From: Methanothermobacter sp. | GTDB lineage: Archaea; Methanobacteriota; Methanobacteria; Methanobacteriales; DSM-23052 | Length of the DNA stretch: 64,000 bases | Reading direction: 5' to 3' | NCBI GenBank assembly: GCA_030055615.1 | Contig: JASFYN010000002.1 | Location: 140,001-204,000 of the forward strand | Translations under genes and position numbers: made by a program | Shown: piece after piece, positions 1 to 64,000 of the stretch | Position numbering within the stretch: position 1 is the first letter of the stretch | Layout: each line of letters opens with the position of its first letter | Notes under the pieces: generated by a model | The model's database searches: none | What the model was told of the DNA's origin: nothing | Seen by the model: only the letters and a program-made list of their open reading frames with translations

Positions 1-469
1 CGGGGTTGAACTTTGGTTTTGGCTCTTTTGGGGTTTTTATTTTTTTGAGTAGTTCTCTGATCTGTTTTATTGGGAGTTTATGGACTGTCTTTTTTGAATC
101 GATTACCATCTGTATATGTTTTTTTATCCATTCCGGGTCTTTTCTAGGGTGTAGAAGTAGTATACGGTTATGTGAGTATTGTGTGTTAGCATATGGGAGT
201 ATTTTATTGATTATATCCTCGTATAATCTTTGGGCTCCCTCACCTTTTAGAAAATGTGGTGTTGGATCCCCTAGTAGATTATTTATGATTTCAATGGCTT
301 TTTTTTTGCTTATTCCCTCTATTTGGGCTAAACGATCCACTTCTTTATTTTCAACTAGCCTTGTGAGTTCTTTTTCGCCTCCAAGTTCCTCTAGGATCTT
401 GTCGGCTAACTTATCTCCTATACCTTTTACTTTTTTGAGATCTTCCCGTCCAAAAATAGTGTTTGACAT
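1..469 (-). CDS. Helix-hairpin-helix protein, probable N-terminus of a MutS-family protein (partial)
   Basis: The gene starts at the ATG at 469 and runs off the left edge, so only the first 156 residues are visible. The N-terminus carries two helix-hairpin-helix-like segments (KVKGIGDKLADKIL near residue 13 and AQIEGISKKKAIEI near residue 48), which bind DNA backbone non-specifically. A Lys- and Pro-rich stretch closes the visible part (KTPKEPKPK). From memory of the Methanobacteriales, an HhH-led protein of this type is the MutS-related ATPase, but no ATPase domain is in the window, so that part is inference. A plus-strand ORF over the same bases is a shadow. Confidence 0.6.
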   Translation of the reverse strand, partial: MSNTIFGREDLKKVKGIGDKLADKILEELGGEKELTRLVENKEVDRLAQIEGISKKKAIEIINNLLGDPTPHFLKGEGAQRLYEDIINKILPYANTQYSHNRILLLHPRKDPEWIKKHIQMVIDSKKTVHKLPIKQIRELLKKIKTPKEPKPKFNP

Positions 470-489
470 TGTCCATTATCTGGGGGGTG

Positions 490-1788
490 TTATTTAAGTT
501 CCTCTAGGATCTCTGATACTATTTTAAGGAATTTTTGGATGATAATCCTATTCTTTTCCTCGTCCTGTTTCCTTTTTATGGCGATTGAATATAAGTCCGC
601 TAATCTTTCCACTATTTCAAGGTCCTTTTTGTCATAGCCTTCACCTTTGTTTGCGAGAGCTATTATGCCTACAAGTTCATCTTGTAATAATGCTGGGACC
701 ATGAGTAGGTTTTCAATTTTCACATGATCTGCTGGGATGGCAGGCAGTCTATGATCTTCTTGTGGATTATTGGACATTAATGGTTTTCTGTTCTTCATGA
801 TCCAATTCCATAACCGGGTCATTTTGGGTTTTTCTTTTAGTTGGCATTCTTTTAATGTCTCTTCTGGTATGATGCACTCCTTTACTTCCTCCATGTTAAC
901 GGCTTCTATAATACAAAATTGGCTGCCTGTAAGTTTTCTTGCATACTCTATAACGTTATCAGATATCTTCTCGATTGATATGGGTTCTAAGAGTTTTTTA
1001 GCAAGATTTGCTAATGCTCTGCTTATCCTGTTCTCCTTTTTAAGAGCCAGTTCATATTCTTTAAGTGCTGTGATGTCTTTGAATATTCCGGTTATGCCAA
1101 CAATTTCACCCTCAGAATCTCTTAGAGGTGAAAGAGACACCATAAAATATAATTTTTTACCGTTTTTTTCCCATTCCCAATGGTATGTTCTTGATTCACC
1201 CTTTAATACTTTCTGGTTTTGTTCATGGTGTAGTTCACCAGCAGTTCCGAAAACTTCCCTAGGAGTTTTCCCTATCATTTCCTCCTCGGCCAAACCATAA
1301 TCTTGTATTTGACCTGATACCATAGTATATTTTTCATTAGCATCTAGGGTGAATAGGACATCATTTAATGATCTTATAATTGCACGATATCTTTCCTCGC
1401 TTTCCCTCAATTTTTTCTCTATTTTATGTTTGTAGAGTGTTATTTCAATTACACTGTGTAGTTCCCGGTCTTCGAAAGGTTTTATAATGTAACCGAATGG
1501 TTCTGTCACCTTAGCCCTCTCAAGGGTCTTCTTATCAGAATAAGCCGTTATATAAATGATGGGGATTCTGAATCGTCTCCTGATCTCCCCTGCTGCTTCT
1601 ATACCATCTATTTCACCCTTAAGGACGATATCCATAAGTATGACGTCAGGTCTTGTTTTCTCAGCTAATTCTATAGCCTCTTCACCTGTAGTTACAGTAG
1701 CAGTAACCTCATATCCTAGCATTTCTAGGCGTTGTTTGATATCCATAGCAACTATGTTCTCATCTTCCACTATCATTACTTTTGCCAT
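490..1788 (-). CDS. Response regulator with REC, PAS and GAF domains
   Basis: A 432-residue cytoplasmic signalling protein. Residues 1-120 are a receiver domain with the acidic pocket (VEDEN), phospho-acceptor Asp in DVILMD and the conserved Lys in YIIKPFEDRE. Residues about 130-245 are a PAS domain ending in a typical PAC segment (GEIVGITGIFKDIT). Residues about 260-420 resemble GAF. There is no histidine kinase or DNA-binding output domain, so it probably acts on a partner protein; methanogens have many such sensor proteins of unknown input. It lies divergent from tmk with a shared AT-rich promoter gap. An SD-like GGGG lies about 10 nt upstream of the ATG. Confidence 0.85.
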   Translation of the reverse strand: MAKVMIVEDENIVAMDIKQRLEMLGYEVTATVTTGEEAIELAEKTRPDVILMDIVLKGEIDGIEAAGEIRRRFRIPIIYITAYSDKKTLERAKVTEPFGYIIKPFEDRELHSVIEITLYKHKIEKKLRESEERYRAIIRSLNDVLFTLDANEKYTMVSGQIQDYGLAEEEMIGKTPREVFGTAGELHHEQNQKVLKGESRTYHWEWEKNGKKLYFMVSLSPLRDSEGEIVGITGIFKDITALKEYELALKKENRISRALANLAKKLLEPISIEKISDNVIEYARKLTGSQFCIIEAVNMEEVKECIIPEETLKECQLKEKPKMTRLWNWIMKNRKPLMSNNPQEDHRLPAIPADHVKIENLLMVPALLQDELVGIIALANKGEGYDKKDLEIVERLADLYSIAIKRKQDEEKNRIIIQKFLKIVSEILEELK

Positions 1789-1811
1789 GATCCAAACCCC
1801 AAGCTTGAATT

Positions 1812-1845
1812 ACCCCATTATATATTATATTCTATAATATAAATT
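1812..1845. promoter_or_regulatory. Divergent TATA-box region for the REC-PAS-GAF gene and tmk
   Basis: An uninterrupted AT tract holds TATA-like octamers on both strands (TTATATAT near 1818 for tmk; TTATATTA near 1840 reading leftward). Archaeal transcription starts about 25 nt past the TATA centre, which puts the tmk start near 1845-1852, right at its start codon, so the tmk message may be leaderless or nearly so. Confidence 0.5.
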
Positions 1846-1852
1846 GGATTCA

Positions 1853-2428
1853 ATGTATATTTGTATCGAAGGAATAGATGGAGCCGGTAAAACAACACAA
1901 TGTAAACTCTTGAAAGACTGGCTTAATAAAAATGGATACAAAGTAGAGCTTATCAGAGAACCTACCCAGTCACCCATTGGTAGAATCATAAGAAAAATAC
2001 TAAATGAACCAAAACTACCAACTGACGACCAGCAAAAGATACTAGGCCTATTATTTGCAGCTGACAGACTACTCTTGAAGGATAAAATCCAAAAGGCAAA
2101 GGATGAAGGGATTATCATAGTAAGTGATCGATGCTTTTATTCTAGCATAGCATACCAAGAACCAGAAGATTGGATAAAAGAAATAAACAAATTCGCCATA
2201 AGACCAGATATCGTCATAATCTTGGACATCAACCCTGAAAATGCCCAAGAGAGATTTGAAGGCCTTGAAAGGTTCGAGGAGAAGTCATTCCTTGAAAGGG
2301 TGAGGAAAAAATACCTTAGAATAGCAGAAGAAAATGGATTCTTCATAGTGGATGCTAACAGGGGCATTAACATCATACAAGATGATATAAGGAAGATAAT
2401 AGCACCTTACCTTGGCATTTGCAGATAG
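1853..2428 (+). CDS. tmk: Thymidylate kinase
   Basis: Phosphorylates dTMP to dTDP with ATP, in dTTP synthesis. The 191-residue protein opens with the P-loop (EGIDGAGKTT, residues 5-14), has the dTMP-binding DR motif (SDRCFYSS) and the family's YQE signature. I chose ATG 1853 over the in-frame TTG at 1844 because it places the P-loop at the usual distance from the N-terminus; no SD is visible for either, which fits a leaderless transcript from the adjacent TATA box. Length is normal for the family. It is the only plus-strand gene among minus-strand information genes. Confidence 0.93.
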   Translation: MYICIEGIDGAGKTTQCKLLKDWLNKNGYKVELIREPTQSPIGRIIRKILNEPKLPTDDQQKILGLLFAADRLLLKDKIQKAKDEGIIIVSDRCFYSSIAYQEPEDWIKEINKFAIRPDIVIILDINPENAQERFEGLERFEEKSFLERVRKKYLRIAEENGFFIVDANRGINIIQDDIRKIIAPYLGICR

Positions 2429-2429
2429 A

Positions 2430-2624
2430 TTATCTACTCTCTAATTCCTTTATGCGCTCGTTAAAATATTTTATGATCTCATCCTTAGCCTTTTCAAGCT
2501 CCTCTAATTCCCCTTGAAGAACCGGCCCTTGATCTGTCTGAACTAGCTCCACATCATACTTCTCCATAATCTTTATAATCATACTACTTGTTATCCCATG
2601 TGGCAATCTCATCTCATATAACAT
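2430..2624 (-). CDS. Small conserved hypothetical protein
   Basis: A 64-residue, highly charged protein (many Glu and Lys) ending in a predicted long helix (ELEKAKDEIIKYFNERIKELE). It sits 11 bp downstream of tyrS on the same strand and probably belongs to the tyrS-nmd3-aIF2-beta transcript. I do not recognise the family with confidence; the compact alpha-beta start (MRLPHGITSSMIIKIMEKYDVELVQ) suggests a small folded domain rather than a chance ORF. It ends two bases from the tmk stop in a convergent arrangement. Confidence 0.6.
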   Translation of the reverse strand: MLYEMRLPHGITSSMIIKIMEKYDVELVQTDQGPVLQGELEELEKAKDEIIKYFNERIKELESR

Positions 2625-2635
2625 TGCATAACCAC

Positions 2636-3604
2636 CTATTCAAGGTATGTCCTAGCGGGTTCGAAAATCTCTATCAAGTATTCGCTAACAGCATTTTTAA
2701 GGTCAAGTGGGTGTAATTCGCCGCTGGAATATGCTTTTATGAGCTCTTCACGGCCAAGTTCAAGGTCGCCTCCGAACTTCGCAGGCCTTTTTATCAACAT
2801 CCTATCATACATTGGTAGTATAAGATATTCAGCCATCTCTATTATAGGGTTGCCTTTTATCTCCTTCATTGGACAATAGCTTTTCTTTATCTTTTCCCTG
2901 ATAACTTCTGGTGGATCGTCAATTGCTATAAAGTTGCCTTTACTAGATGACATTTTCTCCCCACCATCTGTTCCATGGAGTAGGGGTGTGTGCATACATA
3001 CTGGTGCATTGTAGCCAAGCCTTGGGAGGTTTTCCCTGGCAAGCATGTGTATTTTTCTCTGCTCCATACCACCCAATGCAAGATCTACTCCTAGGAATAT
3101 CATGTCAATGACTTGCATGAGGGGGTATATGACCTCCGCGACCTTTGGATTTTCAGCTTCCCTTGTTATCTGCGCCATACTCCTTTTAGCCCTCGCTAGT
3201 GTCGTTATAAGTGACAATTCATAGAGTTTATGTGTGTACTCTTCTTTTGTCTGGAAACTTGAACCTAATATGAACTCTGTATCATCTGATAGTCCAAGGG
3301 CCTTGAAGCATCTCTTATTGTATTCTGCCATTTCTTTTATTTTTTCCATGGAGCCTTTGCTATTAAGGTGAGCATGATAATCTGCTAGGAGCACCTTTAC
3401 TTTGAATCCTATTCTTTGAAGGTCTAGGAGTTTCATTACTGTGATGGCATGGCCTACGTGTATTTTCCCTGATGGTTCGTAGCCGATATATGCGACTGGT
3501 TCTTTTTTCTGGAGTTTTTCCCTGAGTTCTTCTTCGGTGATCAATTCTATAGTGCCTTTCTTCGCGATTTTTATTTTTTCTTCGATATCCACTTTTATCA
3601 CCAT
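2636..3604 (-). CDS. tyrS: Tyrosyl-tRNA synthetase
   Basis: Charges tRNA-Tyr with tyrosine. The 322-residue length is that of the short archaeal-eukaryotic TyrRS, which lacks the bacterial C-terminal S4 domain. The class I signatures are present: an HIGH-like HVGH (GKIHVGHA, near residue 50) and KMSSS ([10 protein letters not shown], near residue 213). Its start overlaps the 3' end of nmd3 by 7 bp, so the two are translationally coupled. Confidence 0.96.
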
Positions 3605-4644
3605 AGAATGTATGTTTTTCTGTCTATTTGGATTACTGATACTTGGTCGCCAATCTTTAAATCTTCCATGCCGGGTTTGAGTTTGAGGTCTATTGGCTCA
3701 TAGCTTATAGGATCCAGTATTTGGATCCTACCAGGGGATATTGCCGTGACTGTGGTTTTCTTTATATCTTTTGGGGTTGCTATCCTTTCTATTTTCTGGT
3801 ATTCACGCCAGAGTGTGGTTGACATCTCTTGTCTATCAAGGTCGTAGAATAGTATACCATGGGCGTCCATGGCTTTTATAATCCCCACACGACCTTTATA
3901 TGATATGAAGTCTCCTTTTTTGAACTTTGGTAATTTGAATGAAATCCATATCCTGTAGATGTTTTTGCCAGTGGATTTGTCTCTTCCCATGAGCTTGGGG
4001 GATTCTTTCACAAGTCCCCCGAACTCCTCTCGAAGTGCTGCTATAACCCGCTTGGCCGCCTTATATGATCCTATGTAATAATCTACACCCTCTTTTTGCC
4101 TGGTTTTCTTGGCAAGATATGCTAGTTTGTCTTTTCTCCATGATTTTTGGAGGGTTTTGTTTATTATCTGTTCTGACCTTTTTATCTCTTCCGGTTCTAG
4201 GCTTCTTTCATCTGCTCTTAATTGTATGACTGCTTCGTAATATCCAGACTTGTATTTACTGCAATATGGGCATGCACTTTTTTTTAATCTTACCTCTGTA
4301 TAGAAGTCTTGCGTAACCTCCTCTCCTATGACTTTTGCTTTTGCTGTTACTATGCAAGAGCTTATGGTACCCCTTTTTTGGAGTATTTCAAGATCCACTA
4401 TGACATCCTCTACTTTTTTTTGGATATTTTTTTCGAGGGCGCGATAGATTATTTCATCTTCTGGGACGCCCCTTCCAGTCCATTTTCCATTGATTAATTG
4501 CGCATTGCAGTGTGCGCAGACTTCAACTTCTATCCCTTCTGGAACTTCTAGAAGCTTGTATTCTTCAAGGAAACATTCCTTGCATAATCCTTTGTATAAT
4601 TGGGTGTTGGAGCGCCCGCATTTTATGCAAAAATTCCCACCCAT
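3598..4644 (-). CDS. Archaeal NMD3-family protein
   Basis: A 348-residue relative of eukaryotic NMD3, the adaptor that loads on and helps export 60S ribosomal subunits; archaeal forms presumably bind the large subunit. The N-terminus has CxxC pairs typical of the family (CIKCG at residues 6-10, CKEC at 20, CAHC at 43, CPYC near 123), which likely bind zinc. It lies between tyrS and aIF2-beta, a translation cluster. The start ATG at 4644 is supported by the immediate Cys motif; the gene begins 16 bp after aIF2-beta. Confidence 0.88.
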
Positions 4645-4659
4645 ATAAAACTCCTAACC

Positions 4660-5076
4660 TTAAACTGGCTTTAAGGGGGCTTTGGCGCCGCAAGCCTCAC
4701 ATTTTAGGAGGGATATGCGGCCTTCTTTTATTATGCGAGTGTCTGGACGATTGCATTCTGGGCATAATACAAACTTTTTCACGTAATCTTCTATCCTTTC
4801 GTTTATGAGGAAATGTGTGAATTTTCCTTGTAGGATAGCCCGTTTACCTTCGATGTTTCCTGCTGTTCCAAGTTCCCTTAAGAGGTATCTTAGAAGGTGT
4901 TGAGGGTCCCTGTTTAATTTGGCCGCTATTTCCTTGAAATTCTGGATGAGTGTTCTATTACCTTGGATGACAGAGTAGGCCTTTGGGATGGTGAAACGTT
5001 TAGTTTCTAGGACTTCCGGTGGTAATTGTTCTATGGCCCTGTCTAATAATTTTTCATAATCTTGCAAATTTATCAT
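4660..5076 (-). CDS. eif2b: Translation initiation factor aIF2, beta subunit
   Basis: The beta subunit of the aIF2 heterotrimer that brings initiator Met-tRNA to the small ribosomal subunit. The 138-residue protein has the eIF2B/eIF5 fold: a central core around [18 protein letters not shown] and a C-terminal zinc ribbon with two CxxC pairs (CPEC near residue 103, CEAC near 130). Length is normal for archaea. It follows mcm on the same strand after a 13-bp gap. Confidence 0.95.
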
Positions 5077-5089
5077 ACCTCCTCCCCTT

Positions 5090-8000
5090 TTAGACTATTT
5101 TTACGTAGCCCCTTTGGGGTTCGAATATTACTCCTTTTTCCTGTAAAAATCTTAGGATTTCTTCTACTTTTTCTTCACTTATATTGTATCTGTCTAGCAT
5201 TTCTGATTTAAGGATGTTGGTTGGTGCTTTTCCTCCGTATTCTTCTTCGAGTTCTTTTATTAATTCTATTAATATGTTGAATTTGTCTCTTTCTGATTTT
5301 GGGGTCCTCCCTTCTACTTTGTCTATGTCGATTTTGCCTGTTTCTGGGTCGTAGCCTACTTGTTTGAGGCAGGATTTCGCCAGTCTTATGGCTCTTTTAG
5401 CATCTTCTGCTTCAACTTTATTTTTGAGTTTTACTCTGGCACTTGCCTCTGCTAGTCTTATTATGGCTTCTAGTTGGCGTGCTGTTATCGGTACTGGTGA
5501 GTCTTCGTCTGTTGCGCTGCTTCGCATTGAAACATAGAATTCTTCGAGTACTTTCATTGCCTGGTCTGTTAGTTTGGGGTGAATATTCTTTCTTGCATAT
5601 GCTATATATTTTCTTAGTAATTCTGGTTCGATTTCTATGGGTAGTGTATCTTCTTTGTGGGTTTTGAGGATGTGTCTTGCAAGTTCCCTATCTCTTTCCT
5701 CGTGTGGTTTGTCCTCTATGACGAATATTAGATCGAACCTTGAGAGTATGGTTGATGGTAAGTCTATTTGCTCTGCTATGGACTTGTAAGTGTCGAATCG
5801 TCCGAATTTTGGGTTGGCTGCTGCTAGTACTGCGCAACGTGAATTTAGGGTTGCCATTATACCCGCTTTAGCTATACTTATTGTGTTATGTAGTACTAGA
5901 CCATGTGAGACAAATAAGTGGTATGGTTCAACGGTTATATCATAAACCCATTCTGAGTCGGTGTTTTCGATCATTTCAACACTTTTGACTTTAATAAAGC
6001 GTACATTTTTGGGAGATTCTAACTTTTCAATAAACTCTGTTGGTGGTTTATCCTCCATTAGTCGATGGCGCCATGTAGAATATGGGGTTTTCAATTTCTC
6101 TGTTAATTCTTTAACTGTGAGTAGTCTCCCAGCAGCTTTAATATTGATCTTCTCGGTTGTGGCCATCCCATGTAGCGGTCTATTTGGTAAAATATTGTTA
6201 TTTGATAATCTTTGGGTTTTAAGTTTCTCAATTCTTGGATCATCGATTATCTGGGCGAATCTTTCCATGTTGTCTTCGCTGATTATGACCTTATAATTTC
6301 TACCTTCTTTGATGATGTAGGAATAAATTCCAAAGATTAAAAGTAGATCTTGTAGATCTTCAGCCATTTTAGGCGAAACTGTACAATAACCTGCCTGGTG
6401 GCCATCCACAAAACCATCAACTTTGTAATAAGCGTTTAAAAACGCTCTTTGGGCATCGGCAGAACCCATCAAGATCTTATCTGGAACTCTTCTCATATCT
6501 GATGGTAATAGAAGATCAGGGAATTCATCAAAATTGGCTACCCTAAGAATATATGCTGTTTTCTCGCCTTCTTTTTTTATGGAGATATTATATTCTATTT
6601 CTTGTTCTTCTAATATTTTTTTAAGTTCTTTAATTAATTTTTCATCAGCACTTGTGAACTCAGCCCCATTATAGTATTTTGAGAGGGCGAATCCTAAAAA
6701 TTTAGCAGTAAAGGTGTCAATATCCCCTTTAGTGGATATATTGTAACTATTCACTCCTAGGACTAATGTATCTTTTTTGATTTCATCTGCACGCACTGTT
6801 TTAATCTCACCATCCCATATTACAACTGGATGTTCGGGTGTTACAATAATGCTCCTACCATTTTCAAATTTTATTTTTATAAAATTATCAGGGGCTTTAT
6901 GCCGGCTTATCCTATCAGCAGTGACTGGAATTATCCTTAAATTTTCCAAGTCATATGCCATTACCCTAAGTTCATCTGTTATCAGTATTTCAGTGTCTTT
7001 TCCATGGATTATCTCATTTTTTCTTTTTTCCATGAGTTTGTCTACGAGATCGCCTATCCTAGCTTTCCTTCCATCTGCGAGAAGAATCTCGAAATCTTTG
7101 TGATAGCTTTGCTGCTCAAGGGCCTCGTGTATGGCTGAACGATCTTCTTCTCGCATTTTATCCAATTCATCGACGCAGACAATTCCACGGTCTCCTAAGA
7201 CCAATGCACCTGCTTCAAGTGACCATCCACCCAATTCGTCTCGAACTGCAGCAGCCGTGTTATGAACCACTATACCGTTCGCTATGAAGCTATGAGATTT
7301 TTCGACTGTCAGATCATAAACATACTCATATGGGGATGTGATAATCTCAACTTTCTTTATCTTTTCAAATAGGATATCAGAATAAGCTAAGTTTTCTAAA
7401 TATTGAAGTTTTTCTTTAACAGTCCTTTCTTGAGCTTTCAGATCATTTAAAATCTGGAAAATGGATGTGCGAACTTTTTTATCCTTTATTCTTTTCGCGA
7501 TTTGGACAAGGATTTTAAAAGGTACTTTTCTGCTCCATGTAATTTTCCCAAGCTTTGATCTGATATTGTTGGGTATCTCTATTTTAATATTTTTAATCGA
7601 TGCTTTTGATTTTAGGTTTCTGATAACCTTTTGAAGCGATTTTCTTGAAATGATACCTTTTTCTTCAACTGAATATCTAAGGTATGGGTCATAGGTTTCT
7701 TTAGCGCTTATTCCATAGAAACTTCTTATTTCTTTTATAATTCCTCCAATTCCAGGGATTAGATCCGCTCTTGTACTCTTTCTTTTACTTAGTAATTCTT
7801 GAAGTTTATTTTTCTTATTAGGGTGTTCAGATCCAATTAATGTGGTGAACTTTTCAATGTTCTCTCCAGAAATTCGGATTATGTAATCATCTCTAATGTT
7901 TCTTTTTACCCTTCTAGGTTCTCCCTTTTTTAAATGTGCTATTATTCCAAACCTTAAGAATGCAAGTTGGAGTTTTTTAGCCAATTTTTCATCTTTACAG

Positions 8001-10054
8001 TAAAAATTGATGGAAGGTGAACCATCTTTTATGATGACTTTTCCATTGGAATCGAATAGTCCCCTGATAAATGCTGCAAGTTCTTTATTTGGAAGGGAAA
8101 ATATAATATTGTAGTTGGGTGATCCTGGAATGCCAAGCTTGTTTAAAATGTGTGCGATAATTCCTGAATTGAACATGACAGTTGACACGTTTTCTTTTGG
8201 CTCTATCCTGAAAAGCTCTTTGACAATAGATTTGAATTTTTCTCTAAGTTTTTTATTGTTATTTGAGAATCTTAGAGAATAAAGTCCATCGGGTGTAACT
8301 TTAATATCCCCGTCCACAACCATCAAGCCTGCAAAATACAAAAATTTCTCATTCAAATATTTAGGAAGCTTTATTGGACGTTCATATTGTGAAAAACCCT
8401 GAATTTTATCAGTTAACTTTTCCAAACTGTAATTGGCTTTTCTAGCAAGTTTTAAGAGCATGCTTAAACTAATAATTGGGGTATTAGTCCAATAATGACT
8501 ATTTTGAGAGAATTCTTTAAAGTTTTTCCCTTTTTTAATTTTCTTGATAAGTTTTTTTACTAAAGCTTCCACTCCATGGACCATTACATTATTCATGTCC
8601 TTGATAAGTTCAAGTGTTAAAACATTTTGCCCATTGTGCTCTAACTTCCTTGTCGTTACCACATGATCGTCTTTTTCAAGTTTTTTACATTCTTTCCACT
8701 TTAATTCTCCATTTTCAAAGCTTAAAATTTTTGTTTCTGGTGTTAGAGTCAATTCTTTCCCAGTTTGTGTTGTTATTTTAATCAGTTTTTCTGGAGCTTT
8801 AAGCTTCCAAATTTTATCAGAAACTTTTGAAGATACTTTTGTTGGGTTGATAGTTTGAATTTTAATCGGTTTTTTAAGCTTGGATACATAGATCCCCTTC
8901 CGATATTCGATGGGCTCGCTGAGGTTTTTTTCAACGAAATCCCCAATTTCAAACGCCCCTTTATCTGTAAAAATCATGCTTTCAGGAGCTACGCACAATC
9001 CAACGCCGGTTGTGCCTTTACCGCTCGTATATATGCCTCTTGGGGCCAGTTTTGAAACATATTTAAGCATCTGGGATTTTCCGATACCAGGGTCTCCTAC
9101 TATGAGTATGTGTATGTCCCCTCGGAGTCTTGTTTTATCATCTAATTCTTTCCCTGTTCCCCCAAATAATTGTAGTGCGATAGCTTCTTTGATTTCACGG
9201 TAGCCATAGATTGATGGGACTGTGGATCTTACTATCCTATCATAGATGTTGGGGTCTGCTGCGAGTTTTTTTATTTTTTTCTCGTCCTCGGCTGTTATCT
9301 GTAATTCTTCGAATTCTTGTTCTAGGAATTCCGCGTAATTTCCATATATGAAGTTTTTAAATCGTTTTGTCCTATCATCCCTTATTGTTCTGAGTATGCC
9401 TGTGACTCTTACCACGTCTCCTGGTGTTAAGGTGTCCACGAGGTCGTCTTCTAATACTATTGTTATCTGTCTGGGCTGTTCACCACCTGAAAGGTTTTCC
9501 AAAGGCTCTTGTAATTTTAAATTTTGTGTGTCAAGGAATTGGGAATCTTCTTGTAATAGTCTGAATGAACGACCCCTACATTCTGGGCAGAATGATGGTT
9601 CTGCTAAAATATTACTGGATTGTGGCACCTCCTGTGGGTGTCCACAACTTCTACATTCAAATGCGGCCTTTAATATTCTTGGACGTATTTCATCAACTTT
9701 TCTCACAATACCATCAACTGCAACTAGTTTACCTATGAATTTACTCCTCAGATCCCTTAATGGGATAATATTAGTGATATTTTTGAATCTTATGTTGAGA
9801 TCCGCGTCCATTCCCACTGGGTTTATGTTTTGAATGGCTTTCTGAGCTGTTCTTATTATGGTGTCAGGTTTTTCTATTAAAAGATCCGCAAGGTCTGGGT
9901 CGAACATTTCAAGGTCTCTATAGTCTATTTCAATAGATCTCACACTAGGATATTTCTCTAGGACCTCGAATATTTTATCCTTATATTCTTTTGTGGAAAA
10001 GAATTCTTCAAATTTAATAATGGGTGTTTTTGTTTTCTCTGCTACCTTCATCAT
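5090..10054 (-). CDS. mcm: MCM replicative DNA helicase carrying two inteins
   Basis: Replicative 3'-5' helicase. The ORF of 1654 codons contains two in-frame inteins; removing residues 354-932 and 983-1390 leaves an extein of 667 residues, the usual archaeal MCM size. The extein has an N-terminal domain with a zinc motif (CRSC...CPEC, residues about 134-159), a beta-hairpin/OB region, Walker A (GDPGIGKS), Walker B (VCVDELDKM), an arginine finger (SRFD) and a C-terminal winged helix. Both inteins interrupt the AAA+ core: the first in the stretch between Walker A and B, the second just after Walker B. Helicase activity therefore depends on splicing. ATG 10054 is followed by a second Met. Confidence 0.96.
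5885..7108 (-). other. Intein 2 in MCM, 408 residues, Ser-initiated
   Basis: Begins with Ser983 ([13 protein letters not shown]) after extein EALEQQ and ends with VLHN (Asn1390) before extein Thr-Ile-Ser. Block B is intact (TPEHPVV, with the His). The C-terminal splicing blocks are normal ([16 protein letters not shown]). The middle is an eroded DOD endonuclease: block E is recognisable ([11 protein letters not shown]) but the block C equivalent ([12 protein letters not shown]) lacks the acidic residue, so cleavage activity is doubtful. Splicing would use Ser as the first nucleophile and Thr as the second. Confidence 0.9.
7259..8995 (-). other. Intein 1 in MCM (CDC21-a-type site), 579 residues
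   Basis: Begins with Cys354 (CVAPES) and ends with His-Asn (IVVHN, Asn932) before extein Thr933. Block A and C-terminal blocks F and G ([13 protein letters not shown]...VVHN) are clear. The block B TxxH motif reads TPET, so Thr441 replaces the usual His. A LAGLIDADG-type endonuclease region lies inside: block C as FAGLMVVDG (acidic residue Asp581 kept) and block E as [10 protein letters not shown], where Asn670 stands at the usual acidic position. About 170 residues between the endonuclease and the C-terminal splicing blocks look like an extra helical region. Boundaries come from the continuity of the MCM extein. Confidence 0.9.
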
Positions 10055-10137
10055 AAAAATATATTATTATCGTTTTATAAAAATCTTTACGAAGAATAAA
10101 TCTTAATGAATACAATGGATGCCCTGGAGGTGATTCA

Positions 10138-10572
10138 ATGAGGAGATCAAGGCTAAGATTGTTCAAGTTCACTTCCATGACCATATCACTACTTGGAGTG
10201 TTAATGATCATCATAACAGTCATAGTCCTAGCATATATTGGAGTTGAGAGGATATCCTCAACAATCTCCATGAATGTTGATAAAGGGTCATTATATGATG
10301 AGTTCGCCCAATTACAAAAAGAATACCAGGATCTAAAACTCGACTATGAGTCGACAAAGAAGGTAATTTATGAAAGAGGCGACAAGGATCTTATGGAAAA
10401 GTATGTTAACGCGGAGATCAAACTTGTGGAGGCTAAATCTGCCCTTGATGACGTTGAAAGCGCCCTTTCCACCAACAAACCAATACCAGAGGTCAAAAGT
10501 AGGCTTCAGACTGCGAATTTAAAATTAAAAGAGGCTAGGGATAGTCTAACTAGTCTAAAAGCCCTCATTTGA
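10138..10572 (+). CDS. Membrane-anchored coiled-coil protein of unknown function
   Basis: A 144-residue protein with a basic N-terminus (MRRSRLRLFK), one transmembrane helix (about residues 14-38) and a long, probably extracellular or periplasm-equivalent coiled coil rich in Glu, Lys, Leu and Ala (residues about 55-144). I do not recognise the family. It has a good SD (GGAGGTGATTC) ending 3 nt before the ATG. It is divergent from mcm and its last 18 bp overlap the 3' end of rlmE on the other strand. Confidence 0.75.
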   Translation: MRRSRLRLFKFTSMTISLLGVLMIIITVIVLAYIGVERISSTISMNVDKGSLYDEFAQLQKEYQDLKLDYESTKKVIYERGDKDLMEKYVNAEIKLVEAKSALDDVESALSTNKPIPEVKSRLQTANLKLKEARDSLTSLKALI

Positions 10573-11178
10573 CCCTTTGAAGCCTTTACAGACAATATAC
10601 ATTTCAGGGCTACCCTTCCTGGAAGAAGCCGGTTTCGTGCTTTTAACCATCCTGAATGAACTCCTTAATTTTTTTAATAATTCATTGAAACCAGGCCCTT
10701 GAAAAACTTTAACAAGGAGATTACCACCCTTTTTAAGGAATCTGTCAGCAACCTTTCTAACATTCTCAACAAGTTCTAACGACTTTAATTGGTCAATATC
10801 TTTTATACCTGAAAGTGAAGGAGAAGCATCGGATATTATAACATCAGCTTTTCCGCATAGTAATTCACCTATCTTCTCCTGGACCTTCTCATCTGTAAAA
10901 TCTCCCTTTATACTATGGAAATTATTCACTGGGAAAGGTTTAATAGGCTTAATATCCACAGCGATGACAAGCCCATCATCACCCACTTTTTCAAGGGCAA
11001 CTTGTGACCAACCACCAGGAGCAGCTCCAAGATCAACAACCTTATTACCCTTCCTTATAATATGGAATCTATTATCAAGTTGTAAAAGCTTATATGAAGC
11101 CCTGGACCTATACTTATGCTTCTTAGCGCTCTTATAATAATAATCTCTTTTCCTCTCAAGATACCATCTTTTACCCAA
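10555..11178 (-). CDS. rlmE: 23S rRNA (uridine-2'-O)-methyltransferase, RlmE/FtsJ family
   Basis: SAM-dependent ribose methylase of 207 residues. Motif I is VVDLGAAPGGWSQVA (residues about 47-61). The catalytic K-D-K-E set is visible: Lys in the RASYKLLQLD start region, Asp in IISDASPSLSG, Lys in NLLVKVFQG and Glu in KGSPEMYIV. The archaeal protein is presumed to modify the A-loop uridine of 23S rRNA; a tRNA target of the Trm7 type cannot be excluded from sequence. It is followed upstream by the phosphodiesterase gene with a 6-bp gap, suggesting one transcript. Confidence 0.92.
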   Translation of the reverse strand: MGKRWYLERKRDYYYKSAKKHKYRSRASYKLLQLDNRFHIIRKGNKVVDLGAAPGGWSQVALEKVGDDGLVIAVDIKPIKPFPVNNFHSIKGDFTDEKVQEKIGELLCGKADVIISDASPSLSGIKDIDQLKSLELVENVRKVADRFLKKGGNLLVKVFQGPGFNELLKKLRSSFRMVKSTKPASSRKGSPEMYIVCKGFKGSNEGF

Positions 11179-11184
11179 AGCTAA

Positions 11185-11691
11185 TCACCTTATTTTGCAG
11201 ATTGGTGAACCCACCCTCACAACCTCTGCTTCAATCTTACCATCATAAACTTCAACTAACATTACACTAGGATAAGCTAACCTCGGCACGGTAGGACTGC
11301 CAGGATTCAAGAGTAGTATATCATCAACCTCCTTAATAAACGGCTGATGAGTATGCCCTGAAATAAGAACATCAACACCCATCTCCAAAGCAATATACTT
11401 AAGCTGTTGGGTATCGCCACGAGGATAAACTTCACCATGATTCAAACCTATAATTAGGCCATTTACTTCTAAAATCTCATCCTTTGGAAGTTCAAGACCA
11501 TAATAACGGTCCATATTACCTTGAACACACTTCATAGGAGCCAAACTATTAAACTCTTCCCTAACATCCAATGAGGTTAAATCTCCCGCATGGAGTATCA
11601 TATCAACGCCACTGAAAACCTCAAAAACCTTATCAGGGATGACAGACGCCCTATCAGGTACATGAGTATCAGAGACAACACCAAGGAGCAT
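11185..11691 (-). CDS. YfcE/MJ0936-type metallophosphoesterase
   Basis: A 168-residue phosphodiesterase with the full set of metal-binding motifs in order: SDTHV, HAGD, GNMD, NHGE and SGHTH. Relatives hydrolyse phosphodiesters in vitro with Mn or Ni; the natural substrate is unknown. I start it at the ATG at 11691 ([10 protein letters not shown]), which is the family's normal N-terminus. A longer open frame continues upstream to 12123, but that extra part is only a reading of the neighbouring DUF5518-like gene in the wrong frame. It lies just upstream of rlmE. Confidence 0.92.
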
Positions 11692-11771
11692 ATTGATCAC
11701 CCCAATAATATAATTTTCATCTAACTTCGTTGAGTATAATACAAAATAACGTGAAAGGAGGGCCGAAATTC

Positions 11772-12131
11772 CTAGTCTCCTGCTAAAAAACCTCCTATAG
11801 CCCCTCCAATTCCCATGAATATCATCGAAACCAATAATAAGACTATTACTACTCCTATGCCCGTGAAAAGTCCCATGAAAAAACCGAATATTCCACCGAT
11901 GAGGGCGCCGAAAATGCTTAAAAGCAAGGTTAATATTATACCACCAAATGCACCAGCCACCGTAGCATTCCAAAAACCTCCAAGTGCGCCCTCTTTCACC
12001 ATTAAACCCACTATAAAACCTGCTAAGAACAGTCCCAAGACAGATGCACCTTCTGGCACGAAAGACCTTAAAATGATTGGAAAGACAATAGAAAGTATGA
12101 AACCTACAAATACAGGACCCCACTTCACCAT
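11772..12131 (-). CDS. Small glycine-rich membrane protein, DUF5518-like
   Basis: A 119-residue, almost wholly hydrophobic protein with about four transmembrane helices packed with Gly and Ala ([49 protein letters not shown]). Proteins like this are common in methanobacteria and haloarchaea under DUF5518; function unknown. Its downstream neighbour on the strand is the phosphodiesterase, 80 bp away. Confidence 0.75.
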
Positions 12132-12355
12132 ACTATTATACTAGGAACAAACACTATTTAATTATATCGGCAACATGATGAAAATCAACCTCATTAACTG
12201 GAAAAACTCATAACTTAGAAAATACTAATTACAATGGCACTGAGGGGTGGCTTTAGAATTTGGATACTCCCAAAACCTAAAGGGGTATAAAATACACCTA
12301 ATAAAATATTATATTCTGGATAAAATACCAAGTATTATAATGGGGGGAGTACCCT
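12132..12355. other. Intergenic region, 224 bp
   Basis: Separates the divergent DUF5518-like gene and an exported protein gene. It holds an AT-rich TATA-like stretch near 12300-12315 (AAAATATTATATTC) that suits the rightward gene, and a GGGGGGAG purine run just before the ATG at 12356 that can serve as its SD. I see no RNA gene or repeat here. Confidence 0.4.
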
Positions 12356-12844
12356 ATGGAAACAACAACCAAAATACTCCTTGTAACATGTTTTATTCTA
12401 GTTGCACTCCTAGGCTTCATGACAGGTATACTATTAAAAGTATTTGATGAACCCCCTTTAAGGCCTCTGAGGACCATAACAACACCTACAGATACAAAAG
12501 AAGGAGTATCAGTTCCATCAGCAGGTGATTTGCCCGAATGGCATGAAATAACAACATTCACGGGTTCAGGTGATGATTATAGATGTTTTAACATACAAGG
12601 GGAGAAGTTCAAGGTTGTAATGTCAGCCGTGCCCATGATAACATACCAACCTAACACGATGGAGGTAGATGTCATAAAAGATGGGAATATCGTGGCAGCA
12701 GAAACCTTGGAATGGGGGGCTACAGAATCCCCAGATTTGAAAAGGAAGATAATAGAGGTTACAAACGGCCCAGGCACATACTGTGTCAGAGTATATGCAG
12801 TGGATCTTGAAAATTGGCGGATCACAATATGGGACTATTATTAA
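12356..12844 (+). CDS. Membrane-anchored exported protein of unknown function
   Basis: A 162-residue protein with an N-terminal transmembrane anchor or signal (about residues 6-28), a Pro/Thr-rich linker (PPLRPLRTITTPTDTKE) and a beta-rich C-terminal domain with Cys pairs (YRCFNIQG, GTYCVRVYA) that could form a disulfide outside the cell. I do not recognise the family; the architecture resembles small archaeal cell-surface proteins. It is convergent with the C39-like gene, with a 51-bp gap. Confidence 0.7.
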   Translation: METTTKILLVTCFILVALLGFMTGILLKVFDEPPLRPLRTITTPTDTKEGVSVPSAGDLPEWHEITTFTGSGDDYRCFNIQGEKFKVVMSAVPMITYQPNTMEVDVIKDGNIVAAETLEWGATESPDLKRKIIEVTNGPGTYCVRVYAVDLENWRITIWDYY

Positions 12845-12895
12845 AATCTCCGACAATAGGCATATCCCTGGGGGGGTCTCCATAGCATTCTAATT

Positions 12896-13561
12896 TCATT
12901 GAATGTGAATTCTTAAATTTTGGTAAATTTCATTGAATGTGCCAGGGCTGACATATTCTATCCCATTTGATGGATCCAAAAATATTATAAAACCATCTGG
13001 GGTCGCCCCAGCATATACTGTGAAATGTCCGTTGGATCCTGGTATCACGAAATGTGTTATGGTATGGTTTTCATCATAACATTCATAACCTATGTCAAGT
13101 GCACCATCGTCTATTATAATTATATCGTATTTTTGTGGGGGGCCTTCTTGTATACTAGCATTATATCCAAAGTGTTCAGCGACTTTGACAAGTTCGTAGG
13201 CATTGTAACCATGGGGATTGTTACCTAGATAATCCACTATCCTCTTTTCTGTTAGGTTAGCGCCTTTCTTATTTATGAGTGCTGTTGCAAGGGATGCCGG
13301 TCCACAAGTATAATCTGTGGTCTGGTAGACTATAGTATAACCATTTATGGTCTCTATCTTATCATATGGTTCTTGGGGGATTTCAGGAGTTAAGATTGCC
13401 CCTAACATGATTAAGAATACTATACCAAAGCAACAGCTCGCCAAAGAACCCCATATGGCGATTTCGGATCTTTTAGCGAGTTTTGTACCACAATTTCTGC
13501 AGAAATTGGCTTTTCTGTTGTTATATGCTCCGCATCTTGGACACTTCAATATACCCACCAA
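12896..13561 (-). CDS. Zinc-ribbon membrane protein with a C39-like peptidase domain
   Basis: A 221-residue protein: a zinc ribbon at the N-terminus (CPRC...CRNC, residues 7-25), one transmembrane helix (about residues 36-57) and a papain-like C39 domain with the catalytic Cys in DYTCGPASLATAL, a His in GHFTVYAG and an Asp in FLDPSNG. C39 domains usually cleave after double-Gly leaders when fused to transporters; here there is no transporter, so a cell-wall or surface-protein target is possible. The zinc ribbon would be cytoplasmic and the peptidase outside. Its start overlaps the DUF2085 gene by 16 bp. Confidence 0.8.
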   Translation of the reverse strand: MVGILKCPRCGAYNNRKANFCRNCGTKLAKRSEIAIWGSLASCCFGIVFLIMLGAILTPEIPQEPYDKIETINGYTIVYQTTDYTCGPASLATALINKKGANLTEKRIVDYLGNNPHGYNAYELVKVAEHFGYNASIQEGPPQKYDIIIIDDGALDIGYECYDENHTITHFVIPGSNGHFTVYAGATPDGFIIFLDPSNGIEYVSPGTFNEIYQNLRIHIQ

Positions 13562-13881
13562 ATTAATATGTAGAATTTTAGGGCTTTTGTTAAAATTCCA
13601 AAGCCGAAACCTCCAAGTAGACCTGTTATGAGTCTTAGTAAGTTGGTGCTTTCCCTTAAACCCAATAATTGTGTGAATCCATCAACTATCATTGGCTTTG
13701 TCATTAGGATCGCCATGATAACTAGTATTGGAGTGTATTTTATGGGCGTAAAATATGCTATCAAGAAATAGGAAAACGCTCCAATGTATATACCAGTACA
13801 TCTTGAACAAACCGGGAAACGGTGACCTTTTATCGAGAACGTCCTATCAGGTCTCCTATGACAAATCCAAAATCTCATCAT
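13546..13881 (-). CDS. DUF2085 membrane protein
   Basis: A 111-residue membrane protein with the DUF2085 signature: CHRRPDRTF near the N-terminus and CSRCTGIYIG near residue 25, followed by about three transmembrane helices. The Cys-His cluster suggests metal binding near the membrane; function is unknown. It overlaps the C39-like gene by 16 bp, so the two are probably translated together. A divergent gap of about 110 bp separates it from the next gene. Confidence 0.82.
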   Translation of the reverse strand: MMRFWICHRRPDRTFSIKGHRFPVCSRCTGIYIGAFSYFLIAYFTPIKYTPILVIMAILMTKPMIVDGFTQLLGLRESTNLLRLITGLLGGFGFGILTKALKFYILIWWVY

Positions 13882-13972
13882 GCTCCCACAGATTATAAGT
13901 CTTATAAAGTTAAAATTATAGTTTCTCCTTTTATAATTGGGTTAAGATAATAATATAACAAGGAGGGTTAAA

Positions 13973-14008
13973 ATGCTTTGTGGGGGGATAATATGGGAAA
14001 CAATTTGA
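13973..14008 (+). other. 11-codon mini-ORF with a strong SD overlapping the next start
   Basis: AAGGAGGGTTAAAATG is the best ribosome-binding site in this region but opens only an 11-codon frame that ends at TGA 14006-14008, overlapping the start of the Cys-rich methanogen gene. One extra G in the G-run at 13981-13987 would fuse this ATG in frame with the downstream gene. It is either a leader peptide, or the true start hidden by a one-base error. Confidence 0.35.
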
Positions 14009-15015
14009 GGGTCCCTTCCCCTATTTTGGATTTGGCGGAAGGTGCATGTGGTATATGTCACAGGGTCCTCGAAGAACTTTCAAATCATGGTATAAATGCA
14101 GAATCAAGTGAATGTTTTGAAGGCGTGAACGCCAGACTAGTCAATAGTCTAGGAGAAACCATAGGAGAAGGTAAGGATATAACATGGGCCCCAGCCATAC
14201 TCAAGGCGCAGATAGACGCTGATATCATCCCAGAGGATATAGCAACAGACTTGAAGGGTATTTTGACAAAAAAGGCCGACCTTAGGAGGGTGGCTGGAAT
14301 GTCAGGTTATGGGAGGGTTGTGACATCCGCAGGCCTTATAATATCCCATATCTGGGAAAATGGTGGGTATGTGGAAGTTAAAAGGGATGGCATAGGGGTC
14401 CGGGCGATATTCTATGATAAAGATGGTGATGAAATCTCAAATTCTGTCACAGGATTTTGTCCAGTCTGTGCAATAAACATATCAGCTGGCAGGATCCCCA
14501 GTATAAGGCGCAAAATAGCAGAACGGTTAAAAGGATCCAAGAACACAGGTCAAATAAAATATGAAAGGGGCATCCTAAACATTATCAGGTGGAAAAACAG
14601 GAGAGTATACACTGACCTAATCGAAGATAATAAAATTATAGGAAGGAACTGGGGCTGTTGCATAGCATATTCCACTGTGAGGGCTGAAATAGCAGCGGGA
14701 TTAGGGAGTAAAAAATGGAATAGGATATTCAAAAATTACTGCGATCAATGCCCCCTTAAACATTGCTGGATAGGGAAGGCCATGGGGGCCTTAGGGAACA
14801 AGGTACTCCACAGGATGAAAAATGTTAATGTAAAAGAGATTGTGAGAATGGAGGACTACATAACAGTAGATATCATGGATAATAACGATAGGGTAGGTTA
14901 TGGTATCGGGACCCTCTGTTCACTAAGCGCTTCTGTAAATGCCCTTATGAGATCCGACGCCATAAAAATCCTGAAACCAACACCAGCAGAAGGATTCCCA
15001 TACAAAGAAAGATAA
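13993..15015 (+). CDS. Cys-rich conserved methanogen protein next to marker protein 8
   Basis: A 340-residue protein that I cannot name. It has many Cys motifs: GACGICHRVL (residue about 17), GFCPVCAINI, GCCIAYS and CDQCPLKHCW, a pattern that suggests a metal or iron-sulfur site. The gene stands 20 bp upstream of the marker 8 gene, so the two probably share a transcript and a role in methanogen cofactor or enzyme maturation (inference). I chose ATG 13993, preceded by GGGGGGAT; an in-frame TTG at 13978 is possible. A strong SD (AGGAGGGT) sits before an out-of-frame ATG at 13973, separated by a run of six G. Confidence 0.8.
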   Translation: MGNNLRVPSPILDLAEGACGICHRVLEELSNHGINAESSECFEGVNARLVNSLGETIGEGKDITWAPAILKAQIDADIIPEDIATDLKGILTKKADLRRVAGMSGYGRVVTSAGLIISHIWENGGYVEVKRDGIGVRAIFYDKDGDEISNSVTGFCPVCAINISAGRIPSIRRKIAERLKGSKNTGQIKYERGILNIIRWKNRRVYTDLIEDNKIIGRNWGCCIAYSTVRAEIAAGLGSKKWNRIFKNYCDQCPLKHCWIGKAMGALGNKVLHRMKNVNVKEIVRMEDYITVDIMDNNDRVGYGIGTLCSLSASVNALMRSDAIKILKPTPAEGFPYKER

Positions 15016-15035
15016 AACGAAAAGAAGGTAATAGA

Positions 15036-15851
15036 ATGGATGAGCATATCATAGAAGCCTTGGGAAGGACAAGGATCAGAATAAAGGATGGTAGGATAGT
15101 CTCACTCGGAGAGCCCATGATAAAATACTGTCCACTATTCCATAAGTATAGGGGCATCAAAGAACTAAACAAGGAAACTATACGTGAGAACATAGAATTC
15201 CGCATAAGAGACTTTGGTATGTGCACGCCAAAGAGAGAACTTAAGATGAAGGATTTCCTTTCCTTTGGGGTTTCTGAGATAATCTCAACACTCCTCGAAG
15301 AAAATATGATAGACTGCGCAGTGATGGTATGTGAAGGGGCTGGGACAGTTCTAATAACCGAACCAGAATTCGCACAGGGAGTAGGTGGAAGAATCTCAGG
15401 AGTGGTTAAAACAAGCCCCATAAAAAGGATCATTGAAGAACTTGGAGAAGAAAACGTATTAGAACCAGAAACTGGGAAAATAGACCAACCCATGGGTGTT
15501 AAAAAAGCGTTAGACCAAGGATACAATTCTATAGCCGTTACAGTAGCCGATATAGAAGATGCGGTTAAAATAAGGAAAATGGACAAGAAAGTTTATATCT
15601 TTGCTGTTCACCTTACCGGTATAACAAAAAAAGAAGCTGAAATACTCTTCCAAAATGCCGATATCATAACATCGTGCGCCTCAAAACACATCCGCCACAT
15701 CGGCGATAAAAAAGCACTCTTCAAGGCAGGATACTCAATACCAATATACGCCGCCACAAAAGAAGGTGAAAAGTTCATAAAAAAGCGGATAGAGAAAATA
15801 GGCGGCCTTAAAGAAAAGAAAAACCCTCCATTACCCTATCCACTCATCTAA
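15036..15851 (+). CDS. Methanogenesis marker protein 8 (DUF2099)
   Basis: A 271-residue protein of the DUF2099 family, one of the proteins found in essentially all methanogens and designated marker 8; its role is not established. Visible features include conserved Cys residues (KYCPLFHKYRG, GMCTPKRE, DCAVMVCEGAGTV, TSCASKHIRHIG) and a Gly-rich segment (FAQGVGGRISGVVKTSP). The SD (GAAGGTAATAG) precedes the ATG. It follows the Cys-rich gene by 20 bp and converges with the CBS gene. Confidence 0.82.
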   Translation: MDEHIIEALGRTRIRIKDGRIVSLGEPMIKYCPLFHKYRGIKELNKETIRENIEFRIRDFGMCTPKRELKMKDFLSFGVSEIISTLLEENMIDCAVMVCEGAGTVLITEPEFAQGVGGRISGVVKTSPIKRIIEELGEENVLEPETGKIDQPMGVKKALDQGYNSIAVTVADIEDAVKIRKMDKKVYIFAVHLTGITKKEAEILFQNADIITSCASKHIRHIGDKKALFKAGYSIPIYAATKEGEKFIKKRIEKIGGLKEKKNPPLPYPLI

Positions 15852-15856
15852 ATATC

Positions 15857-16255
15857 CTACTTTTTAAAGCAATCATCTTCTATATGATCGGCTATAGCCT
15901 TTATCACACAACTCTGAGTTATAAGACCCAATAATTTCCCATTCTCCACTACAGGGATCCTCTGATAGCCAGTCTCCACCATTATCTTACTTATACTGCC
16001 AATAGAAGCGTTTTTGTCAACTACAACAAGGTCTCGGCTCATAATATCCTTCACTTTAAGTTTAAGAACTTCACTCCCAGCCAATAAAATATCCCTATGT
16101 GTTATGAACCCAACAAGCTTATCCCCCTCTACTACAGGCACTCCACCAATATTAGCCCGGACCATCTTCAACTTCGCGGCAGCCACAGACTCCTCTGGTG
16201 TCACCACGATAACATCCCTTATCATAATATCCTTTGCACAAAGTTTCCGTATCAT
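15857..16255 (-). CDS. Tandem CBS-domain protein
   Basis: A 132-residue protein made of two CBS motifs (one Bateman module): residues about 7-62 (AKDIMIRDVIVVTPEESVAA...GFITHRDIL) and about 68-125 (VKDIMSRDLVVVDKNASIGS...GLITQSCVI). Such modules bind adenosine nucleotides or SAM and regulate partners. No catalytic domain is attached, so it is a free-standing sensor. It is divergent from the ThiC-family gene, with only 48 bp between the starts, so co-regulation is possible. Confidence 0.88.
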   Translation of the reverse strand: MIRKLCAKDIMIRDVIVVTPEESVAAAKLKMVRANIGGVPVVEGDKLVGFITHRDILLAGSEVLKLKVKDIMSRDLVVVDKNASIGSISKIMVETGYQRIPVVENGKLLGLITQSCVIKAIADHIEDDCFKK

Positions 16256-16303
16256 AAATTTATTTGTGTTCCCAATTATATATTAAAGGTGAGGGGATCC
16301 AAA

Positions 16304-17575
16304 GTGACTCAAATGGAAGAAGCAAAAAAAGGCAACACAACACCCCAAATAGAGAAAGTGGCCAAATCAGAAGATTATAAGATCCAAAAGATCATGAAAA
16401 GAGTAGCACAGGGTAGAATTGTCATACCATCAAATCCAATCCATAATCCAATCCCATGTGGGATAGGTGAAGGCCTATCCACAAAAATAAACGCTAACGT
16501 CGGTTCTTCCCCCAAGTTGGAAGATCCGGAATTAGAAGTTAAAAAATCGCTTGTCGCCATCCAACACGGAGCAGACACCATAATGGATTTGAGCACAGGA
16601 CCAAAATTAGCCAAGATAAGAAAAACAATACTAAAAAAGGTGGATGTACCAGTTGGCACAGTACCCATCTATGAGGCCGGTGTAAAAGCCGCGGAAAAAA
16701 ATGGTTCAATAGTTGACATGGACGAAGACGACATCTTCAATACAATAGAAAAACAAGCAAAAGACGGAGTCGACTTCATGACAGTCCACTCTGGCATAAC
16801 ATTAGACACAGTAGAAAAACTAGAAAGATCAAATAGGATCATGGGAATGGTGAGCAGAGGAGGAGTTTTCCTCGCCACATGGATAAAACACAACAAAAGG
16901 GAGAATCCACTCTATTCAGACTATGAATATCTCCTCGAAATAGCCTATGAATATGATGTTACACTCAGTCTTGGTGATGGACTGAGACCAGGCTGTCTGG
17001 CAGATGCATCAGACACCCCCCAATTACAAGAATTAATCATACTAGGAGAATTGGTTGAAAAATCCAGGGAATCGAATGTACAATGTATGGTAGAGGGGCC
17101 AGGACATGTCCCAATAGATCAAATCCCCGCGAATATGAAAATTCAGAAGACCATCTGTAAAGGAGCTCCATTTTATGTCTTGGGTCCTATAGTAACTGAC
17201 ATGGCTCCAGGTTATGATCATATAAGCGCGGCCATTGGAGGGGCCATAGCGGCATATCATGGAGCAGATTTCATCTGTTATGTCACGCCGGCAGAACACT
17301 TAACCATACCAGGTATAAGAGAGGTTAAAGAGGGGGTTATAGCCTCAAAGATAGCTGCACAGGCAGCTGACTCCGCTAAGAGGATGATGAAGGCGTGGAA
17401 CATGGAATTAGAGATGGCAAAGGCGAGAAGAGACTTCAACTGGGAGAGGCAATTTGAATTAGCATTCGACCATGAAAAACCCAGAAAGTATAGGATGCAA
17501 TGTCCAGTTGAAGAAAAAGACATGTGTTCAATGTGTGGCGAATACTGCGCCTTAAGACTCTTCAAAAGGCAATAA
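16304..17575 (+). CDS. thiC: ThiC-family radical SAM enzyme (phosphomethylpyrimidine synthase or paralogue)
   Basis: A 423-residue enzyme of the family that rearranges aminoimidazole ribotide. Family features: NPIHNPIPCGIGEG start, TVHSG, SRGG, SLGDGLRPG, EGPGHVP, and a C-terminal cluster motif CSMCGEYC that supplies the [4Fe-4S] ligands. That motif is C-x2-C-x3-C, one residue shorter than the C-x2-C-x4-C of the well-studied bacterial ThiC. I start at GTG 16304, behind a GGTGAGGGGAT SD; ATG 16313 is an alternative. The longer open frame to 16097 only reads through the divergent CBS gene. A benzimidazole-forming paralogue is possible. Confidence 0.88.
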   Translation: MTQMEEAKKGNTTPQIEKVAKSEDYKIQKIMKRVAQGRIVIPSNPIHNPIPCGIGEGLSTKINANVGSSPKLEDPELEVKKSLVAIQHGADTIMDLSTGPKLAKIRKTILKKVDVPVGTVPIYEAGVKAAEKNGSIVDMDEDDIFNTIEKQAKDGVDFMTVHSGITLDTVEKLERSNRIMGMVSRGGVFLATWIKHNKRENPLYSDYEYLLEIAYEYDVTLSLGDGLRPGCLADASDTPQLQELIILGELVEKSRESNVQCMVEGPGHVPIDQIPANMKIQKTICKGAPFYVLGPIVTDMAPGYDHISAAIGGAIAAYHGADFICYVTPAEHLTIPGIREVKEGVIASKIAAQAADSAKRMMKAWNMELEMAKARRDFNWERQFELAFDHEKPRKYRMQCPVEEKDMCSMCGEYCALRLFKRQ

Positions 17576-17605
17576 AACATCCCTAAAATGTCCCAGGGGA
17601 TAATA

Positions 17606-19261
17606 ATGGAATACAAAAATTTAGCTGAACTCTATAACAGACTAGAATCAACAACCAAAAGATTAGAAAAGACTGATATAATAGCCGATTTCCTCAGAGA
17701 GACAGACACCGAACTTTTACCAACCGTAACCCTACTCCTTCTAGGCCGTGTTTTTCCAACATGGAGCGAAGAAGAGCTTGGAATCGGGCCTAAACTTCTA
17801 ATGAAGGCGATATCAATCGTCACTGGTGTGAGTGTTGATGAAATAGAAGAAGAAATCCGCGAACAAGGCGACATAGGCAAAGCAAGTGAAGTATTATTCA
17901 AAAGAAAATCCCAGTTAACATTCACCCCACATCCCCTCACAGTCGAAAAAGTCTATAACGATCTTAGAAAACTGGCATATATAACAGGCCCAGGAGCCCA
18001 ATCAAAAAAAATAGACATACTACTAGGCATACTATCCTTAGCTTCCCCAGTCGAAGCTAAATATATAACAAGAACAATACTCGAGGAATTGAGGGTTGGG
18101 GCTGGTGAGGGTATTATAAGTGACGCCATATCACTAGCATTTAACATCGATAAAGAAATTGTTGAAAGGGCCTACATGCTCACCAACGACCTTGGAATGG
18201 TGGCCAAGGTTGCCAAGAGTGAAGGCGAAGCCGGACTCCGCAAACTCTCACTAGAACCTGGAAGACCAGTGAAGCCAATGTTAGCCCAACTGGCAGAAAG
18301 CATAGAATCTGCCATAGAAGAACTTGGGGAAGCACTTTGCGAAACCAAATATGATGGTGTGAGAGTCCAAATACATAGAAAAGGTGACGAGATTTTAATA
18401 TTCACTCGCAGATTAGAAAATATAAGCAATGCCGTGCCCGAGATCATCAAACGCGTGAAAAAATCATTACCCCAAGAAGATTTCATAGTAGAAGGGGAAA
18501 TCATCGTAAACATTGAAGGAAGGCCGGGTTCATTCCAATACATCCTCCAAAGGGTGAAGAGAAAATACGACATTGAAGAAATGATAACTAGAATACCCCT
18601 CACACTTTACCTCTTCGACATATTATATTATAGGAGACCACTCATAGACGAACCCTTCAAAGAGCGGCGCAAGATCTTGGAGTCTATAATCAGGCCCATA
18701 GAGGGTAAGATAGAATTAAGTAGACAATTGAGGGTCAATACCGAGAATATCAATGATGGTATATCACTCTTCAGGGAATCTATAAAAGAGGGACATGAGG
18801 GTATAATGATAAAGGATCCGAACGCACCATATATACCTGGGATACGTGGCAAAAAGATGCTCAAGTACAAGGCAGAACCTGAAACTTTAGATTTGGTGGT
18901 TATTGGCGGAACATACGGCAAAGGAAAACGTGCACACCTCATAGGGTCGTATTTACTAGCGGCGAGGGATGATGAAACCGGTGAATTGAAAACGGTGGCA
19001 CATGTTGCAACAGGCCTAGATGATAAAACACTCAAAGAACTCACAGAAAGACTAAAGGAGATAACGATAGAGGAGAAGGGGAGGGAAATCAAGGTAAAAC
19101 CTGAAATAATCCTAGAAGTGGCATATAGTGAAATAGTCAAAAGCCCGGAATATGAAAGCGGATATTCCCTTCGATTTCCAGTAGTGAAAAGGATAAGGGA
19201 TGATCTCAGCCTAGAAGATGTTGACACCATAAAACGTATAGAATCACTCTTCAAAGCATGA
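17606..19261 (+). CDS. lig: ATP-dependent DNA ligase
   Basis: Seals nicks at replication and repair. The 551-residue protein has an N-terminal DNA-binding domain (residues 1-210), the adenylation domain with the active-site Lys in ETKYDGVR, then RRLEN, VEGEI, EGIMIK and LKYK motifs, and a C-terminal OB domain. I chose ATG 17606 because GGGGATAAT lies just upstream; an in-frame ATG at 17588 would add six residues. It follows the ThiC-family gene by 30 bp. Confidence 0.95.
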   Translation: MEYKNLAELYNRLESTTKRLEKTDIIADFLRETDTELLPTVTLLLLGRVFPTWSEEELGIGPKLLMKAISIVTGVSVDEIEEEIREQGDIGKASEVLFKRKSQLTFTPHPLTVEKVYNDLRKLAYITGPGAQSKKIDILLGILSLASPVEAKYITRTILEELRVGAGEGIISDAISLAFNIDKEIVERAYMLTNDLGMVAKVAKSEGEAGLRKLSLEPGRPVKPMLAQLAESIESAIEELGEALCETKYDGVRVQIHRKGDEILIFTRRLENISNAVPEIIKRVKKSLPQEDFIVEGEIIVNIEGRPGSFQYILQRVKRKYDIEEMITRIPLTLYLFDILYYRRPLIDEPFKERRKILESIIRPIEGKIELSRQLRVNTENINDGISLFRESIKEGHEGIMIKDPNAPYIPGIRGKKMLKYKAEPETLDLVVIGGTYGKGKRAHLIGSYLLAARDDETGELKTVAHVATGLDDKTLKELTERLKEITIEEKGREIKVKPEIILEVAYSEIVKSPEYESGYSLRFPVVKRIRDDLSLEDVDTIKRIESLFKA

Positions 19262-19297
19262 AAAACCCCCTATAATATGCAGAACCTATAATTTTGT

Positions 19298-19311
19298 GGT
19301 TTTTTTTTTCT
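19298..19311 (+). terminator. Oligo-T terminator after lig
   Basis: A run of ten T on the plus strand (19300-19309) lies about 40 bp past the lig stop in a non-coding gap. Oligo-T tracts terminate archaeal transcription without a hairpin. Confidence 0.5.
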
Positions 19312-19378
19312 CGGAAATTCAAATAGTTGGGGAGCGCATGCCATAAAATATAATAATACTTAGTAGTCTATAATTAAT

Positions 19379-19780
19379 ATGGTGTTTATGTTGGAGGATG
19401 AGAAAATATTTAAGATTGTCATTTTAATTGCATTAGTGGGTCTCATAGGGATGATAGTATCAGCAGGTAGTATCATGCCCAGAGAAGTTAAAATAAAAGA
19501 AATAAATAAGGGCATGATCGACGAAAAAGTCACAGTAACAGGTTTTGTGGAGGAAATAAAAAATTCAAAGACTGGTAAAGCATCATTTATCACATTAAAT
19601 GATGGTACTGGAAGAATAACAGTTGTAGTATTTGAATCTGTGAAAAATGAGGTTGAAAGATCCGACCTGAATATAGAAACGTTCAAATACAGAAAAATAA
19701 AAATCACAGGTAAAATAACAGAATACAAGGGTTCAATGGAAATCATACTTGAAGAGCCCCAAAACCTAAAAATATTATGA
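19379..19780 (+). CDS. Membrane-anchored OB-fold protein
   Basis: A 133-residue protein with one N-terminal transmembrane helix (about residues 11-31) and a C-terminal OB-fold nucleic-acid-binding-like domain (KVTVTGFVEEIKNSKTGKASFITLNDGTGRITVVVF, split here as the beta strands run from residue 50 to 90). The OB part resembles tRNA-anticodon/RPA-type domains; its fusion to a membrane anchor is seen in other archaea but the role is unknown. ATG 19379 may instead be 19388. A TATA-like sequence lies in the upstream 60 bp. Confidence 0.72.
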   Translation: MVFMLEDEKIFKIVILIALVGLIGMIVSAGSIMPREVKIKEINKGMIDEKVTVTGFVEEIKNSKTGKASFITLNDGTGRITVVVFESVKNEVERSDLNIETFKYRKIKITGKITEYKGSMEIILEEPQNLKIL

Positions 19781-19815
19781 AAATAAGATAACCGGACTAT
19801 TTTGGGGGTGAAACC

Positions 19816-21210
19816 TTGGATTATTTGAAAAAATCGAAGTTTAACAAGCTCATAATATTCATACCAGCTGTCTTCGCATTCACACTAGCGCTAATACCCA
19901 CAATAAAATATAATTGGCCATTAAGCTGGGATATCTACTATCATATACATAATATGAAACTTTACAGTGAAGGCATAGTTTTCTGGGATAATTTAACTGC
20001 AGCCCCTTATGGAAGGCCGATATTTTATCCCCCACTTTTCCATCTATCTCTATTATCCATTGTGAAAATTTTGAATATCAGCCCATTTTTAGCCGCGAGA
20101 TTAATACAACCATTTTTGGCATTATTTGGGGTTTTTTCATTTTCTTATGTTTCAAGAAAACTTTATGGGAATACTATAGGATTCCTCACAGGTATGTTTA
20201 TAATCTTAAGCCCCCTATTCCAGAGGATGATGCTCCCAATCCCAGAAGCCATGGCAATTATATTTTTACCTATTCTCGCCTATTTTTATTATCTTTCAAT
20301 TGAAAAAGGTGACAAGAGATATGCACTAGTAGCTGGTTTCATATGGGGTCTAATTCTCCTTACCCATCTACTATCAGCTATAATCATATTATCTGTGATA
20401 ACACTCACAACTATCATCCTGAAAATCAAAGGTGAAAAAAATCTCAAAGAGTACTGGATAATTATAATAGTAGGTTTAATCACAAGTAGTCTCTGGTTCA
20501 TCCCCATTCTCATGAAATATGGTTTTGTATTCAAATCACCACCAACCCAAAAATTACCATTTGGAGACTACATAAAATTTATAGGCCCAATTCCATTCTT
20601 CTTAGCATTGATAGGGCTCATTAACATCATAGGGGATTGGGAAAAAAAGGACATGATGATATTCTCTTGGTTTATCAGCGTGACATTCATAAGTGTAATT
20701 TATATCTTTGGCGTTAATGTAATTACAGAGAGAATAATCTACTTCAATTTGTTCCCAGTAGCAGTACTAGCGAGTTTAGCCACAAAAGCCTTAAATTTTG
20801 AAAAAAGGAAATACGCTCTCTTCTTGTTGATAATAGTGGTTTTATCATTGTATAATGGATATGTAACTGCCAATTCCACAAAACCTTCAATCTCTGCTAC
20901 CGCAATTGAAGTTGCAGAATGGTTCAAGTATCACGGAGATCATGAGAGAGTTGTTGTAGCTGCAGATTATCATCTGGAGCCCATAATAGTATCTATTTCA
21001 GATCAGCCAGTAGCCGGTGGAGGCTATGCACCAGGTACTGTTAAATCTATCAATAGGAATAAATACATAAATGGAAAATTCACAAAGGAAGAAATGATAC
21101 GAGAAAAAATAGGCTATATAATCCTTAAAACTAATATGACTCCACCCCCATACTCAAGACTAGTATACATGAATAATGATTTCAAAATCTACGAAAGGTC
21201 GATAACATGA
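19816..21210 (+). CDS. Multi-spanning membrane protein, GT-C-like glycosyltransferase candidate
   Basis: A 464-residue protein with about ten transmembrane helices and a short soluble C-terminal domain (from about residue 375). The first extracytoplasmic loop carries an acidic motif (SWDIYYHIHNM) like the D/E-containing loop of GT-C lipid-linked-sugar transferases, and LTHLLSA follows at residue about 185. It likely transfers a sugar from a polyprenyl phosphate for surface glycans, but the acceptor is unknown. It starts at TTG 19816 with a GGGGGTGA SD five bases upstream. The 3' end overlaps the phosphohexomutase gene (ATGA), linking it to sugar-nucleotide supply. Confidence 0.7.
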   Translation: MDYLKKSKFNKLIIFIPAVFAFTLALIPTIKYNWPLSWDIYYHIHNMKLYSEGIVFWDNLTAAPYGRPIFYPPLFHLSLLSIVKILNISPFLAARLIQPFLALFGVFSFSYVSRKLYGNTIGFLTGMFIILSPLFQRMMLPIPEAMAIIFLPILAYFYYLSIEKGDKRYALVAGFIWGLILLTHLLSAIIILSVITLTTIILKIKGEKNLKEYWIIIIVGLITSSLWFIPILMKYGFVFKSPPTQKLPFGDYIKFIGPIPFFLALIGLINIIGDWEKKDMMIFSWFISVTFISVIYIFGVNVITERIIYFNLFPVAVLASLATKALNFEKRKYALFLLIIVVLSLYNGYVTANSTKPSISATAIEVAEWFKYHGDHERVVVAADYHLEPIIVSISDQPVAGGGYAPGTVKSINRNKYINGKFTKEEMIREKIGYIILKTNMTPPPYSRLVYMNNDFKIYERSIT

Positions 21211-22574
21211 AAAAACTATTCGGTACTTTTGGTGTTAGAAGGATTGCAAACAAACAATTAACACCAGAATTTGCCTCAAGATTATCAGCAGCATTCGGCT
21301 CTCTCATAAATGGAAAAGTTGCCGTGGGTGGTGATACCAGGACCTCTACCGCCATGATAAAACATGCCGTTATAGCAGGCCTACTATCTAGCGGATGTGA
21401 TGTTGTAGATCTTGGGATACTCCCAACCCCTACTGTACAATATGCTGTTAGAAGATACTATGATGCAGGGGTTATCATCACAGCATCCCATAACCCCCCA
21501 GAATACAATGGGATAAAATTCGTCGATGAACACGGTATAGGAATCAGAGAAGAATTAGAAGAAAAAATAGAGAAAATCTTCTTCGAAGAAAAGGCTGAAA
21601 GAGTCCCATGGGATAGTATAGGTTCCACAACCAAAAATAGGAGGATTATCAAGGAATACATAGATGAAGTTATAAAGAGAGTCGATGCCGATATTATAAG
21701 GGAAGCTAATTTTACTGTTGTAGTTGACTGCGGATCAGGGGCTGCCTCATATACAACACCATACCTTCTAAGAGAGCTCGGATGCGAAGTCTTATCATTA
21801 AATTGTCAACCAGACGGCTTTTTCCCAGGCCGAAACCCCGAACCAACCCCAGAAAACCTGAAAGATCTTATGGATGCTGTTAAAGCCAGTGGGGCCGACC
21901 TTGGCATAGCCCATGATGGCGACGCTGACAGAACTATCTGTATAGATGAAAAGGGAGATTTCATCTTCGGCGATAAAACCTTCGCATTAGTAGAGAAGAA
22001 AATGTTAAAAGAAAACAAAGGAGGCCTGATTGTAACTACAGTAGCGACCACTTCAGCTATATATGATATTGCAAGAGAAAACAATGGAAAGGTTATAACA
22101 ACCCCAGTAGGCGATCTAATCGTGGCAAGAACCCTCAAAGAAAAAAAAGGAATCTTCGGCGGCGAAGAAAATGGTGGTCTAATATTCCCAGATTTTGTAT
22201 ATGGCAGGGACGGGGCCCTCTCAGCCGCCAAGATACTTGAGATCATGGCCGAAGAAGGCAAACCAATCTCTAAGCTAGTGGCCGAACTACCAAGATATTA
22301 TTCCGAAAAGATGAAAATAGAATGTCCAGATAAACTTAAACCCAAGGTAATGGCCGCCGTCCAGGAAAAGGTTGAAAGAGACCCTAAAATCGACAGGATA
22401 GACACCACAGATGGCGTTAAAATATTTAAAGAAGATGGGTGGGTGATCATAAGACCATCAGGCACAGAGCCCATATTCAGATGCTTCGCGGAAGCCAAAA
22501 GCCAAGAAAAAGCCACCCAAATGGCCAAATGGGGTATCAGTATCGTTAAAAGGTCAATCAATGAGATAGGCTAG
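21207..22574 (+). CDS. glmM: Phosphoglucosamine mutase / phosphohexomutase (copy 1)
   Basis: Interconverts hexose 6- and 1-phosphates; in archaea such proteins are usually phosphoglucosamine mutases feeding UDP-GlcNAc, or phosphomannomutases. The 455-residue protein has the phospho-Ser loop (TASHNPPEYNG, residue about 91), the metal-binding DGDADR loop, the sugar-binding GGEENGG loop (the bacterial enzymes have GEESGH-like) and the phosphate-binding RPSGTEP near the C-terminus. It is translationally coupled to the GT-C-like gene. A 152-bp tract (21780-21931) is almost identical to the paralogue at 33.2 kb. Confidence 0.9.
   Translation: MKKLFGTFGVRRIANKQLTPEFASRLSAAFGSLINGKVAVGGDTRTSTAMIKHAVIAGLLSSGCDVVDLGILPTPTVQYAVRRYYDAGVIITASHNPPEYNGIKFVDEHGIGIREELEEKIEKIFFEEKAERVPWDSIGSTTKNRRIIKEYIDEVIKRVDADIIREANFTVVVDCGSGAASYTTPYLLRELGCEVLSLNCQPDGFFPGRNPEPTPENLKDLMDAVKASGADLGIAHDGDADRTICIDEKGDFIFGDKTFALVEKKMLKENKGGLIVTTVATTSAIYDIARENNGKVITTPVGDLIVARTLKEKKGIFGGEENGGLIFPDFVYGRDGALSAAKILEIMAEEGKPISKLVAELPRYYSEKMKIECPDKLKPKVMAAVQEKVERDPKIDRIDTTDGVKIFKEDGWVIIRPSGTEPIFRCFAEAKSQEKATQMAKWGISIVKRSINEIG
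21780..21931 (+). repeat. Near-identical tract shared with the second phosphohexomutase gene
   Basis: The first 89 bp (21780-21868) are identical to 33212-33300, and after a short variable patch the match resumes to 21931 with one further mismatch. It codes for GCEVLSLNCQPDGFF... through the DGDADR loop. Confidence 0.92.
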
Positions 22575-22903
22575 AAATCCAAGAATTGAACCTAATGAAA
22601 TAATAATCCCACTAGTAAAATTTTCTGCTGGTTTGAAAAATGGATTTCAAAATATATCCTTATTGGCTCATATTTTACCGATTTTAATTGGAATATTCTA
22701 TTTTTCCATAAAGAAGCCCAAAGCATTACAAAATCCCAAGAAATCATTAGATAATATCCACAAAATGGGGGCTCAGAATATTGCAGCTGATTACGATGGC
22801 AACGAATCCTGCAAAATTTGCGAATACCACAAGTGGCACGCCCTCAATAATGGAGTATTCCAGTAGTTGTAAAAGGGGAAAGGACAAAATCCACAAGAAC
22901 CAT
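22575..22903 (-). pseudogene. Decayed membrane-protein gene, possibly DUF422 (carotenoid biosynthesis/CruF-like)
   Basis: No intact gene covers the 22575-22975 gap. On the minus strand, hydrophobic fragments follow one another in different frames: MVLVDFVLSPFTTTGILHY from 22903, then after a frame change IEGVPLVVFANFAGFVAIV from 22848, then GFCNALGFF, then FTSGIIISLGSILGFLAYL near the glmM stop. The order and the pair 'VLLD-VLDP' and 'YGVPLxNFxGW' recall the DUF422 membrane family, but the match is from memory. Stops and frame changes argue against function. Plus-strand ORFs here (22633, 22781) show no family features. Confidence 0.4.
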
Positions 22904-22956
22904 CATAGCCTACATTTGAATAGATGGGAAAACAAGCACAATATTAAGCATAAAAC

Positions 22957-22972
22957 CCAAAAAAATAAAAAT
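22957..22972 (-). terminator. Oligo-T terminator after the class V aminotransferase gene
   Basis: Just past the stop codon at 22976 the minus strand reads two T-runs (TTTTTATTTTTTT), a typical archaeal oligo-T terminator. Confidence 0.5.
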
Positions 22973-22975
22973 TTT

Positions 22976-24130
22976 TTATAATTTTTGGGGTAGGTAGGTG
23001 TCTGCTATTGCAGCTACGCCTTCACCCATCTCCACGTCGAATCCAAGTTCTCTTAGGGTCATTTCAAGTGCTGAGAATGTTGTTATAAGTTCCCTGTGTG
23101 TTATGTTACCCATATGTCCTATCCTGAATATTTTACCCTTCAAATGATCTTGTCCACCTGCAAGTTCCACGTGATACTTGTTCCTCATGGTACCCCGCAG
23201 TTCAGCGTCTGTCACACCCTCTGGTAATTTAACTGCTGTAACAGTTGTGGATGAAACCTCCTCATCAGGGAACAATTCAAGGCCCAAGGCCTTTATAGCA
23301 TTCCTAGTGGCCTCAGCAGCTAATTCATGCCTTTTAATCCTATTTTTAAGTCCTTCTTCCTCCACGACTTTCAATGCCTCATGTAAAGCGTATACTAATG
23401 AGACTGCTGGTGTGTAAGGAGTCTCTGGAGGTTCCATGCTGCTGGTCTTCCTATACTTCTTAAGGTCTAAATAATAGCATCTTGAATTTGTATTATCAAC
23501 AACATTCCATGCCTCATCACTCAATGTTATCGCAGCTAAACCTGGAGGTGCTGCGAGGCATTTCTGCGAACCAGTAACACAAATATCTATATTGTATCCA
23601 TCAACATCTACTTCAGCCCCTCCTAGTGAGGAGACGGTATCAACAATATAAAGTGCATCATAATCAGCTAGGATCTTACCTATCTCCTTTATGGGATTGG
23701 CAACCCCAGTAGAAGTTTCATTGTGCACCACAGTAACTGCTTTTATATTCTCATCTTCTTCAAGGGCTTCTTTAATATCATCAGGATTCGCTGCTTTCCC
23801 CCATTCGACCTCGATCCTCTTTGATTCACCCCCGAATGCCTCGACAATATTACTGAATCTTTCTCCGAATTTTCCACCGACTACGTTAAGTATCTTGTCA
23901 CCGGGTTCCAGTATATTAACTATTGCTGCTTCCATGGCCGCAGTACCAGAACCTGTGAGTATATAGGACTTATTATTGGTCTGGAATATCTCAGAGATCA
24001 TTTCACTTGTTTCTGTTAATAATTTGCCGAATACGGCGCTTCTATGGTTCACTATATTCTCTGACATGGCCTTTAATACCCTGGGGGTGACCCTAGTTGG
24101 ACCTGGGATCATCAATAATGTTTCATCCAT
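22976..24130 (-). CDS. Class V aminotransferase (serine-pyruvate / alanine-glyoxylate type)
   Basis: A 384-residue PLP enzyme. It has the family's N-terminal IPGPTRVTPRVL, the GSGTAAMEA cofactor-phosphate segment, Asp in IVDTVSSLGG and the Schiff-base Lys in VTGSQKCLAAPPG (near residue 190). Archaeal relatives are annotated as alanine-glyoxylate or aspartate aminotransferases; the exact substrate cannot be read from sequence. The upstream region has an SD (GGGAGGAG) and a TATA-like sequence on the minus strand. Confidence 0.9.
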   Translation of the reverse strand: MDETLLMIPGPTRVTPRVLKAMSENIVNHRSAVFGKLLTETSEMISEIFQTNNKSYILTGSGTAAMEAAIVNILEPGDKILNVVGGKFGERFSNIVEAFGGESKRIEVEWGKAANPDDIKEALEEDENIKAVTVVHNETSTGVANPIKEIGKILADYDALYIVDTVSSLGGAEVDVDGYNIDICVTGSQKCLAAPPGLAAITLSDEAWNVVDNTNSRCYYLDLKKYRKTSSMEPPETPYTPAVSLVYALHEALKVVEEEGLKNRIKRHELAAEATRNAIKALGLELFPDEEVSSTTVTAVKLPEGVTDAELRGTMRNKYHVELAGGQDHLKGKIFRIGHMGNITHRELITTFSALEMTLRELGFDVEMGEGVAAIADTYLPQKL

Positions 24131-24160
24131 GAAAAACTCCTCCCAATCTCTATTACTTTC

Positions 24161-24171
24161 ATATTAATAAA
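24161..24171 (-). promoter_or_regulatory. TATA box for the class V aminotransferase gene
   Basis: The minus strand reads TTTATTAATAT about 35 bp upstream of the ATG at 24130, with the SD GGGAGGAG at 24137-24144 between them. Confidence 0.5.
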
Positions 24172-24186
24172 GAGGATGTTAAAAAG

Positions 24187-24196
24187 ATTTATACTT
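24187..24196 (+). promoter_or_regulatory. TATA box for the mptE-cdc6 transcript
   Basis: TTTATACTTA lies about 55 bp upstream of the chosen mptE start at 24249 in the divergent gap with the aminotransferase gene. Confidence 0.4.
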
Positions 24197-24248
24197 ATCC
24201 AAAGACTATCACCTAATAAAAAATTTGGTCTTTTTGAATGTGGTTATA

Positions 24249-24980
24249 ATGGATCTTAAAACGTGGATAGGCTGGTATGAGAAAATCATAGAAGATTTCA
24301 AATTCGACCCCGTTGCTGATATGGAGGCTGCTGAATATCTTAATGATTTCCTCCAAAAGCATAGGAATATAAAAGTTGATATGGATGATCTGCCACATAA
24401 TGATAAGTTCATAGTTTTCGGGGCTGGACCATCCATTAAAAAACATTTGAAGCTCTTAAAGGAGGATTTTGACCTTGGGGTTTTCACTGTGATAGCTGCT
24501 GATGGGGCTACAACCGCCCTCCTAGAAGAATCCATACTACCTGATATCATTGTAACAGACCTTGACGGTAAAATCAATGATATAATCAGGGCGAATAAGG
24601 CGGGTTCTTTCGTAGTGGTACATGCACATGGTAATAACCTAGAGAGGCTAAAATCTTATCTTCCAAAGCTTAGGAACATTTTCGGAACGACCCAGACATC
24701 CCCGATAGGGGATTTACACAATTTTGGGGGTTTCACTGATGGTGATAGGGCTGTTTTCCTCGCGGTTGAATTAGGCGCTAAACTTATAATCTTGGCTGGT
24801 ATGGATTTTGGTGATATCATCACAAAATATTCAAGGCCCCAGATAAGTGAAAAGACAGAAAAAGCAGATAAGATTAAAAGGTTGAAACTGGAATATGCCA
24901 AGAAGCTTATAAATTGGATAATGGAAAACGAGGATGTTAAAATCTATAATCTCGTAGAAGTTAAATCATTGAAAGATTAA
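24249..24980 (+). CDS. mptE: 6-hydroxymethyl-7,8-dihydropterin pyrophosphokinase, MptE type
   Basis: Activates 6-hydroxymethyl-dihydropterin for the pterin half of tetrahydromethanopterin, the methanogen C1 carrier. The 243-residue protein is of the DUF115/MJ1634 type, unrelated to bacterial FolK. Motifs: FGAGPSIKKHL, ADGATTALLE, VTDLDG, HAHGNN and GGFTDGDRAV. I start at ATG 24249 (MDLKTWIGW) rather than TTG 24225. It is 6 bp upstream of cdc6-2 and probably co-transcribed with it. Confidence 0.9.
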   Translation: MDLKTWIGWYEKIIEDFKFDPVADMEAAEYLNDFLQKHRNIKVDMDDLPHNDKFIVFGAGPSIKKHLKLLKEDFDLGVFTVIAADGATTALLEESILPDIIVTDLDGKINDIIRANKAGSFVVVHAHGNNLERLKSYLPKLRNIFGTTQTSPIGDLHNFGGFTDGDRAVFLAVELGAKLIILAGMDFGDIITKYSRPQISEKTEKADKIKRLKLEYAKKLINWIMENEDVKIYNLVEVKSLKD

Positions 24981-24986
24981 TATACT

Positions 24987-26117
24987 TTGAAGGATAATTA
25001 TCATATCATGGGAATAGATGATATCCTCTTACATGATGAGACAATATTCAGGAACTTACAAGCCTTTGACCCTGATTATATCCCTGAAAATTTTAAGTAC
25101 AGGGATTCGCAGATGGAAGCTCTTGCAGTTTGCATAAGACCTGCCTTAATGAATGGGAGGCCCATTAATGCTGTTGTACTAGGAGCTTGTGCAACTGGTA
25201 AAACCACAGCCATAAAGAAACTCTTTGAAATGGTTGAAGCTAGCTCGGAGAAAGTTATATGCTCCTATATTAACTGTCAATTGCATACTACACGTTTCGG
25301 CATATTTTCACAGATATACTATAAGATCTTCGGATATTATCCTCCAGAGACTGGGGTTCCATTTTCTAGGATATACCATGATATAATGCATAAACTTTCA
25401 ACAGAGGATAAGGCCCTTATAGTAGCATTAGATGATGTTAACCATCTATTCCATGACAAGAAGGCTAATAGGATATTCTATGATATTCTAAGGGCATATG
25501 AGACTTTTGATAATGTTAGAACGGGTATATTCGCTGTATTATCGGATATTGAGTTTAGATATGCTCTTGATAAAAATGTTAACTCAGTGTTCATCCCCCA
25601 GGAGATAATATTCCAACCCTATAGTTACGACGAAATACATGACATATTAAAGGACAGGGCCAGGATAGGATTTTATGATGGTGTAATTTCTGATGAAATA
25701 ATAGAGGAGATAACAAATTTAACATTTGAAACTGGAGACCTAAGATATGGTATAAACCTTCTAAGGGTCTGTGGGAACCTCGCCGAGGCCGAAGCCTCCC
25801 CCAAGATAAAAAAAGCACACCTTGAAAAGGCCATAAAAGACACAATATCCACAAGTTTTAAAGACACAATAAAAAATCTTTCAAAAAATGAAAGAGAACT
25901 CCTAAAGATTATTATAGCTGCTGGAAGTGAAAATTTAACAGCAGGCCAAGCCTATAAGGAGTTTAAAAGGAGAACAGGGTTAAGTTATTCAACATTTAAT
26001 AGGATACTGGAAAAACTTGAATTTTTAAGACTTATTGACACTCCATTCACGGGTAAAGGTAAGCGTGGTAATGCGCGTCTTATAATCCCAAGATTTAAAA
26101 AGGAATTAGATAGATGA
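24987..26117 (+). CDS. cdc6: Orc1/Cdc6-type replication initiator, Cdc6-2 type
   Basis: Origin-binding AAA+ ATPase that helps load MCM. Domain I has Walker A (GACATGKTT, near residue 67) and Walker B (LIVALDDVNHL), in which the usual DE pair reads DD. Domain III is a winged helix (GLSYSTFNRILEKLEFLRLI). The divergence from the canonical Walker B and its separation from any visible origin suggest the second paralogue (Cdc6-2) of this order. The frame opens at TTG 24987 without a clear SD; ATG 25008 is the alternative start. No origin-box repeats were seen in the flanking gaps. Confidence 0.88.
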   Translation: MKDNYHIMGIDDILLHDETIFRNLQAFDPDYIPENFKYRDSQMEALAVCIRPALMNGRPINAVVLGACATGKTTAIKKLFEMVEASSEKVICSYINCQLHTTRFGIFSQIYYKIFGYYPPETGVPFSRIYHDIMHKLSTEDKALIVALDDVNHLFHDKKANRIFYDILRAYETFDNVRTGIFAVLSDIEFRYALDKNVNSVFIPQEIIFQPYSYDEIHDILKDRARIGFYDGVISDEIIEEITNLTFETGDLRYGINLLRVCGNLAEAEASPKIKKAHLEKAIKDTISTSFKDTIKNLSKNERELLKIIIAAGSENLTAGQAYKEFKRRTGLSYSTFNRILEKLEFLRLIDTPFTGKGKRGNARLIIPRFKKELDR

Positions 26118-26271
26118 AGAATAGGCTTACTGGATAATTAGAATTTGGCGTGCTCGCGAAAAAATATACGCCCCCTATTACAAGTAAAAGGACAATGAAT
26201 ATTATGATACAAGCTTCAATGTTAAGGTCTGTGAAACTCCCTTTTTTCTTTGACCTATCCAACCGATACAT
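26095..26271 (-). CDS. 58-residue single-span membrane protein
   Basis: A small gene on the minus strand, converging with cdc6-2 and overlapping its last 23 bp. The protein has a basic N-terminus (RLDRSKKKG), one strong transmembrane helix (about residues 21-38, with IIIFIVLLLVIGG) and a short hydrophobic tail. The start ATG at 26271 is preceded at 6 nt by AGGTGAT, a near-perfect archaeal SD, which is the main reason to call it real. I do not recognise the family. Confidence 0.6.
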   Translation of the reverse strand: MYRLDRSKKKGSFTDLNIEACIIIFIVLLLVIGGVYFFASTPNSNYPVSLFFIYLIPF

Positions 26272-26359
26272 CTTTCATCACCTATGTTATTGTCAAATTC
26301 TGGGAGGATATAATAAAAGAGGAAGAGCATATGAAAACTAATAACAGGTTGGAGAGAAC

Positions 26360-26785
26360 ATGAAGAAAAAATTCGAATACTTTGAAGTAACAGCAGACGC
26401 CGGCTATTGGGCATACGGGTCAACAATAGAAGAGGCCTTCGAAAACGCAGCCCTCGCAATGTTCGAATTAATGACAGACACAAAAAAAGTCCAACCAAAA
26501 AAAGAAAAAAGGATAGAATTAGAAGCCGAAGATGAAATATCACTTCTACATGATTGGCTCGACGAACTCCTATTCCTAAAGGATACAGAATTCCTATTCT
26601 TCTCAAAATTCAAAGTTAATATACAAAAAAATAGAGTATATAGACTAGAAGGAAAAGCCCTAGGTGACAATATAGATCCCAATATACATGAAATCCGCGA
26701 TGAAGTAAAAGCAGTCACCTACCATCTTATGGATGTGCGAGAAGAAAAAGGCCAATATAAAGTTAGAGTGATAGTAGACCTATAA
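26360..26785 (+). CDS. Archease
   Basis: A 141-residue protein chaperone that activates the RtcB tRNA ligase by promoting its guanylylation. The family signature is visible: [16 protein letters not shown] at the start with the metal-binding Asp, WLDELLFL in the middle and VIVDL at the C-terminus. Its SD (GGAGAGA) precedes the ATG by about 5 nt, and it directly precedes rtcB, its known partner. Confidence 0.95.
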
Positions 26786-26811
26786 AAGAACCCTACTTGG
26801 GGTGGATTATA

Positions 26812-28260
26812 ATGAATGTGAAAGATATCTTGATAAAAGTTAGAGAATCAGTATGGGAAGTCCCCACAGATTATAAAGAGTGCATGCGCGTCCCAGGGCG
26901 AATATTCCTAGACGAAGAAGCCTTAAAAGATTTGGAGAAAGGAGCCGTTGACCAAGTGGCGAATGTAGCATGCCTACCCGGCATACAAAAATTCTCAATC
27001 GGCCTTCCAGACATACATTTCGGCTATGGATTCAGTATAGGTGGTGTTGCAGCATTCGACGCCAGCAACGGTATCATAAGCCCAGGTGGCGTGGGATTCG
27101 ATATAAACTGCGGAGTCAGACTATTAAAGACAAACCTAGATCATGAAGAAGTCAAACCAAAAATAAAAGAACTCATAGACACACTATTCAGGAACGTGCC
27201 ATCAGGCGTTGGAAGCAAAGGCAAAATACGACTAAAAGAGGGTCAAATCGATGAAGTGCTAGAAAACGGTGCAGAATGGGCTGTCGAAAACGGATACGGT
27301 TGGGAAGAAGACCTAGAATACCTCGAAGAAAATGGTAAAATGGAAGAAGCCAACGCAACAAAAGTAAGCGAAAAAGCAAAAAAGAGGGGAATACCACAAC
27401 TAGGATCATTAGGCTCAGGCAACCACTTCCTAGAAGTCCAGAGAATAGATAGAATATTCGATGAAAAAGCAGCGAAGGCCTACGGCTTAGAAACCGGGAA
27501 AGTAACAGTACTAATCCACACAGGATCCAGGGGATGCGGCCACCAAATCTGCTCAGACTACCTAAAAATCATGGACAAAGCCTACAAAAAATACAACATC
27601 AAAATACCAGACCGACAGTTAGCCTGCGCCCCAGTAGACTCAGAAGAAGCGAAAGAATACTTCCAAGCAATGGCAGCAGCAGCAAACTACGCATGGGCCA
27701 ACCGACAAATGATAGTACACTGGGTGAGAGAATCCTTCGAACAAGTATTCAACAAAAGCGCAGAAGACATGGAAATGGAAATATTATATGACGTGGCCCA
27801 CAACATAGCCAAAAAAGAAACCCACCCAATAAAAGGCTTGAAAAGGGAAGTTTACGTTCACAGAAAAGGAGCTACAAGAGCCTTCGGCCCAGGGAGAAAA
27901 GAAATACCCTCCAAGTATAGGAAGATAGGCCAACCAGTCATAATACCAGGTACAATGGGAACATCATCCTATGTACTCCACGGGACAGAAACTGCAATGA
28001 AAGAAACATTCGGATCCACCGCCCATGGAGCAGGGCGTAAAATGAGCAGAGCAGGCGCGAAAAGAACATACCGTGGCGAACAAGTCCAAAGGAACCTATC
28101 AAGGATGGGAATATACGTCAGGGCCACTTCAATGCCAGTAATCGCGGAAGAAGCGCCAGGAGCCTACAAAGACGTGGACATAGTCGTTAACACATCCCAC
28201 AAAACAGGAATATCACGACTAGTCGCAAAAATGATACCATTAGGCGTCGCCAAAGGGTGA
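26812..28260 (+). CDS. rtcB: tRNA-splicing ligase RtcB
   Basis: GTP- and Mn-dependent ligase that joins tRNA exon halves through a 2',3'-cyclic phosphate. The 482-residue protein has the metal-binding Cys in [10 protein letters not shown], the [13 protein letters not shown] motif with metal-binding His, [10 protein letters not shown] and the guanylylated His in the C-terminal [12 protein letters not shown]. No intein is present. ATG 26812 is preferred over TTG 26797 because GGGGTGGAT lies at the right distance. It forms a unit with archease; the MTI phosphorylase gene overlaps its stop. Confidence 0.96.
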
Positions 28261-29051
28261 CATACTTGATAGGTATAATAGGTGGAACAGGAATTTACAA
28301 AACACCTCAAAATGTGAAGGTGGAAAAAAAGGTTATAAAAACACCATATGGGGATTCACCCCCAATATCAATTTTCAAAATCCATGGCAAAAAAGTTGCA
28401 TTCATACCCAGACACGCAGAAGGCCACGACTATCCACCACACAAGATAAATTACAGAGCAAACATATGGGCCCTTAAACATTTAGGTGTCAATAAGATAA
28501 TCGCAACTAACACCGCAGGATCACTCCACAAATTCATCAAACCAGGGACAATAGTCACACCAGATGACTTCCTAGATTTCACAAAAACGAGGATAGGAAC
28601 ATTCTATGACAAAAAAACAGTCCACGTGGATGTTACAAAACCATACTGTCCAAAACTCAGAAACATACTACTATCCTCTGGCGAAGTGAAGGATGGTGGA
28701 GTATACGTGTGCACAGAAGGGCCCCGTTTTGAAACCGCGGCCGAGATAAGAATGTTCAAAATCCTAGGAGGCACAATTGTAGGGATGACAGGATTACCCG
28801 AGGCCGTCCTTGCAAGAGAACTTGAAATGTGCTATGCAAGCCTCTGCCTTGTATCAAATTATGCAGCCTCAATCTCAGAGGATAAACTCACCATAAAAGA
28901 AGTCTTCGAGGTCTTGGAGGAGAAAAGGCCCATTATCATAGATATTATAAGTAGGAGTGTTGAAATGATTGATGAATCCCCATGTGAATGTCATGAGACG
29001 CTTAAAGACGCCTCTGTAGATGAAATACTTAAAGAGGAGATGCCAAAATGA
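28257..29051 (+). CDS. S-methyl-5'-thioinosine / thioadenosine phosphorylase
   Basis: A 264-residue enzyme of the MTA phosphorylase/PNP family that phosphorolyses methylthio-nucleosides for methionine salvage. Motifs: [30 protein letters not shown] and [11 protein letters not shown]. The purine-contact position reads VSNYAAS, with Asn where MTA-specific enzymes have Asp (TDYDCW); Asn favours 6-oxopurines, so methylthioinosine is the likelier substrate, as reported for a Methanocaldococcus homologue. GTG 28257 overlaps the rtcB stop (GTGA). Confidence 0.88.
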
Positions 29052-29611
29052 AAGTTTTATTATTATGTGGAAGTCCGAGGAAAGAAAGCAACACTATGAC
29101 AGCCCTAGAAAGATGTGCCGAGAAAATCAGGGAAGAAGGCCTTGAAACCGAGATAATCTCTTTAAGGAGACTGGACATTAAATCTTGTAGGGCATGTCTA
29201 ACCTGTGCAAAGACAGGTGAATGCGCAATAGATGATGGGCTCAACACCATCATCCAAAAAATAAGAGAATCAGAAGGATTCATAATAGGATCCCCAGTAT
29301 ATTTTGGAACAGCACGCGGAGATGTCATGTCAGCACTACAAAGGATAGGGATGGTTTCAAGAGCCTCTGACAATTTCTTAAAATGGAAGGTCGGCGGACC
29401 CATTGCAGTGGCCCGTAGGGGTGGTCATACAGCTACAATACAAGAAATGCTAATGTTCTATCTCATAAATGATATGATAGTCCCAGGTTCAACCTATTGG
29501 AATATCCTATTCGCCTGGGCTGCTGGTGAAGTTGAAGATGATAAAGAGGGTATTGAAACTATAGAACATTTCGGCGAAAACGTGGCTAAACTGATCAAAA
29601 AAATATACTAG
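29048..29611 (+). CDS. Iron-sulfur flavoprotein (NADPH-dependent FMN reductase family)
   Basis: A 187-residue flavodoxin-like protein with the FMN phosphate loop GSPRKESNT at the N-terminus and a compact cysteine motif C-x2-C-x2-C-x5-C (CRACLTCAKTGEC, residues about 47-59), which is typical of the methanogen Isf family that carries a [4Fe-4S] cluster and FMN. GSPVYFGTARGD supplies the flavin ring contacts. It overlaps the phosphorylase gene (ATGA), ending a four-gene run. Confidence 0.9.
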   Translation: MKVLLLCGSPRKESNTMTALERCAEKIREEGLETEIISLRRLDIKSCRACLTCAKTGECAIDDGLNTIIQKIRESEGFIIGSPVYFGTARGDVMSALQRIGMVSRASDNFLKWKVGGPIAVARRGGHTATIQEMLMFYLINDMIVPGSTYWNILFAWAAGEVEDDKEGIETIEHFGENVAKLIKKIY

Positions 29612-29643
29612 ACCTCCATACACCCTTTTTTGGGGTTGTTAAA

Positions 29644-29967
29644 TTGAAGATAGCTGTAGCATCATCTGACGGTGAAAATGTGGACTCGCATTTCGGTAAA
29701 GCATCTAAGTTTATTATTTACGAGTTCGATGGTGAAAAAGCGGAGATGGTTGATGAAAGAGAAATTAACATTGACCCGGCTGAAAAACATCAATGGATGA
29801 AAACATTAGATGCTGTTAGAGACTGTGATATTGTAATAGCTGTCCAGGCCGGATTAAGGGCTAAATTAGGCCTTGAAGAGGCGAGTATAAAACTCGTATC
29901 AGATGAAGGGCCCATAGACGAGGTTATTAAGAGGTATATTAAACATTACAAGTTTATGAAAAGCTAA
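29644..29967 (+). CDS. NifX/NifB-like dinitrogenase cofactor-biosynthesis family protein
   Basis: A 107-residue protein of the small family related to NifX, NafY and the C-terminus of NifB. It has the typical start KIAVASSDGENVDSHFGKA and the FIIYEFDGEK strand. Many methanogens keep such proteins without nitrogenase, where they may carry iron-sulfur or molybdenum fragments. It starts at TTG 29644 with TTGGGGTTG as a weak SD. No other nif genes are nearby. Confidence 0.85.
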   Translation: MKIAVASSDGENVDSHFGKASKFIIYEFDGEKAEMVDEREINIDPAEKHQWMKTLDAVRDCDIVIAVQAGLRAKLGLEEASIKLVSDEGPIDEVIKRYIKHYKFMKS

Positions 29968-29979
29968 ATATTTAAATAT
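29966..29979 (+). promoter_or_regulatory. TATA-like element upstream of eS1
   Basis: AAATATTTAAATAT lies about 100 bp before the eS1 ATG; the gap from 29968 to 30081 is AT-rich and non-coding. GGGTGATATAATG at 30072 is the SD and start. Confidence 0.35.
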
Positions 29980-30081
29980 CTTCTAGTGTAATAATCTACT
30001 TCAATATTTTGGAAAATTAGGACCCAAGTTTTTGTAATTCTAATTTTTCATGGAAAAATTCACAACTTTTAGGGTGATATA

Positions 30082-30669
30082 ATGGCTAAAGTGAGAAGAA
30101 GAAGAGTGAGAGACACATGGAAAGAAAAAAAATGGTATACTGTAACAGCCCCGAGTTTATTCGGAGAAAAAGAGATAGGTGTTACGCCTGCACGTGACCC
30201 TAAACTATTATTTACTAGGAGAGTAGAGGCTACGATGCGAGAACTTACCGGTGATTTTTCAAAGCAATATGTTAAATTAAAATTTGAAATAGAAAACGTG
30301 ACAGGAGACAAGGCAACTACAAAGTTCATAGGCCACGAGGTTACAACAGATTATGTGCGAAGCATGATAAGAAGAGGTACTAGTCGTGTTGACGCTCCAA
30401 AGATAGTGAAAACAAAGGATGGTTACAAGGTAAAAATCCATACCCTCGCCATAACAACCCGGCGAGCCAAATCATCACAGCAAAGATACATGCGTAAGAT
30501 CATCGAAGATAAAATAGAAGAGCTTGCAAGTGAAAAAACCTTTAACGAGCTCGTAGAGGGTATTGTAACAGGGAAAATAGCCTCAGAAATATATCATGAA
30601 GCCAAGAAGGTTTACCCCCTCAAAAGGGTTGAGATAATAAAGACAAGAGTATTAGAGGAACCAGCCTAG
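30082..30669 (+). CDS. rps3ae: Ribosomal protein eS1
   Basis: A 195-residue small-subunit ribosomal protein (S3Ae family) shared by archaea and eukaryotes. It has the basic N-terminus (AKVRRRRVRDTWKEKKWY), the FGEKEIGVTPARDP segment and the RRAKSSQQRYMRKII region. Its SD is GGGTGAT directly before the ATG. It stands alone between the NifX-like gene and the DUF92 gene. Confidence 0.96.
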   Translation: MAKVRRRRVRDTWKEKKWYTVTAPSLFGEKEIGVTPARDPKLLFTRRVEATMRELTGDFSKQYVKLKFEIENVTGDKATTKFIGHEVTTDYVRSMIRRGTSRVDAPKIVKTKDGYKVKIHTLAITTRRAKSSQQRYMRKIIEDKIEELASEKTFNELVEGIVTGKIASEIYHEAKKVYPLKRVEIIKTRVLEEPA

Positions 30670-30701
30670 AAAAGGAGCCCCATACTAGGGGGGTCCCCCA
30701 T

Positions 30702-31394
30702 ATGAAAGATTTTAATTGGATTTATGTACTCATATGCATACTTATAGGCTTTTTAACTTACAATCGGCGCGCCTTGGATTTGTGGGGATCCCTCTTAATG
30801 GTTATAATGGGTTTTATTATAATAGTAGCTGCTGGGTTTAATTGGCTGATTTTAATATTCATTTTTTTGATCCTAAGCCTTTTAGCCACAAAATATAAGA
30901 AAAATTACAAGAAATCCATGAAACTTTATGAAGGTAGAAGGAATGCTCGAAACGTCATATCCAATGGTATAATACCATTTATAATGGCCAGCTTCAGCTA
31001 CTATGATGGGTTCCTTGGGGGATTCATAGGATCAGTGGCAACGGCAACAGCAGACACGCTAGCAAGCGAAATAGGAGTGTTGCAGACGCCCAGACTAATA
31101 ACAGATTTGACAAAGGAAGTTAAACCTGGAACAGATGGTGGCGTATCACCGCTAGGAACCGCTGCAGGTATCATCGGAGCAGGCATCATCGGCCTATCAG
31201 CATATTTTCTCAATATATGCCCTAACCCCTTAATATCCGTTAAAATAGCCGTGATAGCAGGTACCATAGGATGCTTCATGGACAGCATACTAGGCGCTTT
31301 ATTTGAACGAAAAAATTACATTAACAATGAACAAGTGAATCTATTAGCAACAGTTACAGGAGCAGCTGCAGGGATAATCCTCCTCCATTTCTAA
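30702..31394 (+). CDS. DUF92 membrane protein
   Basis: A 230-residue membrane protein of the DUF92/TIGR00297 family with about six transmembrane helices. Characteristic segments are GRRNARNVISNGIIPF, FIGSVATATADTLASEIGVL and PGTDGGVSPLGTAAG. Plant and cyanobacterial members (VTE6) phosphorylate phytyl phosphate; an archaeal isoprenoid phosphate substrate is plausible but unproven. It follows eS1 by 32 bp and precedes apgM by 21 bp. Confidence 0.87.
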   Translation: MKDFNWIYVLICILIGFLTYNRRALDLWGSLLMVIMGFIIIVAAGFNWLILIFIFLILSLLATKYKKNYKKSMKLYEGRRNARNVISNGIIPFIMASFSYYDGFLGGFIGSVATATADTLASEIGVLQTPRLITDLTKEVKPGTDGGVSPLGTAAGIIGAGIIGLSAYFLNICPNPLISVKIAVIAGTIGCFMDSILGALFERKNYINNEQVNLLATVTGAAAGIILLHF

Positions 31395-31415
31395 CATAAC
31401 CAAGGTGGGAAAATT

Positions 31416-32645
31416 ATGAAAAGCCTAATAATGATAATTGATGGGATGGCAGACCGTCCAATACCAGAACTAGGAGAAAAAACACCCTTAGAAGCTGCTG
31501 AAACCCCAAATATGGACAAGTTAGCGGAGAATGGTATTAATGGTATCATGGACCCGATAAAGCCTGGTATAAGGGTTGGAAGCGACACAGCACACCTTTC
31601 AATACTAGGATACGACCCATATAAAGTCTATACTGGCAGAGGACCATTTGAAGCCGCCGGGGTTGGAGTAGAAGTGAAACCAGGAGACATAGCGTTCAGA
31701 TGCAATTTCGCAACTCAAGACAAGGACGGGATAATAATAGACAGGCGAGCAGGCCGAATAAGGGAAAAAACCGACAAAATAGCTGAAACAATCAACTCCA
31801 TGGAAATAGAAGGCTTCGAAGATGTTGAAATAATCTTCAAGGAATCTACAGGACACAGGGCAGTCCTAGTTTTAAGGGGTGAAAATCTTTCAGATAAAGT
31901 ATCGGATTCCGACCCTAAAAAGGAGGGCAAACCCCCCAAGACTGTTAAACCATTAAACGATTCTCCAGCAGCTGAAAAAACCGCGAAACTACTAAACAAA
32001 CTTGTCAAAAAATCATACAAATTACTTAAAGACCACCCAGTTAACATAGAACGCCTAAAAAAGTCTGAAAATCCTGCTAACATCATACTACCGAGAGGGG
32101 CTGGGGAAGTACCTCATATAAAAAAATTTGAGGAAAAATATGGGCTAAAAGCAGCATGTATAGCTGAAACAGGACTCATAAGAGGTATAGGGAACCTAAC
32201 AGGCATGGACATCATAGAAGTGGAAGGAGCAACCGGTGGCATAGACACCAACCTAAAGAATATAAAAGACGCAATCTTTGATACAATAAACAGCCCATAT
32301 GATTTCATACTTGTAAACATTGACGGCGCCGATGAAGCAGGCCACGACGGAGACCTGAAAGGCAAAATAGAATTCCTAGAAAAAGTTGATGAAATACTCG
32401 AAGACTTCCCATTAGATGAGATGTTTTTTGTCTTCACAGCCGACCACACCACCCCAATAAGTGTAAAAGACCATACCGGAGACCCTGTACCCATCGTAAT
32501 TAATGGTCCAGGTATAAGAGTGGATAACATAAAAAGATTCAATGAAAGAGAAGCAAGCAAAGGTGGACTCTGCAGGATAAAAGGATCAGATATAATGAAC
32601 ATACTACTCGACCTAATGGACAAAACAGAAAAATTTGGTGCATAA
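31416..32645 (+). CDS. apgM: 2,3-bisphosphoglycerate-independent phosphoglycerate mutase, archaeal type
   Basis: Interconverts 3- and 2-phosphoglycerate in central carbon flow. The 409-residue protein has the alkaline-phosphatase-superfamily metal sites: MIIDGMADR at the start, the nucleophile Ser in GSDTAHLSILGYDP, and DGADEAGHDGD and TADHTTP near the C-terminus. It is one of a run (apgM, glmM, glmU) with 2-bp and 4-bp junctions, so the run is an operon. Confidence 0.94.
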   Translation: MKSLIMIIDGMADRPIPELGEKTPLEAAETPNMDKLAENGINGIMDPIKPGIRVGSDTAHLSILGYDPYKVYTGRGPFEAAGVGVEVKPGDIAFRCNFATQDKDGIIIDRRAGRIREKTDKIAETINSMEIEGFEDVEIIFKESTGHRAVLVLRGENLSDKVSDSDPKKEGKPPKTVKPLNDSPAAEKTAKLLNKLVKKSYKLLKDHPVNIERLKKSENPANIILPRGAGEVPHIKKFEEKYGLKAACIAETGLIRGIGNLTGMDIIEVEGATGGIDTNLKNIKDAIFDTINSPYDFILVNIDGADEAGHDGDLKGKIEFLEKVDEILEDFPLDEMFFVFTADHTTPISVKDHTGDPVPIVINGPGIRVDNIKRFNEREASKGGLCRIKGSDIMNILLDLMDKTEKFGA

Positions 32646-32647
32646 AA

Positions 32648-33991
32648 ATGAAGCTTTTTGGAACATCAGGCATCAGAGGAAGATTTAAAGAAAAATTAAC
32701 AGCATCATTATCTTTAAATGTTGGGAAAGCCATCGCAACTTACCTCAAAGGAGAAGGTGAAGTCATAGTAGGATACGATCCGCGCACATCAAGCCAACTC
32801 ATAGAAAACGCATTATCCGCAGGGCTGATGGAAGGAGGATGTAACGTCATCAAAATAGGAATGGTCCCCACACCACTTATAGGATATGCCACTTCCAAAC
32901 TCAAAGCCAAGGCAGGTGTAATGATAACAGCCTCACACAACCCACCAGAATACAATGGAATAAAAGTATGGAACCATAATGGAATGGCATATTCACCAGC
33001 CCAAGAAAAAGAAATAGAAAGAATAATCCATGAAAAAGATTACATTACGGTAGACTGGGACAATCTAGGAAGTTCAGATCACTTGGACATTACAAAAATG
33101 TACATGGAAGATTTACTAGAACATTTTAAAATAAAAACCGATCTTAAAGTAGTGGTTGATTGTGGTTGTGGAGCAGCATCACATATAACCCCAATAATCT
33201 TAAGAAGAATTGGATGCGAAGTCTTATCATTAAATTGTCAACCAGACGGCTTTTTCCCAGGCCGAAACCCCGAACCAACCCCAGAAAACCTGAAAGATCT
33301 CATGAGCATGGTTAAAGCCAGTGGGGCTGACCTTGGCATAGCCCATGATGGCGACGCTGACAGGATGGTAGCAGTTGACGAAAAAGGCAGGTTCGCAGAT
33401 TTTGATAAACTTCTAACACTAATTGCCAAAGAGAAGGGCGGGAAAATCATCACCACAGTTGACGCGTCCATCAGCCTTGATGAATGTTTAAAAGAAGTCG
33501 GAGGAAAGGTTATAAGGACAAAGGTTGGGGACGTGCATGTTGCAGAAGCCCTAATCAGAGAAGGAGGATCATTCGGCGGGGAACCATCCGGCACATGGTT
33601 ACACCCAGAATTTTCTTTATCACCTGATGGAATATTCTCAGCCCTCAAACTCGTTGAAATAGTATCAGAAAAGGGTCCATTATCCAAATTACTCGATGAA
33701 ATACCATCATATCACAATATAAGGGATAAAATACCTTGTCCTGACACGAAAAAAGGTAATGTGATGGAAAAAGTTAAAAAACAATTACCACAACAATTCA
33801 AAGAAAAAATCCAAATAGATAACATAGACGGTACAAGAATATCACTAGAGGATGGCAGTTGGGTACTTATAAGACCATCAGGCACAGAACCATATATAAG
33901 AATCAGAATAGAAGCTAAAAAAGAAAAAACAGCCAAAAAACTTCATAATATGAGCCGATCATTCATGGAAAAAATTATAAGGGGATTATGA
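32648..33991 (+). CDS. glmM: Phosphoglucosamine mutase (copy 2)
   Basis: A 447-residue phosphohexomutase with the phospho-Ser loop TASHNPPEYNG, the DGDADR metal loop, GGEPSGTW for sugar binding and RPSGTEPYIR for phosphate. It lies directly before glmU, which argues that this copy makes glucosamine-1-phosphate for UDP-GlcNAc, needed for pseudomurein and surface glycans. It shares a nearly identical 152-bp tract with copy 1 although most of the remaining coding sequence has diverged. Confidence 0.92.
   Translation: MKLFGTSGIRGRFKEKLTASLSLNVGKAIATYLKGEGEVIVGYDPRTSSQLIENALSAGLMEGGCNVIKIGMVPTPLIGYATSKLKAKAGVMITASHNPPEYNGIKVWNHNGMAYSPAQEKEIERIIHEKDYITVDWDNLGSSDHLDITKMYMEDLLEHFKIKTDLKVVVDCGCGAASHITPIILRRIGCEVLSLNCQPDGFFPGRNPEPTPENLKDLMSMVKASGADLGIAHDGDADRMVAVDEKGRFADFDKLLTLIAKEKGGKIITTVDASISLDECLKEVGGKVIRTKVGDVHVAEALIREGGSFGGEPSGTWLHPEFSLSPDGIFSALKLVEIVSEKGPLSKLLDEIPSYHNIRDKIPCPDTKKGNVMEKVKKQLPQQFKEKIQIDNIDGTRISLEDGSWVLIRPSGTEPYIRIRIEAKKEKTAKKLHNMSRSFMEKIIRGL
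33212..33363 (+). repeat. Near-identical tract shared with the first phosphohexomutase gene
   Basis: Partner of 21780-21931. The first 89 bp are identical at the DNA level including third codon positions; the rest differs at about seven positions. Confidence 0.92.
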
Positions 33992-35256
33992 TGCAAGCAG
34001 TCATCCTAACTGCAGGTGAAGGGACAAGGATGAGACCCCTCACACTCACAAGGCCCAAGACAATGCTACCAATAGCAGGCAAACCCATACTACAATATAA
34101 CATAGAAGCCCTAAAAGAAAATGGCATCAAAGACATTATAATGATAACAGGATACCATGAATCAAAGGTGAAAGAATATTTCGGGAATGGGGACAAATTC
34201 AACGTAAATATAAGATACCATACACAAAAAGAACAATTAGGAACGGCAAATGCAATAAAATATGCCAGAGAATACATAGAGGATGATTTCATAGTACTCA
34301 ATGGTGACATTATCACCGAACCAGCCACTATCACAGATTTAATATCACATTATAAAGAAGCGGACACCACCATAGTACTCAGAGAAGTCAAAGATCCAAG
34401 CCAATTCGGCGTTGTTAAACTAGAAGGAGACAACGTAAAGGATATCATAGAAAAACCACCAGCCAATAAAGCCCCAGGGAACCTGGTAAACACTGGAATA
34501 TACCTATTCAATCATAAAATATTCGATTACATTGAAAGGACAAAAAAATCACCCCGCGGAGAATACGAGATAACAGATTCCATCAAAATGCAAATAAAAG
34601 ACAATTTAACAATAAAAGGCATAATATCCAAAAGGCATTGGGTAGACGTTGGAAAACCATGGGAATTATTAGAAGCCAATGAAACACTCCTCAAAAACAT
34701 AAAAGAAGACATAAAAGGTGAAATAGAGGATAACGTCACAATCCACGGGCCGATCATCCTAGGAGAGGGGAGCATAATAAGATCAGGAACATACATTATA
34801 GGCCCCATCTACATAGGAAAAAATTGTGAAATAGGACCCAACTCCTACATTAGAGCAAACACATCAATAGGAGACAATGTAAGCATAGGAAACGCCGTCG
34901 AAATCAAAAATTCCATAATAATGGATAAAACAAATATAAACCATTTATCCTATGTGGGAGATTCTGTCATCGGAGAAAACTGCAATCTCGGCGCGGGGAC
35001 AAACATAGCAAACCTCCGATTTGACGATAACCATGTAAAAATGACAATAAAAGGGGAAAAAATAGACACAGGCCGCCGCAAAATGGGGGTGATCTTCGCA
35101 GATAATGTTAAAACTGGCATCAATTCCTCCTTTAACCCAGGCATTAAAGTGGGAGTCGGATCCCAAATAGGACCTGGCAGTATAATATCACATGACATAC
35201 CCTCAAACAGACTAGTAATAGTAAATCAAGAACATATAATCAGCAAAAGAGATTAG
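33988..35256 (+). CDS. glmU: Bifunctional GlcN-1-P acetyltransferase / UDP-GlcNAc pyrophosphorylase-like protein
   Basis: A 422-residue two-domain protein. The N-terminal nucleotidyltransferase has LTAGEGTRMRPLT...RPKTMLPIAGKPI and NGDII; the C-terminal half is a left-handed beta helix of hexapeptide repeats (from about residue 250, IHGPIILGEGSIIRSGTYI). Such archaeal Glm/Sugar-1-P enzymes acetylate glucosamine-1-phosphate and transfer UMP or dTMP. It overlaps glmM copy 2 (ATGATG at the stop), fixing its pathway. Confidence 0.9.
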   Translation: MMQAVILTAGEGTRMRPLTLTRPKTMLPIAGKPILQYNIEALKENGIKDIIMITGYHESKVKEYFGNGDKFNVNIRYHTQKEQLGTANAIKYAREYIEDDFIVLNGDIITEPATITDLISHYKEADTTIVLREVKDPSQFGVVKLEGDNVKDIIEKPPANKAPGNLVNTGIYLFNHKIFDYIERTKKSPRGEYEITDSIKMQIKDNLTIKGIISKRHWVDVGKPWELLEANETLLKNIKEDIKGEIEDNVTIHGPIILGEGSIIRSGTYIIGPIYIGKNCEIGPNSYIRANTSIGDNVSIGNAVEIKNSIIMDKTNINHLSYVGDSVIGENCNLGAGTNIANLRFDDNHVKMTIKGEKIDTGRRKMGVIFADNVKTGINSSFNPGIKVGVGSQIGPGSIISHDIPSNRLVIVNQEHIISKRD

Positions 35257-35487
35257 ATTCTCAAAACTAGAACATTCCCATCTTACCTGTCACCAAATTT
35301 TAAAAAATTTAGAAACCCCCCTCTAAAATATTATAGGAAATTTTATTTTATGAGGATCCCTATTATGTCCAAATAAAAGTCTTATTTAATCCTTTACACG
35401 CTAGGCCTAGGAAGAGATTCTTAAGAAAATACTTATTAATTCTATATACTAATTATATCATAAAAGCCCCTAATTCAGGTGGAGAAG
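35257..35487. other. Intergenic region with palindrome and promoter
   Basis: A 231-bp non-coding gap. It holds the 10-bp palindrome CTAGGCCTAG (35401-35410), a TATA-like TCTATATA (35441-35448) about 40 bp before the next ATG, and the SD GGTGGAG at 35479. No RNA gene is apparent. Confidence 0.45.
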
Positions 35488-35955
35488 ATGGGAAAGAACT
35501 TTAAAGTCTTCAGTGGAGCTAAAATAATAGGTGAAGTCGAAATAGGAGATCATTCATCAATATGGTATAATGCCGTGGTGAGAGGCGACATCGAACCCAT
35601 CAAGATAGGCTCATATTCCAATATCCAAGACAATTGTGTAGTACATACAAGCAAAGGCTTCAAGACTATAATAGGAGATTATGTATCTGTGGGGCATGCA
35701 GCTGTATTACATGGTTGTAGGATAAACGATAATGTACTTATAGGGATGAACGCAACCATCCTCAATGGCTCCACCATCAACAAAGATTCTATTATAGGAG
35801 CAGGTACTGTTGTAACCGAGGGAAAAGAATTCCCCCCAGGGAGTCTAATACTCGGCGTCCCAGGGAGGCTCATAAGGGAACTTACAAAAGAAGAGATAAA
35901 ATCTGTAAAAGACAATGCGCTAAGATACTCTAAACTCGCCAAGAAGGGGTTATAA
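35488..35955 (+). CDS. Gamma-carbonic-anhydrase-like hexapeptide-repeat protein
   Basis: A 155-residue left-handed beta-helix protein. It keeps the gamma-carbonic-anhydrase-type metal ligands in HTSKGFKT, VGHAAVLHGC and the Arg/Asp/Gln framework (NAVVRGDIEPIKIGSYSNIQDN). Homologues bind zinc or iron as trimers; carbonic anhydrase activity is not proven for this subfamily. I start at ATG 35488, 3 nt after GGTGGA; GTG 35479 is also open. Its stop overlaps the hisC start. Confidence 0.87.
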   Translation: MGKNFKVFSGAKIIGEVEIGDHSSIWYNAVVRGDIEPIKIGSYSNIQDNCVVHTSKGFKTIIGDYVSVGHAAVLHGCRINDNVLIGMNATILNGSTINKDSIIGAGTVVTEGKEFPPGSLILGVPGRLIRELTKEEIKSVKDNALRYSKLAKKGL

Positions 35956-37055
35956 TGGCCAAGATAAGGGATGCGATACTAGGAATAGAACCATACGTAC
36001 CTGGAAGATCAACAAAAGAAATAGCTGAAGAATATCACCTTAAAGAAAGTGAAATCGTGAAACTCGGATCCAATGAAAACCCCCTCGGACCCTCACCCAA
36101 GGCAGTTAAAGCCGTGAAACGTGAAACCAAAAACATGCACAGATACCCAGAATCAGGACTGGATGATCTTAAAAAAGCAATCGCAGACTATTCAGGGACT
36201 TCCCCCAATCAGATAATAATTGGGGGTGATGGCGCCGATGAGATAATAGATCTCCTCGGCAAAACCTTCATGGAAACTGGCACAGAATTCATCGTACCAA
36301 TACCATCCTACATGTATTATGAGTATACTCTACGCCCATATGGTGCAAGACCCACCTATGCAAAATGGGACATGGAAAAGAATACCGTTGATACAAAATC
36401 TGTCATAGAATCCATAAATGATAAAACAAAGCTTATATTTTTATGCACTCCTAACAATCCTACTGGTGGCCTGATCTCAAAGGATGATATAGTCAGCATA
36501 CTTGACTCAACTTCTGCATTAGTTGTAGTGGATGAAGCCTATTTTGAATTTGCAGGTGTCAGTAACATAGGACTCATCGAGGATTATGAGAACTTGTTCA
36601 TCCTAAGAACATTTTCAAAGGCCATGGGCCTCGCTGGTATGCGTATAGGTTATGGTATTTCGAATCCTAGGATAATAGATTATATGCATCGTATTAAGCC
36701 CGTTTTCAGTTTGACTAGACTTTCGTATGTAGCTGCCCTTGCGACATTATCTGACAGGGATTATATAAAAAGGTCTATTGAATTTTCAATTAAAAGTAGG
36801 GAATATCTATATTCTAGACTTCTACAAATGGATAAGATTAGAGTCCTTAAGTCCTATGCAAATTATCTATTGGTGGATATACGCGAAACTGGCATGAACG
36901 CGGGTCAATTGACAGATGAGCTGCTTAAGAGGGGTGTTATAGTCAGGGATTGCACATCATTCAAAGGTTTGGACGAATATTGGATACGTGTGAGTGTAGG
37001 GACAATGAAAGAAAATGATAAGTTCATAGAAGCCCTCGGGGAGATCATAGAGTGA
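35955..37055 (+). CDS. hisC: Histidinol-phosphate aminotransferase
   Basis: A 366-residue class I/II PLP aminotransferase of histidine synthesis, which in archaea may also serve aromatic amino acids. Motifs: LGSNENPLGPSPKAV, GGDGADEIID, CTPNNPTGG, DEAYFEF and the Schiff-base Lys in TFSKAMGLAGMRIGYG. It overlaps the hexapeptide-protein gene by one base (TAATG), so the two are coupled. No other his genes are present here. Confidence 0.92.
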   Translation: MAKIRDAILGIEPYVPGRSTKEIAEEYHLKESEIVKLGSNENPLGPSPKAVKAVKRETKNMHRYPESGLDDLKKAIADYSGTSPNQIIIGGDGADEIIDLLGKTFMETGTEFIVPIPSYMYYEYTLRPYGARPTYAKWDMEKNTVDTKSVIESINDKTKLIFLCTPNNPTGGLISKDDIVSILDSTSALVVVDEAYFEFAGVSNIGLIEDYENLFILRTFSKAMGLAGMRIGYGISNPRIIDYMHRIKPVFSLTRLSYVAALATLSDRDYIKRSIEFSIKSREYLYSRLLQMDKIRVLKSYANYLLVDIRETGMNAGQLTDELLKRGVIVRDCTSFKGLDEYWIRVSVGTMKENDKFIEALGEIIE

Positions 37056-37059
37056 TTTT

Positions 37060-37752
37060 ATGAAGATTGGAAATTATAGTATTTCTACGGTGGATTTTCC
37101 CGGCACACCATCACTTGTGATATTCCTTGCTGGTTGTTCGCTTAAATGTCCATATTGCCACAATCCAGAACTAATAAAAGGAGGAAAAAATGTTTCACTC
37201 AAAGACATTTACAAAAAAATAATAGAATCTAAGGATTTAGTAGATGCTATTGTGATAAGTGGTGGAGAACCACTTTTACAAATAGATGAACTAGAGAAGA
37301 TTCTAGAATTCGCTAAGTCACAAAAACTTAAAACGAAACTGGACACCAATGGCTACCAACCAAAGTACATCGATAAGATAAAAGATCTAGTAGATTATGT
37401 TGCACTCGATGTTAAAGCCCCATTTGAAAAATATCGGAAACTTTTCGGTTTTGATGGGGCTAAAGTCAAAGAAACAATGAATATATTATCAGAATCAAAT
37501 GTCTTCCTTGAGTGTAGAACCACTTATGTCCCTAAGCTTTTAAAACCGGGAGACATTATAAAGATCGCTTCTCAAATCAATTGCGACCTTTATGTGATAC
37601 AACAATTCAGGAACAAAATGGTACTCGACCCCAAATTCAAGAATGTTAATCCACCATCACCTTCCATTTTAAAGGACATCGCAAAGAAAGCTAAAAGGTA
37701 TTGTGAAAACGTGAAGATCAGAACGCAAGAATTTGGAGAAGAAAAAATATAA
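37060..37752 (+). CDS. Anaerobic ribonucleotide-reductase-activating-type radical SAM protein
   Basis: A 230-residue radical SAM protein of the NrdG2/PflA-like group. The cluster motif is C-x3-C-x2-C (AGCSLKCPYC, residues 25-34), followed by ISGGEPLLQ. It would make the glycyl radical on an anaerobic ribonucleotide reductase; no nrdD is in the window, so the partner is not shown. It follows hisC by 4 bp. Confidence 0.88.
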   Translation: MKIGNYSISTVDFPGTPSLVIFLAGCSLKCPYCHNPELIKGGKNVSLKDIYKKIIESKDLVDAIVISGGEPLLQIDELEKILEFAKSQKLKTKLDTNGYQPKYIDKIKDLVDYVALDVKAPFEKYRKLFGFDGAKVKETMNILSESNVFLECRTTYVPKLLKPGDIIKIASQINCDLYVIQQFRNKMVLDPKFKNVNPPSPSILKDIAKKAKRYCENVKIRTQEFGEEKI

Positions 37753-37772
37753 GTAACAGTGGAGGGGGTGAA

Positions 37773-38903
37773 TTGCCCATCCTATCATTCAACAGCCGCC
37801 AAATCGACCTTATAACCGGCGAAAAGAGCATGACCATACGTAAACTGTGGAAAAAACGCCTAAAAGTAGGTGATAGACTCCACTGTTACTGGAACCTCAT
37901 ATCAAAAGAGCGTCAAAAAGTTTTCGAAGCCGAAGTTACAAGTGTAGAGATCATAAAATTCAAAGAACTTATAAAAGACGATAAACTAGCCCAAGAAGAC
38001 GGTTTTAAAGATGCTAATGAACTTAAAAAAGAATTTGAAAGGATATATGGGGACATTGATGATGAAACCGAATTTCAGATTATAAGATTCAAAAGATTGC
38101 CAATTGAAGAATGGGAAGGCGAAAAAATAGACCAAAAAGCCATGATAATCCAAAAGGCAGACATATTATTCGACCTTGGAAAATATAAAGAATCAAAAAC
38201 ATGCTATAATGCAGCCTTAAAATTAGATCCAGAAAATGTTTACATACTAAATAGGCTAGCAGACAACCTCACAAGACTTGGAAAATTCCAAAAGGCAATA
38301 GAATACTATGACAAAGCATTAGAGTTAGAACCAGAAAACGAATACATATGGAATAACAAGGCAATCACATTACTCAACGCAGGCAACATAAAAGGAGCAT
38401 TAAACTCCAGTAATAGAGCCCTCAAAATAAATCCAAAGGATACAACCATATTATACTGGCATGGAGTGATACTAGAAGTTATGGGAGAAAAAAAAGAAGC
38501 GCTCAAATACTATGATAAGGCTATCAAAGCAGATGATAAAAATGTGGGGGCATGGAACGCCAGGGGCGACCTACTATCAGAACTCGGAAAAAAAGAAGAA
38601 GCTATAAAATCTTATGAAAACGCATTAAAGTTAGCACTAGAAGATGATGAAAGTGCAACACTCTGGAATAGGAAGGGTAATGCGTTATTCGAACTTGGAA
38701 GATTTCAGGACGCCCTAGAATGCTATGACAGGGCATTAGAATTAGAACCAGAAAATGATATATTTTGGAGCAACCGTGGCGTCACATTGCTCGAATTAAA
38801 CCGCTTCGAAGAAGCCCTTGAATCATTCAACAGAGCACTAATGATAAACCCAAAAAACGAAGACGCTAAAATACTTAAAGAAGAATGCCTCGAAAACCTC
38901 TGA
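37773..38903 (+). CDS. ASCH domain fused to tetratricopeptide repeats
   Basis: A 376-residue two-part protein. Residues 1-110 form an ASCH domain (FNSRQIDLITGEKSMTIRK, GDRLHCYWN, EFQIIRFKRL), a beta-barrel fold that binds RNA or nucleotides. From about residue 120 there are about seven TPR units with the usual W/Y-L-G-A-Y-A-P pattern (ALELEPENEYIWNNKAITLL). TPRs mediate protein contacts. The natural role is unknown. The gene starts at TTG 37773 with a strong SD (GGAGGGGGTGA). It is the last gene of the rightward hisC run. Confidence 0.8.
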   Translation: MPILSFNSRQIDLITGEKSMTIRKLWKKRLKVGDRLHCYWNLISKERQKVFEAEVTSVEIIKFKELIKDDKLAQEDGFKDANELKKEFERIYGDIDDETEFQIIRFKRLPIEEWEGEKIDQKAMIIQKADILFDLGKYKESKTCYNAALKLDPENVYILNRLADNLTRLGKFQKAIEYYDKALELEPENEYIWNNKAITLLNAGNIKGALNSSNRALKINPKDTTILYWHGVILEVMGEKKEALKYYDKAIKADDKNVGAWNARGDLLSELGKKEEAIKSYENALKLALEDDESATLWNRKGNALFELGRFQDALECYDRALELEPENDIFWSNRGVTLLELNRFEEALESFNRALMINPKNEDAKILKEECLENL

Positions 38904-38998
38904 AAGCCCCCAAACCCTCTCACACCATCTCCAACTAATATAAGCTCCACAAACATCTCAGAAGCCTTCCAAAAAGAATTTCACCCCCCAATTCAATT

Positions 38999-40609
38999 TC
39001 AAGACTTTCCCTTTAAAGCAATAAAATCTGATGGCAATGGGATATCCTCTTCTTCAACTTTTATTTCAACCAAAACTGGCTCATCCATCCCAAGAACACC
39101 CAAAAATGTATCATCTAACTCTTCCGGCTTTTCTATCCTAACAGATCTTATATTATATGATTTTGCTAATTTAACAAAGTCTGGATTTTCAAGGTGGACC
39201 TGGTAGCTTTCACCATACTCCATCTCCTGCCATTGCCTTACTATACCCAAACTCGAATTATTCAATACACATATTATAATAGGCAATTTCCTCTCCATTA
39301 TTGTCCCAAGCTCTTGCATGGTCATCTGAAAACCACCATCACCCGCTATCAAAATTATCTTCTTTCCAGGTCTTGCCAAGCCCACTCCAATCGAAGCCGG
39401 GAGTCCATAGCCCATGGGCCCAAATGCCCCAGAATATATTAATGAACGACTTTCCAAGACCTTCCTATAAAGTGTAACCCAAGTTGTATGGCTTCCAGCA
39501 TCATTCACTATTATAGCATCAGGGGCCAGATCAAATATCCTAGGTATAACTTGACTAGGTTTAAGAGGATAATCTTCCAAAAGTGGCGGATCATCATATG
39601 CTGGAGGATTCCCAATGGAATACTCCTCCAATTCTCTGATCCAATCATTATATGAACTTACATTGGACTTTATTCTTTTTATGAATTCTTTAACATCCAT
39701 TTGAAGATTAATATCGCCTTTGAATGTTTTCTTGTCAATATTCACGTGTATTATTGGCGAATCTCCAAAGCCGGTTATGGTTCTTTCCGATATTCTGCAA
39801 CCTAATGCTATGATCAAGTCACAGCTTTTCCCGGCATAATTAGCTGTGGGAGTGCCCCTCGTACCTATCATCCCCAAACATAGTGGATGGTCCTCACCTA
39901 TAACACCCCTCGCAGGATATGTTGTTGCAACCGGTATATTATGGGCTTCTATAAGTTTTCTGAGATCATCTTCAGCCCGACTCCAGAGCACACCAGCACC
40001 TGCAACTATGAGAGGTCTTTTAGACGACTTTAATAAGCTGATAGCCTCTCCCATGCTAGTATAATTTCTCGTGGGAGAATATTCCACCTCCTCTAACAGT
40101 ACATCCTCCCTTATCTCCTCTTGGAATATGTCCTTATTTATATTAATGTGGATGGGACCCATAGGTTCTATACTAGAATATAGTAGGGCCTTTTTCAACA
40201 TTGATATGGCTTCTTCACCATCTGCTGGTTTGAAAGTGTATCTCGTAATTGGCTTGAATATTTTCTCCAATTCAACTTCTTGGAATACGTTTAAACCTAT
40301 CTGATCCCTCGGAATATCCCCCGTGATCACGATTAGCGGTATGGAATCCTTATAGGCTGTTGCAACACCCATAACAAGGTTCAAGGCACCAGGACCACCT
40401 GTAGATATGCAAACCCCTATTTCCCCGGATGCTCGTGCATACCCATCCGCTGCATGTGCGGCCCCTTGTTCATGCCTTAGAAGTACGTGTTCAATACTCG
40501 AGGTCCTTATGGAATCATAAAGGGGTAATATATGTTCACCTGGATGACCAAAAACATATTTTATACCAGCATCTTCTAATAATTTTACAATAGCATCGGA
40601 ACATTTCAT
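38999..40609 (-). CDS. Acetolactate-synthase-like TPP enzyme, large subunit
   Basis: A 536-residue TPP-dependent enzyme of the acetolactate synthase/benzoylformate decarboxylase group. It has FGHPGEHILP with the catalytic Glu in RHEQGAAHAADGYARA, and the TPP motif GDGGFQMTMQEL...NNSSLG. It could make acetolactate for branched amino acids, but no small regulatory subunit is beside it, so another decarboxylase role is possible. It is divergent from acs, with 67 bp between the starts. Confidence 0.85.
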   Translation of the reverse strand: MKCSDAIVKLLEDAGIKYVFGHPGEHILPLYDSIRTSSIEHVLLRHEQGAAHAADGYARASGEIGVCISTGGPGALNLVMGVATAYKDSIPLIVITGDIPRDQIGLNVFQEVELEKIFKPITRYTFKPADGEEAISMLKKALLYSSIEPMGPIHININKDIFQEEIREDVLLEEVEYSPTRNYTSMGEAISLLKSSKRPLIVAGAGVLWSRAEDDLRKLIEAHNIPVATTYPARGVIGEDHPLCLGMIGTRGTPTANYAGKSCDLIIALGCRISERTITGFGDSPIIHVNIDKKTFKGDINLQMDVKEFIKRIKSNVSSYNDWIRELEEYSIGNPPAYDDPPLLEDYPLKPSQVIPRIFDLAPDAIIVNDAGSHTTWVTLYRKVLESRSLIYSGAFGPMGYGLPASIGVGLARPGKKIILIAGDGGFQMTMQELGTIMERKLPIIICVLNNSSLGIVRQWQEMEYGESYQVHLENPDFVKLAKSYNIRSVRIEKPEELDDTFLGVLGMDEPVLVEIKVEEEDIPLPSDFIALKGKS

Positions 40610-40676
40610 AGACCAAATCTCCTAGGCCAACTTTAAAATATTATCTCAAACCAAAAATACATAAAGGTGAGAATTT

Positions 40677-42629
40677 ATGAGCGACCACCTAGATGCATTA
40701 CTCCATGAGAAGAGAATATTCTATCCACCAGAAGAACTTGTCAAAGAAAGCAATATTAAGAAATGGATGGACGAAAGGAATATAAAAAGTTACTCTGAAC
40801 TCATTAAAAAATGTGAAGAAGACCCAGAATGGTTCTGGGACGAGTTGGCACAAGAATTGGACTGGTTCGAACCTTACACTAAAGTATTAGAATGGAACCC
40901 TCCATATGCCAAATGGTTTGCAGATGGTAAATTTAACATAGTCCACAATGCACTTGATAGACATGTTAAAGGATGGAGAAAAAACAAAATAGCCTACATA
41001 TGGGAAGGAGAAGATGGTAGACAAAGAAAATTAACATACTTCGACCTCTACAAGGAAGTGAACAGACTAGCAAATGCTCTGAAAGAATTAGGAGTCAAGA
41101 AAGGTGATAGAGTCAGCATCTATCTTCCGATGATACCAGAACTGCCCATTGCAATGCTAGCATGTGCTAAAATCGGTGCAATACACAGCGTAGTCTTCTC
41201 AGGATTCTGGGCCAAAGCATTCAAAGAAAGGGCAATAGACGCGGGATCGAAAATAGTGATAACAGCTGACGCATTCCACCGACGAGGAAAAATCATAAAA
41301 CTCAAAGACACACTAGACACGGTCATAGATGATATACCAACCATAGAAAAGGTCATAGTCGTAGAACATCTAAAAACAGAAGTAGATATGAAAGAGGGAA
41401 GAGACATTTTCTGGAACGACCTCCTAAAAGGACAGGATAAAGAATGCGAAACCGAAATATTAGGAGCCGAGGACACATTATTCATACTCTACACTTCAGG
41501 TACAACAGGCAAACCCAAGGGCGTGGTACATACACATGGAGGATACGCTGTGGGAACCTACACAACAATGAAATTCGTCTTCGACATCCGAGACGATGAC
41601 ATCTACTGGTGCACAGCAGACATAGGATGGATAACAGGCCACAGTTACATAGTTTATGGGCCTCTGATAGCAGGGGCTACATCAATATTATACGATGGTG
41701 CCCCAGATTATCCAGATCCTGGAAGACTCTGGAAGATGATAGAAGACTACGGGGTTACAATATTCTACACAGCACCTACCCTAGTGAGGATGTTCATGAA
41801 ATACGGTGAAAAATGGCCGCAAGATCATGATCTAAGCAGTTTGAGGTTGCTGGGATCTGTGGGGGAGCCCATAAACCCAGAGGCTTGGATATGGTATTAT
41901 GAAAATATTGGTGGAAGAAGATGTCCCATAATGGATACATGGTGGCAGACCGAAACAGGAATGCACCTTATAACACCTCTACCTATAAACCCATTGAAAC
42001 CAGGCTCAGCATATAAACCCTTCCCAACGATAAAAGCTGATGTACTAGATGATGATGGTAACAGTCTAAGGGGTGAAGGAGGACACCTTGTAATTAAGAC
42101 CCCATGGCCTGCAATGTTCAGAACACTCTACAAGGATGAGAAACGTTACATTGAATCCTATTGGAGTAAATTCCCCAACATTTACCTTACGGGGGATGTT
42201 GGGAGGATAGATGAAGATGGTTACTTCTGGATACAGGGTAGGGAAGATGATATCCTAAATGTGGCAGGTCACAGGATAAGTACTGCTGAGGTTGAATCTG
42301 CGCTTGTAAGCCATCCTCTTGTGGTGGAAGCTGCGGTTGTCGGGAAACCTGATATTCTAAAAGGGGAAGAAATAGCGGCCTTTGTAATATTAAAAGAGGA
42401 TGTTGAACCAACCCAGCGCCTTAAAGGGGTGCTCAGGGAGCATGTGCGGAAGGAGATAGGTCCTATAGCAACTCCAAGTTATATAGGGTTCGTGGATGAT
42501 CTTCCCAAGACTAGATCAGGTAAGATAATGAGGCGGATAATAAAAGCGAAACTTATAGGGGAAGATGTGGGTGATACGAGCACCCTTGCGAATCCTGAGG
42601 CCGTTGATGAATTGGAGAAGGCATTATAG
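40677..42629 (+). CDS. acs: Acetyl-CoA synthetase (AMP-forming)
   Basis: Activates acetate to acetyl-CoA for biosynthesis. The 650-residue protein is complete and has the adenylation motifs YTSGTTGKPKGVVHTHGG, WWQTETGMH, YLTGDVGR and the acetylatable Lys in KTRSGKIMRR. In a hydrogenotrophic methanogen it allows exogenous acetate use in carbon assimilation. It has an SD (AAAGGTGAG) just upstream of the ATG. The last 6 bp overlap the 3' end of dut. Confidence 0.94.
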   Translation: MSDHLDALLHEKRIFYPPEELVKESNIKKWMDERNIKSYSELIKKCEEDPEWFWDELAQELDWFEPYTKVLEWNPPYAKWFADGKFNIVHNALDRHVKGWRKNKIAYIWEGEDGRQRKLTYFDLYKEVNRLANALKELGVKKGDRVSIYLPMIPELPIAMLACAKIGAIHSVVFSGFWAKAFKERAIDAGSKIVITADAFHRRGKIIKLKDTLDTVIDDIPTIEKVIVVEHLKTEVDMKEGRDIFWNDLLKGQDKECETEILGAEDTLFILYTSGTTGKPKGVVHTHGGYAVGTYTTMKFVFDIRDDDIYWCTADIGWITGHSYIVYGPLIAGATSILYDGAPDYPDPGRLWKMIEDYGVTIFYTAPTLVRMFMKYGEKWPQDHDLSSLRLLGSVGEPINPEAWIWYYENIGGRRCPIMDTWWQTETGMHLITPLPINPLKPGSAYKPFPTIKADVLDDDGNSLRGEGGHLVIKTPWPAMFRTLYKDEKRYIESYWSKFPNIYLTGDVGRIDEDGYFWIQGREDDILNVAGHRISTAEVESALVSHPLVVEAAVVGKPDILKGEEIAAFVILKEDVEPTQRLKGVLREHVRKEIGPIATPSYIGFVDDLPKTRSGKIMRRIIKAKLIGEDVGDTSTLANPEAVDELEKAL

Positions 42630-43079
42630 TGGTTCCTGGTAGCTTCCATTGTATTCTCCAGAGCCTTTAACCTTGAATACAATGGCCTGTGCTATCCTCT
42701 CCCCTCTTTTTATTTTATATTCAAAGTCCCCGTAATTATAGACTAGGAATCTTAGTTTTCCCTGGAATCCTGGATCTCCGAGTGCCGTGTGCACTGCTAT
42801 AAAAGATCTTAGTAATGTTGAACGGGGGAGGTATATCATAGCATAACCCTTCGGGATTTTTATTTTTCTGTCCACGGTTACAAGGTAAGCTTTTTTAGGT
42901 TTTAAATTATAAAGTGGAGGTTTTAACCTTCGGAGTTCCGGTAATCTTTTTTTATCATCTAAAAGAGAAGCGGGGCCGGCTTGTTCGAATACTTCGTCAA
43001 GGCGCAAGTCTATACCTGCTGGTTGTATTAAGTCTTTGAATTCTGGGAAAAGCTTTATAAGTTCTTTTTCTCCTAGCAT
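42624..43079 (-). CDS. dut: dUTPase / dCTP-deaminase-family enzyme
   Basis: A 151-residue member of the DCD-DUT family. Motifs: the GIDLRLDEVF start, PRSTLLRSF, the ALGDPGFQGKLRFLVYN substrate loop and RIAQAIVFKV. Size and motif set fit archaeal dUTPase, which splits dUTP to dUMP. I start at ATG 43079 (MLGEKELIK), which has an AGGAG SD; the longer frame to 43175 runs into the next gene. A second family member, dcd, lies at 56.4 kb. Confidence 0.85.
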   Translation of the reverse strand: MLGEKELIKLFPEFKDLIQPAGIDLRLDEVFEQAGPASLLDDKKRLPELRRLKPPLYNLKPKKAYLVTVDRKIKIPKGYAMIYLPRSTLLRSFIAVHTALGDPGFQGKLRFLVYNYGDFEYKIKRGERIAQAIVFKVKGSGEYNGSYQEPL

Positions 43080-43128
43080 TTTATTTTGCTCCTGTAAACC
43101 TGACGAATTTCCGGGGCACCTATTATGG

Positions 43129-44091
43129 TTATGATGCTTCTTCCCAAACTTTTTTAAGTTCTGGGTGTATTCCATCTATTATTCCAAGTTTTTCCATTGC
43201 CTTGCCATATGTTTCATGGATTGTTTTAAATTCTGGTCTTATCATGCCCCTGAATGCATCATATCCCATTACTCTACCATAATTTTCTGTTATGGACCAT
43301 ATTATTTTATTAAGACCCTCTATGATGTCCTCTGATTTGTATCGGGATTTTTCTATATTAGATTTTATAGTGTTGAATTCTATGGCAGCATTTGCTTTAA
43401 CTTCAACGCCTTCAAGGATCTGTGGACATTCTTTGTATGGTAATGACTTTTTTAACATTCCCCTGGCTGGTGCAACTCCCATTATTTTACTGGCTCCAAT
43501 TGACATTGCAAGTAGTATGTTTTCATATATTTCAAGGGTTAATTCTGTTTTTTCTTTTTCATTAGTGGGTATTTTAACCTCCTTTTCCATTCTGGGGAGC
43601 GAAATCGGCGGTTTTATTTCAGGTAAACTCTTGACCTCTTCTGAGGGGGTGAATTCCTCTTCTTCCTCGGGTAAACCTTTAACTTCCCCTGAAGGTGTGA
43701 TCTCTTTTTTTATTTTGAGTGGAACTTCACTAACTGGTGCTTTTTCTATCTGATGGAGTTTTTTCCTGTTTTTTTCTGATACAAGGATTATGTGGCCGAG
43801 TTTGGCTTTTTTGTCTGCTATTACTATAAGGTGGATTTTCTCAATATCTAATAGTATCATGTTATTCTTTTGGAATTCTAGGATTATTGTTTTACAATGG
43901 CCTTGCCCTGTTCTTTTAAGCAGTTTTTGTGATGATTTGTTTATAACCCTTGCCATGGATTCTATTTGCGTTTTGTCGATCCCTTCTGGTGTTATCCTGT
44001 CATATAGGATGCTCTGATTATCCATTACCATTATACCATTGAAACCATTTATCTTTTTGAAATCTTGGTAGATTTCATCGAATATGTTCAT
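43129..44091 (-). CDS. Roadblock-like protein with acidic linker and helical C-terminus
   Basis: A 320-residue protein. Residues 1-115 look like a roadblock/LC7 domain (FDEIYQDFKKINGFNGIMVMDNQSILYD...MILLDIEKIHLIVIADKKAKLGHI). A Glu/Pro/Ser-rich linker (about residues 120-180, with EEEEEFTPSEEV) follows, and the C-terminal part is mainly helical. Roadblock modules act with small GTPases or in cytoskeletal complexes. Two other roadblock or PATAN-like proteins occur at 49.3 and 51.2 kb, which suggests a related set. Confidence 0.6.
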   Translation of the reverse strand: MNIFDEIYQDFKKINGFNGIMVMDNQSILYDRITPEGIDKTQIESMARVINKSSQKLLKRTGQGHCKTIILEFQKNNMILLDIEKIHLIVIADKKAKLGHIILVSEKNRKKLHQIEKAPVSEVPLKIKKEITPSGEVKGLPEEEEEFTPSEEVKSLPEIKPPISLPRMEKEVKIPTNEKEKTELTLEIYENILLAMSIGASKIMGVAPARGMLKKSLPYKECPQILEGVEVKANAAIEFNTIKSNIEKSRYKSEDIIEGLNKIIWSITENYGRVMGYDAFRGMIRPEFKTIHETYGKAMEKLGIIDGIHPELKKVWEEAS

Positions 44092-44103
44092 TTCGAAAAC
44101 CTC

Positions 44104-44691
44104 TTATTGAGTGTTTATAAGTTCGCAGTATGTTATCCATGCAGCGTCTGTTCTCCCTGGAGGGTAACATGTTATGAGCATCAGTTTTGCTTTTCCTGTC
44201 TGTGCGAATCTTATGGGATTTTCTTTGTAGTCCCATCTTATATCTTCACCATTGGATATTACTTTGTATGTGTATTTTTTGGAGGTTATGAAGTCTTCTA
44301 TTATTACTATGTCTCCTGGCTTTAAGTTTCCTATTAATTGGAACGGCCCTGAATATCTTGTTCTATGTCCTAGTAGGCCGCAGTCTCCGGGTTCTCCTGG
44401 CATTACGCTTTCGGGGTAATGGTAGACCGAATCATAGGCGTTAACTGTGTCCTCTCTTATCCAAGCTTCCAGGCCTATCTTAGGTATTATCAGCTTCCCT
44501 ATGATAGTATACCTTGTATTAGTGGGTATTTCCGGGCTTAAAAGTTCTTTTGGGGCTTTCTTGTATTCTTCGAGGTGGTGTTGTGAGATTTTCACCTTTT
44601 CAATGTCCTGGCACCCTTTTATTATAATCAGAGATGATATCATTATAGAAATAATGATTATAATTATTGAGTATATTTTATATCTTCTCAT
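44104..44691 (-). CDS. Sortase-family transpeptidase
   Basis: A 195-residue membrane-anchored sortase: one N-terminal transmembrane helix (about residues 6-24) and a beta-barrel catalytic domain. The catalytic His is in LLGHRTRYSG, the Cys in LMLITCYPPGRTDAAW and the Arg follows in PPGR. It would cleave a sorting signal and join the protein to a surface amine. No obvious substrate with a sorting tail is adjacent. It lies 3 bp downstream of the mscS gene. Confidence 0.88.
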   Translation of the reverse strand: MRRYKIYSIIIIIISIMISSLIIIKGCQDIEKVKISQHHLEEYKKAPKELLSPEIPTNTRYTIIGKLIIPKIGLEAWIREDTVNAYDSVYHYPESVMPGEPGDCGLLGHRTRYSGPFQLIGNLKPGDIVIIEDFITSKKYTYKVISNGEDIRWDYKENPIRFAQTGKAKLMLITCYPPGRTDAAWITYCELINTQ

Positions 44692-44694
44692 TTT

Positions 44695-45426
44695 TCACCT
44701 TTTAATAAGTTTTTTGACATTTTCTCCTATTATAGACTTGTAATAGACAACTTTATCTGTTTTATCCGTCCAAGCTGTTACCTTAGCGATTATACCAGTA
44801 TCCGCAATCTCCAATATGATGAGATGCGGTTCTGGTTCTGGTAAGATACCATCTATTTTACTTACTATCCCTTTTATCTTCTTTTCAAATTCTTTTATAT
44901 CAACCTCCAAGGGTATGTTTACTTTGAGATCTATCCTACGTCTATGGGATGATGTATAATTAACATAGGGGTTTTTTGAAAAAGAAGAATTTGGTATTGT
45001 TATAATTTTATTGTCAGAAGTGCAGATTGTTGTTGTCCTAAAACCCATCTTTATAACGGTACCTTTCTGGTTGGAAACTTCGATAACGTCACCAACCTTG
45101 AAACTCTTATCTGCAAGTATGAAAAGTCCTGATATAAAATTTGCTAATGTATCCCTAGCAGCGAAACCTACTGCAACACCTACTATTCCTATACTTAAAA
45201 TTAGCCCCGTAAGATCGATTCCAAACCATTTCAAGATTATGGCAGCCGCTAATATATATAGGGCGTATTTTATTATATCATTCAACACATGTATTACTGT
45301 TAAATCTAACTCCCATTTTTCCGCGGTTTTATAAAGTAAGCGCGAAACCCACCTTGTTATAACAAACGTGGCGAACAATGTAATTCCTATAACAAGTAAA
45401 CCTTCAATTATCATCTTCGGTTGCAT
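44695..45426 (-). CDS. mscS: Small-conductance mechanosensitive channel, MscS family
   Basis: A 243-residue MscS core: about three transmembrane helices, the Gly/Ala-rich pore helix (SIGIVGVAVGFAARDTLANFISGLFIL) and the beta domain (GDVIEVSNQKGTVIKMGFRTT). It opens on membrane stretch to release osmolytes. The start overlaps the 3' end of rnz by 23 bp. MQPKM gives the first Met; MIIEG four residues later is possible. Confidence 0.9.
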   Translation of the reverse strand: MQPKMIIEGLLVIGITLFATFVITRWVSRLLYKTAEKWELDLTVIHVLNDIIKYALYILAAAIILKWFGIDLTGLILSIGIVGVAVGFAARDTLANFISGLFILADKSFKVGDVIEVSNQKGTVIKMGFRTTTICTSDNKIITIPNSSFSKNPYVNYTSSHRRRIDLKVNIPLEVDIKEFEKKIKGIVSKIDGILPEPEPHLIILEIADTGIIAKVTAWTDKTDKVVYYKSIIGENVKKLIKR

Positions 45427-46324
45427 ATTTCCTCACCTCGATAGACATGAGGTCATAAGCCACTATAGTATTCTCAAATATTTCCCTAGCCGCCTTTTCA
45501 ATAATATCAGAACGTTTATAACGGGTGCTAAGGTGTGTTAAGATCAAATTTTTCACATTAGATTCTCTAGCTACCTCAGCAGCTTCAGAAGCCGTAGAGT
45601 GTCCAGTTTCAAGAGCTTTATCTTCTTTACCTGCCTCGAATGTGGCTTCATGGATGAGTATATGGGAATCCTTAGCCAATTTTACAAGGTTCTGAGATGG
45701 TCTTGTATCACCTGAATATGTTATCTTAATACCCTTACGCGGTTTTCCAAGAACCTCTTCCGGTCTTATGATCCTATCACCCAAACGTACCGGGATGCCC
45801 CTATGAAGCTTTCCAAATGCTGGTCCAGGCTTTAAACCCAACTTTATAGCCTTATCCCTTAAAAACCTAGGCCTTTTCTTTTCCTCGAAACAATATGATA
45901 AATTAGGTACTGTGTGCTCTGTCTCAGCACAACTTATAACATATTCCTCCTTTTCTATGATTTTACCAGCGCCTATTTCATGCACATAAATGTCAAAATC
46001 CATTGAAAAATATCCAAGCTTCATCGCCGCATCAACCATTCCCTTGAGGCCAGGGGGGCCGAATATGTGTAGGGGTTTTTCCCTCCCACGGAATGCCATT
46101 GTCTGGATCATCCCAGGCAAACCTAAAATGTGATCCCCATGTAAATGGCTTATGAATATTTTCTCTATTTTCATTGGGCTTACCTTTGCCTTTGCCATCT
46201 GCCGCTGAGTCCCCTCTCCACAATCGAATAGGAACACTTCACCGAATGCTTTCAAGGCTATTGCGGTATGGTTTCTTTTCTTGGAGGGTATTGCTGCCGA
46301 AGTTCCAAGGAATATTAGTTCCAT
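45404..46324 (-). CDS. rnz: Ribonuclease Z
   Basis: Endonuclease that removes the 3' trailer of tRNA precursors. The 306-residue protein has the metallo-beta-lactamase fold: GTSAAIPSKKRNHT at the start, the zinc site HLHGDHILG, HTVPNLSYC, YSGDTRPS and the C-terminal HLSTRY. Length fits the short (tRNase Z-S) form. It is divergent from nadC with a 71-bp gap. Confidence 0.94.
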   Translation of the reverse strand: MELIFLGTSAAIPSKKRNHTAIALKAFGEVFLFDCGEGTQRQMAKAKVSPMKIEKIFISHLHGDHILGLPGMIQTMAFRGREKPLHIFGPPGLKGMVDAAMKLGYFSMDFDIYVHEIGAGKIIEKEEYVISCAETEHTVPNLSYCFEEKKRPRFLRDKAIKLGLKPGPAFGKLHRGIPVRLGDRIIRPEEVLGKPRKGIKITYSGDTRPSQNLVKLAKDSHILIHEATFEAGKEDKALETGHSTASEAAEVARESNVKNLILTHLSTRYKRSDIIEKAAREIFENTIVAYDLMSIEVRKYATEDDN

Positions 46325-46395
46325 TTTTCACACCAGCCTTTGTAAAAGGTTTATAATCCCATCGTTAATATATCATAAAGGGGAGGGTGAGTATT

Positions 46396-47232
46396 TTGAT
46401 TGATATGTTAAGGAAATTAATAAAAGAGGATGTGGGTTTTGAGGATATCACAACTAACGCACTTATAGAGGTTGGCTTAGAAGCTGAAGCAGAAGTCATA
46501 TCCAAGGATGATGGTATAATAGCTGGGGTTGAGGTTGCAAAGATTACATGTGATGATTTCAATTTAGACTTTAAAGCATATAAGTTAGATGGTGATAAGG
46601 TCAAAGAGGATGAAATCATACTCTCAATGAAAGGGGATGCAAGGCATATTCTCCTTATTGAAAGAACCCTCCTTAATCTTATGATGAGAATGAGCGGTAT
46701 AGCCACTACTACATATAATCTAGTGCAAAGGGCGCGAAGATATAACCCCAACATTATAATCGCTGGAACTCGTAAGACAACACCAGGCTTACAATGGTGG
46801 GAGAAACATGCTATCCGTATTGGTGGCGGTGACACTCACCGTTTTAGACTTGACGATTGTGCAATGATAAAAGATAATCATATTTCCCTCATCGGAGACC
46901 TAGAGGAGGCTATCAGGAAGGTTAGGTCCTATATAAGTTTCACAAAGAAAATAGAAGTAGAAGTTGAGTCTGTTGAGGATGCTATTATAGCTGCAAGGTG
47001 TGGTGCTGATATAATACTCCTTGATAATATGGAGCCATCAGTTATTAAGGATGTTATCAGTACACTTGAAAAGGAAAACTTGAGGGATAATGTTATCCTC
47101 GAGGCTTCGGGTGGTATAAACCCTGATAATATTGATGAATATGCCGCTACTGGGGTTGACGTGATATCAATGGGTTTTATCACGCATTCAACGCCTGTAG
47201 TAGATTTAAGTTTGGAGATGAGCAAACTGTGA
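46396..47232 (+). CDS. nadC: Nicotinate-nucleotide pyrophosphorylase (carboxylating)
   Basis: Makes nicotinate mononucleotide from quinolinate and PRPP in NAD synthesis. The 278-residue enzyme has GFEDITTNAL, AGTRKTTPG, GGGDTHRFRLDD, IKDNHI and EASGGINPDN. I start at TTG 46396 because GGAGGGTGA lies 6 nt upstream; GTG 46387 overlaps that SD. No nadA or nadB is in the window. Confidence 0.93.
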   Translation: MIDMLRKLIKEDVGFEDITTNALIEVGLEAEAEVISKDDGIIAGVEVAKITCDDFNLDFKAYKLDGDKVKEDEIILSMKGDARHILLIERTLLNLMMRMSGIATTTYNLVQRARRYNPNIIIAGTRKTTPGLQWWEKHAIRIGGGDTHRFRLDDCAMIKDNHISLIGDLEEAIRKVRSYISFTKKIEVEVESVEDAIIAARCGADIILLDNMEPSVIKDVISTLEKENLRDNVILEASGGINPDNIDEYAATGVDVISMGFITHSTPVVDLSLEMSKL

Positions 47233-47324
47233 CTTGTTTTAATTCTGGTTAAAATTGTCTTTAATATTCTCTAAAATATGCTCCCATTCCATTTAAAAAA
47301 TTTAGGATTTTTTCAATTATCCAA

Positions 47325-47336
47325 ATATTTATATAG
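47325..47336 (+). promoter_or_regulatory. TATA box for the histone-fold-like gene
   Basis: ATATTTATATAG about 45 bp upstream of ATG 47376, the clearest TATA element in the window; transcription would start near 47357, leaving a short leader with the SD GGAGGT. Confidence 0.6.
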
Positions 47337-47375
47337 CCATCACACTAATCATATGATAAGAGGAGGTAAAATTTT

Positions 47376-47720
47376 ATGGTCCAAGAGAGCGAAAAAGAGG
47401 AATTACCATTTGCAAAGGCTGAAGTTGTAAGACTCATGAAGCAACACCTTGACAGTGACAAGATGATAAGAGAGAGAGTCAAGGTTGAAATGAACAAATT
47501 TTTAGGTGAAATATTAGCAAAGGTCTGCAAGGAATTAAACAAGTACCCTTATGCTACAGTGGAATATGACATGTTCAAGGAATGCATTTACCCATATAAG
47601 AACATAGAAAGGATAAACAAGGAAAAAGAGAGGATAATAAAACACTTAGAGGCTATAAAAGCGGACTGTGACTCTCTAGCCATGGATATTGAACGTACAA
47701 TGAAATCACGAGAGGAATGA
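47376..47720 (+). CDS. Histone-fold-like protein with C-terminal helical tail
   Basis: A 114-residue protein. Residues 9-75 align by eye with archaeal histones: [14 protein letters not shown] matches ELPIAPIGRIIK, a long central helix follows ([21 protein letters not shown]), and [12 protein letters not shown] matches the strand-helix KTIKAEDIELAV. Residues 76-114 form a charged helix ([19 protein letters not shown]) absent from normal 66-70 residue archaeal histones. It could be a DNA-binding or a dimerising regulatory protein. The strong TATA box and GGAGGT SD suggest high expression. The alignment is by eye only. Confidence 0.55.
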
Positions 47721-47725
47721 TGACA

Positions 47726-48280
47726 CTATCTTTCGATTGTTATAAAACCTGTTTTAAGTTTTTTGATTTCTTCACTGGTTAACTTGCGCTTCGAAGCCTT
47801 TGGATGAGCTATGAAGCTTTGACCCATAGGATCTTCCAATATAACCTTAACCTTTTTCTCACCATCCCTAACCTTTTTAAGGTCCTCGAGTAAATTAAGG
47901 GATCTCTCCTGGGCTTTCTCATCCTCGAAAAGTTTTAAAGCCATTTTAACAGCTGCTTGGAATCTTTCGATAACCCCCTCAATATTTGAAATATAAGCTG
48001 TGGACCTTGGCCCTGGCTCCACCTTTAAACCTAGTTCTGGTATTTTTATAGTGGCTGATTGTGATTTAACCACCCTCGCGTTTAAGGTTTCAGATTCAAC
48101 CCATAAAGAGTATCTCATAGGTTCTCCATGATCCAGGCAGAGAACGTCACTGTAACGGTATCCACATTCCTGGCATATAAGCGTTGATTCCATGACCTCA
48201 CCAAAATATGGTATCTTCTCCAAGTGCGTGGTGATTTCCAACGATTTTTGGGCATGACATACTGGACAATCGATTTTCAT
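47726..48280 (-). CDS. ZPR1 zinc-finger domain protein
   Basis: A 184-residue archaeal ZPR1: the zinc finger CPVC...CQEC (residues 5-41), then [37 protein letters not shown] and a helical C-terminal part ([20 protein letters not shown]). Eukaryotic ZPR1 assists eEF1A folding; the archaeal role is not established. It overlaps the downstream kinase gene by 4 bp. Confidence 0.88.
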
Positions 48281-49239
48281 TGTTGATCATCTTCTCCTTT
48301 GTATATTAGTCCTTTTTTGTCGAGTTCATGAGTTATCTTAGTGAGACTTTCCTCGTCTGGTGCGCATATTATATGTGAGTGTATGTTATTCGATAATTTG
48401 TAGAGTCTTTCAAGATCCTTTTTTCGTTTAGGATTGCTCTGAAGCCTGTCAAGGAACCTCTGAGCCTCCCTGGGATCATATACATTCACTTCCCTTTTAA
48501 GAGGCTCTGTGAATCCTGGTATATAATAAGCGACATCTACTATTCGTCCACCATACTTTCTAATAACTATATCTATAACTTCAGGTAGCTTATCTACTGA
48601 GTGTTTTAATGTTATCAGTTTGCAACACTCTCTTATGAATGACAGCATCCTTTTTATTGTACAATTTACGCTTTCATTGTCAATCACTGGTACATTATGC
48701 TCCCTCGCCGCTTTCACTAAATGATCGTGTATGATCCTGTTTTCTTTGAAATATTCAAGATGCTTACCCCCTCTTTTGATTTCCATGGCCCTTTTGACGA
48801 ATCTTTCTTTGTGGACTTCCTCATCCGCAGATAATATGAAAAAGTGTATTGAAGCTTCATCCTTGAATTTGGCTATGTCTAAGAGACCTGGGATTAAATG
48901 TACTCCTTCTATTACTATGTCATCCGCATCTTCAATGGCTCTCTTTATAACCTTTTCAATGGCAGGTATGACAAAGGAAGCGTGTTCTTCAAATCCCGCG
49001 CTTACCAGCGATTTATAGTCTCCGAATCTTTCTTTATCTCTCAAGGCAGTGTAAGCATCAAAGGATGATCTGTGGAGTACTGGAGCATAATCTGGTCCAA
49101 TGATCCCCCTCACAACTTCCCGGATAAAATCTGTTTCTATGAGATGTTTTATATTTAATTCACTGGCTATAGCAGCAGCTATTGTAGATTTGCCTATACC
49201 AGAAGCGCTTCCTATCAATATTACATACGGTTTCCTCAA
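48277..49239 (-). CDS. pgk2: 2-phosphoglycerate kinase family protein
   Basis: A 320-residue P-loop kinase with [10 protein letters not shown] at residues 10-19, [12 protein letters not shown] and [10 protein letters not shown], matching the COG2074 2-phosphoglycerate kinases that start synthesis of cyclic 2,3-diphosphoglycerate, a thermoprotectant of thermophilic methanogens. The kinase core is at the very N-terminus, with no preceding ATP-cone; the C-terminal 80 residues are an extra domain. A related but different phosphotransferase cannot be ruled out. Confidence 0.72.
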
Positions 49240-49310
49240 TATCCCTACTCTCCAAGGCCAAATATTTAGATGTTTCTGTGCACCTTTTCAGTTTAAAGGG
49301 AAATCCATGT

Positions 49311-49667
49311 TCATGTTAGTAGGTCCTTCACCCTTTCCGCGCTTCTTTTCATTTCGAGCCTTATTAGCCCAAGGTTTATATCAACATCTGTTATAACTGC
49401 AAGTATGCCTTCACCAGCATCGATCATCAATGTTTTACCCCTGCTGCCCTCTATTGTCACCTGTTCAAGTGGTTCCTGTTGGATCTCCTCAGCTGATCTC
49501 TCAGCCGTACCAAATACTGCTGATGCCATTGCAGCTACGAGTTCCGCATCTATACCTGATGGGACTTCGCTCTCAATTATGAGACCATCCTTTCCAACAA
49601 CCAGAGAGCCATTAACACCATTAATTCTACCTAGATCCTTAAGCACCCTTTCAATCATTTCAACCAT
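49311..49667 (-). CDS. Roadblock/LC7 domain protein
   Basis: A 118-residue single-domain roadblock/LC7 protein: [49 protein letters not shown] is the family's conserved first half, and [26 protein letters not shown] the second. Such proteins regulate small Ras-like GTPases such as MglA; no GTPase is adjacent. It lies 71 bp upstream of the kinase gene on the same strand. Confidence 0.9.
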
Positions 49668-49781
49668 ATTACCTATCCCCTAGATTTATATATTCATTAA
49701 CCATTTTATTATTAGGTAAGTACACATAACTAATTAAAGTTTCTATTATCTTCAAACATTAAAATGTTAAGGAGTGATTCT

Positions 49782-50843
49782 TTGTACATCTTATCTTCTG
49801 TAAAAGAACTTCAAAAACTCAACCCATTCATTGTAATAGGCTGTGGTGGTGGAGGAGAAAAATTCGCAAACTTCGAAGGAGTGGAAATAGTAGGATTCGT
49901 AGATGATGATCCATCAAAGCATGGAAAAGAATTCTGTGGCTCCATAGTATCATCAGATCTCCTCGAACTCCTTAAGAAGACACCTGCAAAGAGCGTTGCC
50001 ATAATGTTACCTATTGGAGCTGAAGGAACCGCATTAAAGTATGCAGTCCAGGCAATAAACGAGGGCAAAAATGTTGTAACATCATTCAGATCGCTACCAC
50101 TCGCCGAAAACCAGTCACTGGTAAAATTCGCCCAGGAAAAGAACGTATCAATCCTAGAAATAAGTCCCCGTTTGGATAACGTCCGCAAAGTCATGGGAGT
50201 GGCCCCACCACACTGTACAGAAATCCTGCCAAAAATAAATTACAAACCCAAAACCCCCGTGGTATACATAGGAGGAACTTCACAAGAATGTGGCAAACGA
50301 ACCACCACAAGAATGCTAGGTATCGAAGCCAAAAATAGGGGCATGAAACCAGCGGTAATATCCACAGATGAGATGGGATTAGAGCCACCAATTGATATCA
50401 ACTTCAGGGCAGGCAGCCTTTCTGTAATGGATGTCGCAGCAGCCCTAATGGGGACGATAAAATACATGGAAGAAAAAAAGGATCCTGACATAATTTTCAT
50501 TGAAAGCCAAGCCAGTTTAACAGAAAGAGAAAACCCACATCCCAGGGGATTATCAGCCGCAATCCTAGTAGGATCCATGCCAGATGCATGCATAGTATGC
50601 CACAGGCCCAGACACCCCTACAGGTACCCCAGAGGCATAAAAGAAGAAATAAAAGCAATAGAAGCTGTTGAACCCACAAAAGTTGTGGGCATCTCCTTAA
50701 ATCTGAGAAACATAAATGATTATATAAAAGAAAAATTAATAAGAAAATATGAAAACCAATATAATCTTCCAGTCGCCGATGTAAAAAGGGGGGGCTCCTC
50801 CAAATTATTAGATGCTATCATAGATCACATAGGAGAGATATAA
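49782..50843 (+). CDS. DUF1611 P-loop protein
   Basis: A 353-residue protein with an N-terminal Rossmann-like domain ([32 protein letters not shown]) and a C-terminal P-loop NTPase domain ([28 protein letters not shown]). DUF1611 proteins are related to DgcN-type enzymes in bacteria; the role of the methanogen form is unknown. I start at TTG 49782, five bases after AAGGAGTGAT; ATG 49764 would contain the SD itself. It ends one base before sepF. Confidence 0.72.
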
Positions 50844-50844
50844 A

Positions 50845-51201
50845 TTGCGAGATGTTATAAATTTCTTAAAAGAAACCATGGGCTTGGACGAGGAGGAGAA
50901 AAAAGAAGAAACCGAAACAATTATAGTACCAGAGCATTCTTTTTATGAGATAATATTAATGAAAGCGAAAAACCTCGAAGACATCGATGACGTTCTAGTC
51001 CAGATAACAGAAGAAAAAAACCCAGTAATACTAGACCTAAGCCACTTAAAAAAAGAATCCTTAGAAGATTTCAGAAGAGCGGGGGAAAAAATAAAAAATT
51101 TACGGGAAACAGAAAATGCCGAGGCTATACTATTATGTAAAAATGAAAAAGAGATCATAATCATCACCCCCCCAGAGATAAAACTCATCAAAAAAGAATA
51201 A
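50845..51201 (+). CDS. sepF: Archaeal SepF (DUF552) cell-division protein
   Basis: A 118-residue SepF, the membrane anchor of FtsZ in archaea. Residues 1-14 (RDVINFLKETMGL) form the amphipathic membrane-targeting helix, a charged linker follows, and residues 35-118 are the globular SepF fold (FYEIILMKAKNLEDIDDVLVQITEEKNPVILDLSHL). TTG 50845 starts one base after DUF1611. Its neighbours DUF2226 and MinD fit a division context. Confidence 0.88.
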   Translation: MRDVINFLKETMGLDEEEKKEETETIIVPEHSFYEIILMKAKNLEDIDDVLVQITEEKNPVILDLSHLKKESLEDFRRAGEKIKNLRETENAEAILLCKNEKEIIIITPPEIKLIKKE

Positions 51202-51223
51202 TAGATTCTAAGGGGAGTGGTGA

Positions 51224-52216
51224 ATGGAATTACCAATCACAAAACCATCATACATCTCTTATGGTGATGAAATAGACTTCGATAAATTTTTAGAAGAACT
51301 TGCCAGAAAAAAACATAACGGATTTATCAGAGTCACCCACGCTTCAAGCGAAGGCCATATATTAATCAAAGATGGCATCCCAGTAGCAGCCTCTTATGAC
51401 AGATACATGAAATCAAAGGCCATGAAAAAAATCTTAGAAATCGTTAACAAAATGGACACGATCATAGAACTGTTTGAAGTAAGAGAATCACAAATAGACT
51501 ACATAATAGACATAAACAAGGTATATAAACTTGAACCCACACCAATAAAAGAAGAAACCACACCAACCACAGAAGAAACACCAATAAAAGAAGAAACCAC
51601 ACCAACCACAGAAGAAACACCAATAAAAGAAGAAACCACACCAACCACAGAAGAAACACCAATAAAAGAAGAAACCACACCAACCACAGAAGAAAAAGAA
51701 CATCCAAAAATAACACCAGTAAAAAAAGAAACCACAGAAGAAACATCAACAGAACTTGAAAAAGCTCCCGAAATCGCCGATGAAACAGAAGAAAAAATAA
51801 CAAAACCCCTAAACAGAGAAGAAATAATGAAAAAGTATGGATTGAAGGATATAGACGAAGAAGAAGTTGAAAAAGTCCTCGAAAACTATAAAGGGGGCGC
51901 CATAACTACAATAGATATAGAAAGAGTAGAATTGACTTTAATGAACAAGATAAAAAAATCAATAATAGGAATCCCCGATATAAAAGGTGTTGAAGTTATG
52001 GTTTTCCTAGAAAACATGCCAGAACTTGAAGGAGACATAAAAGTACTTATTGAACGCGAAAACAAAGGATTATTATCCCGTCTAATAGGTGGGACAATGA
52101 AGGAAGAAGAATTAAAAGAACACATTAATGATATAATCGAAATGGAGATCAGAAAGACATTCAGGGGTTATCCTGAAATCATAGAACATTTTAATGTGAA
52201 TATCGAAATACATTAA
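51224..52216 (+). CDS. DUF2226 protein with tandem-repeat linker
   Basis: A 330-residue protein. Residues 1-105 resemble DUF2226/PATAN-like sensor-effector domains ([20 protein letters not shown]...[15 protein letters not shown]). The linker has four exact copies of the 13-residue unit [13 protein letters not shown] and more Glu/Thr/Lys. Residues about 205-330 form a separate globular domain ([20 protein letters not shown]...). DUF2226 proteins are frequent near archaeal motility or division genes; here it stands between sepF and minD, 16 bp before minD. Function is unknown. Confidence 0.7.
51539..51694 (+). repeat. Four exact 39-bp tandem repeats inside the DUF2226 gene
   Basis: Units at 51539-51577, 51578-51616, 51617-51655 and 51656-51694, identical to the base, coding a 13-residue Thr/Glu-rich linker unit. 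Identity at silent positions points to recent slippage expansion. Confidence 0.95.
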
Positions 52217-52232
52217 ATTCTGGGGGCATAAA

Positions 52233-53012
52233 ATGACAAGAGTCATAACAATCGCTTCTGGTAAAGGAGGAGTTGGAAAGACAATAGTAACGGCCAATTT
52301 AGGAGTTGCACTCGCAAGTTACGGCGAACGTGTAATAGTACTAGATGCAGATATCGCAATGGCCAATTTGGAGCTCGTGCTTGGAATGGAGGGCAAATCA
52401 GTCACCTTACACGATGTACTCGCGGGCAAAGCCAACATAGAGGAAGCTATTTATGATGGTCCAGAAGGTGTGAAGATAGTTCCTGCTGGGATATCATTAG
52501 AAGGATTGAGGAATGTGAAACTAGAACGCTTAGAGGAAGTATTATCTTATTTGGTCGAAGATGCTGATATCTTATTAATTGATGCCCCCGCTGGCCTTGA
52601 AAAGGATGCTATAGCAGCGCTTGCCGCTGCTGAGGAACTTTTACTTGTCACAACTCCTGAGATTCCTTCCATAAGTGATGTTCTTAAGACAAAAATAATT
52701 GCAGATAAGCTAGATGTTAAGATCATAGGTGTTGTAGTGAATAGGGAGCAACATGATAAAACCTTCCTAACAGTTGATGAGATCGAAACTATACTAGAAG
52801 TTCCAGTAATTTCAGTTATACCTGAAGATCCTGAAATTAGTAGATCAGCAGCATTTGGAGAGCCTGTAGTTATAAAGAATCCTAAATCACCCGCTAGCAA
52901 TGCTATCATGAAATTAGCCGCTGATCTATTGGGTAAAGAGTTCCATCCAATTGAACCTGATAAGAGAGGTATCATAGCGAAATTAATAGCAGGTTTAACA
53001 GGGCGCAGATAA
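52233..53012 (+). CDS. minD: MinD-family ATPase
   Basis: A 259-residue deviant Walker A ATPase ([16 protein letters not shown], residues 9-24; [25 protein letters not shown]). The C-terminal segment ([12 protein letters not shown]) is a short amphipathic helix of the membrane-targeting kind. Archaeal MinD members position cell-surface or division machinery; there is no MinC or MinE here. It follows the DUF2226 gene and has SD GGGGG before the ATG. Confidence 0.92.
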
Positions 53013-53037
53013 ATTTTCCCATGGGTGGGGATTTTTT

Positions 53038-53877
53038 TTGGATATAGTAAGTGTGGGAACCGCCAATATAGATTTCATCCTAAAGGTTCCGTCCTTCGTA
53101 GAGCCTGATACTGAAATGAACATTGAAAAGTTACATCTTTCACCTGGGGGATCCGCCCTTAATTTTGCAATTCATGCCACTAGGAACGGTCTTAAAACAG
53201 GTATAGTAGCAAAGCTTGGTTTGGACTATTTTGGTGATATAATTTATAATAGACTCAAGGATGAAGGAGTCGATATAAAAGGTCTTTCAAGGACCAGTGA
53301 GACTACTGGGATGGCTTTCATAAGTGTGGATAGGACTGGTAGGAGATCTATTTACTCATTTATGGGTGCGAACAAGGAGCTTAAAATTGGAAAAAGGGAA
53401 ATAGATTATATTTCAAAGGCTGATTTAATCCACCTAGGAGGCACATACCTTGAAATAGCATTTCCAGCAGCTGAACATGCAAATCTTCTTTCTTTTGCAC
53501 CTGGAGCTCTCCTTGCAGCTTATGGCATATCCACGTTAAGGCCAATACTCCAGAATACAGATGTTCTTTTTCTCAATGAACATGAACTTAAACTTTTAAC
53601 CGGTAAATCTCCTAAGGAAGGTATTAATCTCCTAATCGATGAGGGGATTCCCTTGATAGTGATAACAAGAGGAAGTAAAGGTGCAGAAGTCCATACAAAA
53701 AAAGATTTGGTTAAATATAAGGTTAAGGAAGTTAAGGCTCTTGACACAACCGGTGCAGGTGACGCCTTTGCCGCGGGTTTTATAGCATCATGGACTAAAG
53801 GTGAAAGTTTAAACTCATGCCTCAAAAAGGCGCACGGATGTGCCCTGAAAAATCTTAAAAAACTAGGTGCAATATAG
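53038..53877 (+). CDS. PfkB-family carbohydrate / nucleoside kinase
   Basis: A 279-residue sugar kinase with the first PfkB motif SPGGSALNFAIHATRNGL and the second DTTGAGDAFAAGF, which includes the catalytic Asp. Methanogen members related to MJ0406 phosphorylate nucleosides such as guanosine or cytidine; the substrate is not predictable. It starts at TTG 53038 after GGTGGGGAT and converges with the TatD-like gene, 54 bp apart. Confidence 0.85.
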   Translation: MDIVSVGTANIDFILKVPSFVEPDTEMNIEKLHLSPGGSALNFAIHATRNGLKTGIVAKLGLDYFGDIIYNRLKDEGVDIKGLSRTSETTGMAFISVDRTGRRSIYSFMGANKELKIGKREIDYISKADLIHLGGTYLEIAFPAAEHANLLSFAPGALLAAYGISTLRPILQNTDVLFLNEHELKLLTGKSPKEGINLLIDEGIPLIVITRGSKGAEVHTKKDLVKYKVKEVKALDTTGAGDAFAAGFIASWTKGESLNSCLKKAHGCALKNLKKLGAI

Positions 53878-53931
53878 TTTTCGGCAAAAAAAGGATTATA
53901 GGTGACATTAAAGTATATTATTGAAGTTAAC

Positions 53932-54687
53932 CTATATTTTAAAGAACTTTTCAGCATTCTTTGAAGATACTTTAAGTATTTCTGAGTCATTGAACCCTTC
54001 AAGGCGCATCTTATGGACTGTTCTTGGCACTGATAGTGGATCTGATGGTGCTGAACTCATATCACTGTTTAACATGAATTTGTCTATACCATATTCTCTC
54101 ATGATCATAACAGCTTCAAATGGTGTCATTTTACCTGGTTGTATGGTGAGTCCAAGCATTGATTCGTGTTTGATGACTTCTTTGATTATCTCAGTATTTA
54201 TGTGATCTATCAATACCCTTGAAGTGTCGATATGATCTTCCATGACTTGGAGTAGGATTTTTGTCATTTTCTTCTTGTTTTTACGGGGTGTGTGTATTAT
54301 CACAGGGATTTTCAGTTTATCAGCTAATTCTAATTGTTCCTTCAAGACTTTTATCTCTACATGGGTTCCTTTTTCAATTCCGATTTCTCCTATGGCCACC
54401 GCACGTTTATCCTTTAGAATTTGTGGTAAATTCTCTAGGACATTTTTATAGTCTCTGGGTATGCTTCTTGGGTGTATTCCTGCTGCTACGTATAATTCGA
54501 TGCCGTTTTCTTTCGCGCGTTTGGCATCTACTTCTAGTAAGCGTTGTATATGTTCAAGGGTGACTGTCGAGACTTTCATTGGTAGGGGATCATGGGCGCA
54601 TGTTATGGTTTTATCTATACCTGCTATTGCCATTTTTTCGAAATCTTCATAGGGTCGTGTGTCTGCGTGTATGTGGGCGTCTATCAT
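53932..54687 (-). CDS. TatD-family metal-dependent hydrolase
   Basis: A 251-residue amidohydrolase-fold protein with DAHIHADTRP, AAGIHPRSIP, AIGEIGIEKG, VIIHTPRKN and LNSDMSSA, the metal-binding motifs of the TatD superfamily. Bacterial TatD enzymes are DNases, but this archaeal group has a shorter, divergent active site. It is the most downstream gene of the glyS operon, 15 bp after glyS. Confidence 0.87.
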   Translation of the reverse strand: MIDAHIHADTRPYEDFEKMAIAGIDKTITCAHDPLPMKVSTVTLEHIQRLLEVDAKRAKENGIELYVAAGIHPRSIPRDYKNVLENLPQILKDKRAVAIGEIGIEKGTHVEIKVLKEQLELADKLKIPVIIHTPRKNKKKMTKILLQVMEDHIDTSRVLIDHINTEIIKEVIKHESMLGLTIQPGKMTPFEAVMIMREYGIDKFMLNSDMSSAPSDPLSVPRTVHKMRLEGFNDSEILKVSSKNAEKFFKI

Positions 54688-54702
54688 CCTATTTTCACCT
54701 TG

Positions 54703-56445
54703 TTAGTTTTGGATTTTATAGTAGTGTGAAAGATCTTGGAATTTTTTCCGTCTTTTCAAGAGGTCTTCCAGGGTCTTTGTGAGCTCTTTTATTGGCATCC
54801 TAACCTGTTTTGTGGTGTTCCTGTCTCTTAAGGTGATTTTATGATCTTTGAGTGATTGGTGATCCACTGTCACCGCGAATGGCACTCCTATTTCATCCAT
54901 ACGAGCGTACCTTCTGCCTATTGTACCTGATGCGTCGAATTCTGCGATGAAACCATTATTTCTAAGATTCTCTTTTATATTTAGTGCTAATTGGACAAGT
55001 TCTTCCTTGTTTATTAAAGGTAGGACTGCAACTTCTACTGGTGCTATATCAACTGGAAAGTTAAAGTAAGTCCTACCATCTTCTTTTTTATATGAATGTA
55101 GTAGGAGTGAATATATTATTCTGTCAATGCCAAAGGATGGTTCTATTACATGGGGGAATATCCTTTCACCTTTTATGGTTTTTTCAACTTTTTTGAATTC
55201 AAGGTCTTCTTCTAATAGGGTGTAGGTTTTATCTAATTCCAGTGTGAATTGGCCGTTTTCTTTAAGTTCTTTTTTGACGATTTTCGGATCCAGACCTTTT
55301 AGGGCTTTTATGATCTTCGCGGCGTCTTTTTTAAATTTTGGACCGATTTTATCCATCTTAGCTTGAATTGTTTCTTTTTTTATTATCTTGGGTTTTTCGT
55401 ATTCTATGAAGACTTTGAGATCTTCTTTGCTGTGTTCACTATGGGATTTGAGGTCGTAGTCTGTCCTGTCTGCTATGCCTATTATTTCGATCCATCCGTA
55501 TCTGTTGGTTTTTATTTCAACGTCCCAGCAGTCGATTGCATAATGGGCCATTTCTGTTGGGAGATGTTGTCGGAATCTTATGACTTCTTCTGGTATCCCT
55601 ATATCGACTAGGAATTTTTTTGCCAACCATAAATGGTATGTTAGAAGTTCACTTGATATTATACCTTTTTCAGCGGCTTCTCCTGCGGTTATTGTTATCG
55701 GTTTTTTGTTTTTTTCTTGGTTTTCTGCTGGGTGGAGTTTTAGTTTTTCTGATTTTATTGTGTGGAATTTTGGGTGTGTCTTCTCTTTAGGGTTTACGAA
55801 TATTTCTGCTTCTGCTTGTGTGAATTCTCTGAGTCTTATGACACCTTGACGGGGTGATATTTCGTTTCGGTAAGCTTTTCCGAGTTGGACAACACCAAAT
55901 GGTAATTTGTTTCTGAAGAATCTTAGGAGTCTTTTGAATGGTGTGAATATGCCCTGGGCTGTTTCGGGTCTGAGGTATCCTATTTTTTTGCCCTTTGCCC
56001 CGATTAGTGTCTGAAACATGAGATTGTAACTCCAGACGTGTGTGAGGTGTCCGCCACAACGTGGACATCTTATCTTTTCATTGGAGATTATCTCTGTGAG
56101 TTTCTGGTTTTCTAGGCCTTCAACATCCCGACCTGTAACTTCTTCGATTATGTGATCTGCTCTGTATACTTCTTTGCATTCTTTGCATTGTGTCATTGGG
56201 TCATTGAAGTGGTCCACGTGGCCTGAAGCTTTAAAAACTTCTTCAGGCATCACTGTGGGTGATTCCATCTCATAGAATCCCTCTTTTATTATGTAGTATT
56301 CTCGCCATTTGTTCATGATCTTATTTTTTAAGAGGGCCCCTAATGGACCGTAATCTACGAATCCTGCCACTCCTGAGTAGATTTCAAATGATGACCATAG
56401 GAATCCTCGTTTTCTCGCGATCTTCATCACTTCTTCGTGGCTCAT
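54703..56445 (-). CDS. glyS: Glycyl-tRNA synthetase (archaeal/eukaryotic homodimeric type)
   Basis: Charges tRNA-Gly. The 580-residue class II enzyme has GFLWSSFEIYSGVAGFVDYGPLGALLKNK at the start (split motif 1), zinc-like Cys pairs (CKEC, CPRC), LRPETAQGIF for motif 2 and a C-terminal anticodon domain (APVEVAVLPL). Length is normal for this type. It lies 2 bp from dcd and begins a polycistron of six or more leftward genes. Confidence 0.96.
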   Translation of the reverse strand: MSHEEVMKIARKRGFLWSSFEIYSGVAGFVDYGPLGALLKNKIMNKWREYYIIKEGFYEMESPTVMPEEVFKASGHVDHFNDPMTQCKECKEVYRADHIIEEVTGRDVEGLENQKLTEIISNEKIRCPRCGGHLTHVWSYNLMFQTLIGAKGKKIGYLRPETAQGIFTPFKRLLRFFRNKLPFGVVQLGKAYRNEISPRQGVIRLREFTQAEAEIFVNPKEKTHPKFHTIKSEKLKLHPAENQEKNKKPITITAGEAAEKGIISSELLTYHLWLAKKFLVDIGIPEEVIRFRQHLPTEMAHYAIDCWDVEIKTNRYGWIEIIGIADRTDYDLKSHSEHSKEDLKVFIEYEKPKIIKKETIQAKMDKIGPKFKKDAAKIIKALKGLDPKIVKKELKENGQFTLELDKTYTLLEEDLEFKKVEKTIKGERIFPHVIEPSFGIDRIIYSLLLHSYKKEDGRTYFNFPVDIAPVEVAVLPLINKEELVQLALNIKENLRNNGFIAEFDASGTIGRRYARMDEIGVPFAVTVDHQSLKDHKITLRDRNTTKQVRMPIKELTKTLEDLLKRRKKFQDLSHYYKIQN

Positions 56446-56447
56446 TA

Positions 56448-57056
56448 TTATCCTCCTTTTTTTGTTCTGAGTTTTCTGAGTTCATAGTCTTCTTTTATTT
56501 TGCTTGTTTCGGGTTTGAGTTGACCCATATATTTGCTTTCCCTTTCAGGGTGTCCGTAGGGTTTTTCTGCTGGTGAGGTCATTGTTTCGAATACTATCTG
56601 GCATACTCTCTGCTTTGGGTAGAGTGCTACTGGCATTTTCCCAATATTTGAGATTTCAAGGGTGATTCTGCCATGGAATCCTGGGTCTATGTATCCTGCT
56701 GTAACGTGCATTGTGATACCGAGTCTTCCGATGGATGATCTTCCTTCTACTCTTGCGACAAGATTGTCTGGTAATCCTATATATTCGTATGTTGTGGCTA
56801 ATGCAAATTCTCCTGGGTGTATTATGAAGGATTCTCCATCTTCTATATGGTATGATTCCATGTAAGATTCTATGTCCCCTGGTTCTTGGGGGTCTATGCA
56901 TGGTTTTCTTATGATCTTGAATCCCTTGAATTCGTTACCTATCCTAAGATCTACTGATGATGGTTGTATTTGTCTTTCAGGATCTTCTAGGGGGTCTATA
57001 ATTATTAAACCCCTCTTTAGATACTTTTTTATGTCATGGTCGCTTAGGATTGCCAT
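56448..57056 (-). CDS. dcd: dCTP deaminase (possibly bifunctional DCD-DUT)
   Basis: Deaminates dCTP to dUTP. The 202-residue protein has QPSSVDLRIGNEF, VEGRSSIGRLGITMHVTAGYIDPGFHGRITLEI and QRVCQIVFE. The catalytic Arg-Ser-Ser-Gly-like stretch reads RSSIGR. In Methanocaldococcus the homologue also hydrolyses dUTP. It is 2 bp from the next gene, DUF1512, on the same strand. Confidence 0.93.
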   Translation of the reverse strand: MAILSDHDIKKYLKRGLIIIDPLEDPERQIQPSSVDLRIGNEFKGFKIIRKPCIDPQEPGDIESYMESYHIEDGESFIIHPGEFALATTYEYIGLPDNLVARVEGRSSIGRLGITMHVTAGYIDPGFHGRITLEISNIGKMPVALYPKQRVCQIVFETMTSPAEKPYGHPERESKYMGQLKPETSKIKEDYELRKLRTKKGG

Positions 57057-57058
57057 AG

Positions 57059-58183
57059 TCAGTCTCCCTTTTCATCATCTTCTTCTTTTAATTTTATGAT
57101 TGATGGGTCTTCGACGATGTTAGGTATGCCACAACTGTTACCCACCCCTACGACGAGTATGTTTTCCTTTTCTGTCCTTTTTATACTGGCTTTGACCCTT
57201 TCAAGGGCTGTTTCACATCCTCTGAAGATCTTTTTATCCATCTGGGTTATTGCCTCTTCTGGGCCCATTTTAATCACTATTGAATCTATTTCCATGTCTC
57301 CTTTGAGTATTTTATCTTCGATAAACCATTTCTCGACTCCGGTACCTCCGATTACGATACCAACACCTTCCGCAATTTTGCCTGTTTTTTCGCCTTCCAT
57401 TTTAACGGCCGCATCTACCATTATAATCTTTTGGATGTTGAACTTGTCTATTAATGTGTTCACAGCCCTTGCAATTTTACCTAGTCTTGCTCCTGGCCCT
57501 TTTGGTCTGAGTATGATAAGTTTTTTACCATTGTATTCTCTTTTTGTGTAGATCATGTCGTCTATGGATTCTATTTTATCATCTTTTTTTAGGAGCATTG
57601 CTATTGTGAGGGGGCCTGCACCGTCGCCTACTGGAAGACCCTTGGAGAATGCTTTAGCGCCTTTAAATTGGGCTTTGAATATTCTCATGATAAGTGGCAT
57701 GTTCATTTGCAGGGCCAGGAGTATTTGGAGGTTTCCTGTTTTCTTTGCGAGTTCTAGGTTGTGTCTTATCATCTTATATACGCTGTTGAGTCCTATGGCA
57801 ACTTTTAAGGTCATTATTACATTTGCTTTTGTTTCTGTGGTGGCGTTTGGTGCTATTATGTCAACCATGTCTTTGAATCGTGATTCGCTTAATTCAAGTA
57901 TTCTGTTGAATTTTTTGACTATGCCGTTAGGGTCTAGGTCTGTTGGGGGTACTATAAAAAAGTCTAGGAATTCATTAACTTTTTCTTGGATGATTTTTTT
58001 GTCTTTTTTCTTGGAAAATTCGATTATTATGTCTTTTGATTCTTTTACCATGTTCTCCATTTCGATTAGGGCTTTTTGTAGTGTTGAGAATATTCGGATC
58101 CTCATTACTATTGGTAAGAATATGATAAGGATCACAAAGAATATTATGCTAAAAATATCCCAGCTTCCTAGTCCAAGAATCAG
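57059..58183 (-). CDS. DUF1512 membrane-anchored protein, likely CTG start
   Basis: A 374-residue protein with an N-terminal transmembrane helix (DIFSIIFFVILIIFLPIVM) and a large soluble domain with a nucleotide-like Gly-rich core (GLPVGDGAGPLTIAML, GVGIVIGGTGVEK). DUF1512 proteins are found mainly in archaea; function unknown. The first ATG/GTG/TTG in frame is GTG 58135, but that cuts through the membrane helix. CTG 58183 gives a complete helix and lies 6 nt after AAGGGGGT, which overlaps the trmJ-like stop. Confidence 0.78.
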   Translation of the reverse strand: MILGLGSWDIFSIIFFVILIIFLPIVMRIRIFSTLQKALIEMENMVKESKDIIIEFSKKKDKKIIQEKVNEFLDFFIVPPTDLDPNGIVKKFNRILELSESRFKDMVDIIAPNATTETKANVIMTLKVAIGLNSVYKMIRHNLELAKKTGNLQILLALQMNMPLIMRIFKAQFKGAKAFSKGLPVGDGAGPLTIAMLLKKDDKIESIDDMIYTKREYNGKKLIILRPKGPGARLGKIARAVNTLIDKFNIQKIIMVDAAVKMEGEKTGKIAEGVGIVIGGTGVEKWFIEDKILKGDMEIDSIVIKMGPEEAITQMDKKIFRGCETALERVKASIKRTEKENILVVGVGNSCGIPNIVEDPSIIKLKEEDDEKGD

Positions 58184-58195
58184 TTGAAAACCCCC

Positions 58196-58924
58196 TTAGA
58201 GTTTGTTTTTTATCCTTCTGAGTATCCCTTTTAATGTGTGGGCTTCTCTTCCTGTGATGAAGGCCCTTCCTATGAGGTTCTTGAAGGCTTTTAGGGCTAC
58301 TCTTTTTTTATGGTCTGGTAATGCAAGTGAAGATATTATATCCTCCATATCAGATACTAAGAGTCTTTTTTCAAATCCTGAGGCCTCTTCGATCCCTTCG
58401 CGGTTATAATCTCTTTCTTTGAATATTTCGTAGAATATTATTGCGGCTGCGTGTGAAACGTTCATTATGGGATACTCCTGGCTTGTGGGTATGCTTACGA
58501 TGATGTCACATTCTCTTATTTCCTCGTTTGTGAGGCCATTTCCTTCTCTACCGAATAGTATGGCTATCTTCGCCTTTGTATTTAATGCCTTTGCAAATTG
58601 TTCTGGTCTGAGGGGTATCCTTTCTATTTTGTAGCTTCCACCTGGCACTCCTGTTGTGCCAACGATGAAATCTGGTGAAAGCTCCTCTAGCATCTCTTGG
58701 AGGGATCTGAATGTTATAGAATTTTCTAGGATGTCTGTTGCGTGCATTGCATGTAGGTATGCTTCATCGTCTAATTTGCATGGGTTTATTAGGACTAGTT
58801 TTTTTAATCCGAAGTTTTTCATGGTCCGGGCTATGAAACCAATATTCCCTGGTGTTTCTGGTTCGACGAAGACCACTATAATGTTCTCTTCAAGCTTTTT
58901 TATCTTTTCTTGTTCCATTTCCAT
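58196..58924 (-). CDS. SPOUT RNA ribose methyltransferase, TrmJ/TrmH family
   Basis: A 242-residue SPOUT enzyme that methylates a ribose 2'-OH, probably at tRNA position 32 as in archaeal TrmJ. Motifs: EPETPGNIGFIARTMKNFG (motif 1 with Asn-Arg), ILFGREGNGLTNEE (motif 2) and IPTSQEYPIMNVSHAAAI (motif 3, knot). It overlaps the 3' end of tfrB by 35 bp and is the second gene of the tfrB-glyS run. Confidence 0.9.
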   Translation of the reverse strand: MEMEQEKIKKLEENIIVVFVEPETPGNIGFIARTMKNFGLKKLVLINPCKLDDEAYLHAMHATDILENSITFRSLQEMLEELSPDFIVGTTGVPGGSYKIERIPLRPEQFAKALNTKAKIAILFGREGNGLTNEEIRECDIIVSIPTSQEYPIMNVSHAAAIIFYEIFKERDYNREGIEEASGFEKRLLVSDMEDIISSLALPDHKKRVALKAFKNLIGRAFITGREAHTLKGILRRIKNKL

Positions 58925-60386
58925 TATATGCTAGATCTAATAATTCTAGTATGTTCATGACCTTGATGTTTTCTAGTCCTTCCCGTTCTAGGGAGTCTTT
59001 TATGTGTAATTGGCAGAATGGGCATATTGTTATGACAGCGTCTACGCCTAGTTTCTTTATCATATCGGCTTTCTTTTTCCCTAGACTATATGCTAGGTCT
59101 GGTTTCCCGGATTTCACTCCGCCTCCTGAGCCGCAGCATTGGTCTGGTTTCTCCATTTCAATGAATTCTAAGCCCTTTATCTTTTTGAGTATTTTTCTTG
59201 GTTCTAGTCGTATTCCTTGGCCCCTTGCAAGGTGGCAGGGGTCGTGATATGTTACTCGCATGTTTACTGGCTTCATGTCTTCTGTGTTGAGGTTATCTGC
59301 CAGTAATTCGCTTATGTCTAGGACGTTTAATCTTAGGCCGTATTTTGGGTAGTCGTTTTTGAGTGTTGAGCCGCAACCTGCGCAAACTGTTATGATAGCA
59401 TCATATCCTTGTAGTGCTTTCTTGTTTTGGGCTACGAGTTCTTCTACTATGTCGATTTGGCCGGTTCGTATCATAGGTGATCCGCAGCATACTTGATTTG
59501 GTGGTACGTCGATTTCTATTCCATGTTTTTTTAGGACTCTGAGTAGTGCTAGTCCCACTTCTGGTATCCTGTAGTCTACTAGGCATCCCGTGAAGAATCC
59601 TAGTTTTGGATTTTCACCCTCTAATTCTAAAGATTCTATGAATCCTTCCTTTATATGTTCAACTGATCTTCCTGTCTCTTCTATGAGTTTTTTAACATTC
59701 TTGTGGGCTTCTAATGGTCCAATGTCTTGTTTACATGCTAATGCTCTTAATTTCTCGATGGCATCTCCAGGTATGTTTAGTTGTTTTGGGCAGATCTCTT
59801 CACATTTTGCACAAGTTGTGCAACAGTATAATCCTTCCTCGAATCCTTTCTTGGCCCTGTTTGCTTTGTCCCTGGGATCGAATGCGAATTTTGATAGGTA
59901 ATTCATGAAATATGGTCCTGCGAATTCTGAACTTTCTTTGATAACTGGACATGCGGCTATGCATGAGAAGCATTCGATACAACTTCTAAGTTTCTTTGAA
60001 TCCATATAATCTTCTGGTCTGATCTCTTGAAGGCCTTCACCTGTTGATTCTAAATATAATCGCATTTTTCTGGCTTTTTCCTCTATTTCGCTCCTGTCAA
60101 CTATGAGATCTTTTATTACTGGGAAGTCTAGTGGTTCTATCAGTGCTCCGTCCTTTACTTCTGCTTTACATGCTAATACTACTTCGCCGTCCATTTTAAC
60201 TGCACAAGATCCGCATTGCCCTGCCCTGCATGAACTCCGAAATGCGATGTTAGCCCCATATTTGTCATTGACTAAGTTTAGGGCATCAATTATCTTCATT
60301 TTCTCTTTAAATGGGATCTTATACTCTTCGATGTATGGTTCATTGCCTTTTTCCGGGTCGAACCTTAATATTCTAATTTTTATCAT
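58890..60386 (-). CDS. tfrB: Thiol:fumarate reductase subunit B (TfrB)
   Basis: The 498-residue iron-sulfur subunit that oxidises coenzyme M and B thiols to the heterodisulfide while TfrA reduces fumarate to succinate. The N-terminus is SdhB-like with a [2Fe-2S] motif (CRAGQCGSC), then two [4Fe-4S] motifs (CIECFSCIAACP and CTTCAKCEEICP), then HdrD-like CCG domains (QVCCGSPM, CAGCGSTL and CCGSGGG). TfrA is not adjacent. It starts the leftward run and is divergent from iorA. Confidence 0.93.
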   Translation of the reverse strand: MIKIRILRFDPEKGNEPYIEEYKIPFKEKMKIIDALNLVNDKYGANIAFRSSCRAGQCGSCAVKMDGEVVLACKAEVKDGALIEPLDFPVIKDLIVDRSEIEEKARKMRLYLESTGEGLQEIRPEDYMDSKKLRSCIECFSCIAACPVIKESSEFAGPYFMNYLSKFAFDPRDKANRAKKGFEEGLYCCTTCAKCEEICPKQLNIPGDAIEKLRALACKQDIGPLEAHKNVKKLIEETGRSVEHIKEGFIESLELEGENPKLGFFTGCLVDYRIPEVGLALLRVLKKHGIEIDVPPNQVCCGSPMIRTGQIDIVEELVAQNKKALQGYDAIITVCAGCGSTLKNDYPKYGLRLNVLDISELLADNLNTEDMKPVNMRVTYHDPCHLARGQGIRLEPRKILKKIKGLEFIEMEKPDQCCGSGGGVKSGKPDLAYSLGKKKADMIKKLGVDAVITICPFCQLHIKDSLEREGLENIKVMNILELLDLAYNGNGTRKDKKA

Positions 60387-60540
60387 ATTCTTTTTATCTC
60401 CAAAATTTTATGGGAAATTATAAAAGTCTAGGAAAATCAGATTTTGGAATTATAAAAATTTTAAATTTTTTTCATTATTATAATTTTCCCCCCTGGGGGT
60501 ACTAATCCCTCAAATTTAAAACTTAATGGTAGGTGATCAT
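60387..60540. promoter_or_regulatory. Divergent promoter region between tfrB and iorA
   Basis: Each side has a TATA-like octamer (minus strand TTTTATAA near 60418-60425 for tfrB; plus strand TTATAAAA near 60450 for iorA). A C-run/G-run palindrome (CCCCCCTGGGGG, 60488-60499) falls close to the predicted iorA transcription start, where a repressor could bind. Confidence 0.45.
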
Positions 60541-62373
60541 ATGATCAATCTAATAAATGCAAGGGAAGGTGATGTGCTTTTCCTATTAGGCAACGAAGCT
60601 GCTGCAAGAGCAGCCATAGAATCAGGAGTTGCTGTTGCAAGCACTTATCCAGGAACACCATCATCAGAAATAGGGGACGTACTTTCAAAGGTAGCATCTA
60701 AAGTTGGAATGTATTTTGAATTTTCAACAAATGAGAAGGTTGCGTTGGAAGTAGCGGCGGCAGCTGCGGCTTCTGGTGTAAGATCATTCACCTTCATGAA
60801 ACATGTGGGAGTTAACGTGGCATCAGATTCGCTCGTAAGCATAGCATATACTGGGGTCGAAGCAGGCATGGTCATATTATCAGCAGATGATCCATCAATG
60901 TTCTCATCACAAAATGAACAAGACAATAGACACTATGCAAGATTTGCGAACATCCCCCTCCTTGAACCATCAAATCCCCAAGAAGTCCTAGATTTTACAA
61001 AATACGCCTTCGATTTATCTGAAAAGTTTAAAATACCGGTATTAGTCAGGACAACAACAAGAGTATCCCATATGAGAAGCAAGGTAAAAGTGGGTGAAAT
61101 CAAGAAAATGAGAAAAAAAGGCCAATTCAAAAAAGATCCTAGCAGGTTTGTCCTCGTACCATCAACCGCAAGGATCATGCACAAAGAACTTATCAAGAAA
61201 ACCGAAAAGATATCCAAGATCGTGGACAAATCACCATACAATCAAATCTACCATGCCAATGGTAAATATGGGATTATAACAAGTGGCGGTGCATTCAATT
61301 ATGCTCATGACCTAGTAAATGAAAAAAAACTCCCCATCTCCATCCTAAAATTAGGATTCACATATCCCTTCCCAAGTGGGCTAGTATCACAATTCTTAAA
61401 AGACCTTGAAAAGGTTTTCATAATCGAAGAAGTCGATCCCATAATAGAAAAAGATGTACTATCCATAATCGGCCAAGAAAACCTCGAAGTAGACGTTCAT
61501 GGAAAACTAGACGGTACATTCCCAAGAATATACGAATACAACCAAGATATAATAGGAGCTTCCATCGGAAAACTACTACCTCTAAAAGTGGAAAAAAAGA
61601 AGGCTCCGAAAACCCATTTACCTGAAAGACCTCCAACGTTCTGTCCTGGATGTCCACACCGTGCAACCTATTATTCTGTTAACAAGGCACTTGAAGAATT
61701 AGAAATGGATGTTATTTTTTCAACTGATATCGGATGTTACACCCTAGGTATAGAGAAACCATATAATACGGCAGATTACCTCCTATCCATGGGTTCAAGT
61801 ATAGGGGCTGCCTGCGGTTTTTCCAAGGCAACAAGACAAAAGATAGTGTCATTCATAGGTGATTCAACATTTTTCCATGCTGGAATACCACCACTCTTGA
61901 ACGCTGTTCATAATAAACATGATTTCCTTATTGTAATCCTTGATAATAATACAACCGCCATGACAGGGGGCCAACCACATCCTGGACTCCCCTTTGATGG
62001 TATGGGGAATGAAGCCCCTGCTATCCTTATCGAAAATATTGTTAAAGCCCTTGGCATAAATGTTAAAGTGATAAATCCCATGAATATAAAAAAGAGCATC
62101 CGAACCTTCAAAAAAGCTTTAACCACACCAGCACTTAACGTTGTAATTGCAAGATACCCATGTCAACTTTCACTTAAAGCAAGGGGAAAACCGGTTAGAA
62201 TAGATAACAATCTTTGCAATGAATGTTTAGAGTGTATCAATAAACTTGCATGTCCAGCCATAATATATAACAACGGCATTAAAGTAGATCAAAGATATTG
62301 TCGAGGATGCACTGTTTGTGTCCAGATCTGTCCAGAAAAAGCCATCAAACCTAAAAGGGGGAGTTCAAAGTGA
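60541..62373 (+). CDS. iorA: Indolepyruvate ferredoxin oxidoreductase, alpha subunit
   Basis: A 610-residue TPP and iron-sulfur enzyme that interconverts aryl pyruvates and aryl-acetyl-CoA with ferredoxin. N-terminal pyruvate-ferredoxin-oxidoreductase-like domain ([15 protein letters not shown]), TPP domain ([23 protein letters not shown]) and a C-terminal two-cluster ferredoxin ([14 protein letters not shown] and [12 protein letters not shown]). I start at ATG 60541 after AGGTGATC; ATG 60526 includes the SD. It is coupled to iorB. Confidence 0.95.
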
Positions 62374-62951
62374 AATTATCATATGACATTTACATCTGTG
62401 GTGTTGGCGGACAAGGGATCATAAAAGCTGGTGAAATCATAGGATGGGCTGCCATGAAAGAAGGAATGGATGTTGTGATGAGTGAAATACATGGAATGGC
62501 CCAAAGAGGTGGTGGAGTATCTACCGAAGTTAGGATAGGTGAAGCAAAAGGTACTATAATACCAAATAGCCATGCAGATCTTATGATGGCATTCGAACCC
62601 CTTGAGGCCTTAAGGGCTGCTGAAAAGATGAAAAAGGACGCCTATATGATAGTTAATCTGACCTCTATTCCACCATTTAATATAAGCCCTGGAGAGTATC
62701 CACCAGTAGACGAAATAATAACGGAACTTAAAAGATTTTCAAATAACGTACATGCCTTTGATGCTGATCGTGTGGCCTTGGAGGCTGGTCATCCTCTTTC
62801 AATGAATATGGCGATTTTAGGAGCTGCCACAGCCACCCCAGACTTCCCTTTATCTGAGGATAGTATAATAGAATCCATGAAGGAAAATTTGCCTGAAAGA
62901 TTGTTCAAGGTTAACTTGAAAGCATTCAAGGGAGGTTTTATGAGCTTATAG
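62370..62951 (+). CDS. iorB: Indolepyruvate ferredoxin oxidoreductase, beta subunit
   Basis: The 193-residue gamma-type subunit of the oxidoreductase, with [15 protein letters not shown] at the start and [19 protein letters not shown]. It starts at GTG 62370 inside the iorA stop codon (GTGA), and its end overlaps the 3' end of the ACT gene by 6 bp. Confidence 0.95.
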
Positions 62952-63377
62952 TACTGAGATGTCCTCTGATGATAATAGTGGTACTTTAGCCTCTTTTAAT
63001 ACTCTTATACCCTCATTGATGTCTTCTGTCCTTATCACCACAATCGCTTTTTCACCTTTTTTTTCCACGAAGGCATAGATATATTCCACGTTCATATCTG
63101 CTTTTGTGAGGATGCCCAATATTTTATCAAGTCCTCCTGGCCTGTCAGGTACTTCGACGGCTATGACGTCATTGAGTTTAACCACGAAATTGTTTTCTTC
63201 AAGCACTTTCTTCGCTTGTTCAGGATCTGGGACCATGAGCCTCAGTATTCCGAATTCAGATGTGTCGGCGATAGATAGAGCTCTTATATTTATATTAGCT
63301 TCGGCTAGCGCATGAACAGCCTTTTTTAACCTTCCTTTTTTGTTTTCAAGGAATACGGATATTTGTTTAACTTTCAT
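62946..63377 (-). CDS. Tandem ACT-domain protein
   Basis: A 143-residue protein with two ACT domains (residues 3-68, [31 protein letters not shown]; residues about 70-140, [29 protein letters not shown]). ACT pairs bind amino acids. This small form often accompanies paaK and ior genes in archaea and may sense aromatic amino acids. It lies 14 bp downstream of the ligase gene. Confidence 0.88.
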
Positions 63378-63391
63378 CCTAAATACGCCCC

Positions 63392-64000
63392 TTAGAACTT
63401 TCTTTTATCAATAACTCTTATGGCCTTCCCTTCACTCCTGGGCAGGCTCTCAGGTTCTACAAGTGTTACATTAACCCTTAATCCTATCTCTCTTTGTAGG
63501 TGTTCTTCTATCATTTTCTTGGCTTCTTCCACGTGTTTCACTTCATCTGAGAATAGTGCTGGTGAAGCTTCAACCTGGACTTCGAGTTCGTCTAAGTATT
63601 TTGGTCGTGTTACCACTATCTGGTAGTGTGGTTCGAGTCCATCGATTTTGAGGAGGGCCTCTTCGATCTGTGATGGGAATACGATAACTCCACGTATTTT
63701 TAGCATGTCATCGCTTCTTCCTGTTATACGGTCCATTCTTATGAGGGTTCTGCCACATGGGCATTCACCCTTTCTTAGGGTTGTTATGTCCCTTGTGCGG
63801 AATCTTATTATGGGCATGGCTTCCCTTGTGAGGGTGGTTAGTACTAGTTCTCCTTTTTTTCCTGGGGGTAGGTTTTCTAGGGTTTCTGGGTTGATTATTT
63901 CTGGGTAGAAGTGGTCTTCGAATATGTGTAGGCCGTTTTTTTCATGGCATTCCATCGCAACTCCTGGGCCAATAATCTCTGTCAACCCGTAAATGTTAAG
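63392..64000 (-). CDS. paaK: Phenylacetate-CoA ligase family protein (5' end outside the window)
   Basis: The C-terminal 202 residues of an AMP-forming aryl-acid CoA ligase, running off the right edge in frame ([15 protein letters not shown]). [33 protein letters not shown] with CPCGRT, and [12 protein letters not shown] are the family's conserved C-terminal motifs. Paired with ior it can activate phenylacetate or indoleacetate so that aryl acids are reused for aromatic amino acid synthesis, a known route in methanogens. Confidence 0.9.

Follow-up and report, generated by a model that had tools for sequence, protein, structure and literature searches.

Recurrent gene conversion between two phosphohexomutase genes, here called A and B, very probably explains a short shared tract in a gene pair that has otherwise diverged widely. 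Both genes lie in a 64,000-nucleotide stretch (the window, meaning the whole stretch analyzed) of a 1.49-Mb Methanobacteriales genome. A reading of the window made from the sequence alone had noted the 89-bp match, the similarity continuing past it, and the reading frames of two phosphohexomutase genes 11.4 kb apart, all of which we could reproduce (Table 1). It also proposed recent copying from one gene to the other. Copying is upheld by silent-site identity, pairing permutations, and phylogenetic trees, but a single recent event is not, as the conversion spans at least three families, whether continuous or repeated.

Two ancient paralogs share one short tract

The paralogy of phosphohexomutase genes A and B is ancient, with A probably of the phosphoglucomutase/phosphomannomutase type and B probably of the GlmM type. 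Both score above the curated cutoff of TIGR03990 (archaeal GlmM; 439 bits), and this model cannot tell the paralogs apart. The solved chains nearest to A by phmmer, 9du5 (E value, 1e-156) and 1wqa (E value, 4e-153), are of the phosphoglucomutase/phosphomannomutase type. Gene B overlaps a downstream GlmU-like gene, which starts at 33988, ahead of the end of B at 33991; because this neighbor adjoins B, we infer that B is the likelier predicted GlmM of the pair. We take the GGEENGG loop of A and the GGEPSGT loop of B to be at the sugar-binding loop position. Outside the tract, the two proteins are approximately 41% identical and the DNA identity is near 55%, which is the wide divergence that the sequence-only reading had described.

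Table 1. Coordinates of the gene pair, the shared tract, and associated features in the window
Feature	Position	Strand	Description
Gene A, archaeal phosphohexomutase	21207..22574	+	455 aa; TIGR03990, 610 bits; all four PGM_PMM Pfam domains
Conversion tract in A	21780..21931	+	Codons 192-242, domain II; 144/152 bases identical to B
Perfect 89-bp core in A	21780..21868	+	Partner in B at 33212-33300; 89/89 bases
Mismatch cluster within tract	21873..21878	+	DA (A) versus SM (B, 33305-33310) at codons 223-224
DGDADR metal-binding loop of A	21915..21932	+	Marks 3' border of tract
GGEENGG loop of A	22158..22178	+	Invariant alignment columns; outside tract
Region between A and B	24987..30669	+	Pfam: Orc1/Cdc6, 24987-26117; RtcB, 26797-28260; ribosomal protein S3Ae, 30082-30669
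Gene B, archaeal phosphohexomutase, GlmM type	32648..33991	+	447 aa; TIGR03990, 562 bits
Conversion tract in B	33212..33363	+	Partner of 21780-21931; 144/152 match to A
DGDADR metal-binding loop of B	33347..33364		Marks 3' border of tract
GGEPSGT loop of B	33575..33595		Counterpart of GGEENGG in A; invariant alignment columns; outside tract
GlmU-like bifunctional nucleotidylyltransferase/acetyltransferase beside B	33988..35256	+	TIGR03992 Arch_glmU, 576 bits

The 89-bp core is the longest identical run anywhere in the gene pair. Beyond it, the two tract copies mismatch at 21869, in the cluster at codons 223 and 224, and at 21896; the cluster suggests that the tract is made up of patches of different age. 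In the source genome, amino acids conserved between A and B use identical codons in 45 of 48 cases inside the tract versus 65 of 151 outside (Fisher P = 9e-11), and agreeing polymorphic sites form a run of 19, compared with a maximum of 10 in 5,000 shuffles. A third copy of the tract was not found in the 1.49-Mb genome. Conservation of the proteins alone does not yield such identity, because most other conserved motifs of the pair show no effect. Identical codons amount to 8/14 in ITASHNPPEYNGIK, a segment that is conserved in both proteins yet unconverted, 1/6 in VVVDCG, and 0/5 in KLFGT. With 6/8 identical codons, IRPSGTEP is a possible weak exception.

Evidence for conversion across genomes

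We compared four groups of genomes: four genomes of the source genus (f1; G000 to G003 among them, with G000 the source genome), eight Methanothermobacter-type genomes (f2), 31 Methanobrevibacter/Methanosphaera-type genomes (f3), and the single genome of Methanothermus fervidus (f4; G100, n = 1). Within genomes, the tracts of A and B are 94 to 99% identical in all four f1 genomes and 93 to 99% identical in all eight f2 genomes. In M. fervidus the tract reaches approximately 222 bp, with 98% nucleotide identity, 47/49 silent codons identical, and an identical run of 155 bp. Long-lasting recurrent concerted evolution of the Wang and Chen type calls for five or more species within an order; the shared tract was found in the 12 f1 and f2 genomes and, outside the order, in M. 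fervidus. The arrangement of the genes varies among these groups: direct repeats approximately 11 kb apart in f1, opposite orientation approximately 6 kb apart in f2, and 398 kb apart in M. fervidus. As all three arrangements convert, conversion is independent of distance and orientation.

Silent sites distinguish copying from shared constraint. The A-B silent identity within genomes is 0.93 (f1) and 0.89 (f2) in the tract versus 0.46 and 0.43 outside, a comparison that the sequence-only reading had called for and that favors copying. Between genomes, the silent identity of A to B in the tract falls to 0.70 (f1) and 0.68 (f2), which equals the 0.69 to 0.71 of A-A and B-B orthologs; both copies therefore evolve as one locus there. 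Silent variants of the tract differ from genome to genome, and A and B of each genome carry the same ones. When A and B were re-paired across genomes, the true pairing alone ranked first for the tract, among 24 pairings in f1 and 40,320 in f2, and was unremarkable outside it. Runs of agreeing polymorphic sites were in excess in 13/13 genomes (0 of 5,000 shuffles each).

The phylogenies inside and outside the tract conflict. Outside the tract, A and B of the 13 genomes each form one clade with support of 100/100. For the tract, an A clade is rejected (lnL difference, 281.6; P-AU = 5e-91), and eight label changes are required on the best topology. Paralogs are thus closer within a genome than to their orthologs in this segment alone, as is characteristic of concerted evolution. 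Amino acid changes can follow the same route; in the close relative G003, an N-to-D and an A-to-V change in the tract have been taken up by both enzymes.

Homogenization of the tract was absent in 31/31 f3 genomes examined. These genomes show a slight within-genome A-B excess that extends along the entire gene without being special to the tract, a pattern that common base composition would produce. The Methanoperedens-type paralogs (L193 to L200) are not alike in the tract segment.

Anatomy and borders of the tract

In 13/13 converting genomes, the DGDADR metal loop closes the tract on its 3' side, which is where the earlier reading had placed the border in the source genome. Just past this loop the paralogs differ in conserved residues, with TICIDE in A and MVAVDE or similar in B. 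The 5' border lies near codons 190 to 196 in f1 and f2 and at codon 169 in M. fervidus. In a predicted structure of A, for which the mean pLDDT is 79.8 with lower values in active-site loops, a strand at 194 to 198, a helix at 219 to 228, and a strand at 232 to 236 lead into the metal loop, and the next strand begins at 243. By this model, the tract amounts to a single beta-alpha-beta unit within domain II and closes with the metal-binding loop.

Alternative explanations

A variant of the conversion model is that selection for an identical catalytic segment, through coadaptation or the spread of beneficial changes and favored by thermophily, maintains the tract, in place of a neutral seeding effect. 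We regard this as unlikely, although some observations agree with it: the tract is homogenized in 13/13 genomes of f1, f2, and f4 (f2 and f4 taken as thermophiles from their genome lengths) and in none of the 31 f3 genomes, the G003 amino acid changes enter both enzymes, and Wang et al. suggest selection for such cases (PMC6053082, PMC4632066). However, silent sites are homogenized as well, and copying alone accounts for that. Both enzymes also persist in f3 with diverged tracts, and the link to thermophily is weak, with three groups only.

The difference between the converting groups and f3 could also reflect mismatch repair, with antirecombination lost in the thermophilic groups but present and blocking conversion in f3. 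MutSL halts recombination where sequences have diverged, and hyperthermophilic archaea lack it (PMC4471258), as this explanation would have it. The gene distribution makes it very improbable, however, since MutL and MutS1 are not above cutoff in f3 or in the converting groups, f3 and 7/8 of the converting f2 genomes carry a MutS-like ATPase, and NucS is present across f1, f2, and f3. The content of MutL, MutS1, and NucS as the cause of the difference is ruled out by this distribution. As separate observations, the MutS-like ATPase frame (roughly 650 aa) was seen in the majority of f2 and f3 genomes, G004 and G021 among them, and was undetected in f1 and M. fervidus, and the NucS C-terminal family had no match in M. 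fervidus and was found in all 43 relatives searched.

Purifying selection on protein and DNA together, for example through codon choice or through a regulatory or RNA element within the genes, and with no copying, is highly implausible. No other part of the protein is as conserved as the tract, and the metal loop is invariant, but at silent sites of the tract orthologs have diverged at much the same rate as in the rest of the gene (0.70 versus 0.73 to 0.77 in f1; 0.69 versus 0.65 in f2), genome-specific silent variants are common to A and B, and codons differ in other conserved motifs of the pair. The earlier argument that selection on protein alone is insufficient therefore stands, as silent sites are homogenized and other conserved motifs show no effect. 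Equal conservation of the tract between distant species, which had been named as a refutation, was not found; its silent sites are not conserved between species.

Equally hard to credit is an assembly error in which short reads of the two copies were merged in the repeat, the other refutation named in advance. A repeat of this kind does trouble assemblers, and gene B of G002 has an exact 77-bp tandem duplication in the tract. However, the same pattern stands in single-contig genomes, two of which, G100 (1,243,342 bp) and the f2 genome G016 (1,751,377 bp), are equal in length to the published finished chromosomes of M. fervidus (1,243,342 bp; PMC3035299) and M. thermautotrophicus (1,751,377 bp; PMC3087415). 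The copies also differ at interior positions, and their variants follow the species tree. The G002 duplication itself (L125, about 2490 to 2645, minus strand) breaks the frame and is probably an assembly artifact arising from the tract common to both genes, because 77 bp is a common assembler k-mer.

Recent duplication or horizontal import of the gene or segment in each lineage would likewise give high within-genome identity but can be dismissed almost entirely, as A and B are reciprocally monophyletic outside the tract across 13 genomes, the tract variants follow species, and this segment is the sole part alike.

Proposed mechanism and direction

Under recurrent conversion, noncrossover events would copy a segment of 150 to 220 bp (codons about 192 to 242) between A and B, presumably by RadA-type homologous recombination with synthesis-dependent strand annealing. 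In f1, crossing over at the direct repeats would remove the essential-type genes for Orc1/Cdc6, RtcB, and S3Ae and so be lethal; conversion in this genus would thus have to proceed mostly without crossover. The seed may be the longest stretch over which both proteins accept the same sequence, namely, the beta-alpha-beta unit and the metal loop. Heterology would cut short any copies running past the loop, or selection would eliminate them, because the flanks hold paralog-specific residues. Each conversion would renew the identity that the next one needs, such that the state keeps itself going, and after the segment had diverged, as in the Methanobrevibacter/Methanosphaera-type family, conversion could not easily restart. 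We give the seeding and self-sustaining steps roughly an even chance of being correct. More tentatively, and with some doubt, the beta-alpha-beta unit could be viewed as a self-perpetuating conversion island that has behaved as one locus from a time preceding the split of the three converting groups, with its border set by protein function, and that was switched off irreversibly in f3 after the copies drifted beyond recombination range.

With respect to direction, AU tests grouping the f1, f2, and f4 tracts with either the A or the B genes of f3 all gave P values over 0.2. In M. fervidus, the 5' extension of the tract in gene B (SYVTPYVLRELGCEV) looks A-like, which hints at a transfer from A to B.

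Relation to known systems

Long-lasting conversion of part of a gene has been described both for mtrA (PMC4632066) and for RF1/RF2 (PMC4530459). As with mtrA, archaeal paralogs are homogenized over part of the gene, recurrently and in separate lineages, with divergence elsewhere in the gene; however, the mtrA conversion covers a whole domain in genes of one operon (PMC4632066), whereas the tract described here covers approximately 51 codons within a domain of genes 6 to 398 kb apart. Conversion of domain 3 in bacterial RF1/RF2 is similarly confined to a segment functionally common to both paralogs but comprises two cases and nearly the entire domain (PMC4530459), in contrast to many events with a constant border. 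Recurrence across an order, in at least five species, resembles the cases of Wang and Chen (PMC6053082). Neither phosphohexomutases nor Methanobacteriales appear in the main text of that paper, which lists 26 prokaryotic cases. Sulfolobus acidocaldarius, an archaeon without MutSL, also undergoes short-patch gene conversion with short nonreciprocal tracts (reviewed in PMC4471258), although this was observed in experimental crosses of near-identical alleles rather than in diverged paralogs. A literature search combining phosphohexomutase and gene conversion found no paper, with most subscription papers outside its scope. The A/B pair is a further case of a known kind of conversion, notable for its unusually small tract and constant border.

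These observations have implications for how recombination shapes paralogs. A patch of 150 bp can stay subject to recombination between chromosomal sites, probably for a very long time, in genes otherwise so dissimilar, and most changes in the catalytic loop segment thereby become common to two enzymes of differing type. Phosphohexomutase gene trees can be misled by the tract. Whole-gene phylogenies would be expected to miss a tract of 150 bp, and such patches may be common because whole-gene surveys would overlook them. The nonconverting f3 family provides a natural comparison for what starts and stops conversion.

Other features of the gene pair and the window

A second, very short stretch in common surrounds RPSGTE (22440 to 22471 and 33860 to 33891). 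Here, A and B of G003 both have an unusual P-to-S change after GTE, and A and B of G001 both use CCC for the P of RPS, which weakly points to a possible second mini-tract. Elsewhere in the window, the MCM helicase gene at 5090 to 10054 (1,654 aa) probably holds two inteins, because intein splicing and LAGLIDADG domains occur in two stretches each. A reading frame at 51539 to 51694 contains a 39-bp in-frame repeat encoding a Thr/Pro/Glu-rich sequence.
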